DNA of 64,000 bases from Thunnus maccoyii. Taxonomy: Eukaryota > Chordata > Actinopteri > Scombriformes > Scombridae. This document shows positions 1 to 64,000 of the stretch, piece by piece. Made by a program: the position numbers and the translations under genes. Below the pieces are notes generated by a model. It searched no databases and was not told where the DNA came from. It worked only from the letters and a program-made list of their open reading frames with translations. The stretch covers positions 23,968,001 to 24,032,000 of the forward strand of contig NC_056540.1 in assembly GCF_910596095.1 (NCBI RefSeq), read 5' to 3'. Each line of letters begins with the position of its first letter. The stretch's first letter is position 1.

Positions 1-1472
1 TTGATGTAGCAGTAAATCATCTCAGTGAGTTCTTTGGTGATTACCACTACATTGGTGCCAGCAGGTGTTTTATATCTGGGAAATACACAAAGCTCATTCC
101 CGCCTTTGTCTTTTTGTATCTCCCCGTCCTCCTCCGTTAACAGATGGTCGACACTCTTGAAGATGACCTCCATCGACTGGTTGCTTACAGCTTTACACTT
201 GTGATGGAATTTCTTCTTCAGTTGTGTCACCATGCGATGTATCGACGCTTTGGCGACGAGCTTTGCAAAGAAGTTCTTTATAAGGCTGCTCGCTCTTTTC
301 AGAGACACTCTGCCCTTATGTTTGGATGCTCTAATTAAAGTCTTGACCTCACTGGCAATCATTTTAGCAATGTCCTTAGACACAACCTCAATGTCAGAAG
401 AAGTCTCAGACTTCAGCAGCTCATACTCAGAATCTTCTACATCCTGGAAAAGAGGCTCTGTGATGTCATCAACAGCTTTTTCAATGATCTCCTGGACAAC
501 TTTAGCTGTTTCAACCACAAATGGGTCTTGCGGTGACTCCTCCTCAGCTTGTGGCTCCTCCTCGTCTTCTTCCTCCAGATCCGGCAAGACAAATGGGTCT
601 TGTGGTGGCTCTTCCTCAGCTTGTGGCTCCTCCTCCTCCTGTGACTGACAGCTGTCACTGTCATCTTCGTCCTCCGGATCCTGCAAGACAAATGGGTCTT
701 GTGGTGGCTCTTCCTCAGATTGTGGCTCCTCCTCCTCCTGTGACTGACAGCTGTCACTGTCGTCTTCGTCCTCCGGATCCTGCAAGACAAATGGGTCTTG
801 TGGTGGCTCTTCCTCAGATTGTGGCTCCTCCTCCTCCTGTGACTGACAGCTGTCATTGTCATCTTTGTCCCAAAGATCCTTAAAAAATAGCTGTGAGCTG
901 GTCGTCATTTGGGAGGAAGACCGGCTCCCTCTCTTCTGACGTGCTCGGGGTGTACACATTTTTATTTTGCCACATCTTTTCACAAACCTTTTCAACATTT
1001 TTGAGGTGAGGATAATCATATTGTTCAATCTGCTGGGGCGTGTGACGTGCTGGCTTATTCCAGACTCGGTGGTGTTAGCAGCAGAGAGGGCAGAGCTGAC
1101 ACTCTTTGTGACCTCTTTAGCCAGCAAGTTTGTCAGACGTTCAGAGCTGACACACTTGGGTTGGTCCTCCAAGTCCAGAGCTTCAGCAAAGCTCTGACCC
1201 AGTGTGTCGCCCAGTTTTGTCTGAACTTCCTCCTCAGAAATGGTGACACTCCTGTTCTTGAGCGAACCCAAACAGGAGTTTGTCACTGCTTGAATAATTT
1301 CAAGCATCAGCTCAGCAAGAAAGATTTTGGTGGCATTGTCAGGAAAACCGCTTTTCAACAGAGTCCACTGGTCCTCTGTCATCCTGTTAACAAAGGTTTG
1401 GATTGGCGGGCGAAAAATTTCAACTGTGATCTCCAGCATCTCCTTTGAGCAAGAGTTTCCTGTTCTATTCAT
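1..1472 (-). CDS. Intronless unrecognised protein, left palindrome copy (3' end outside window)
   Basis: The start codon is the reverse complement of 1470-1472, and the frame stays open to the window edge for 490 codons. It is the inverted twin of the plus-strand gene at 6034-8328: position 1 corresponds to 7604, and the coding length up to that point differs by exactly 99 bases, one unit of the internal acidic repeat (three units here, four in the other copy). The substitutions I followed keep the frame; for example the early residues read MLEITVEIF here and MLDIRVEIF in the twin. I saw no stop or frameshift in the segments I checked, so this looks like a second functional copy and not a pseudogene. 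The function is unknown. Whether it also ends in the hairpin satellite cannot be seen. Confidence 0.75.
   Translation of the reverse strand, partial: MNRTGNSCSKEMLEITVEIFRPPIQTFVNRMTEDQWTLLKSGFPDNATKIFLAELMLEIIQAVTNSCLGSLKNRSVTISEEEVQTKLGDTLGQSFAEALDLEDQPKCVSSERLTNLLAKEVTKSVSSALSAANTTESGISQHVTRPSRLNNMIILTSKMLKRFVKRCGKIKMCTPRARQKRGSRSSSQMTTSSQLFFKDLWDKDDNDSCQSQEEEEPQSEEEPPQDPFVLQDPEDEDDSDSCQSQEEEEPQSEEEPPQDPFVLQDPEDEDDSDSCQSQEEEEPQAEEEPPQDPFVLPDLEEEDEEEPQAEEESPQDPFVVETAKVVQEIIEKAVDDITEPLFQDVEDSEYELLKSETSSDIEVVSKDIAKMIASEVKTLIRASKHKGRVSLKRASSLIKNFFAKLVAKASIHRMVTQLKKKFHHKCKAVSNQSMEVIFKSVDHLLTEEDGEIQKDKGGNELCVFPRYKTPAGTNVVVITKELTEMIYCYI
557..853 (-). repeat. 99-bp in-frame acidic repeat, about 3 units (left copy)
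   Basis: Coding minisatellite inside the left gene copy. Each unit encodes 33 residues rich in Glu, Asp, Pro and Gln, with the motif QDPFVLQDPEDEDDSD. It has one unit fewer than the right copy, so the copy number changed after the inverted duplication or differed between the progenitor copies. The unit edges are approximate. Confidence 0.75.
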
Positions 1473-1600
1473 GGTGATTGTTATGATGTTTTATCTTCGA
1501 TGCTTGATGATTGATGCTTAATGCGCTCTGTGTACTGCACTGGGCTCAGTTTTCACGTACTAATGTGAAAAGTTAAACACGTCGAATAGACAGAATTGAG

Positions 1601-1610
1601 ATATATACAT
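1601..1610 (-). promoter_or_regulatory. TATA-like box of the left gene copy
   Basis: A TATATAT-type sequence lies about 130 bases upstream of the minus-strand start codon at 1472. It mirrors the TATA-like box at 5898-5907 of the other copy (coordinates sum to about 7506). The motif is seen; its use as a core promoter is inferred. Confidence 0.4.
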
Positions 1611-1647
1611 GTGGTTCTGGGTCTATGAAGGGTACAGTATTTCACAG

Positions 1648-1727
1648 GATCAAAAAAGATCAAAGACGGTCAAAGAAGATCAAAAACGGTCAAAGACGGT
1701 CAAAGAAGATCAAAGACGGTCAAAGGA
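1648..1727 (-). promoter_or_regulatory. 10-bp-phased tandem repeat with TCF/LEF-like cores (left arm)
   Basis: About eight consecutive 10-bp units of the forms GATCAAAGAC and GGTCAAAGAA, just upstream of the left TATA-like box. ATCAAAG matches the TCF/LEF core (A/T)(A/T)CAAAG, and the GTCAAAG units keep the CAAAG core. The period equals about one helical turn, so all cores face the same side of the DNA. The repeat is seen; a regulatory role is inferred. Confidence 0.5.
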
Positions 1728-3122
1728 ACAAAGCCACTGATCTCTATGATGTCACAGATCACAGGAGCCACATTCCATAAACCCCGCCCCAAAGCAGCGA
1801 TTGTTGCTCAGCAACTGTTGCTAAGCGGCTCCAGCACCCTTTGGCAGATTGTGCTGTAGAATTTAGTGTCTTTTTAAAGTCTGAAATGATTTTCAAAGTT
1901 GAAATCAGTTTGATTTGACTTTTTTACTCTCAGTAACAACTGCAGACCAAAAGTAGTGGTTTGGTCTCCCTGACTGATATATTATTATATATGACATCAT
2001 TAGATTATCAATACTGAAGCATCAGTGTGTAAGCAGCATGTTACTGTTGGAGCTGCTGGAGGTGGAGCTAGTTTGAGCTACTTTATATACAGTTAGCTAG
2101 TTCGGTTCAGTGGTTCCCAATCTAGGGGTTGGGCCCCTCCAAGGGGTCACCAGATAAATTTGAGGGGTCGTGAGATGATTAATGGGAGAGAAAAGAAGAA
2201 AAAACAAAACTCTGATACACAAATCTGCTTCCAGTGTTTGGACTTTTCTCTAATCTTTGATTTTTGGGGAAATATTGGATAATTTGAACATTTATTGAAA
2301 TGAAACCATGTAAGAAGTTTAGAGGGAAAAATCACTATTTGGTGGAGTTGGTTACAACTCATAGACGTCTGAAATGTGACCCTGACTACACACTGCTTTT
2401 TGTAAGACATTAAAAGCCAAAAAGGTTGGAAACAAAACTTGTTATATTATCCATTGTGTCAAATCTTCATCTGAAAAGTAACTAAAGCTGTCAAATAAAT
2501 GTAGAAAATAGAAGAGGTGGAAATTATAAAGTAGTATAAAATGGAAATACTCAAGTAAAGTACCTCAAAATTATACTTAAATACATTATTTGATTAAATT
2601 CAATTTACTTTCCAACACTGAAATCACAGACTTTCCTATGAAATGCAACAGGAACAATCTGTATCACATGTTGCTTATTGTGACACACACAGAATGTATT
2701 CACATTTTTTGGTTTGTGTATTTATTTTATTCTGATGTAAAGTTAACTTTATTTTTGGTATTAGAATTCTGTTTATCCATTTTAAATGGATCAGTTTTGT
2801 ATTAGCCATCAAACACACACACACACTGGTGGAAGAAGTACTCAGATCATATACTTAAAAGTAGCAATGCCACAGTTTTAAAGTACTCCATTATAAGTAA
2901 AGTTCCTGCATTCAAAATCCTACTTAAGTAAAAGTAAATAAGTATTATAAGCTAAATGTAGATAAAGTATTCATTCTGCAGTAAAATGTCCCCTGTGACA
3001 TTATTTTATGACATTATAAGATTGTTAATACTGTTGCATCAATGTGTATGCAGCATTTTACTGTTGTTTTACTGTAATAACATACTTTATCAGGGTGTAT
3101 TTAATAAAAAATCATCATAACA

Positions 3123-3332
3123 ACTTCTAGGGCGACATCTGAGTCAGAGAGGAACTTTTCAAAATTGACGAGAATAAAAACTTTCACCCACAATACCATG
3201 GGACAGCCACGACTCAACGCACTGGCCATGCTATCCATCGAAAGCCAGCGGATTCAGCAGCTACAGGACCTCAAGGTGATTGAGAAGTTTGCCCAGAGGA
3301 AAAAACGCCATGCCGCCTTTCTCTTCAAGTGA
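3123..3332 (+). pseudogene. hAT transposase C-terminal fragment (dimerisation region)
   Basis: The conceptual reading includes RATSESERNFSKL, RIKTFTHNT, MGQPRLNALAMLSIE and then IEKFAQRKKRHAAFLFK followed by a stop at 3330-3332. This resembles the hAT C-terminal dimerisation block of ZMYM/P52rIPK-type domesticated and transposon proteins (S-E-x-x-E-R-x-F-S-x-L...RLN-x-L-A-x-L-S-I-E). The catalytic core and BED finger are not visible between the element ends, so it is an inactive remnant. A short ATG-initiated frame exists at 3198-3332, but nothing suggests it is a gene. Confidence 0.65.
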
Positions 3333-4394
3333 GCCCTCAGCTATGGTGAGTGAAAGCTTGTGACAGTAGTAATGTAACTTGTGTAATTGCTCTCCTTCTC
3401 TATCTCTCACTCACTCACTCGCTCACACACACACACACACACATGGACACACAAGGAGAGAGAGAGAGAGAGAGAGTGGCAGCAGGTTAGAGAGTCACAG
3501 AATGGGATAAACAGGGAGTGTCAGGGCAGGGAAGTTGCTGAGGCAGTTGTAACAATATCTTCGTTATTTAGATGTAATTTAATTTAACTTTAATTGATTT
3601 TCAGGAGGCATATTGTTGTTAAATGCATAACTTTATGGGACATGCAGAATTTATGATTTTAGGAGTTTCAGTCTATTGACACCAACAATGGTTTATTCTG
3701 TAGTCACTTGTGCTTCATCTGAAACACTATATTGTCTCCTAACAGGTTGAGAAGACGAAGAGGAGACACAGCAAGAGTGTAAGGAGCAGAGTGTAAGCAG
3801 AGATGTTTTCAAGCCAAACAGCATTTCCTTTGTCACGTGGACTGTGCAACTCGAGTTGAAATTGGTGAACACTTGTAGCACACCCATCCAATTTTTCTTT
3901 TTTTTTGGGGGGGGGGGGGGTACTGCAGTACAAACAGAGAAAACATCTTGAAACTCTGCATCATTTTTGTGGCAGAACATCAAACCACAGTAGAGTAAAG
4001 CAGCCAAACAGCACACATTCTGTACCTACTTAAAACCACAAGAGGTCGCTGTCACAGCACACAACAGCCTATTTCTTCTGTTTGCAGGGTCAATTAACTC
4101 AACTGAGACCTGAAAAATGGAAGAATCTGCTACTCTGATCACCTACTGTCAAACCACCACTGACCTTGTCAAACCACTGATTCCCTGGTCTTCTGATATT
4201 TTGTTTAAATTCTTCTATTTGAAGTTCTTATTCAATTAGCTGTTAAAAGTGTCCTCTGAAAATCAGCAATGTTTCATAAACACAACACAACAAACTAAAA
4301 TGACTGTCTCAGAACTGTCTCCATTTTCTCTGTAATAGATTTGAATTTTCTCAATAATTTTGTTTTGCACAAAATTTGGCTGTGACTGATCTAT
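3333..4394. other. Palindrome spacer, no gene seen
   Basis: Unique sequence between the palindrome arms. It holds CA and GA dinucleotide runs near 3425-3475, a T-run followed by 14 G at about 3907-3920, and short unsupported open frames. I see no gene. Confidence 0.5.
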
Positions 4395-5778
4395 TAAATA
4401 CACCCTTATAAAGTATGTTATTACAGTAAAACAACAGTAAAATGCTGCATACACATTGATGCATCAGTATTAACAATCTTATAATATCATAAAATAATGT
4501 CACAGGGGACATTTTACTGCAGAATGAATACTTTAGCTACATTTAGCTTATAATACTTATTTACTTTTACTTAAGTAGGATTTTGAATGCAGGAACTTTA
4601 CTTATAATGGAGTACTTTGAAACTGTGGCATCGCTACTTTTAAGTATATGATCTGAGTACTTCTTCCACCAGTGTGTGTGTGTGTGTGTGTGTTTGATGG
4701 CTAATACAACACTGATCCATTTAAAATGGATAAATAGAATTCTAATACCAAAAATAAAGTTAACTTTACATCAGAATAAAATAAATACACAAACCAAAAA
4801 ATGTGAATACATTCTGTGTGTGTCACAATAAGCAAAATGTGACACAGATTGTTCCTGTTGCATTTCATAGAAAAGTCTGTGATTTCAGTGTTGGGAAGTA
4901 AATTGAATTTAATCAAATAATGTATTTAAGTATAATTTTGAGGTATTTTACTTGAGTATTTCCATTTTATACTACTTTATAATTTCCACCTCTTCTATTT
5001 TCTACATTTATTTGACAGCTTTAGTTACTTTTCAGATGAAGATTTGACACAATGGATAATATAACAAGTTTTGTTTCCAACCTTTTTGGCTTTTAATGTC
5101 TTACAAAAAGCAGTGTGTAGTCGGGGTCACATTTCAGACGTCTATGAGTTGTAACCAACTCCACCAAATAGTGATTTTTCCCTCTAAACTTCTTACATGG
5201 TTTCATTTCAATAAATGTTCAAATTATCCAATATTTCTCCAAAAATCAAAGATTAGAGAAAAGTCCAAACACTGGAAGCAGATTTGTGTATCAGAGTTTT
5301 GTTTTTTCTTCTTTTCTCTCCCATTAATCATCTCACGACCCCTCAAATTTATCTGGTGACCCCTTGGAGGGGCCCAACCCCTAGATTGGGAACCACTGAA
5401 CCAAACTAGCTAACTGTATATAAAGTAGCTCAAACTAGCTCCACCTCCAGCAGCTCCAACAGTAACATGCTGCTTACACACTGATGCTTCAGTATTGATA
5501 ATCTAATGATGTCATATATAATAATATATCAGTCAGGGAGACCAAACCACTACTTTTGGTCTGCAGTTGTTACTGAGAGTAAAAAAGTCAAATCAAACTG
5601 ATTTCAACTTTGAAAATCATTTCAGACTTTAAGAAGACACTAAATTCTACAGCACAATCTGCCAAAGGGTGCTGGAGCCGCTTAGCAACAGTTGCTGAGC
5701 AACAATCGCTTCTTTGGGGCGGGGTTTATGGAATGTGGCTCCTGTGATCTGTGACATCATAGAGATCAGTGGCTTTGT

Positions 5779-5859
5779 TCCTTTGACCGTCTTTGATCTT
5801 CTTTGACCGTCTTTGACCGTTTTTGATCTTCTCTGATCTTCTCTGATCTTCTTTGATCC
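5779..5859 (+). promoter_or_regulatory. 10-bp-phased tandem repeat with TCF/LEF-like cores (right arm)
   Basis: Mirror of the array at 1648-1727. Units read CTTTGACCGT, CTTTGATCTT and the variant CTCTGATCTT at 10-bp spacing, about 40-120 bases upstream of the right TATA-like box. Some CAAAG cores present in the left copy are mutated here and the reverse, so the arrays have begun to diverge. The function is inferred only. Confidence 0.5.
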
Positions 5860-5897
5860 TGTGAAATACTGTACCCTTCATAGACCCAGAACCACAT

Positions 5898-5907
5898 GTA
5901 TATATCT
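5898..5907 (+). promoter_or_regulatory. TATA-like box of the right gene copy
   Basis: TGTATATATC lies about 130 bases upstream of the ATG at 6034, mirrored in the left arm. This spacing would give a 5' UTR of roughly 100 bases. Confidence 0.45.
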
Positions 5908-6033
5908 CAATTCTGTCTATTCGACGTGTTTAACTTTTCACATTAGTACGTGAAAACTGAGCCCAGTGCAGTACACAGAGCGTATTAAGCATCAATCATC
6001 AAGCATCGAAGATAAAACATCATAACAATCACC

Positions 6034-8328
6034 ATGAATAGAACAGGAAACTCTTGCTCAAAGGAGATGCTGGACATCAGAGTTGAAATTTTTCGCCCGC
6101 CAATCCAAACCTTTGTTAACAGGATGACAGAGGACCAGTGGACTCTGCTGAAAAGCGGTTTTCCCGACAATGCCACCAAAATCTTGCTAGCTGAGCTGAT
6201 GCTTGAAATTATTCAAGCAGTGACAAACTCCTGTTTGGGTTCGCTCAAGAACAGGAGTGTCACCATTTCTGTGGAGGAAGTTCAGATCACACTGGGCGAC
6301 ACACTGGGTCAGAGCTTTGCTGAAGCTCTGGACTTGGAGGACCAACCCAAGTGTGTCAGCTCTGAACGTCTGACAAACTTGCTGGCTAAAGAGGTCACAA
6401 AGAGTGTCAGCTCTGCCCTCTCCGCTGATAACACCGCTGAGTCTGGAACCAGCCAGCATGTCACACGCCCCGGCAGATTGAACAACATGATCACTCACAC
6501 CTCAAAAATGTTGAAAAGGTTTGTGAAAAGATGTGGCAAAATAAAAATGTGCACACTCCGAGCACGTCAGAAGAGAGGGAGCCGGTCTTCCTCCCAAATG
6601 ACGACCAGCTCAGAGCTATTTTTTCAGGATCTTTGGGACAAAGATGACAATGACAGCTGTCAGTCACAGGAGGAGGAGGAGCCACAATCTGAGGAAGAGC
6701 CACCACAAGACCCATTTGTCTTGCAGGATCCGGAGGACGAAGACGACAGTGACAGCTGTCAGTCACAGGAGGAGGAGGAGCCACAAGCTGAGGAAGAGCC
6801 ACCACAAGACCCATTTGTCTTGCAGGATCCGGAGGACGAAGACGACAGTGACAGCTGTCAGTCACAGGAGGAGGAGGAGCCACAAGCTGAGGAAGAGCCA
6901 CCACAAGACCCATTTGTCTTGCAGGATCCGGAGGACGAAGATGACAGTGACAGCTGTCAGTCACAGGAGGAGGAGGAGCCACAAGCTGAGGAAGAGCCAC
7001 CACAAGACCCATTTGTCTTGCCGGATCTGGAGGACGAAGACGAGGAGGAGCCACAAGCTGAGGAGGAGTCACCGCAAGACCCATTTGTGGTTGAAACAGC
7101 TAAAGTTGTCCAGGAGATCATTGAAAAAGCTGTTGATGACATCACAGAGCCTCTTTTCCAGGATGTAGAAGATTCTGAGTATGAGCTGCTGAAGTCTGAG
7201 ACTTCTTCTGACATTGAGGTTGTGTCTAAGGACATTGCTAAAATGATTGCCAGTGAGGTCAAGACTTTAATTAGAGCATCCAAACATAAGGGCAGAGTGT
7301 CTCTGAAAAGAGCGAGCAGCCTTATAAAGAACTTCTTTGCAAAGCTCGTTGCCAAAGCGTCGATACATCGCATGGTGACACAACTGAAGAAGAAATTCCA
7401 TCACAAGTGTAAAGCTGTAAGCAACCAGTCGATGGAGGTCATCTTCAAGGGTGTCGACCATCTGTTAACGGAGGAGGACGGGGAGATACAAAAAGACAAA
7501 GACGGGAATGAGCTTTGTGTATTTCCCAGATATAAAACACCTGCTGGCACCAATGTAGTGGTAATCACCAAAGAACTCACTGAGATGATTTACTGCTACA
7601 TCAAATATGGGAACATGATGCCGGAAATCATTCCAGAGGCCATGAGGAGGAAGGCGGTGGCTGTTCCTCAGGTTGATGCTGCCATGTATGAGGACATACG
7701 CAAGAAAGTCCGCTGTTTCCTGGCTCTCATCAACTGGTGGCAGAAAACCCAGGCTGCCAGCCACTCCGACAGAGTCACACTGGCGTTACAACACCCTGAG
7801 TCACTGTCACAGACACAGTCAGCAGAGGTCAAGGCAGAGGAGGAGCAGGAATCTTTGACACCTACTGCTGTGGCAACCTCTGAAACTGAGGAGACACAAT
7901 CTCGGTCTTCACAGGAACTTGCGAAGAGAAAAGAGATGTCAGTCCTATTCCTCGTGGAAAGGCTGGTTTCTCGAGTCTATAACAAGGCCAAGGTGAAGTG
8001 GACCGTATCACAGCCAGAGGTCATCATCCGGCGTCTCTTCCGGAGGATATGGGCCGAAGTCGAGGAAGTAAAATTAACAATAACCCCAGACACATTTGAA
8101 AAACTCGACAAGGCCGTGTTCAAAGACTTGGCGAAGGAGTGGGGCTGTGCAGAGAATGTGTTGATTTTGATGATTTCAGAGGACCCGGACATGGAAGAAT
8201 TCTTGACTTCCTCTTTCTGCCGGCACCTTGTGACGAAGAAAGGGAATGCCATCACCAGGTTCTTCTCTGCGATGGGAAGAGCTCTCTCCAGGACCTTCAG
8301 ACGGACACACAGGGTTGGGGTTATGTAG
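6034..8328 (+). CDS. Intronless 764-residue protein, family not recognised (right copy)
   Basis: One uninterrupted frame from ATG 6034 to TAG 8326-8328. I do not recognise the family. Visible architecture: residues 1-150 are mainly amphipathic helix with no signal peptide; 160-190 are basic; 207-338 are four acidic 33-residue repeats (SCQSQEEEEPQAEEEP with QDPFVLQDPEDEDD) plus a partial unit; 355-425 are helical with LLKSETSSDIEVVSKDIA; 430-480 are strongly basic and Lys/Arg-rich; 480-580 form a possible globular region; 590-640 are Ser/Thr/Glu-rich linker; 645-764 form a second helical region ending in a basic tail. Short helical motifs of the form E-V-x-x-x-V/L-x-x recur along the protein. 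The stop codon is the first TAG of the downstream satellite, so the natural C-terminus may once have been different. No membrane segment or enzyme motif is visible. A fish-restricted, multicopy, perhaps germline-expressed gene is a guess from its intronless palindromic context. Confidence 0.7.
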   Translation: MNRTGNSCSKEMLDIRVEIFRPPIQTFVNRMTEDQWTLLKSGFPDNATKILLAELMLEIIQAVTNSCLGSLKNRSVTISVEEVQITLGDTLGQSFAEALDLEDQPKCVSSERLTNLLAKEVTKSVSSALSADNTAESGTSQHVTRPGRLNNMITHTSKMLKRFVKRCGKIKMCTLRARQKRGSRSSSQMTTSSELFFQDLWDKDDNDSCQSQEEEEPQSEEEPPQDPFVLQDPEDEDDSDSCQSQEEEEPQAEEEPPQDPFVLQDPEDEDDSDSCQSQEEEEPQAEEEPPQDPFVLQDPEDEDDSDSCQSQEEEEPQAEEEPPQDPFVLPDLEDEDEEEPQAEEESPQDPFVVETAKVVQEIIEKAVDDITEPLFQDVEDSEYELLKSETSSDIEVVSKDIAKMIASEVKTLIRASKHKGRVSLKRASSLIKNFFAKLVAKASIHRMVTQLKKKFHHKCKAVSNQSMEVIFKGVDHLLTEEDGEIQKDKDGNELCVFPRYKTPAGTNVVVITKELTEMIYCYIKYGNMMPEIIPEAMRRKAVAVPQVDAAMYEDIRKKVRCFLALINWWQKTQAASHSDRVTLALQHPESLSQTQSAEVKAEEEQESLTPTAVATSETEETQSRSSQELAKRKEMSVLFLVERLVSRVYNKAKVKWTVSQPEVIIRRLFRRIWAEVEEVKLTITPDTFEKLDKAVFKDLAKEWGCAENVLILMISEDPDMEEFLTSSFCRHLVTKKGNAITRFFSAMGRALSRTFRRTHRVGVM
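6652..7047 (+). repeat. 99-bp in-frame acidic repeat, 4 units
   Basis: Units begin at 6652, 6751, 6850 and 6949, each exactly 99 bases, followed by a degenerate partial unit up to about 7090. Near-identity between units suggests recent homogenisation. The antisense strand is also open across this region, which creates spurious open frames. Confidence 0.9.
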
Positions 8329-9520
8329 GGGGGATGGGTAGCCTTCATCTTGAAGGGAAAAAGTGAGCCCGGATTACTTTTTTCCTTCAAGATGAACGCA
8401 GGGGGTTCTTTAGGGGGTGGGTAGCCTTCATCTTGAAGGGAAAAAGTGAGCCCAGATTACTATTTTCCTTCAAGATGAATGCAGGGGGTTATTTAGGGGG
8501 GTGTGTAGCCTTCAAGTTGAAGGGAAAAAGTGAGCCCGGATTACTTTTTTCCTTCAAGATGAACGCGGGGGGTTCTTTAGGGGGGTGGGTAGCCTTCATC
8601 TTGAAGGGAAATAGTGAGCCCAGATTACTTTTTTCCTTCAAGATGAATGCAGGGGGTTATTGAGGGGGGTGTGTAGCCTTCAACTTGAAGGGAAAAAGTG
8701 AGCCCGGATTACTTTTTTCCTTCAAGATGAACGCGGGGTGTTCTTTAGGGGGGTGGGTAGCCTTCAACTTGAAGGGAAAAAGTGAGCCCGGATTACTTTT
8801 TTCCTTCAAGATGAATGCAGGGGTTTTTTTAGGGGGGGGTGGCTAGCCTTCATCTTGAAGGGAAAAAGTGAGCCCAGATTACTTTTTTCCCTTCAAGATG
8901 AATGCAGGGGTTTTTTAGGGGGGGGTGGCTAGCCTTCATCTTGAAGGGAAAAAGTGAGCCCGGATTACTTTTTTCCTTCAAGATGAATGCAGGGGGTTCT
9001 TTAGGGGGGTGTGTAGCCTTCAAGTTGAAGGGAAAAAGTGAGCCCGGATTACTTTTTTCCTTCAAGATGAACGCGGGGTGTTCTTTAGGGGGGTGGGTAG
9101 CCTTCAACTTGAAGGGAAAAAGTGAGCCCAGATTACTTTTTTCCTTCAAGATGAATGCAGGGGGTTCTTTAGGGGGGTGGGTAGCCTTCAACTTGAAGGG
9201 AAAAAGTGAGCCCGGATTACTTTTTTCCTTCAAGATGAATGCAGGGGTTTTTTAGGGGGGGGTGGCTAGCCTTCATCTTGAAGGGAAAAAGTGAGCCCGG
9301 ATTACTTTTTTCCTTCAAGATGAATGCATGGGTTCTTTAGGGGGTGGGTAGCCTTCATCTTGAAGGGAAAAAGTGAGCCCAGATTACTTTTTTCCTTCAA
9401 GATGAATGCAGGGGTTTTTTAGGGGGGGGTGGCTAGCCTTCATCTTGAAGGGAAAAAGTGAGCCCGGATTACTTTTTTCCTTCAAGATGAATGCAGGGGG
9501 TTATTTAGGGGGTGGGTAAT
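8326..9520. repeat. Satellite of 14 hairpin-forming units of 82-87 bp
   Basis: The array starts within the stop codon of the 764-residue gene. Fourteen copies of the core GTGAGCCC(G/A)GATTACTTT can be counted. In a typical unit TTCATCTTGAAGG plus an A-rich stretch pairs with a T-rich stretch plus CCTTCAAGATGAA, giving about 21 near-perfect stem pairs around an 11-base loop (GAGCCCGGATT). In several units the left arm is changed to CAACTT or CAAGTT, which weakens the stem. G-runs of 5-7 separate the units. Many units are 84 bp (28 codons), so long spurious frames arise on both strands. The unit resembles a tandemly amplified small inverted-repeat element. Confidence 0.9.
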
Positions 9521-9529
9521 CAATAAATT

Positions 9530-10450
9530 CAATTCAATAAAAAACATTCAACAAAAGTGTTTAAATTCAACATCACTTTTCATATTATTTGCAGTCAAAG
9601 CTCTAAATATTAGAAGCATGTTTTGTCTTGTTGTGTTAATCCTGTAATGTCATCAATGGTATTACGTTCTGTCTTGTCTTGTATCAATTCTTTTGATCAT
9701 CTCAAAACAAAAAGAGTCTTCTTCCATTTTGCAATACATCTGATCTGGTATGTTTTTTGTGTTAACTCTATTAGATATACAATTTATTAAAGGGTGTATC
9801 TCCTGTACTGTTTTATTCAGTCCTGTCTTTTACAAGGTAACTTGTCATGTGTATATATTTATACTGTTGCCTTACCAACAGAAATAAAAATACAAACTGA
9901 TCTGAAAACATTTAATGAAAAGGTGAAACATTGGCTGAAACAAAACCAAACCTGCGATCATTGACCTATGATCATGTCCATGTGCATGTGTGCATGCACA
10001 TGGACATGTATACATAGATAGAGGAACAGATACATATAGATAAACATACATGCACTGATATAGATTATGAATGTATGTACACGGACACATACACCTATAA
10101 ATACTATGCATATATATACACATCATTGCCATGAATTAGGGAACATACACATTCACACACATATGCAACACATGTAAATTGATTGTTACGTGATGTAAAT
10201 ACTGTTGCTATTGAGAATGTCACTATTTATTATTTATTAAATTATTTAAATAATGTCTTTCTGGTAGTGATATGTTATGACTATTTTAAGTAAAAAAGCC
10301 TAACCAGGGACAGGGGTCGCAAATTAGCCTTGGCTGGAAATCATATATGCAACACATCTGTTTCATGTTATTTTAACCTGTTACAACGTTTTTTGCATCA
10401 TCCCTGAGAAATAAACTAATAAATAAAAATAAATAAATAAAAAAAAGTGT
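9530..10450 (+). mobile_element. Possible 3' tail of a LINE retrotransposon
   Basis: Non-coding AT-rich sequence that ends with phrasing typical of fish LINE 3' ends: ACCAGGGACAGGGGTCGC, then CAAATTAGCC, CATCCCTGAG, and an (AAAT)n-like tail at about 10405-10445. No reverse-transcriptase frame is visible. The left boundary is arbitrary, directly after the satellite. The clade (L2, Rex or L1 type) is not resolved. Confidence 0.4.
9973..10008. repeat. Perfect 16-bp inverted repeat, 4-base loop
   Basis: The arms are 9973-9988 and 9993-10008 with loop TGTG, inside the presumed LINE tail and next to ATG/CAT-rich simple sequence. It may be only a consequence of low complexity. Confidence 0.6.
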
Positions 10451-10790
10451 GAATTTTGAGGTACTTGTACTTTACTTTAAATTTCAGAGGGAAATATTGT
10501 CCTTTCTACTCCAATATATTTATTTGACAGTTCAAGTTAGTTTTCAGATGAAGATGTGACACAATGGATAATATAACAAGCTTTTAAAATAGAGCATATT
10601 GTTAAAGATGAAACCAGTGGATGAAACCAGTGGCGTTTGACGTCTGACAGAAAGCAGTGTGTAGTTGGGGTGACATTACAGATGTCTATGAGTTGTTAAC
10701 AGCTCCACCAAATAGTGATTATTCCCTCTAAACTTCTCACATGGTTTCATTTCAATAAATGTTCAGTCCAATATTCTTGCAAAACCGGAC
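10450..10790 (+). repeat. Diverged copy of the repeat tail found in both palindrome arms
   Basis: Similar to about 4931-5220 and inverted to about 2290-2580. Shared phrases include GATGAAGATNTGACACAATG, ATAATATAACAAG and CCACCAAATAGTGATT. It belongs to the teleost hAT-like repeat family characterised by AGTACTTGAGTAAATGTA ends. Confidence 0.6.
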
Positions 10791-10811
10791 AGGAAAAGAA
10801 TATATGGGTGT

Positions 10812-10875
10812 GGTTGTATGTATGTATGTATGTATGTATGTGAGTCTGTATGTATGTGTACAGAATGTATGTATG
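10812..10875 (+). repeat. (GTAT)n microsatellite
   Basis: Imperfect run of TATG/GTAT tetranucleotides, directly after the sequence that forms the empty-site paralogue of the hAT insertion at 11284-13474. Confidence 0.8.
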
Positions 10876-11283
10876 AACTGAAGAAGAATACACATTTGGG
10901 TACAGACTTGATAATCAACATTTCGGTAGAGACTTGATAATCGAGTGACGTCTGGGACAATCCTCTTTCCTGCCTCCTGACCCCCTCTGTTTTTGCCCCC
11001 TTGATTTGCCTTGATCTTGTATGCGAATGCCCTTCCTTCCTATCTTCTGCTCACCATTTGTTGATCACTGCTTTGATCCTTACTGTATAAAATCGTGCCA
11101 TTTCTTCTGCTCTGGGTCAATGAGCTCACCGCATTTCCGGAATGCTATTAAACCACTTCCACCACAGCAAACTTTGAACAAGGACTTGAGTGATTTTCTT
11201 CAACAGTACGTATGTCCATAGCTTCACTTTTTTCAGTCCAACATTGCTGCAAAACTGGACAGGAAAATAATATATAGGTGTGG

Positions 11284-13201
11284 CAGTGGCAGCTGGTGAC
11301 TCAAAAAATTGGGGAAGATAGGAGGAAAACCAACATGGAATCTTACAACAAACTGCATCAAACTATATCATTGTCCCCCACCTGATGAAATCCGAGGGGT
11401 GGGGGGCAATTTTATATGCCAATAAAACAATTTGCTTTCAAAAACAAAAACCCCTAAGTGGTGAAAAGGCTACTTCTTTAAAGACATTTAGCATATACAT
11501 AATGTCTCTAAACAAATATGTGCTTATTTTAGCCATGGAGTGGTTCAAATGTGTCATTTTACCAACAAAGTGAAATTCAAATTTATAGTACTGTTCTATT
11601 GTGACAACAAGTTTATGTTCTCATCAAAAACAGACAACATATCACATGATTTACACATGTTTCCTATGTATTTTCTTAGTATACAGAAATATATAAAGTA
11701 GCACAAAGCTTATAATGTGATACAGGTTCAGATCAGTGCTGAATACTAGAAAGATTGAACACTAAAAACATTCACAGATCTAAAAGTGTAGGTTCACATC
11801 AGAAAGTATTAATGCATGCATGCACCCTTATCTATATGTACGATATACAAAATAAAACCTTCCTCTTTTTAACAGTGAATGAAACAGCCTCTGTCCACAT
11901 CATCAAAACTTGATGATAACAAACATTCACCGCAAACATCATTTAGCAGCTAGATGCTAATAAGCTGCTCATCTGCAGCACATTAAACAGCAGGTACACA
12001 TAACTCAAATGTCACATCGGACCCGTTAAGATGCTGGTTTGATTGTTGTTCTTCAGAATCCCTGTTAACGACACGCTGTCTGTCCATGACTTGTACTTAC
12101 AGCAGTTTGTTTACTTTGTCTTAAATGAGACATTAAATTTTGCAATTAATCCGCAGTTCATATGCCTGCTGAACCGTGGGGGGCGATCCGTACAGATCAC
12201 AGATCAACTACAATCAGTTACACCACTAGTTAACACTTGTTATTCTAGCTACTTTAAGCTTATTACTCAGTATACAGCTCAGCTTAAAATGAACTAAAGA
12301 AACTGTCAGAAGCAAGCAGCCAGACCCCCTGCACTTATTCACTAATCACACATCAACAGGTGACTGAACAACCACTCAATTAAAAACAAATGAATGAGTG
12401 AGTCCAGACAGCTCACTGTAATTTCAACAAGCAAACTAACGTTACCCACAACACATTATATGATCTCTGCTGCATTCTTGTTAAAGAGATAAAAAAAAAC
12501 ACAAAAAAGCCACACAGGGACATTTAACCATCAGAGATGAAATTAGCGACCAAAGAGACAGAGAGAGAGAAGCTGTATCTGACTCACGTTATCTGACATC
12601 TTCTTTCTTTCATGGAGATGAAGTATTCATGTCATAACGTCCATTTGTAGCTGTTGGTCATCTTGTTTGTTAGTTAACAGAACTTTGTGGCTGCTGGTTA
12701 ACCAGACTGATATCATTAGCAACAATGACAAACAAGCTAACTCTCCTGGTTGTTTCTCCGGTTGCTTCTCTCTCCAGCCTCCCCAGCAGTGTCCTGCTGC
12801 TGCTGCACTGCCCAGTCCAGATAATTTCTCCGTTAGCTTAACAACAGTCCTTAACAGTCCTTCCATGGATGTATAAAGAGTCCTTAAGGCTGCTACAACA
12901 AGCTAACTCTTGCATCGGCTAACGCAAAGAGCTATCTACTGCTGCTACTCTGCTTTACAGTGGAGAGAATTGAAGATGAATTCAAGAAACTATCATTGGA
13001 CCAACTCGATGTCAATATTGCATTCTGGTTGTTGATTGGTAAGGGAGGACAGCCTCCCTTGGAGCGTAATTTTACATGTCATGGCCAATCACAGATTAGC
13101 ATGAAAAAGATGAAATATATTTAGTCCAATGTAAGAGATCCCGCCCTGCAGAGGTCAGGCACCCGTCCTCCTCTGTCCCCCACTCCACCTCCACCAATTG
13201 C

Positions 13202-13236
<35 letters not shown>

Positions 13237-13474
13237 ACCACTTCACACACTGCTCTTTCTCCTCCTGCCCTGCAGGTGTCGTTGTTAAAAAATTTTAAAC
13301 AGAATTTCAGCGATGGATTTTTTCCAAAGGAGAGAAAAAATACTTTATAAATACTGAGATTTGGTAATGGTTTATTTCAACCAAATATTCTTTTTTATAT
13401 TTTGATCTCCCTTTTGCCTCTCAAAAAATAGAGGAGGATCAACCTCCTCTGCCTCTATGGACCAGCCTCTACTG
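11284..13474. mobile_element. 2.2-kb hAT-like element with target-site duplication
   Basis: The left end CAGTGGCAGCTGGT and the right end ACCAGCCTCTACTG form inverted ends (the right end reads CAGTAGAGGCTGGT when inverted). Flanking 8-mers AGGTGTGG (11276-11283) and AGCTGTGG (13475-13482) match at 7 of 8 positions, as expected for hAT. The uninterrupted site is visible at about 10770-10830, where the same flank runs directly into TTGTATGTATG. The interior shows no recognisable transposase, only short open frames, and contains a 34-base C run near its right end. Confidence 0.75.
13203..13236 (+). repeat. Homopolymer of 34 C
   Basis: Uninterrupted C run, G on the minus strand, inside the hAT-like element. 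It could form i-motif or G-quadruplex structures and is error-prone in sequencing, so the true length is uncertain. Confidence 0.9.
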
Positions 13475-13536
13475 AGCTGTGGTTGTATGTATGCAAGTCT
13501 GTATGTATTCATGTATGTATATACAGCATGTATGTA

Positions 13537-14069
13537 CAGTACTGTGCAAAAGTTTTAGGCACTTTAGATGTTTAAATTTTTATCCATTATGCAATGCCAT
13601 CAGGGAGGTGTCTGATCGGTCCCAAATTTATTCATGACATGACAATGACCCCGAGCATACAGCTAGAGTCATAAAGAACTATTTTCAGCAACAAGAAGAA
13701 TGATGAGTCCTGTAACAGATGGTATGGTATGGCCCCCAAAGAGCTGATCTCAACATCATGGAGTCAATCTAGGGTTACATGAAGAAGCACCTGAGATGGC
13801 CTAAATTATAAATCCACAGAAGAACATTCTTTCTCCAGGATGGTTACAACAACCTACCTGCAAGTTACCATGAAAAACTGTTAAAGTGTACCGAGAACTG
13901 CTGTTGTTTTAAAGGCAAAGCTGCTCACAGCAAATATTAATTTAATTTAGGTTTCTTCTGTTTACTCAACTTTGCATGAAGTTCGTTGATAAATAAAAAA
14001 CATTCATAGCATTGTTTTTGAAAGTATCCTCATTTTATTTTTAATGCCTAAAACTTTTGCACAGTACTG
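13537..14069 (+). mobile_element. Internally deleted Tc1/mariner-type element
   Basis: The ends are inverted copies of CAGTACTGTGCAAAAGTTTT, flanked by TA on both sides (13535-13536 and 14070-14071). The length is only 533 bp. The interior keeps broken traces of a Tc1 DDE transposase: a DNDPEHTARVIKNYF-like stretch near 13650 and a WPPK-type stretch near 13730. It lacks the N-terminal helix-turn-helix half and is not functional. Confidence 0.85.
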
Positions 14070-14139
14070 TATGTGTGTATGTATGAATGTATATATGTGT
14101 GAAAGCATTCACACATATATTTCATGTAAGATCTTAATT

Positions 14140-14570
14140 GGAAAAGTAACTTTAAGTGGCAAATAAATGTAGTGGAGTAAAAAGTACAATATTACCCCCC
14201 TGGAAAAAGTGGAGTACAAGTACAAAGTAGTATGAAATGGAAATATTCAAGTACAAGTGCCTCAAATTTGTACTTAAAGTACTTGAGTAAATGTAAAAAC
14301 ATAAAAATAGTCACATTCCACCACTGGATGCTTCAATTAGTGACTACGACCAGGGGTACAAGTTATTATTTTCATTATCGATTGAGTAAAACAAAAAAAC
14401 ATTTCAAATCATCATAAAGCCTGACACCTGAAAAGGTGAAACCAGAGAATATTTTGTGTTTCTGCTTGCAAAAATTACTAAAATAATCGATTATCCAAAG
14501 TGGTAGCAATAAATGTTTCTACGAATTAACTAATCTATTAGTAAATTAATTGTTTCATTGTCACCTACAT
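14140..14570. repeat. Teleost hAT-like end followed by a CAATTAGT-type dispersed repeat
   Basis: 14150-14330 shows the AAGTACTTGAGTAAATGTA and TTCCACCACTGG phrases of the same teleost repeat seen in the palindrome. 14335-14570 resembles the ATTATCGATT/AATCGATTA repeat family also present at 20904-21205. No gene is seen. Confidence 0.55.
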
Positions 14571-15696
14571 CCTGATAATGACATAAGACACAGAAAGATA
14601 AGTACCATATATCTCTATTTCCCATACAGAAGCAGCATATTGTGTTTTTAAGTCTTTTGTTTTGTTGAGATGCTATATGAGCACTTGATTATCAATCACT
14701 GAATTTCATGACAATTCAGTTAAAACACAAATCTTTTATGATGTCTTTAGAGAATAATATATCAATCAAATTAAGATACAAAGAAAAATGATGCTTGAAG
14801 ATTTATTCATCCAGATTTATTCAAAACTGTTTAACATCCCACCTTCTAAATACTGTTGACACACTTCATGTCAAGGACACATATTTCTCATGTTTTCCCT
14901 CATGTATACAATAAACAGACAATAACAATTAACATTTCTATTTTTCATAATTTCTAAAAATCCATGTATGGAAAAATAACAGAATTTGGAGTTGGAGTTG
15001 AAAAAAAAAAAAACACACACCTGCTTGTAACAGATAATTTTGTTAATGTACACTGTTGAAAAGAGGTGAAGCAACAGGAAACAGGTGCATCATTGCCAAC
15101 AATACACTTCATTTCTCTGCCTTGGTAACCGACAGCTGCTTATGTGTTTACAGTCAAGCTGTGACATACGTTCCACATTTTGTACTGCAACTCAGTTAAA
15201 ACAGTATGACAAAAACTTCTTAATCATTTTTATGACGTTTGCATTGATGTAATGAGGTACTTTGATTTGTCAGGTATTTCATGTGCTGGATTAGCCAACA
15301 ATTGATATTCCCATCTGGTTATTTTATCCATAAACAGCTTCTTATTTGATTTTCCATAAAAAGGTACCACATCACAATATACTCTATAACTACATTAAAA
15401 ATCAAGTTTTTATGAAGGTTTGCAAATCTGATTGTGAAAATGAGAATCAGGTTTCTTTATTTTTGGGCTTTTTGTAGTATTGTTTGAACATGTATATGCA
15501 CAATTGTGGCTTATATGAAAGTGTGGTGTCTTGTAAGCCCATGTGGGCTGAGCACAGTTGTATGCATGACACAATGATAAAAAAACATAATTCATTCATT
15601 GATTATATCGCTATCACTATATAAAATTACATGTCTTTGTAATAGAGGATCCATATCGGCCACTCCTTTACAGCAGCAGTGGATACTTCATTTCAT
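14571..15696. other. Intergenic and probable FBXL12 3' UTR
   Basis: No coding region is seen. On the minus strand an AATAAA signal (TTTATT on plus at 15456-15461) lies about 240 bases past the FBXL12 stop and is a plausible polyadenylation signal. Confidence 0.4.
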
Positions 15697-18023
15697 TTAG
15701 TCTGCATTTATCTGAACAGAGCAGTTGGTGAAAACTAGTGCACAGCATGGCAGCAGCACAGCCAGTGAGCGGCGCAGACTTGGAATAGGATCATTCATAT
15801 CTAGTTTGTTCTCATCGTTGCTGCTGTCTCCACCTACAGCTTCCTCACTGTCCTGCTCTTCTTCACCACCACCCTCTCCCTCCACCACTGGTGGACACTG
15901 CCGAGGCTGGAAGATTACATCCAAAAACTCCAGTCTGCGGAGCCCACGGAGCATCCTGCAACTCCGCACTATCTGCATCTCACTGAGCGTGCAAGCCCAC
16001 AAGCACAGACACTTCAGGTCCTTCAGACGGCTGGCACAGAGCAAGCCTGGCCCCACTTCCTTACCACCCAGGCTCAGCTCCTCTAGTCCGAGCCATCCTG
16101 CCCCTAGCCCCAGAGAGGCCATCTGTAACTGGTAGCCCTGCCGCCCAGTGATGCCTATTTCTAGAAACTTGAGCCTGAACAGCCCTTCCACACCGCAGAC
16201 GCCATCCTTGGCAGCGCAGCTCCTGAGCCCGTTAGCCGTCACACGAAAGGTGTCACGCAGCTCCAGTCGACTGAGCCTCTCCCATGATGTCAGACTCTGC
16301 AGGTGTTGGTCCGTGAAAGAAGGAACATTGTTAAGGACTAACCTCTCAATAGAAATCCCCGATGGAGAGCCAGACCCTTTTCCTTTCTGATCCCGTCCTT
16401 TCTGTTGAGCACCAACACTGGATGTAGCTTCTGCTCTTTCTTGGGGATCAGCAGGGGACGTAGGAAGGCTCTGGTCGAAAAAGCCCCGAGGCAGCTCACA
16501 ACCACGCAGCTCCAGCACCTGCAAAGATGTAGGTAGGAGCTGGCAACTGGGAAGGCTTCTCAGGTCTGCATGCAGAAGGTAGAGCTTACTCAGGCGAGGG
16601 CACTTTGTAGACAAAGCTTTGAGCCAAGACTCAGAGAGAAAGGTACCCCCTCGGGCAGAAAGCAGCAAACCACGCAACCGTAGGCACCGTAGTCCACAAC
16701 CCAGGAACTGACGCAGCAGGACCCAAAGTATGCGGGATGTCACCTAACACACAAAGGACGGCCCATGATATGTGTATGTGGCAAAAGAGAGACAATTACT
16801 ATCAATATTTGCCAAGACACAACCAATATGTAATAGCATTTATGTCATCAGAGGCTTAAGGCAACGCAGGTTTATTTGTGGAGCACATTTCATGCACAAA
16901 GGCAATTCAGCATGCTTTGCATAAAGTATGAAAAACATTAAAAAGGAAGCACGGCTTAAAACATTATAATGATATTTAAAACATTTAAAAAGATGACACA
17001 GAGAAGCAAATACCAGAGAGGTAAAAGCGTAGATGAGAGGTAGATGATAGTGAGTGTTTAAGGTTCAGTGAAAGGTGATGGGGAACATAAAGGTTTTTAA
17101 TCTGGATTTATCAGTAGTTCAAGTCAGAGCAAGTCTCATTTCCTCTGCAAGTTTGTTCCAGCTCTGCATAGTAACTACATGCTCCTTCTGAAAGTTTTAG
17201 GGGAATAAAAGGGTTCATATGGTAAAAGACAGTCAGAGATTGACATATATAGACAAGCAGCAGTAACTCAGATTCTTCTCTTTGACACTCTGCAGGCCAG
17301 TGAGGACACCTGTGAACTGGCATGATGTGTTTAATGTTCTTCATCTCTTCTAATTAGGAGTCAGCGGCAGCATTTTGAATCAGGAAAGTTACCAGAAGAT
17401 CTAACCTGCTTGAAGTGAAAGCGTAAACACCTTTTTTCTGTGTCTTGCCATGTTTTTAAGATGGCAGCATTGATTTGATGTGGCTGTTAAACTGAGTGCA
17501 TGATTACATCAGGGTTTCGGACTTGATAAAGTTATTGCTGTTGGTGCATGTGTATCAGATCTGTATGTATTAGCAAATTACTTGTTGTACGGTTATTTTG
17601 CCAGTTAGCACCAGTGTGCCTGTTATGTGCTGTCGCCTACTAGAATGAAGACTACACTGATGTAAAAGGTAAACTAAAAGAAAACAGGTGAAGCCACATT
17701 ACTAGACGCATCCTCACCCCTTTCCATGCTGTCAGATCGACAAGCCTCCACAGTCTTTGGTCTTTCACAAGGCGTCTCCATCTCTTACAGACTCTGAAAC
17801 AACACCGTGAAATACAACAAATAAATCATGTGACATGAGTCACAACAACAAAGCAGCTACTGAGTTTTGTTTCACAACACGGATAACAAAAAACACTGAC
17901 AGCAAAGTTTAAACTCTCTTACCTTCCAGCTCGGACGAGCTCTCGTACGCTCAGATATGACAATACGTCAATTAAAATGTTTTCTGGACAGTAGTCTAGA
18001 TTACAGGCTTTAAATTCATCCAT
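15697..18023 (-). CDS. fbxl12: F-box and leucine-rich repeat protein 12
   Basis: Three coding exons: 17923-18023, 17718-17793 and 15697-16743, with phases that join to a 407-residue protein. FBXL12 is the substrate-recognition subunit of an SCF (SKP1-CUL1-F-box) ubiquitin ligase. The first two exons encode the F-box: PENILIDVLSYLSVRELVRAG, then VCKRWRRLVKDQRLWRLVDL, matching the human FBXL12 layout. The large third exon carries the degenerate leucine-rich repeats (LYLLHADLRSLPS, LQVLELRGCEL, IERLVLNNVPSFTDQHL, LSRLELRDTFRVT). It is about 80 residues longer than human FBXL12 as remembered. The extra length is a Ser/Gly/Lys-rich insertion around residues 140-175 and an acidic Glu/Gly-rich stretch before the C-terminus. 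The start codon lies 330 bases from the divergent COPS6 start. Confidence 0.85.
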
Positions 18024-18353
18024 TTTGTAAACAAAACTGTTAAAACCTTGTAGACGGACCGATATTCCGACGCACACAGGTTGCGCCCAAATCAGGAATC
18101 CGCAGGAAAAAGCTACCCGGTGACTGTAGGACCTAGCGGCAGTTAAATGGGTTTAAAATGAAACATACTTCTTTATACACAACATATCGTGTCAAAGTAG
18201 AAAACAATCCTTACTTTATCGTATCATTGTTCAAATTGTGATCTTAAATGAGCGGAAGGGAGCATATTTTAAAACGTCTGAAATATAGCGACATCGCCAC
18301 CTAACGTCCGTTATGTGAACAGTCCACTGCGCCTGCGCGGTTTACCGGACAAG
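18024..18353. promoter_or_regulatory. Bidirectional FBXL12/COPS6 promoter
   Basis: A 330-base gap between two divergent start codons. An NRF1-like GC palindrome (CTGCGCCTGCGCGG) lies at 18327-18340, and a YY1-like CAAGATGGCG at 18350-18359 overlaps the COPS6 ATG. No TATA box is seen. NRF1 plus initiator-proximal YY1 is common in divergent housekeeping promoters. Motifs are seen; their use is inferred. Confidence 0.6.
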
Positions 18354-24863
<6,510 letters not shown>

Positions 24864-25204
24864 GCTGGCAGTTATTATTATTATTATTATTATTAGCCGA
24901 AGCAGAGAGACAAACAAGCACTGCAGTTTCTTTTCTCTCTTCTGTCTTTTTGTTTTGTTTTGTTTGTATTTTGGTCAGCTAAGACACAATCTTAAGCCAA
25001 AAGTAGCTTTTCAAACCAGATTCAATTTCGTTTTCAACCACAAGTGTGTCCAAAAGCACTTAATTACACCGATCAGTAATGTAAACAGAAAAAGAGAGGT
25101 GTACAAATTTAGGCTCTTTCTTGGTATGCAGAGCAACAGATCCACTGTACATGAACGTTATATTATTTTACCCGTTTGTTTTATTGTTTGATGTTTCTGT
25201 ATGT

Positions 25205-25210
25205 AATAAA
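25205..25210 (+). terminator. COPS6 polyadenylation signal
   Basis: AATAAA about 340 bases after the stop codon, followed by a T-rich downstream element. This would end the 3' UTR near 25230. Confidence 0.6.
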
Positions 25211-25229
25211 TGATCTGCTGATTTTTTTT

Positions 25230-25745
25230 CATGGGACTTTGAATCTTCTTCTTTCTAAGCCTGAACGATTATAGTCTAAATTATAACAGGATAGACATCA
25301 TAGTACTTGACACGACACACAGCTCATAAAAACCTCAGACCTGCGCTTTTAAACGACCCCATGAAAGTCAGCTATGTGGAGCTGGTGTAGTTGCAGGTTT
25401 ATTGTTTGGAGCCGAGAGTGTTTGCAGTTAGTTCGTCTTTTGAAGTCGTGTTCCTGCTGTTCGACTGCCTCTGGAGGTTTTGGACAGACAGGCACACACA
25501 GCGGGAGAAAGGGGGGCAGGGAGACTTACAGATCTCGAGGTGGAGGTCTGACAGGAGTCAGCATTTATATGGGTATTAAATATACAGCGGAACTCAGATA
25601 TAATGACCCCCCAACCTGCACGCTGGCACCTCTGCTTTACTAGTCTGCCTTTACCTGCCATGTGGCACTGAGAGGAACAAACATTTTCTGTTTTTTCTGT
25701 CTTCATGCACCTTTTTTAGAAGAGTATTCAAAGCCAAAATACAAC
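25230..25745. other. COPS6 / actinodin-like intergenic gap
   Basis: Gap between two convergent genes. Short frames on both strands at 25374-25706 show no family resemblance. No gene is seen. Confidence 0.4.
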
Positions 25746-25763
25746 TTGTTCTCTGTTTTGTGA

Positions 25764-25770
25764 CATTTTA
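25764..25770 (-). terminator. Polyadenylation signal of the actinodin-like gene
   Basis: AATAAA on the minus strand, about 275 bases after the stop codon. It is the nearest such signal. Confidence 0.5.
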
Positions 25771-26043
25771 TTATTTCATTATTCAAAATCATTTGCATTA
25801 CATGCTTGTGTTGACTGAAAATTGCCTTTTTACATGCTGAAAGGAAACTGCACAGTAACAAAAAAATACATTTACATTTGTCAGTTTAAGGTTTAAACAA
25901 ACACTGTAACTTATCAATGCTTAAGTACAAGTACGATTGATCAACGACTCCCCGAAATGTGGAATTGTGCTACTTAGATGTTTTCAATCAAAGTCTGTTT
26001 CGTTTTAAGAGAAACCCTTCTCCTCCCACACGTCCTGGAGGTC

Positions 26044-28000
26044 CTACTCAGCGTCCTCTGCAGGCTCATCAGCAGCAGCATCAGGCTGAGGGTACTGGAA
26101 GCGGACGGGGTCGTACAGATCATCCCTGGGGTCGTAGGGGGAGGGGTTGTAGTAAGGGTAGGGAAAGAAGGGGCCTTTCTTCTCGATGGGAGCAGGGGGT
26201 GCTGGCTCCTCCACAGGTTCCTCCTTCTCTTCCTCCTCCACAGGAGCAGGAGGAGGTGGCGGTGGCGGGACCACGATCTTCCCCTTGATGGGCCTGGGTG
26301 GGTGGTCAATCAGGCAGTCGGGGTCCCAGTAGGGGTCACAGTCGTACTCCATGCCCTTGAAGGTGCGGATGGGGGCCGGGGGAGACTTCTTGACGAGGAC
26401 CAGTTGAGGTGGAGGTGGGGCAGACTTCTTTGGTGGAGGGGGAGGAGGTTGGGGCACTGCGACTGGGGCCGGGGGGACCTTCTGGGGGGTGCATTGGGGG
26501 TGGTAGCGGGGGTCGCAGAGGACAGGCACAGCGCCGCTAGGCAGGTAGACGATGTGGGGCTTGCAGAGGGGATCCTTTTTGTTGCACAGGTAGAGCACGT
26601 CGGCCTGGGAGATGCCAGGAGCAAGAGGGAGAGCTGGGAGAGGAGCAGGGGTCGCTTGAGGCTCTGCGGGCTTCGGGACGCCTTTCATAGGAGGTGGAGG
26701 AGGAGCAGCTTTGCATTTCTTGTCTGTTGCCGGGTCGCACATGATCATAGGCACTCCCAGTTTGCTCTGGAAATAAGAAGCGTTGGGGCCGTAGGCGTTC
26801 TCCAGGTACCTCATCTGCTGGTAGAGCATCCGCAACCTGTCGATCTCATACAGCTGAGGGGCGGAAAACACAACAGAATATCAACACAAAGGCCTTTAAT
26901 AAAGATAAATCAGTGAAGAATATAAATGTTATTGGTGTTATACACCAGAAACACACTACATGATTTAAAGACAACTGAAGTTCTGCGTCAGTGTTTCCGG
27001 CCTTTTCGGTTTGAGACCAGTTAAAATTAAGCAAAGTTTACTTGCAGCTGGTTGCATATGTCTACGTTGTCAGACCAGTTCAACCAGTGAGCTTTTTTCT
27101 TTTGAATACATTTTAAAAAATACAATTATCCAGTTAGTCAAAATGGGAGGAAACAAAGATTAAATGAAAGTGTGAAAAGCTAAACATCATTTGGTTTTAG
27201 CTCCTCTACAGAGGTAATTGTTTTGTAGCAGCTCGGATTAATCTCACCACTCCTTGTTCTACATAGTGGGGTCTCCACCAGTCGGAGTAAAAATCCCATA
27301 ATCCCATAATCTGTGACATTTCAAAAACCTTTTAGGGTGTATATATGAATAGACACAGTTGTCTGTATATACGGAATATTTTAGGATTAAATTCTCCATT
27401 TATATTAATTATGGAAGTGATGCAACCAGACTAAGAAACCTGAGTCTCACTGGGAAGATTAAGAATATGTTTACTTGCACTGAGCATATTGTCTTTGCAG
27501 GTAACAGGTTATTTTAGGAGACCAGAGTCTGTCTTACCCCCTCAATGTGTCCGATGCTGCTGTAGTAGCGGTAGTAAGACTGGAAGTCTGGGTTGCCTCT
27601 GTACCATCTGGGGTCCACAGCGTTTCGCTTTGGTCTGGAGTGAGTCAGGAAGTCATTTGCTCTCTCAGAGCCGATACTCACATCACTGACAGGGACCATC
27701 TCTGTTAAACAAGTGAAGAAGATGATGCTCAGTCCCTTAAAAAAGCTGAACTGCTGGACAGAGTCAAATACTGTCCTGAAAAGTGATTTAATAACTGCTC
27801 TCACCTTCCTGTTTGATGGCATTCAATAACGATTTGGCGTTCAGAAGGCCTGAAAGAGGATATAAATTATTTGTTGGATGTTAATCTGGTATAAATTTGA
27901 GAAATTTGTCTTTTAGAAGTTGTACGTCAAAGAATCAGAACTGACCTGGGAGCCACGTCAGACAGCACAGCGTCCCCGCCAACCATAACATCGAACTCAT
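26044..28000 (-). CDS. Actinodin-like secreted proline-rich protein
   Basis: Four coding exons: 27946-28000, 27805-27849, 27538-27701 and 26044-26853. They give 357 residues with consistent phases. Residues 1-19 ([19 protein letters not shown]) form a signal peptide. Next come a short helix ([13 protein letters not shown]), a basic SRPKRN segment, then [15 protein letters not shown] and [19 protein letters not shown]. The last exon alternates Cys-Asp-Pro modules ([38 protein letters not shown]) with polyproline and ends in an acidic tail. From memory these features fit the fish actinodin family, structural components of fin actinotrichia; I could not confirm this by search, and another proline-rich extracellular matrix protein is possible. 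A non-coding first exon seems to end at 28470 (GTGAGT donor), with the acceptor just upstream of the ATG. Confidence 0.62.
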
Positions 28001-28469
28001 CTTGAACCCCTGCAGACCAGAGAGGCAGTGTTTCATGAAGAAAGAAAAGATAGAAAGAAAATAGGACAGTTATCATAAAATCATCCCTAGTTGATAACTT
28101 CTATTGTTAAATTTAAAATGTTTATCTGTACACTTATATCCATAAAGAAAAACATATTTAAAGGTATGCAGGTAACCTTTTGGTCATCTATACATTGGAT
28201 TTTGTTACTAAAATGGAGGAATTTTCTCAAAGATTTTAATATATAACAGATTTACAAACAAATTTGTTAAAGGTAGTAAAGTAAACTTGTCTCCAGGCGA
28301 ACTTATTCTCCTACTACAGTTTTAAATACACTTCAATCGCTATGAAATTCAACACATCACAGCTGCAAGAGAAGAATTTACACCAGTTAACTGAATAAAA
28401 TGCTATTAGTAGTTTAGATGATCAAGTATTGTGAACGTCAGAGAAATCATCACACCACATTTTACTCAC

Positions 28470-28525
28470 CTGTGTCAGGAAGCTGTCTTCACCGCACTAA
28501 CAGGGCCGAGTGAGTTAAATACAGA
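28470..28525 (-). promoter_or_regulatory. Core promoter and non-coding first exon of the actinodin-like gene
   Basis: TATTTAA (minus strand, 28515-28521) stands about 25-30 bases upstream of a short probable 5' UTR exon whose donor reads CAG|GTGAGT at 28470/28469. A tissue-restricted TATA promoter would suit a matrix gene. The transcription start is inferred. Confidence 0.45.
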
Positions 28526-29754
28526 TCTCTGCGTCAGTCACCCTCAAACATGATCTCCTGTCCAATAGGAGCTCAACAACTTTGAGACCAATACTTGTTT
28601 CTCCACCTCCCTTTTACCTTTTTAATAGTGTTTAATATGGTGCCTTCGGCGCCAATTAGGAATAAAAAGCCCCTGGACTTTTAGCAGCAAAGCCATAAAG
28701 AGAACAGACTTCAAATGGAAACTCCCCATTAAGTCTGGAAGGAAAGCATCACCTGCTGGGACAACTGCAACTGTGGAGAAAATGCTGCCAACTAACAAAA
28801 TATCTCAGCTAAAAAAAAAAACAGTAAAAATCATAGATGACAACCTGCGTTGCTTTAAACATACATTTATGATGACTTGTTAGAGATTTCTTAAACACTG
28901 TCTGCTCCAAAAGGTGGTTATTTTTACCCAGAAAACACCTGCTTTTTTTAACAGTTGTGTGACTGGGAGATGACTATCAACTCTCTGAGCATTACGGAAG
29001 CTGCCTTTTTTCGTCTTGGCATGTTCACTATTAAATTTGAAGTGTTAAAAATCAGACTAAAGTTGCATTCTTACAGGATGTTGTCATACTAAACACGCTA
29101 CTTGTTGTAAACTTAATGCGTGTTTGTGAGTTGAAGCCTCAGAGCTGTAGCTCCTAACTTGAAAACTTTTTTTCAGCCTTCATCACGGTTATCACACGTT
29201 ATTCACTAAGTGGCCTGACGGTATTCAACAAAATAAAATTACAACAATTCAGTTTTGGGTTGCTGATGAAAATGAAGTCAGTTGATCCTCAGAAGATAAA
29301 TCGATGCTCCAAGAACAAACTTTTCATTTGTCAAATGTGTTAAATATGATGATTTCCTGTTTCCTTTTTTTATGACAGTAAACTAACAGTTGTTTAAAGA
29401 TGAAGCTCAGAAGAAGCTCTGATGGGCATTTTCCACCATTACACACCAAAAGATAATGAAAATAATCATTAGTTGCAGCCGTATATGTTTGCATGTTTTA
29501 CAAGTGAGATTTTTACAAGGTTTTACCCAAAGCAGCAATTATGTCAACAAAGCTGCTCCAGAAGCAAACTGGTGTTGAGCGGTTTTTATTGGGTGTCTTT
29601 TTTTCTGAGGTGGATAGACTATTTTATTTGCCTGTAGTTATATAAAATCAGAAAACTAAAGAAATAAATGGAGCAAACTAATAGTGATAAAGCATGAGTC
29701 TGCACATGCAAATATAGATGTATCCGTGAGATCAGGGACAGGAGAAAGTGATCA
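28526..29754. other. Intergenic, no gene seen
   Basis: AT-rich, non-coding sequence between the actinodin-like promoter and a Tc1 relic. Short frames only. Confidence 0.5.
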
Positions 29755-30330
29755 AATTTGCAATGAAATAGAAGTTTGCATAGAATTTGCTTTAAGCTAC
29801 ATTCAGATTTAATGAACAAAGATACTGGTAGAAGTTATTTCTCATCATTCTGGAGTCCACAACTTGGCAAACAACCAGCCAGGCACTCCACTAATGACTG
29901 GTCAGATCTGCAAATCAATACAAAGTTGTTCTGAGTGATCACTTTTATCCTATGATGAAACATTCCTATCCTGATGGGAGTGGTCTCTAACAGGATGACA
30001 ATGCCCCGATCCATAGGGCACAAGGGGTCACTGAATGGTTTGAGTATGAAAATGATGTGAATCATATGTTACGGCCTTCACAGTCACCAGATCTCAACCC
30101 AACTGAACACCCATGGGAGATTTTGGGCCGACGTGTTAGACAGCGCTCTCCACCACCTCCTCATCGCCAAATGAGGGATTATCTCTCTGAAGAATGGTAT
30201 TCATCCCTCCAGAAGAGTTCAGACTGGTAGAATCAACGCCAAGGAGCACTGAAGCTGTTCTGGTGGCCCAACAACCTTACTAAGACACTTTATGTTGGTT
30301 TTTCCTTTAATTTGTCACCCGTCTGTATAT
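29755..30330 (+). mobile_element. Tc1/mariner transposase relic
   Basis: The plus strand from about 29990 reads a C-terminal DDE stretch: QDDNAPIHRAQGV, then [30 protein letters not shown] and a terminal PNNLTKTLYVG-like tail, interrupted by a stop after QKSSDW. SPDLNPxEHxWxxLxR is the Tc1 hallmark around its third catalytic acidic residue. The N-terminal half is missing. The left part (29755-29930) is shared with an MCM7 intronic fragment at 34001-34190. Confidence 0.8.
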
Positions 30331-30565
30331 CGCTATTGTTTGTTAGAGTAAATGAGAGTTTTCCATCTATAGACTATTATTTCTGCTGATGTAATACCAG
30401 ATAACCAAATTTGTTTCTTAATCATGAGGAACTTAAGCAATGAATCATCATTTGGCAACAGGATATCTGGAGAAAAAGGGGAAATGCATTTAACATGCAA
30501 CTTTGTTCGTCCCATCTAACATGCACACAGGAGTCAAAAGGAAACAAACAGTACTGAACCATCAA

Positions 30566-30571
30566 TTTATT
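30566..30571 (-). terminator. Possible MCM7 polyadenylation signal
   Basis: AATAAA on the minus strand, about 420 bases downstream of the MCM7 stop. Confidence 0.35.
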
Positions 30572-30990
30572 ATAACTATCTGTCACAATACAAGGCTCAA
30601 AGTTAATTTATCTTGCCTGATTTGCATTACAATGTATAAAATGTACAGAAATGCTCAGTATCAAAGAAACTGGAAGCTTTAAGTTCTAAACTGCAGATAG
30701 TACTAAACAACAACAACAACAACAACCTCTGACATACATATTTACAAGCAATTTACTGGTGAACAGGAATCTTAAACATAAAAATAAGCATAGCTGTGGA
30801 TCTCCAACTGCAGGAATTTTTGCAAAAATGGTCATGCTTAAAAAATGTCCAGTTTCTGTTTGACTTGTGTTACAAAAATGCTGGAGGAGGAAAAATAAAG
30901 AGTCCCAATATAAGTCTGTAGAAAGCCCACAATAAAGAGTTTCTCCCTCAGGTGGCTGAAACGCAGCGTGTGTTAAAGAGTGCAGGTTCT

Positions 30991-39970
<8,980 letters not shown>

Positions 39971-40119
39971 GGCTGTAGACGTTGACCCTCAGGTGAGATA
40001 ACTTGATTACAAAATGCTACGGTGCAAACTGACCCAAAAAATCAGTTTAAATTCCCGGTTTAGTCTCTTTACTATCACCGGAGACCAGCGTTCATTCACT
40101 CTCAGTTTGGTCTCCCCGG

Positions 40120-40300
40120 TCGCGCTGCAAGAAGTGGCGCGAGTCTGACGTCGCCAGCAGCCAATCATGACGCTCCTTTCAGCACGGAGAGGCGGGCTTT
40201 CGTGGTGGCGCGAAAGCTGCGGGCGAATGCACGTCACGTGACTCGACTAACTTCCGCCCTGTTTGTCAGTAATGGCGCGAAAGGCGATGATTGGATTTCA
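40120..40300 (-). promoter_or_regulatory. MCM7 promoter with E2F, CCAAT and E-box motifs
   Basis: Upstream of the ATG at 39970. Two identical E2F-type sites TGGCGCGAAA lie at 40206-40215 and 40273-40282, CCAAT at 40161-40165, an inverted CCAAT at 40290-40294, and the E-box CACGTG at 40235-40240. E2F plus NF-Y sites are typical of MCM genes expressed at G1/S, and the E-box fits MYC/USF input. Motifs seen; regulation inferred from family knowledge. Confidence 0.7.
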
Positions 40301-40554
40301 TACAACTGACTGACCCCAAAGTGAACTCAGATACTGTAGTACATACTGAATAAACACCGAAGCTTGGCCAAATTAACCCATTAAAACTCTCAGTTATTAA
40401 AGTTTTATTGTTTTCATAGTAGGCTAAAAATACTTTATGAAAATATACATTATTTTGCTGACTGGAGGGCGTCATACTCCTCTCAAATACCTCATTACAG
40501 ACAAGAGGTGTCCAAATTTTATCCTGGAAAAAAATAAGAATGATGATGATTATT

Positions 40555-40585
<31 letters not shown>

Positions 40586-41180
40586 TGTCCTTCTGCACTG
40601 CACTTCCATAAACTGTTCATCTTTTTGGCGCTGTAACTATACAGTAAGACCTTATAGCTAGATGTTTTTGTATTTATTACTGGTGATTTAACAGCTGATT
40701 TTTATTATTGTATGATTATGTTGATGGTTATTATGGTTATTTAATTATAACTAAAATGAATATACAGTATAGTTAGTATTTATTTTTACTTTCTTATTTT
40801 AACATTACTTTCCATTTCTTCTATACAGTGTCCTCATTATGTTTTATTTAATAGTGTTATTGGAGGAAAGAAAGGATGTATGCACTATAAAAGCAATAAA
40901 CTGTACTAGTGAAGTTTTTCTGTCTCTGCTCATTTACTTTTATCTTTTTTTTGGTATTTCTGCCTTTATCTGAAGCTGGAAGTATATAATTCAAACCTCA
41001 GATGGTGCAATTATGTTTATGTGATATATGTCTTAACCAAAAGGCTCCATACTAATGATATTGTCTTTTCTCTAAACTGCACTGAGGTTGTGTTTCTATA
41101 TCTGTCACGCTCACTAATAAACACCTCAGCATCATCTGATCCTGTGAAGACACTTTTGGAGTTACTTTGCACAATCAAGC
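40301..41180. other. MCM7/STAG3 intergenic region
   Basis: No gene is seen. It holds an (AAT/ATT)n microsatellite at about 40543-40585. Genes on both sides are on the minus strand. Confidence 0.5.
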
Positions 41181-41184
41181 ACCT

Positions 41185-41190
41185 TTTATT
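41185..41190 (-). terminator. Possible STAG3 polyadenylation signal
   Basis: AATAAA on the minus strand, about 440 bases past the STAG3 stop codon. Confidence 0.4.
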
Positions 41191-41629
41191 CGATATCAAA
41201 TGAACAAGTGCTCATCAAAAACAAAAGCTTCTATCAACAACATGAAACACAGTGAAAGATATGGAACACAGGAGGAGAGACTCAGCTTGCTGCCAGCCCG
41301 CAGGGATCTAACTAAACGTTGGCACATTTCTTTCGAACATTTGGCATATTTTGTGTCCAAAACATTAACATTCGTCCAAAGAATTACAACAAATTTTGTC
41401 TCCAGACTTCATGAGCATTATTTTTTCTACCCCTCCAACAAAATGAATGACTGACATGGATCTATTAGGTGAAGTCAGTAAGGGGTCATTTAGAAGAACA
41501 GACAGCCCCGATATTTATTACTCTCAAATGTACTGAAAACAGTAAATATGTAGCAGTGTTGAAGAGATGTATCCAAGCTTGCAATCACGAGGAACTCTTG
41601 TTCCCAGGACAGTCCGGATCTCTGTGTCC

Positions 41630-44600
41630 TCAGTCAAAGAGCTCATCAAGGACACTTGCTGAGGTGTGACGTGTGGAAGGCTGCAGAGCAAAAACAGGAC
41701 AAAGAAAGTCTGAGCTTTGCAGGAATGTAGTCGTTAAATCATTGGCATCACGCCAAGCAAAGAAAAAGCTATAAATCCTGCAGTAATTTACCACTAGTGG
41801 CGTCATCTCAACCTCAATGTGTCTCACACATTAGAAACAGGTAATCTACTCTCGATTTTTTAAAATATCCTCTCTAGTGGTGCTATTAGATGTACAAGTC
41901 AGTTCTGCAAATCAAAAGAATCATGTATTATCACAGGCAACTCAGATGAGATGAAGTTGACCTGATCCACTATAGTGAGTTATTAAGGTGCATCTTAAAC
42001 TGATTATATAGAACTGAGAGAACGCTGTAAATACCCAAATTTAATAAAATCTGTATATTATTGTCAATTTTTCAAATATCTTTCATACAAATACAGGATT
42101 TAAAACACAAATTGTTCATTAATTATACCTGACAGATAATTTCTTCTTTTAACTACATTATATATAAATCTTATTTTAACTGGTTTTAAAATGGTTTGGT
42201 CAAGATTGACCAAGATTGTTTTATTTACCAGTGTATAAGCAGATTCACCGTCAGAAGCACTTTCATAATTCTCAATCTCAGCTTCCTCTCTTTCTGCACT
42301 CTCGTCCTCAATCAGAGACAGTCTGTGAAGCAAACACAGATTATTTTTATGGTGATTAATTAGCTGTCACTTAATGAGACGAATCTTCAGATTTAATAAA
42401 TATTACTGATGACACAGTTTGTATCCTCGTCTTACAAGGTCAGATGGGAATTCAGGTCTTGCTGATCCAAGGTGCGGCCACTCTGGTCGGAGGAGGACTG
42501 GCGATGTCTGGTGGCCTTCACCTTTCGCATCTGAAACCTGGAGAGAAGCAGCAGATTGTAAATACTGGCAGCCGTGGAAACATTTTCAGGGACAAAGTTG
42601 TTGGCATTGTCGGTCGGTTGGTCCACCACTTTGTTCCAGACTGAAATACCACAACAACTACTGGATGGATTGACATGAAATGTTGTGCAGACATTTATGG
42701 TCCCCAGAGGATCTGACTTTGGTGCAACCTTGACTTTTGCCTTGGAGCCACCAGCAGGTCAAAGTTTTCATTTGTTCTGTGATATAGCTCAACATCTACT
42801 GATTGGATTGGCGCAAAATTCTATAAAAGACATTCATGATTACCAGACGATAATGACTTTTGGGATTCTCTAACTTTCCCTCCAGTACCCAGACATGTGG
42901 AAATGTCTCAATTACAGCTGCAACTAACGACTATTTTCATTATCAATTAATCTGTTGCCTGTTTTCTCAATTAATCGGTTAGTTGTTTGGTCTACAAACT
43001 GTCAGAAAATGGTGAAAAATGTTTATCACTGCTTCCCAAAGCCAAAGGTGACGTCTTCAAATGTCTTGTTTTGTCCTGACCAACAGTCCAAAACTCAAAG
43101 ATATTCAGTTTACTGTCGTAGAGGATAAAAGAAACCAGAAAATATTCACATTTGAGAAGCTGGAACCAGAGAATTTGGATTAAAAAAAAAAGTGTCTACT
43201 GTAGCTACTGCAGACATACTGATGATAAAAATGCAGCGTACCCAGAGGAGAACTCCTCCTCAGACTCCAGCTCGGTTAAGCCACTGCCAACATCAGACTC
43301 TGCGGCTCTGGGTTGCCTGGAGGCCTGCTGCGCCGCTCTCTGTCTCAGAGCGGTGGAGGTGAGGGCTGGTGTGGGCAAGCTGCTGTGGATACTGCTGCTG
43401 TCCAACCAGGATCCTCTGGCGGTGCTGGACACTGAACCTGGAGGAGACAGAAGTCACGACAGAACGTCATTACTTTTGACATTTCATGTTTTCCAACTCA
43501 TGCCAACAGATGACATTGTCATTATCTCAAGTGGTGGATTTATGAAGATATTAACACTGACAAGGTAAAGGGTGTGAATTTCACAAATCCATACCGGGTA
43601 TGTGCTGTATACAGACTCGTGCAATTTGCATGTAGTGCTGAAACAATTAGTTGTGAGTAATCAATAAGTCAAGCAAAATGCCAATTATTTGCTGTTTCAG
43701 CCACTCAAATGTGAGATTTGCTGCTTTTCTCTGTTCATATAATTGTAAATGTAATATCTTTGAATTTGGACTGTTAGTTGAGTAAAACAAGCAATTTGCA
43801 GATGTTACTTACACAAATGATCATTAGTTGCTGCCTTCCTTCCACCAAGATATTCATAACTCTAACAACACTGTTTTTTAGTCAACTGTCACCTCTGGTC
43901 CACCCAAAACAAAAAAACTGTGAAAAGTGTATTCATACACACTGCTGTGTCCATCTCACCCTGAGCGGTGGTCCTCTTGCGTTTAGCTACAGGGGTATCA
44001 TGTGAGGAGATGGCGTCACCTCCCTCCCCCTGTTCTCTGGGTTTGGAAGTGGAGCGACCCTCCAAAGAACGCTGATACAGTCTAACCGACGTCCAGGAGA
44101 GGGCAGCGCTGGGACATTCTGATTTCAGAAACGCTGCACTGGGAGGGGATGAAAGAGTGACAGAGAGATGAGGACAAAGACCAAGGAAACCTTTGTTAAT
44201 GTAAAGCAGTTCAGGTTCAGGTTTCACTCAATTATACTGAATCAAATCCAGTCCAGGACCACGAATAATACAAAATCTAAAGTTAACATTTGAAGAATGA
44301 GAACATAAGCATCGGTGTCTGTGTTTAGTTTTTGTTTGTGTGGATGTGGATTTTGTTCTTGTTGCTCACAGCTGGGTGCGGTCCTGTTGCAGCAGCTTGA
44401 AACTGAACTCGCTCAGGATCTCCAAGAAGGCCACGTTTGGGTGCTGCTCTTCTCCCTCCTGTGGGTCCCGGAAGGCAAAACGTATACCATCGCTGAGAGA
44501 AAAAAAACAATATAAATACATACAAATATGTAAAACATAAATTTAGATGACAGAATGAACAGCTATAGTGCACAAAAATACTTTAATATTTCATTTGTTA

Positions 44601-47600
44601 CATTTCATCACCAAGTTAGAGATGATTATCGTGTAAGAGGAAATATCTGTTGGAATAGAAGTTCTTTTGTTTGTTTGTTTTTTGTTTTTTTACATCTATT
44701 AAGTTTTGGCTGCCCCTGAGAGCTGAAAAACTGCCCTCACATCAGTGAGAAAATAAAATAATCACATCAAAATCGAATAAACAGAATGAGAACCTGACAG
44801 TTTTGGTCTGTATGTGTTACTGACGTGTGCAGGGCCACCAGTGGTTTGCGAATGCGATGAAGATCGATGCCAAAGCTCATGGCAAGCCTCTTGGCCAGAT
44901 CTCTAATCTCACCGAGATCCTGCCTGCTGAGGTCCTCCGTAAGCATCTCTGAGAACAGCTGAACACACACAAACATGACTCCTCACAAACAAGTTATGAA
45001 AAGGGCGTGTTATTCAAACATGTCTATAGATATGGACAGATTGTTCCACTTGTTGGCTGGTTGGACGAGGTTAAAAACTAGTTTTAAGGAATTAAAGCAG
45101 AGGTTGTAGTTAGTTTGGAAAATCAAATAACAGAGGTCTACATGTTCAGAATTTAGAAATAAAGCAACTTGCTGGAAAATGGTAAAATTGCCTTTTTAGA
45201 AGTAAATATGTACGTGACACTCATCCTCGCACAACCAAACATAAACATCTGTCGCTTCTTTCTAGCTGCAGTTTTTCAGTAAAAATATTTTTCTCTCATG
45301 TGGAAACAACAAGCACAAAATTGTCATCAGACCTTCATGATGATGTCTGTCAGATGCTGAAGTAACAGATGAAGCGATAAAAGCTAATATAACTAAAACA
45401 ACTAACATCTAACTAACATTTAGTGATACAAATTTACCTTTTACCATTTAAGATATTCCATGTATTCAACATTAGTTGCTACAACACTACACAATAAAAA
45501 CACGTATTGTATTGGAAGCATATTATTAACATTTATATTTTGTTATATTTGTTATTACGTGCACACCTGCTTCAGAGTCAGACAGATGGTCTTGGCGCTC
45601 TGTACAGGATTGATGAGCTTGCTCTTGCTTACAGTCTCTTTAATGATGTCACCAAAGTCTTTAAAGAACTGGAGAAGCCAAAAAGAAAAAAAAAACAAAA
45701 TTAGTTATGATCATTACTCTTATTATTTAATTAGCGTCATTGACTAAATACCTAAAAATGTAAAAATAATCCACTCCGTTCTAGTCATATGTGCTTCTTT
45801 CAACCACCTCTGACTCATTCTTAACACATCGCTGGTTCTAAAAAGATTTTCTCACACTCCTCCGCTCTCTTGGACATCCTCTACATTATTAATTTTTTCT
45901 TTTTGACAAACTTGTTTCTTGTATTTCTAACCTCATGAACTTCTAACTCAACCAAGTATTAATTCACACATTTCTAAACTCACAATTTTAATTGACACTT
46001 TTTGCTTTGACAGAGAGCCAGCAGATGAATATGAATGTTCCTTATGATGTATAAAATGAAATATAATGTAGAAACTTAACATGATCCCTACATGCAGAGA
46101 CAGCGAGACATATATGGGTATCATAGTAAAATAAGTAGTAGTAATACTACTACCAGTATTTACTAGTAGTAGTAATATAATATATTGAACTAGACTAAGA
46201 GTAAATTATCCCTTAACGCTTTTATCTCCATCGCTACCTTGTCATAGTGCTTGAAGATGTCTGTGGCGGCGGTGAGGTCCAGCACTCCGTAGATGACCAT
46301 TTTACAGTAGCCAGCCAGCTGGTTGCGCTTCCTCTGGAGAACAGTTATCTTCATCTCCTCATCCTCACCTAGAGAGGACAGAGCCGGAGGTGAAGAGTGA
46401 GGACGGAAAGGAGAAGAAGGGATAAGGGAGTAATTATCTTGCGAGGCAGCTGGATTTCGCACAACATCACGAGATCACATGAGGATCCGTCTTGTCAGGC
46501 TTCAAGTTATGCGCTTGTGTCCGAACCACCGGTGGTTCGCACCAATCAGTGTCACGAATCCAGCTGCAACTCAACATAAGACGGTGACAGATGGTTCATC
46601 CAATCACCTGCCAAGTATTTTTTGAAAGTGCCTGCCTTTTTCCCAAACACTTTCCATGGACGACTTTTCAGATGGTTCAACAACCACGGTTCCCCTAACC
46701 TGACGTGCCAGATGGTGTAACAAACCATCTGGCACGTCAGGTTAGGGGAATAACAGACTAATGGTTAACGTAAGAATTGGAGTGGCAGGGAGAACGCTTT
46801 GAGGTGTTGATAAAACAGAAGCAAAACAGAACAAAACTGAAAGATGTAAAGCTTCTGAGGGGACTGGTATTCAGCTTGGGAACTGGCAGCTCACTGTGAA
46901 ATACAGAAAAAAGAATTTATTGCAGAAGCAGATTCTCAAAACAAGACATCAAAAATTGTGTCCGCAGGCATAAATGAGAGTAGGGTCCACTGGGAGAGCT
47001 TTGGCAGTCTTAAAAATGAGCGGTTTACTTCCCAAACACTACACATCCCTGCAGAAAACAAAATCCTATGAACATTATTCAGTAATTCAAAAATGTCACT
47101 TTGTCAACAAAGACTGAAGGTGCTTCTGGAAAGAACCATCATTTCTGCAATCATTTAGAGGTTATTTATTCATTTGGTGTCAAAATACCGTTGAGCTCGT
47201 CATCTTCATTATCAGTGAAGACGTAGTCCAGGAGGAAAGCAGCCAGCTCGGCACGCAGGGATTGAGAGGGCAGGTGGATCAACGTTTGGAGGGCAGGTTC
47301 AGAGCGGACCGAACTCACACTGTACAACAGCATCAAGTCGCACAAAAGCTCAAATGCCTGAAGATGGGAGAACACACAAACTTTACTGGAATCTCTAAAA
47401 TCTAAATTCAGATCTGTAACCTTTTAACAGAGTTTTTGAGCATGTAAAGGCCGACAAAAGTGATTAATTCCTAAACAGATTGGTCAGTTTGAGAAATCTT
47501 TTTTGTGCCCTGCCTTTTAACTTGTAATAAGCCACTAACATACTGTCATGGTGTTCAAAAACATGGCTGCACTGTTAGTTCACATATGGGATGATGCTAA

Positions 47601-50600
47601 TTGCGACAAGGCTCTTACTTGATCTCTGATCTCAGTCTGGTTCAGAGACAGACATGTCTGACAGATTCGGCAGAACGACTGGACCTCCTTCTTCAGGCGC
47701 TTCAGTTCCACCTGAGACAGAGTGATGGAGGAACAAAGAACAGAGAAGAAGGAGAGAAATCTAGGGCTGTAGTTTCCTGATTGATTAGTTGGTCGATATG
47801 CTCTCGTTCGACCAAACTGTCATTGGTCCAATAATTGCTGTGTTACTTTCATAAGGAGAAAAGTGCTACACAATAGCCCTCCAGGATTCCAGAAACGGGA
47901 GTCAACCTCTGCGTCGTTACCTAGGAAACTATTAGTAGAGTAACTCTTTTTAGGAATAGGGCATTGTGTAATATGTTTGTGTAGCGAGTGGGAAAGAGCG
48001 AGCAGCAGGAAAGTGACGGTGGATGCGAGCGGAGCAGAGGAAAAAGTTAGCAGTAAGTTGTCAGTCTGGCAGTAAACGTACAGTACAGAATACAGTGTAA
48101 CAGTTAATAAATGCTAAAAGTGCTGGAAAAGTGAAGGAGGTTAGCTCCAAAGTTAGCAACAATGGGGTAGCCTAACCTAAAGACACAAAACAGAGAAATA
48201 GAGAACGGAGAAATGTGTGGCTGCTGAGTTCACTGTGCACTCTGTCCTGTTACATCCAACAACCCGCCCCCTAATCCATTAGTTGAAGATTATGTACGAT
48301 TTCAGTCGACCAAGATTTTCTTTGGTTGACTACAGCCCTAGATAAATCTTATTTATGTGTATATATGTGAGTGTAGGACAGAAACGAGGTACTCGTATCC
48401 CCTGGACTATCAATTTAAATTCACCTCTTTCTAACCACCTACAAAAGCAAGTATCATACAGCTACAACTAACGATTATTTTCATGATCAATTGATGTGTT
48501 GATTATCCTCTCGAGTAAGTGATTAGTTGTTTGGTCCATAAATTGCCAGAAAATGGTGAAAAATGTCAATCATTGTTTCCCGAAGCCTAAGATGAAGTCT
48601 TAGACAGCCCACAACCCAAAAATATGATGTTCTGTCATTGAAGATGAAAATATATATATAAAATATTCACATTTAAGAGGCTGTATTCACAGAATTTGGA
48701 CATTATTTTCTTTAAAAAATGACATAAAACAATTAATCAATCATCAAAATAGTTGGCAATTAATTTAATAGTTGGTAATTAATCAATTATTCGACTAATC
48801 ATTGCAGCTCTAAAGCATAATGAAATACAACTTTCACCACAGTTGAAGTGATATATTTGTTCATTCAACATGTGGGTCAAAGTATGGAGTTAGTGTAAGT
48901 TAGCAGTAAGTTAGGCCTCCCAGTATTGATGATGGATATTTCTGATATTTCCCATTAAATGACTCTTCCTGCAAACTACACATGCAATCCTGTTGCTAAA
49001 GTTGTTAGAAGCAAAGATAAAATGATCTGCCACAGATAAAACTCAACAGCATGTTTCCTTGTTGTCTTCAACTACATGTGGGTGTTTCTATAAGTGTGTG
49101 TTTGGCAGGAAGAGAAAGTCGTCAACTTGAGTGATGAAAACAGAAAAGGGACGGAAATAACTAAACGTGAGGGAGGTATGTGTATGTGATTTCTCTGGAA
49201 CGCTGTTTAGATAAAAACACAAATGGTGACATGACTAATAACGACGTGTTCGGTGTGTGAAACTGAGAGTGAGAGAAACACAGCAGAAATGTCGAAAATG
49301 AGCACTGGGAGTTAAAGAGTGAAGAAAGAATGAAACAGAACAAACAGTAAAGTGAAACGGTAAGAAAAAGTGTGAACCAGTGGGAGATAAATGTCTGTGT
49401 ATCACCGGGGGACTCGGACGCTTACTAACAGATTGTTGTGTTAATTGCCTGCTGTCTGTGCAGCTGGTGAAGTGGTGAACAACTCAGATGAGTAGAGCTT
49501 CACAAACAAACAGGAAGGCCACCAACATGGCCGCCACGGGGTTAGCTGTGACGGCGACAGTTAATCATCAAAGTTTGGTTCGTCTCATGCAGGTAGACTG
49601 AAACTCTCTGCAGGACGTGCACAAAAGACTTAGAGAAGGTGAAACTATTTATAAACATTGAATGAATAACAAGTGTCGTCCAAGATTACAAAAAGTTGTT
49701 TTCAGATGTCACCTGATCACCTCGTTTGGCGCAGAGTTGACCACGTTCACTTTGGCCCACATCAGGTGGAAGGCTGCACACCTCAGAGCCGACACCATGA
49801 GCTGGAATTACACAAAGGGAAGAAAAAAATTAGCCTCCATTTGATTTTGGTGCAAAATGTACATGACAATTAACTTTTCCGAGCAGATTCTTACCTACGT
49901 AAAAGCGTTACAAACTAGAGATACACCGACTGATCGGCCGTCGATAAAAACCGTCTGGTTTTCAGCTGATCGGCCCCAATCAGTCTCATATATCCGATTT
50001 TTAGCCGCACTATGGTTCACGTCGCACACAGTTGCTGCGGCACAGACAACACACACACAACATGCACATGTGTGTGGCAGCTGTCGCACAGACAGTACAG
50101 CCACTCAAACACAACATGTGGTTGGTGTGGAAGTTCTTCAGTGTGAATGAAGACACAAAGCTCGCAATCTGTATTACCTCTACGTCCAAAATAAGCCGTG
50201 GAGGAACAACCTTAGAGACATTTGGACCAACTAACTTAATCAGAAACTTAAAAAACCATCACCCTGGTGAACAGTTATTTAAATAGTTAATGAACATACA
50301 ATTGAATTTCAATATTCCATTAAAGAAAAGTTACAAAAATGTTTGTGTATGTTGTCAATTATAGTTCTTAAAAAGAAAGGAAATATATAAAGAAAGAAAG
50401 AAATGTTTTCTTTCTTATTAAATTCTTTTGAAAAAAGAAAATTGGAATCGACGGGTCAGACATTTAAAAAAATCAGAAATTCGAATTGTCAAAGAAAATT
50501 GCAATCAGTGCGTCTCTATTACAAATGTCTAGACGTGAACGCCCTCATTAAGAAAAGAGTAAATTTCTGAATGTGGTTGAGCTAGTTCACCTTATTTAAC

Positions 50601-53600
50601 CCAAACTCAAATTTTTCGTCCAAATTCAGATGTGACTTGAATGTGTAAAAAGTCAACAAACAAAGACGCCATGAAAACATGCCTCCTTTGAAAGGCAATT
50701 AATAAAATTTACATGACGACAGAAAACTGTTTCTAAACTGAGTCCGGCCCACAGCTGCTAATGTTTATTGCTCTGCTGTTTTTCCTACTAAAAAAACTAA
50801 AAATAAAATGGAAAGATGTATTTTAGCACCACATCTCATCTTATATCATTCACAAAACACAGAGCACTCAGACGTTTGAACCATCATATGTTAAGGCCGC
50901 TCTTACTACTACACAACTCTGCACTCAAATATCAAACTGTGCGCATTTATCACAAACCTCCTTGTCGAGGTCTCTGGACTCCATCTTGTTCTTCAGGAGC
51001 TCGAGACAAGAGTCAAACAGCTTCCAGCCTGTTGGGTCTTTGGCACTGAAAACAAACAAACAAACAAACACACAGAGTTCAGTGTAAAGAACAGTCTGTA
51101 CTACTGACGTGTATTATGACAAACACACACACACCTGCTCAATGCTGCAATCCTTTTCAAGGCAGTGGCTGCACTGTATGTGTCATCATCATCTGCAGTA
51201 CCCTGGGTACACAAAAACACACACACACACTCTTGAGAACAGAAGCTACACAATCTGGGTGTTTTTTTTTTTTGTTTCACACCAGAAACAACATGTTAAC
51301 TAAAATCAACTCATTAATTAAAAACACATATTTCCATTAAACACATTGGCAGTTGAGATTTATCACTCTTTCTCAAGTCTTTGAGCAGTTTTTTTAACAT
51401 TTGTTTTTCTTGTTTTTGTGTTCTGGAGCACAATCCTGAGTTTTCATAGCTTTATTATATACACAATAGGTGTGAATGTCCTCGTGTAAAAGATTTAGTT
51501 TAACTGCTTTATGCTTTCAAAGACAACTGAAACCAAAAATAGGACAATTAGTTCTGTGTTACAATATACTATTTTTACTGAAAGACATTTAAAATTAATT
51601 GTTTATATAACTAATGTTCGATAGATGCATGAATTGTTATTTCACTGTACGAGCACATATGCAGTCATTATACAGAGAGCCATATTTGACCGTGTGCAAG
51701 CTTCACCGCCATGCTCACCCACCTGCAGCAGGTCACTTAAGTAGGTGCTGAAGCACTCGGTCAGGCTGTCCAACAGCTGGCTGAATGCCAGATGTGCGCG
51801 GGAGGAGAAGGTGTAGAAGTCAGAGCAAAGGGTGCTGGCCAGGTGGGCGCAAGCCTCCAAGACAGTGGCCTCTGTGTGCTTCTCCACAATCCCACATATC
51901 TGAGACAGCAGCAGGTCCAGATGCTGGTGGGGACAGGAGAGAGAGAGGAGGGTGAAGGAGGAACATTTTCTCATTTTGTTGAGTGTATTTTTCCTTAAAG
52001 GGGAAGTGCACTGATTTTACAGGTCTTAAAGAAAACAACGGCATGTGTGAAAAAGTTGTATAAAGCTTTGGTGTGAAGTTAAACAAGACGTAACTTGCAC
52101 CAGACCTTGAAGCCTGCTCCTCATCGCTGCTTGACGCCAGTGGCTCAAGGCTATGTTAGCAGCTACTGGTGTAACACACCTGAATCTTGGATTGAACTGT
52201 TAGCGGTTGTGCAGCCTTGAGGGTAACGTAGGCGCCAGCTTTTAACAAGGAAGACGAATGCTTGGATTAAAAAGGACAATAACTATGTGTGCTGCATCGA
52301 TTTGTCCCATCATGAGTCCAACAATGTAAGAGCAATGCTTATTATTCAGTTTAAAAAAAACATTTATCATCTGTTGTCTTGTTGTATTATACATTACTGG
52401 GTCATCATACAAGATTAACTGTGAAGCCCTAAACAGGACAGAAACCATTCAAAATGTCTCTCTGAGCATCAGCAGCCCAGAGTCCTTTCTATTCCTCTCT
52501 TTTAATTTCTCTCGTTTCTTTGCCCAACATATTAGGCCTCCATCCCAGAAACACATTTACAACTTTAGAGTGAGAGCTCATTAAAGTAGGTGTAATGATT
52601 CAGAGGGGCTGTGATGTCATTTCTGAAGAGATTTTAATGTTTTATTCAGTGTTTATTCAGTCCTCCACATTTCTAGCCCTCCTACCTTCTCCAGCCACTG
52701 AGCGCTGTTGTACATCTCCAGGTCAAAGTAGAGCGGAGCTTTGAGAAGGAGGGTCACCATCTTTGCATCTGCTGAATACTGCAGGTCAATGAGGGGAAGA
52801 CGAGGAAAACAGATTTTTTTTTCCTCTCCAAATCTTAGTGCAATATGAGGTAACAAAAAAGGAAATGTGTTCAGCGTATACTTGTATATCTATGACTTTT
52901 AAATTTCTGCGTCAATGTTCTGACATCTGCCAGTTAAATTATGATTCTCACTAGTGGTCACGATACTCAAGCTGACCACAGGACAGATCATGATACACAT
53001 GACAGTAATACAGTATGATTCAAATGTATTCAAATCAAGTGTGGCAATGAATGAGGCGATGCTGCTGTTGCTTCACTGATGTCTTCCACCACATAATCAA
53101 TGGGAGATCCTTCAAATAAATGTTTAGCAGTTTTAACACACGGTATTAGATATAACATTATGAAACAACCTTGGCCAGTAGTTGTGGCAGTAAGGGGATG
53201 AAATGGGTAGTGATACGTCTCCGGTCTTGCTCCTGGATCTTCTTATCCTTCATACTCAGGATCTAATTTCACAGGAACAGTCACAGGCCAACAGTTCAAA
53301 CATGTACTCATGCAAGCGTACAGTGTACAGACAAATACATTAAAACTACTGCTCAAGAAAATATTCAAATACTTTCAATGTTGAAATGCTACAATATGCA
53401 ACTTTTTGTCTAAACACAAATCTTTGCATGAAGTGGGATGCAGCCTAGGACTCAGAAAACAGATGTATGGAGACTCTGGATGGATATACTGATATTCAAA
53501 CCCATTAATATATCCATCCAGAGTTTTACAACGTAATTTAATATATTCAATTCAGTGCTGCTGTACCTTGAAAACCTAAAGCTAAGAGTTTCTATGATGC

Positions 53601-54897
53601 ATGAATTTCAAAGGAAAAACAAAAAATGACATTTCTTTCGCCCCCGCAAGCTTTCACTGCTCCATAAATTTGTGTCACCACCTTCTTTCCCTGAGTTCTC
53701 CCAACAGGTGGAGTTGCCTGTGCTGCCTGTCTGACGGCACACATCATCAACTCTATGAGAGCGCCCTCCTCCTCATACATCAAACCTGACAACAAAGAGG
53801 TACAGACAGGTGCAAAACAAAAAAGGAAAAGAGTGGGTGATGGCTTAGACGGATACGACAAGTGGCACATGTTGACAGAAACAGAAAAAAGAAGCATATT
53901 TAGCTGACCTGATGAAACATGAGAATGATCTAAATTATATGATGACATATCAGCTTTAAGCCGAGCTCTCAGCTCTGAATTGGGGCTCAACTCAGCCGTG
54001 AGTGCAGTTTTGACTGCTTGACGTGTAATAACAGTCTCTTCTTGTTCCTCACCGGCTTCCTGTAGCAACAACGCCGTCATAGTCTCCCAGTCTCTCAGCT
54101 CCGAGCCTGCCACACCCCACAGACTGTCCACCAGGTACGCGCCGTGCTCATGGAACTGTCAAACGAGTAAATGAGGCGTTTTAGGCTACCTACAGGAGAT
54201 CCACAGCTGTCAAGCATTACTAACCTTACTTCTCTACAATGACAAAAATAGGAAAATAAATGTTCAATTGCTTTTCTGCATAGATCATTAAGAAAGTATT
54301 TATAGTTATACAAGAGTATACAAGATTTTACAGTACAGTAGTTTATTCATCAGACAGAAAAATCACTTTTACTTGTTTTTATGGGCAGATGTTTGATTAT
54401 AAAAATATAATTTCCACTTAAATCCTGCAGCTTGTGAAGCATTTCATGAGGAATTCAGAATGAAACATGACTTGAACATGTCATATTGTTATGGGTAGTA
54501 TACATTTCATCATGAAAATGTAAAATGGCAAATTATCAAACTCCTGCTATGGATGCAAACTTGGAACCAAATATTTCTGTCAGTCAATGCTTCAGATCAC
54601 ATTGCCAGTGAAGATGTGCGAAGACATAACCTGAAAACTTTTTAAATTTTGACATTATTAAATTCCAGTATGAAATTCAAAATAAACAAAAATCATACAT
54701 TCATAAAATTTTCCATGATATTTGTCAATATGTTCTAATTTTAAGGGAGAGCGACAGATTGACTCGTACAGACAGAGAGGGAAAGAAAAGGAAGACTACC
54801 TCGCTCTGGATGTAGAAGGAGATGAGGATTTGAAAAAAGGACCCATTGTCACTTTTATCGTTCTCCTGGTTGTCACTGGTGATCACAGTTTTCAGCC

Positions 54898-54957
<60 letters not shown>

Positions 54958-55103
54958 GAAATCACTTTATATTAACCAAAAATAAAGAAATGAGTAATTA
55001 GATATAATGGGATGACAGGGTCAGTTGAATACTGGTGACACATGGAGGCTGCGACCTAAACTCTTGAAAGTAATAATAAAAATTATATATGATATGACAT
55101 ATG

Positions 55104-55178
<75 letters not shown>

Positions 55179-57881
55179 CATACACATATATATATATATA
55201 TATGACAATAAACTGCATGTAAATGTGAGAAAGTATTACTTGTGTCAGCCATGCTTGCTTTCATGTGCATTATGATGTTCTGCATTATAAAAACTAAACC
55301 AGATATTTTCCTTACAATCATGAAATGGTTTTAAAGCTTTTTTTCATAAGAATGTGCTACTCAAGCCTTGATGTGATGATTTCATCTACAGGGCCTCACT
55401 CCGGCCTGCAGGGCCTGACTCTGGTCTGCAAGGTCTCATACAAGAGATGTTGTAGGTTCAGAGCGCCAGGCTGGGAGATATGGCGGTAACCTTGGACGGG
55501 TAACAACAGCTGCCCACATTGTTTTCCAATTAGAGTTCATTCTTACACCAAGTGTCCTTGTTTCTCCTCTCCCTGGTGGCGTGACCTGAGCAACTCTATT
55601 AGAAGTGATTGTTTTCCTGTTTGTGCTAAGTTTTTGGTATGACTGTATCCATGTGTACACTGTGCCAAAGGCTTCTCCGACATCAGATGTTTGTTCTCAA
55701 TAAACTTCATATATTCAAGTAAGTATCAACTGGAGCCTGCGGAGTCTCTTCAACAATTATTCAACAAGTACAATATTTTCCCTATCAATACAGAACGAGA
55801 AATATAAAAAGTATCTCCCTCACAACTTGTGTGACAACTGTTACAACTCTGCCTGTTAGTGTGACTGTGTGTGTGTGTAGAAATGAAGGATGAAAGTGTA
55901 CTTGTTGTAGAGGAAAACACCGGCTGCGGACGCCAGGCCTCGGTGTGAAGCGTAAACCAGAGGATAGATGTGACCGCATTCCTCCTCTCTCAGGCCTTCC
56001 TCTGTCCTTCTGCATGTGTGCACACATACAAACAGATATTACAGGAGATATTATGACATTATTTAATTTACTCCCGTCAAGTAATTTGTATTTATATTTG
56101 AAAGGATTTAAAGGTGTAGTGTGTAGAATTTAGTAGCATCTAGCAGAGCTGACTTGGCAGAAATGTAATATAATATTAGTATGTTTTAACTAATGTATAA
56201 CCTGAAAATAAGAATCATTGTGTTTTTGTTACCTTAGAATGAGCCCTTTATATCTAGATAGGGAGCAGGTCCTCTTCCACAGAGGCCTCCGTATTGCGCC
56301 GCCATGTTTCTACAGTAGCCCAGAATGGACAAACCAAACTCTGGCTCTAGAGAGGGCCTTTCGCATTTTTTGACAAGTTTCGTAGCCACTGTAGGTTCTC
56401 CTACATGCTTGGAAGGGGAGGGGTATTCAGTTTGTTGCAATCTGCAACCTCACCACTAGATGCCACTAAATCCTACACACTGGTCCTTTAAAAACAGCTC
56501 TTATCATTGACTGGTGCTGGAGCAGACTTGGATGCAGTATTATGTAGGATTTTTGAGACTGTATGCAAACCTTTTTCAAACAGTTGATATAATTAAATGT
56601 ACATTTCATAATTATCTGTGGCTTGAGTCAGTGGTGTGAGATGTTGCACAACGTGAGAACTCATGACTCACACTGTGAATCATCAGCAACGATGACAAAG
56701 AGTGTCATCACAGTTATGAGTAACCAATACACTTAATCATTGAGAAGCTTAATTTCATTTTGGACAACCAATATATGCAGTATTTGGTTATGTTTATCCT
56801 CTATATGTAGGTAAAAAAAATAGTGTGGCTGAGTGTGCACTACTTTTTTAGATGAGAAATGTTTAGTCAGGGGTCTTGAAGAGTTTCTCATTAAAGGATA
56901 GTTTCACAATTTTTCAAGTCAGTCTTAAAACAATAGTCAGGTGCAAATATCAACATATGTGTAACATATGTAAGTGATGGGGACAAAATCCACAGTCCTC
57001 AAGATAATATGAGGCTTCAGTCATCTGAGTTAATCAAATAAAGTGGATATCTTCTACAGTCACAGTCTTTTTAATAAAAAGTCTCTGTGTCTTGAGGAAA
57101 CAATGTTTTCCTTTTGAGCTGCAGTGGAAGGATTATAACAAGAAGCAGGAATTTGGCACTAAAAAGGCTGTAACTTTGAAAGATATTGACTTGATTTGAC
57201 TATTCGGATGACTGATGCATCATATTAGTTTCAAATAAATAATGATGATAATTATGAAGGGATCTCTTAATGGTCATTATGAACAGGAGGAATGATTACA
57301 ACAACACAAACATTGTGTCAATGTTCATTTAGACACCTGACTATTGTTTTAGGACAGACTTGAAAAACAGGGAAACCTATCATATCAGGGATTTGACCCC
57401 CACTAATCTCTAAACTGACACTGACCATGTGAAGCAATGAAGTGAAATGACCAAAGACTTGCTCTGAATATATGACAGCATTATTACTAATGCTCATTAC
57501 TAATGCTAATACTCTAGACTGCATTTGAACAGAATGTTTCTGGAACTAACGCTCAAAATTATCAGTAAAAAACAAGGAAAAGAAATTTGTCTGAGTTTGT
57601 ATCAGAACAATGTAAAATATTAGTCTGTTTGAATGTCCTAAAATTAAATTCCTGTACTGAATGTTGCAGATGGTGCCACCGAGAAACCACCAGAGACAGA
57701 GAAACCCCTCACTGTTGGATCAGCAGCAACAGATTGACCACTTCCACTGCCACGTCTGGGTCCTTGTCCAGCACCATGCTGAGCATCCTTTCCTAAACAC
57801 ACACACATACACACACACATTCAGATATGTAATAGCACAAACACAGACATGCACAATCATGCATGCAGACAAACAGGAACA

Positions 57882-57929
<48 letters not shown>

Positions 57930-60900
57930 CCACTGATTAGGAGCTAAGCTGTGGCATAAAAACCATTTATCTGCTGCAACACATGTGGCTTAGGAGGGTT
58001 TTTATGTGTTTGAGAAGAGCTTATTAAACGCCAGTAATTGGCAGCAATTAACGCACCCAGACACACATCCAGACAAAGGAAGAGACCATAACAACAAACA
58101 TGAATGGTAAAAAAAAAAACATCCAAAAAAGGCACAGAAATAAGGGGAGGGGTCACAAAAATACAGGCAAAAAGAAACAACAACACAATACACTGAAACA
58201 ATAGATTAAAGAGAGATGCTGAGACAGGCAGACAGGCCGAAAGAAAGACAGATGGGGGGGAAAGGGAGGGAGAAAAGAGGCATTAAATGAGGTTTGATTC
58301 CAGTCCAGAGGGATGCCTCACTTTAAATCTGCTGGTGAAAAGCTCCAGGCGGCCAATGAATTCCTTCTCCTGGAACAGACCCTGCAGGGCGCGCACACAC
58401 TGCAGACGCACTGGACTTTGCTGAGGGAAAGAAGACAGAGAACAGTAAAGCACACTTGATAACCTGCATGCAGACTACTGCCCAGGTCTGTTCATAGTGG
58501 ACATTTCTTTGTGGGAGAGTGTGTGTATGTGATCCTACATCTATTTCCAGATATTCTACAATTGTGTCTCCTGTGAGAGTCGCAGCTTATGAAGCATGAA
58601 TATTAAATAAAAAGCTGCTAAATTTGGATTACCCAATTCACATTACACTGCATTCCTCATCATTGCTAACTCCACTGTTGGCTTGTAGAGGATTGCAGAC
58701 ATATGTGCTACTTCTGTGACACCTGCTGTCATCAACTGCAGGTGGTAACACAGATAAAGGAATGACATCATAGTGACATGTTTTTAGTGCGTAGTCTGTT
58801 GTCTAATCCTGTGTGTGCTCCACCTTATCATGCAGGGTCCACCCCAGGTATTTAAGACATCCGTCACTGAGGAAGTCTTCAGGGTCCATTTTCACCCACA
58901 TGCCCATCTCCTCAATACATGCCGCCCGGATCTCAGGCAGCTGGTCACGGTAACGGTGCACAAACACACCACGGAAGGTGGCATTCATCATGGAGGACAG
59001 CTCTTCTCTGTTTTCCTGCAGCTACAGCACAAACGCAAAAACACATGCACACAAACGAAGACTGTAAACAAATCAGTAACATAGTCACCCGGGACTCTCG
59101 TCCATGTGTTCAACCAACTGTACGTACAGTCTGTGGTTCACCTGGCAAACCAGTCCTCACAGCTAAAAATTCTCTCATGTCCAACTTTTCTCAGGTTTTT
59201 ATAGTGACCGAGGATTGAATTTTACCATTTCTGTATCAGTCATTCTAGTGATCCATATCTATCACTAAGGGTAGGGAAGCAGGAGAGATTATATGATGTT
59301 TGATGATAGAAATATTATCATAGACACAAAATACTTTGTTTTGCTCCTAGTGTTACTTTACCAGTTGTAATATTGATCTAGACACTTAAAGACACCTTAT
59401 ATCAAGGTCAACGGGTAGTACATGCTCTCTCTCTATCTCTCAGAACTTCCATATGTTATAATGCATGAGAACAGCATAGGAAATTAGAAAGAGCACATTA
59501 TACATACAAGGCTGAACCTTCTCAACTGTCACCCAAGCTGGCAAGCAGGGTGAGAGAGCTGACTTTCCATTTTCCTGGAAATATGTCTGAAAAAGTGAAG
59601 TCGTCTTATATTCGGGGTTTAGACTATTACATGTTCACAACATCAGATATTCTTTTTGAATGGATGAAGTACCGGTGTAAAACTGACTCCTACATGGAGT
59701 GTTGCATTATGGGTTGTTTGTAGCCTTGATGTTGCTAAGCTAGCAAGTGTCTTAGAGTCAGTTAGCCCTGAATTTGTTTGGTAAGTCCAGTTTAAACCTG
59801 CAGGAGTTTCTGAAGGCTTGTGTGACATGTTTTTCTGCCACGGAGGAAATAAATTCATGACGAGTGAAAATGAGTCCAAAGCGTCTTCTGATGTCTCTAC
59901 TGTAGAAACGGATACGTCAAGCTGCCAAATACCACTGTCACAGATGATAAGGAGCACAAAAAGACAAACAGGTAGTCTTTCAAATGCTAACTGCTGGAGA
60001 AAATAATTCATAACCGCTTCCAAGAGCCTGGCAGGAGAGTGTGAGTATATAACTATACTATGATGTAAGTTATATTCAAAAAGTATTTTTCCAAAAAGAG
60101 GTGTTGGAAAACGGAGGTCATCTTATATTTGGGCCAATATGGTACTTTGAAAAATCTATTTAGTTGTTTAAAAAACGATTATTTCAGTCCCATCAGCCAA
60201 TAAACAACCTGTGTCCAACACACATGAACTTGGGAAAATGTTGGTCTTAAATGTGTGTGCTTGAGTTTTATTGCTTTGATCCCTTAGAAGATATTGCATC
60301 ATCCTTTGTACCATTCCCCATGAAAACAGAAAGAAATCAGCACCTTTAACACCCTGAACTACATGTGTATGAGTAAGTGTTGTGTGTACGTCACCTCACT
60401 GATGGTGGCCTGCAGCTCCTCCAGCCTGTCAGAGGCTCTGTCATGTTTCCCCTTGCTGTTCTCCATGTTGTGTCGCCGCTGGGTGGTCTGCAGCTGAACA
60501 GAGACTATCACAGCTACTTCCACCAGCCCAGTCATCAGCTTCATGGCTTTAAAGAGAAATACATTGCACACTGACAAGGCTGGACAGCACAGACAGAGCT
60601 ACCTGTAAGCAGAGGAAGAAGCCACCCACAGTGTGCTTCTTCAAAATGCCATTGTTTACTAATAACATTTCAGCTATGCAGCACAGATTTATTACTTCAT
60701 CCTCCTGACTAAAGCCTTACATCCCTTTTTAGAGAGAAATTCTTTGCCAGTACTGTACTTATCAGCCTAATGGCATAATGGATAGGCTGTGTAGTTTGGT
60801 TGAAAAGAGGGAAGAAGTCACATGAATGAGCAGAGGATACAAAAGAAACTACAAAGGCAAGCTGGATAAGAGTGCACTCTGAAAGACAAAGGAACTCCTC

Positions 60901-62591
60901 TAGCAACTAAAACAGATGTCAGCTGAATGGAGCAGTTTCTTCTGCCTCCCAGAGAAGCAGGAGCAAAACCTGTGGTACCACAGATGTGGAGTGCAGGTTT
61001 TCTTCCCTACCAACAACTGCGGCAAGTGATTACAATAATTAGCATACAAGAATGACAACTAATCAAAAATATTGTCCTTTGTGAAATCAGTTTTCAGTAA
61101 AGATGTGAAGATTGTACCGATATGCTTACCAAGCAGAGTGCTGGTGTGTCTGAAGGCTCTGACTTGGGAGTCAGACAGCCCAGTGAGCAGAGCCAGCAGG
61201 GAGGGGAAGAGGTACTCATCGTAAATTAGACTGTTCTGACAGGAGCGCACCAGAACCCGAGCAAACTCACACAGGCCGGCTTTGAAACGCTTCAGTTGGG
61301 GGCCTGGAGTGCACAGAGGGTAGTTCACCGAATCCTGGAGGAAGAAAGGAAACAAAAGAAATGGAGGAAATATCCCACACCACACTTTGTACAGTTAATT
61401 GAAGCAGAAATCTGTGACTTGCTCTGCTAATCACGAGCACATCATCGCCAAACCCGTGATTAAGCCATTAATGTGTCCATTTATCAGCATTAGTGTAATT
61501 AGTGTGTTCCATCAAGCCGTACTCCAGGGATATGGAGGTCACTCCACTTTTTCAACTAATTCCAGCAGGATTATTGTTAGTGAGTGAGGGGACGACTAAG
61601 ACTGTGAACTAAATTCAAACCTGCAGATCTGTAAAAACAATCTCTCTGTATTTTAATGCACTGGGTGATGGCAGATGAAAATAATATCCAACAAAAACAC
61701 AATTTACTCCTATTTGAGAAGCATTTTTTCCCTAAATACTGCTCTGCCTGGCTGTTTTAGGAAATTATTTTGCTTTTTAAAAAATGGAACTATGTATTCA
61801 TGACTCATTTTTGATCTTTTATGTCTACAGTAGGAACCAATGGATCTGGAGCTGAGTGCCTTAGACTCAGATAGGAAAGTAAAAAAGTATTGGTCTTTTC
61901 ATAGGATTTGTTGACAATTACCAAAATACAGAACATCCTTTAAACAAATCTGAACTACTGTTTTCCTTGAGCCTTTCTCACCTCATTGAACTCTTTGGTT
62001 AGTGTGCTGATGATTTCGGCATTCTCCATGCTGTCAAGCATCTCTCTGCTAACCACTCCTGGAAAAAAAAAAAAGACATAACGTTCCACATTAGAAATTG
62101 AAGTGAAATAAACACCTGAAAATAGATAACACACAATACTTCTGTTTCTTCTTCTTGACCCAAAAATTAAATTACATGCTTTGCTTTCTTTTCATTTTCA
62201 TTCAACACTCACAACATATTGATATGTTGTTGTCCTTCGACAGAGGATTAACACAGCCTCTGTATATTGCATTGTTAGCATACTGGGAGATCAATAGTTG
62301 ACTGCTGATCATTGCCTGTGCTGAAATTGGAAAGATAATCTGTTGAACTCTGACCCACAGCCCCCACTTCCACCTCTTGGCCTCCCTCCTGACCTCTGAC
62401 CTTTGCATCCGCAGGACTGAACAATGAAGTTGATGAGCACCAGCAGCCCCGCCTCGCGGCTTCGTTTGTAGCTGTCCAGCCACTCGTCAACCACCGTCTT
62501 AAGAATGACAGGGACACAGCAGCCAATGAGAGAGCTGCACTCAGATCAAAAGGCTGGAACATATAGTAACAATATTACACATACACACATG

Positions 62592-62623
<32 letters not shown>

Positions 62624-64000
62624 TTATATTTATTTATTTATACACACACACACATATATATATATATATAATTTTACATTGCTTTTATCTTTTTCTCTGT
62701 AACATGTGGGTTTGTATGCCCTATCCTTGACCCCCACCTTATATTCTCTGCTCCCTCTAAATTACAGTTTTATTCACCAATTCTTTTGCATAATCATTTT
62801 AGCCAACCGTGGCCGTGGCACCATAACACGGACAAAAACACTTCACTTCAGAGCATCTGTTGTTCCTCTTATAATGGGAGAACCTCTGACAAGAGTAGTA
62901 ACCTTGACATACAGTATAAATAGTCAAATTTGAACAGAAAATATGTGAGGAGACATTTAAATTTCGTGAACAACAGTTCAGAATCACCATCTGCACTGTA
63001 GAGTTGCTCCATACTGTAGTAGCAGACTTTTTTAACTGCTAAAAACACCTTTCATCCTCTATTGTTATGGTTATGGTCCTTTTTTTCTTGTTTTTAGCAA
63101 GAAAAGACTGGGCATGCACAGCACAACAATGGTTGGGATGGACGTGTGCTGCCAATCATTGATTACGCGACCCAACGAAAGCACTCCTCCCTCTTCGCAT
63201 ATCAAAGGCAATTCTGTAGGGTCACATCAGTCAGCCACTGACAGCGACATGATAATCTCTCTCATTGTCTGCTCTTACAGGCTTGTTTCTCTTCTTATTA
63301 GACATGCTCCCATCGGTACCTCCCTCTCTTCATATGTTTATCTCTATACCCCCAACCCCCTTCCTTCCATGCTCTTCAGTTGAGGGTTTGCTCACCACCA
63401 TGGCACTCTTTCCAGATCGGACAGCATCATAGATATCCTCTGCACTAATACCCTGGTTCCCCTCATTCAATCTCGTCACAGGCCTAGGAGAGGCCCGCCT
63501 GGAAGTCCCCCGGGAGAGCTGCTGCTTCTGCAGGGAGGGGTCTGGAGGAGCGGGGATGGGACTGCTACTGGGGCTGGACGTCACCCTCGATGCAGTTTTA
63601 CGCCTGGGTCTCTTGGGTGGCTTGGGATGAAAGAGACACAGAAGGGCAGCTCAGCAGGGGATTCAGAGTGAATTGATGTAGTCAACAGAATTAATGGTAG
63701 CTGTGGTGAGATAAGGTGAAGGCTTGAATCAAATACCTACCACAGTGTTGCTGTTTAGATCTATAGATTTAATTTCTGTTGACTGTTAAGCCTTTTCTTT
63801 TACAATAACTGAGATATGTTCAACAATGATAATCTCCAAGGGATAAACTGATTCAACACCAAAAATCCTACAATAATTTGACAAGATCATAGCCCTGATC
63901 TACTGCCTGGTGAATAACTTGCATCTAAATAAGAGTGAATAATTTCGGGAGAGAATCAGTTTATTTACCAGAGGTTTGGGCAAGGCCTGTTTTTTCCGCT
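41630..64000 (-). CDS. stag3: Cohesin subunit STAG3 (SA3), 5' end outside window
   Basis: Thirty exons, 5' to 3': 63969-64000, 63396-63620, 62401-62497, 61982-62058, 61130-61334, 60395-60546, 58824-59021, 58322-58420, 57713-57792, 55902-56009, 54800-54896, 54053-54155, 53682-53785, 53170-53262, 52686-52778, 51723-51923, 51135-51202, 50958-51045, 49721-49801, 47619-47711, 47189-47357, 46238-46368, 45567-45668, 44825-44958, 44370-44492, 43960-44138, 43242-43437, 42436-42537, 42229-42322 and 41630-41680. All join in phase, giving about 1190 residues. STAG proteins bind RAD21/REC8 in cohesin; STAG3 is the meiotic form. Evidence: [34 protein letters not shown], the stromalin conserved region [42 protein letters not shown]3 rather than STAG1/2 is chosen from [24 protein letters not shown], the acidic [13 protein letters not shown] tail and linkage to MCM7/COPS6. 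Confidence 0.93.
42905..43180 (+). repeat. Dispersed repeat in STAG3 intron
   Basis: Copy of the 20904-21205 family: GCAACTAACGACTATTTTCA, GTCAGAAAATGGTGAAAAAT and GACGTCTTCAAATGTCTTG. Confidence 0.65.
46690..46750. repeat. Perfect 27-bp inverted repeat, 7-base loop
   Basis: The arms 46690-46716 and 46724-46750 are perfect reverse complements around GTAACAA. Arm key motif: CCTGACGTGCCAGATGGT. It lies in the intron upstream (transcript sense) of the STAG3 exon at 46238-46368. It may be the centre of a foldback element or a recent hairpin insertion. Confidence 0.9.
47762..48340. mobile_element. 579-bp hAT-type MITE in STAG3 intron
   Basis: The ends TAGGGCTGTAGT and ACTACAGCCCTA are inverted. 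Flanking 8-mers GAGAAATC (47754-47761) and GATAAATC (48341-48348) match at 7 of 8. The interior is non-coding. Confidence 0.75.
48455..48815 (+). repeat. Dispersed repeat in STAG3 intron
   Basis: Another copy of the 20904-21205 family: CTACAACTAACGATTATTTT at the left and ATTCGACTAATCATTGCAG at the right, in inverted relation. It lies about 115 bases from the MITE at 47762-48340. Confidence 0.65.
49916..50518 (+). mobile_element. 603-bp hAT fossil carrying a BED-finger remnant
   Basis: The ends TAGAGATACACCGACTGAT and ATCAGTGCGTCTCTA are inverted, flanked by TTACAAAC (49908-49915) and TTACAAAT (50519-50526), a 7-of-8 target-site duplication. The interior at about 50119-50275 encodes a BED-like stretch: [15 protein letters not shown], then [15 protein letters not shown] and [13 protein letters not shown]. 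The first pair of zinc-binding Cys is degraded (reads CITS), while the later His pair remains. No catalytic domain is left. Confidence 0.8.
53474..53523. repeat. 15-bp perfect inverted repeat
   Basis: The arms 53474-53488 and 53509-53523 (CTCTGGATGGATATA and its complement) enclose a 20-base loop in a STAG3 intron. Confidence 0.6.
54899..54955. repeat. (CA)n microsatellite abutting a STAG3 splice acceptor
   Basis: About 27 CA dinucleotides; in the transcript strand a (TG)n tract that ends two bases before the AG of the acceptor for exon 54800-54896. It replaces an ordinary polypyrimidine tract. Confidence 0.9.
55110..55205. repeat. (TA)n microsatellite
   Basis: About 90 bases of AT alternation with a few C interruptions near the right end, in a STAG3 intron. 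It is perfectly self-complementary and likely length-variable. Confidence 0.9.
55370..55770 (+). mobile_element. Possible solo LTR
   Basis: LTR-like organisation: GC-rich left part, CAATAAACTTC polyadenylation-type signal at about 55698, then GGAGCCTGCGGAGTCTCTTC toward the right end. No internal retroelement genes are seen. Boundaries and target-site duplication are not resolved. Confidence 0.35.
56109..56490. mobile_element. MITE-like teleost repeat
   Basis: The inverted ends (TTAAAGGTGTAGTGTGTAG and CTACACACTGGTCCTTTAA) enclose 380 bases of the very common fish repeat with GTAGCCACTGTAGGTTCTCC and ATTTAGTGGCATCTAGTGG-type phrases. It lies in a STAG3 intron. Confidence 0.7.
56888..57376. 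mobile_element. Foldback MITE-like repeat
   Basis: The left end carries CAAGTCAGTCTTAAAACAAT and GTCAGGTG; the right end carries the inverse (CACCTGACTATTGTTTTAGG, ACAGACTTGAAAAA). It is related to 19690-20140 in COPS6 intron 1. Confidence 0.65.
57795..57928. repeat. CA-rich microsatellite
   Basis: Interrupted CA runs directly upstream (transcript sense) of the STAG3 exon at 57713-57792. The longest pure run is at about 57884-57926. They may form part of that intron's 3' region. Confidence 0.8.
59585..60145. repeat. Probable dispersed repeat in STAG3 intron
   Basis: GAAGTCGTCTTATATTCGGGG at the left and GAGGTCATCTTATATTTGGG at the right recall a known fish repeat. The interior shows no coding potential. 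Boundaries are approximate. Confidence 0.35.
62591..62672. repeat. (TA)n / TTTA / CA compound microsatellite
   Basis: TA alternation, TTTATA units and a short CA run, in a STAG3 intron about 95 bases from the acceptor side of exon 62401-62497. Confidence 0.85.

What the first reader, a model, noticed from the sequence alone, without database searches (positions are those of the whole stretch)
1..7604. Inverted-duplicated intronless gene pair in a 7.6-kb palindrome
Two divergent, near-identical copies of a single-exon gene with no recognised family lie on arms of about 3.1 kb separated by about 1.29 kb. Both frames appear open, and the arm difference inside the coding region is exactly one 99-bp in-frame unit. 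In other animals such palindromes with single-exon genes are often germline-amplified families kept similar by gene conversion. This is the best candidate here for an undescribed locus.
Basis: partly seen in the sequence, partly recalled or inferred. Interest (0 to 1): 0.8.

Follow-up and report, generated by a model that had tools for sequence, protein, structure and literature searches.

The report
Fish gene family with repeated stem-loops
The mirror-image gene pair is real and both copies are intact; they belong to an unnamed multi-copy gene family, probably of a fish, most of whose members share a promoter motif known from sperm and cilia genes and a stem-loop behind the gene that was found in this genome only beside this family.

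Summary
The palindrome is real. In the window, arms 1-3106 and 4392-7604 are 98.2% identical around a 1,285-bp spacer; with the flanking genome they are about 5.6 and 6.5 kb. Both copies are complete single-exon frames (731 and 764 aa). It is not a lone locus: the same 782-Mb assembly (probably a ray-finned fish) holds at least 18 intact single-exon family members on 8 chromosomes, none with a Pfam match. Arm-to-arm gene conversion is supported: synonymous divergence is 0.095 in codons 1-200 but 0.012 in the rest, while an outgroup copy shows no such excess. (1) An RFX-type X-box motif 290-630 bp before the ATG in 13 of 18 members. (2) A stem-loop after the stop codon in 11 of 18, 10-14 nt behind it in six; its exact 21-nt arm occurs 54 times in the genome, all 54 downstream of family members or their remnants, and is amplified into arrays (about 5, 14 and 56 units by length). 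Best reading: a fast-evolving, probably sperm- or cilia-expressed family whose mRNA carries a cis-acting stem-loop. Expression, protein function and stem-loop function are untested.

The parts
6034..8328 (+). Right gene copy (C8R), single-exon ORF, 764 aa
1..1472 (-). Left gene copy (C8L), the part inside the window; the whole ORF is 731 aa and runs on for about 723 bases left of the window
1..3106 (-). Left palindrome arm (continues to about -2480 outside the window)
4392..10854 (+). Right palindrome arm (matched within the window to 7604; with the left flank to about 10854)
3107..4391 (.). Spacer between the arms; its right part (from about 3921) matches the upstream region of paralogue C8b, so the right copy probably keeps the older arrangement
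5681..5703 (+). Paired RFX-type X-box sites of the right copy (perfect palindromic site 5691-5703)
1803..1825 (-). Paired RFX-type X-box sites of the left copy (perfect site 1803-1815)
5716..5724 (+). GC box GGGGCGGGG, right copy
1782..1790 (-). GC box, left copy
5750..5759 (+). CRE-like TGTGACATCA; the core TGACATC is in 10 of 10 aligned nearer members (motif name recalled)
6636..7043 (+). 99-bp (33-aa acidic) coding repeat, about 4 units, right copy
565..870 (-). Same coding repeat, about 3 units, left copy
8317..9518 (+). 84-bp tandem array, about 14 units, overlapping the last 12 bases of the ORF; the units carry the H1 stem-loop
8342..8396 (+). First H1 stem-loop, about 14 nt after the stop codon
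9522..9527 (+). First AATAAA after the stop, directly behind the array

Best explanation
The pair is a young inverted duplication within a multigene family of rapidly evolving, mostly helical, single-exon proteins of unknown fold. SHOWN by sequence: at least 18 intact members on 8 chromosomes; the ten nearer ones share upstream DNA with the promoter, so they spread as DNA segments; coding constraint in most pairs compared; arm-to-arm gene conversion; an X-box-type motif upstream in 13 of 18; a family-specific stem-loop behind the stop codon in 11 of 18, amplified in some copies. INFERRED: RFX factors (with a CRE-binding factor) drive the genes in spermatids and/or ciliated cells; the first AATAAA lies beyond the last stem-loop, so the transcript carries it; there it works in cis, binding a protein that controls mRNA storage, stability or translation, and amplification changes the number of binding sites. 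The palindrome itself is a by-product of segmental duplication that raises copy number and lets conversion homogenise the copies.
For: Family. Upstream homology of about 1.2-2.2 kb between nearer members on different chromosomes. Constraint: 15 of 17 chosen pairs have dN/dS below 1 (0.29-0.84). Conversion: arm dS 0.095 (codons 1-200) vs 0.012 (201-764), outgroup dS 0.127-0.132 vs 0.185-0.189; clustering P 0.0004; changes in codons 1-200 split 13 right / 12 left / 2 unresolved. X-box: the perfect site occurs twice in the window and in none of 100 shuffles; paired sites in 10 of 10 nearer members, the first site in 3 of 3 C11 copies. RFX2 motifs cluster near the TSS of RFX2 targets in mouse spermatogenesis: PMC4498915, passages. 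Stem-loop: 31 of 31 exact genomic matches of the two-armed pattern and 54 of 54 of its 21-mer lie on the sense strand 3' of family members or remnants, 0 for the reversed control pattern (I assigned them from the coordinates); 2 of 25 consensus pairs are changed on both sides and kept; 83% identical over 63 nt between C8R and C11a, whose best local coding alignment is 66% identical; first AATAAA beyond the last stem-loop arm in 11 of 11 members that have it.
Against: No expression, transcript or protein data were available. 7 of 18 members (C12 x2, C17 x4, C13) lack the stem-loop and 5 of 18 (C17 x4, C13) lack the X-box, so neither defines the whole family; many of the counted members are recent duplicates of each other, so the counts are not independent. 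The X-box pattern was chosen after seeing it; for the nine members with 11 of 12 matching positions 0-5 of 60 shuffles did as well, and in C11 the second site is broken. A genome-wide count of the X-box did not complete. Only two stem pairs covary, three are broken in one or two of seven versions, and DNA-level repeat homogenisation could mimic covariation. dN/dS exceeds 1 for C5a/C5b and C5b/C5c (5 and 6 changes). For the window part of the pair, a permutation gives only P 0.07 for the synonymous excess. The longest difference-free run in the arms is not unusual (P 0.19). The structure models are too poor to give a fold.
Confidence: 0.55

Rival explanations
1. The tandem stem-loops are hairpin-RNA precursors: the transcript tail folds into double strands that Dicer cuts into siRNAs which silence the family itself (as in an arms race in the male germline).
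For: The structure resembles the tandem hp-CG4068 hairpins of Drosophila (20 copies in D. melanogaster, 9 in D. simulans; passages of PMC10317233); copy number varies strongly here too (about 5, 14 and, by length, 56 units); one unit with flanks folds with z -2.67, 0 of 200 shuffles as good.
Against: No exact match of the 21-nt arm lies outside the family's own 3' regions (54 of 54), and no 13-mer of the C8-type stem is in any of 18 coding sequences or the 3 kb before them. Stems of 20-25 bp are short for long-dsRNA Dicer processing (recalled). Six members carry the first stem-loop 10-14 nt after the stop, which fits a cis element better.
Confidence: 0.15
2. The stem-loop is a small palindromic transposon (MITE) that happened to land behind the genes, and the array is ordinary satellite growth without function.
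For: Inverted repeats of this size resemble MITE ends (recalled); other members have other array types at this spot (141, 53, 26 bp and others), so the spot is prone to repeat growth.
Against: A MITE family would be dispersed; 31 of 31 and 54 of 54 exact genomic matches lie behind family members or remnants and in the same orientation. It stands 10-14 nt after the stop in both the C8 and the distant C11 group. Mismatched copies were not counted.
Confidence: 0.15
3. The inverted pair is an assembly artefact (uncollapsed alleles joined head to head).
For: Identity of 98% is in the range of divergent alleles.
Against: Divergence is patchy with an 8-fold contrast in dS, the two arrays differ in length, a 1,285-bp spacer without N separates the arms, the region lies inside a 35-Mb contig, and a second inverted family pair lies on C5.
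Confidence: 0.06
4. Dispersed non-functional copies (retrocopies or pseudogenes) with accidental long frames.
For: Single-exon, multi-chromosome pattern; broken copies exist (C4, C8 left of the palindrome, C19:9.73M, C23:14.03M, C13:22.19M).
Against: 18 intact frames of 546-888 aa, dN/dS below 1 in 15 of 17 chosen pairs, shared upstream and promoter DNA among the ten nearer members.
Confidence: 0.07

Closest known systems
Ampliconic/palindromic testis genes of mammalian sex chromosomes (PMC3723533, PMC3403216; only the starts of the abstracts seen)
   Same: Inverted arms with an intact multi-copy gene and arm-to-arm gene conversion
   Different: Arms of about 6 kb and 98% identity rather than above 99.9%; sex linkage unknown; family spread over 8 chromosomes; no relation of the genes shown
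Drosophila hairpin-RNA loci such as hp-CG4068 (PMC10317233, passages)
   Same: Tandem arrays of hairpins in one presumed transcript, with rapid change of copy number
   Different: Behind a protein-coding gene; the exact 21-nt arm matches nothing outside the family in this genome; siRNAs not tested
Histone mRNA 3' stem-loop and other family-specific 3'-UTR stem-loops (recalled)
   Same: A stem-loop at a short distance after the stop codon, shared by members of a multi-copy intronless gene family
   Different: Longer stem, other sequence, amplified into arrays, followed by AATAAA; in the window Rfam matches at gathering threshold are four microRNAs only
RFX2 target genes of spermiogenesis (PMC4498915) and other RFX targets (PMC5838959); passages
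   Same: X-box-type motif in the proximal upstream region
   Different: Binding, expression and TSS not tested

Membership tests
Palindromic ampliconic gene with arm-to-arm conversion | Inverted arms of high identity carrying intact gene copies | tested here: met
   98.2% in 3,106 sites, two intact ORFs
Palindromic ampliconic gene with arm-to-arm conversion | Gene conversion between arms | tested here: met
   Mosaic dS not mirrored against the outgroup; clustering P 0.0004 in a 550-bp scan
Palindromic ampliconic gene with arm-to-arm conversion | Testis expression and sex-chromosome linkage | not testable with these tools
RFX target gene | X-box motif upstream, kept in relatives | tested here: met
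   13 of 18 members (paired sites in 10, first site in 3 C11 copies); 5 of 18 lack it
RFX target gene | RFX binding and RFX-dependent expression | not testable with these tools
   Needs ChIP or mutants
hpRNA locus | Arms complementary to a separate target gene | tested here: not met
   Exact 21-mer found only in the family's 3' regions, 54 of 54; no 13-mer of the C8-type stem in 18 coding sequences; imperfect targets not sought
hpRNA locus | Dicer-dependent 21-22-nt siRNAs | not testable with these tools
   No small-RNA data
MITE | Dispersed copies in the genome | tested here: not met
   31 of 31 and 54 of 54 exact matches lie behind family members or remnants; mismatched copies not counted
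Any Pfam family / solved structure | Profile match | tested here: not met
   0 of 18 members at E 0.01; best PDB hit of the family profile E 0.25, 34 positions of a globin, taken as chance

The most novel reading that the evidence does not exclude
A fish gene family carries its own private 3'-UTR stem-loop, better conserved than its coding sequence in the pairs compared and found nowhere else in the genome as an exact match, and individual copies have amplified it into arrays of about 5 to 56 units; the arrays act as a copy-specific dial (protein sponge or self-silencing double strand) in the male germline, so that expression of each duplicate evolves through hairpin number.
Probability: 0.3. 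Interest if true: 0.75.

Novelty: new variant of a known kind. Interest (0 to 1): 0.55.

Why it matters
Multi-copy, fast-evolving genes with an RFX-type promoter are candidates for sperm or cilia functions and for conflict between gene copies. Here close paralogues differ strongly in the number of a private stem-loop (about 5, 14 and, by length, 56 units of 84-85 bp), a natural dose series that would make the effect of 3'-UTR hairpin number on gene expression directly testable.

Tried and rejected
Viral or phage origin: no relative in viral contigs (5 stretches matched a pattern, none confirmed) or phages. Named family: Pfam none at the curated cut-offs, PDB none. Internal tandem domains (blocks A-D of the protein): not shown; of six pairs only C-D gave P 0.012, not corrected for six tests, and the B-C score is an overlap of my own cuts. 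Structure: single-sequence AlphaFold2 gave mean pLDDT 40.8 and 53.3 for the last 135 residues; I made no fold search on these. I did not send the family alignment to the structure tool, because its stated rule does not list loci from the genome search or the fetch from genomes. A hAT-like reading of the spacer frame 3198-3332 is recalled only; Pfam gave no match at E 10. Import of the divergent N-terminal patch from a third paralogue: disfavoured, as its changes are shared evenly between the arms (13/12/2). Papers: in the listings I recognised no paper on this family; passages were seen of PMC5838959, PMC4498915, PMC7368989 and PMC10317233, the rest as listings. The gene has no name to search by, so absence from print is not shown. 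No genome of a related fish was available.
Full report
OBSERVATION. The inverted repeat is real: arms 1-3106 and 4392-7604, spacer 1,285 bp, 56 substitutions in 3,106 aligned sites (98.2%), no N in the window. The left arm is cut by the window edge. The window is C8:23,968,001-24,032,000 of an assembly of 782,140,779 bases in 54 contigs. With the left flank the arms reach about -2480 and 10854 in window coordinates. Both copies are complete single-exon frames, 731 and 764 aa. The longest stop-free frame in 1,000 simulated sequences of like composition was 369 codons. Neighbours are MCM7-type exons with mir-17, mir-19 and mir-25 family hits, STAG-type cohesin exons and a frame I take for actinodin from recall; that the host is a ray-finned fish is my inference from these.

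THE FAMILY. A search of the whole assembly with the 764-aa protein gave 50 matches. I fetched 20 regions and found 18 intact ATG-to-stop frames of 546-888 aa, counting both window copies, on 8 chromosomes: C8 (3), C12 (2), C5 (3), C19, C7, C11 (3), C17 (4), C13. Identity to the right copy runs from 97 to 23%. Broken copies or fragments lie among others on C4, C8 (left of the palindrome), C19, C23 and C13. Searches with the C13 and C17 proteins added pieces at C17:6.03-6.04 Mb and C16:15.77 Mb and an unexamined 694-codon frame at C17:25.51 Mb, so 18 is a lower bound. No member matches Pfam at E 0.01 (0 of 18); the family profile has no credible PDB match (one at E 0.25).

DUPLICATION AND SELECTION. 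The ten nearer members (C8, C12, C5, C19, C7) share about 1.2-2.2 kb of upstream DNA across chromosomes, with gaps, so they spread as DNA segments, not as mRNA copies. In the same comparison no upstream match joined the C11, C17 or C13 members to these ten. The spacer from about 3921 matches the upstream region of paralogue C8b, so the right copy probably keeps the older arrangement and the left is the inverted addition. A second inverted pair exists on C5 (C5a/C5b; 97.7-99.6% in the long pieces); the C12 pair, the C11 trio and the C17 trio are in direct orientation. I computed dN/dS for 17 chosen pairs: 15 are below 1 (0.29-0.84); C5a/C5b and C5b/C5c exceed 1 on 5 and 6 changes. For the window pair it is 0.42 (16 synonymous, 25 nonsynonymous, 731 codons). 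For the part inside the window it is 0.38 (Fisher P 0.013), but a permutation that keeps the kinds of change gives only P 0.07 for the synonymous excess.

GENE CONVERSION. Arm-to-arm differences are uneven: 27 of 600 sites in codons 1-200, 5 of 872 in the rest of the shared coding region of the window, 24 of 1,634 upstream. The densest 550-bp stretch holds 26 differences, P 0.0004; the width was chosen after seeing the data, and the longest difference-free run is not unusual (P 0.19). Over the full genes dS is 0.095 in codons 1-200 and 0.012 in 201-764. Against the outgroup C8b the same regions give 0.127-0.132 and 0.185-0.189, so the first region is not a mutation hot spot. Its changes are shared evenly (13 right, 12 left, 2 unresolved). 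The simplest account is that conversion has homogenised the rest while codons 1-200 keep older divergence.

PROMOTER. Each window copy has a perfect palindromic X-box-like site GTTGCTGAGCAAC 343 bp before the ATG (5691-5703; 1803-1815 on the other strand), the only two matches in the window, none in 100 shuffles, followed by a GC box. The pattern was chosen after reading the sequence. In the alignment of the ten nearer members the paired sites (CCTAGCAAC or CTTAGCAAC, then a second site) are present in 10 of 10, in varied form, and the core TGACATC of a CRE-like site in 10 of 10; C5 a-c and C7 have the GC box in a changed form and C19 lacks it. The 13-mer GGTGCCTAGCAAC of C5 and C7 recurs in all three C11 copies at -507 to -628; there the second site is broken, and TGTGACGTAA follows. 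The four C17 copies and C13 lack the motif. With 12 of 12 matching positions (C8 x3, C19) 0-1 of 60 shuffles did as well, with 11 of 12 (nine members) 0-5 of 60. RFX2 motifs cluster near the TSS of RFX2 targets in mouse spermatogenesis (PMC4498915, passages). The names X-box and CRE for these letters are partly recalled.

STEM-LOOP. Behind the right stop codon lies an 84-bp array (8317-9518, about 14 units), behind the left copy about 5 units, behind C8b an array of 4.7 kb, about 56 units by length (6463574-6468297; 25 exact 5' arms). The units contain an inverted repeat; one unit with flanks folds with z -2.67, 0 of 200 shuffles as good. The same stem-loop (H1) follows the stop in 11 of 18 members: at 10-14 nt in C8R, C8L, C8b and C11 a-c, about 39 in C19, 193 in C7, 618-759 in C5 a-c; C12 x2, C17 x4 and C13 lack it. 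Seven different versions give a consensus of 25 pairs: two have a change on both sides that keeps pairing (one is C-G to G-C in C19), three are broken in one or two versions. H1 is 83% identical over 63 nt between C8R and C11a, whose best local coding alignment is 66% identical; C8R and C17d show no match there. In the whole genome the two-armed pattern has 31 exact matches and its 21-nt arm 54; the reversed control has 0. By my comparison with the coordinates, all 31 and all 54 lie 3' of a family member on its sense strand; two of the 54 stand behind the broken C4 copy and behind a short C23 fragment with a weak match (E 2e-5). Copies with mismatches were not counted. The first AATAAA is beyond the last stem-loop arm in 11 of 11 members, in C8b only after 5,020 nt; other polyadenylation signals were looked at only for the right copy. 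So the stem-loop belongs to the genes and probably to their 3' UTRs. Members without H1 have other repeats there (26-bp in C17, about 422-bp in C12), and C5, C7 and C19 carry a second inverted repeat.

MECHANISM. I take the family to be germline or ciliated-cell genes driven by RFX factors, with an mRNA stem-loop acting in cis on storage, stability or translation, and amplified by slippage in some copies. Shown: gene copies, conversion, motif and stem-loop conservation and genomic specificity of exact matches. Inferred: expression site, transcript end, stem-loop function. The siRNA rival is weakened because no exact 21-nt match lies outside the family and no 13-mer of the C8-type stem is in any of 18 coding sequences, but self-directed silencing and imperfect targets are not excluded. 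Tandem hairpins of variable number are known from Drosophila hp-CG4068 (PMC10317233, passages).

LIMITS. One genome, unnamed species, no RNA, no related fish. The members counted include recent duplicates, so k-of-18 counts are not independent. Structure models were too poor to use. A genome-wide count of the X-box did not complete.

Noticed in passing
window 3198-3332 (+): 44-codon frame in the palindrome spacer that resembles the C-terminal end of a hAT transposase (recalled; no Pfam match), between inverted ends near 2826 and 4674 that look like hAT-type termini (by eye).
   Followed up: partly
window 31946-32790 (-): mir-17 (two), mir-19 and mir-25 family microRNA hits between MCM7-type exons.
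   Followed up: no
C5:27,945,958-27,984,033: A second, nested set of inverted repeats with three intact family copies, 97.7-99.6% identical in the long pieces.
   Followed up: partly
C8:6,463,574-6,468,297: 84-bp stem-loop array of about 4.7 kb (about 56 units by length) behind copy C8b; the first AATAAA after its stop is at 5,020 nt.
   Followed up: partly
L019, L022, L013, regions behind the stop codons: Other members have different tandem arrays behind the stop (53, 26 and 141 bp units), some with TTAGGGG-like runs (by eye); the 3' end of the family seems prone to repeat birth.
   Followed up: no
C5, C7, C19 copies, 53-374 nt after the stop: A second inverted repeat (AGAGCTTCAGTCCTGCC with its near-complement) different from H1.
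   Followed up: no
window -2957 to -2543 (L009): A 415-bp piece 98% identical to 4277-4691 lies within about 60 bases of the outer end of the left arm, as if another duplication unit began there.
   Followed up: partly
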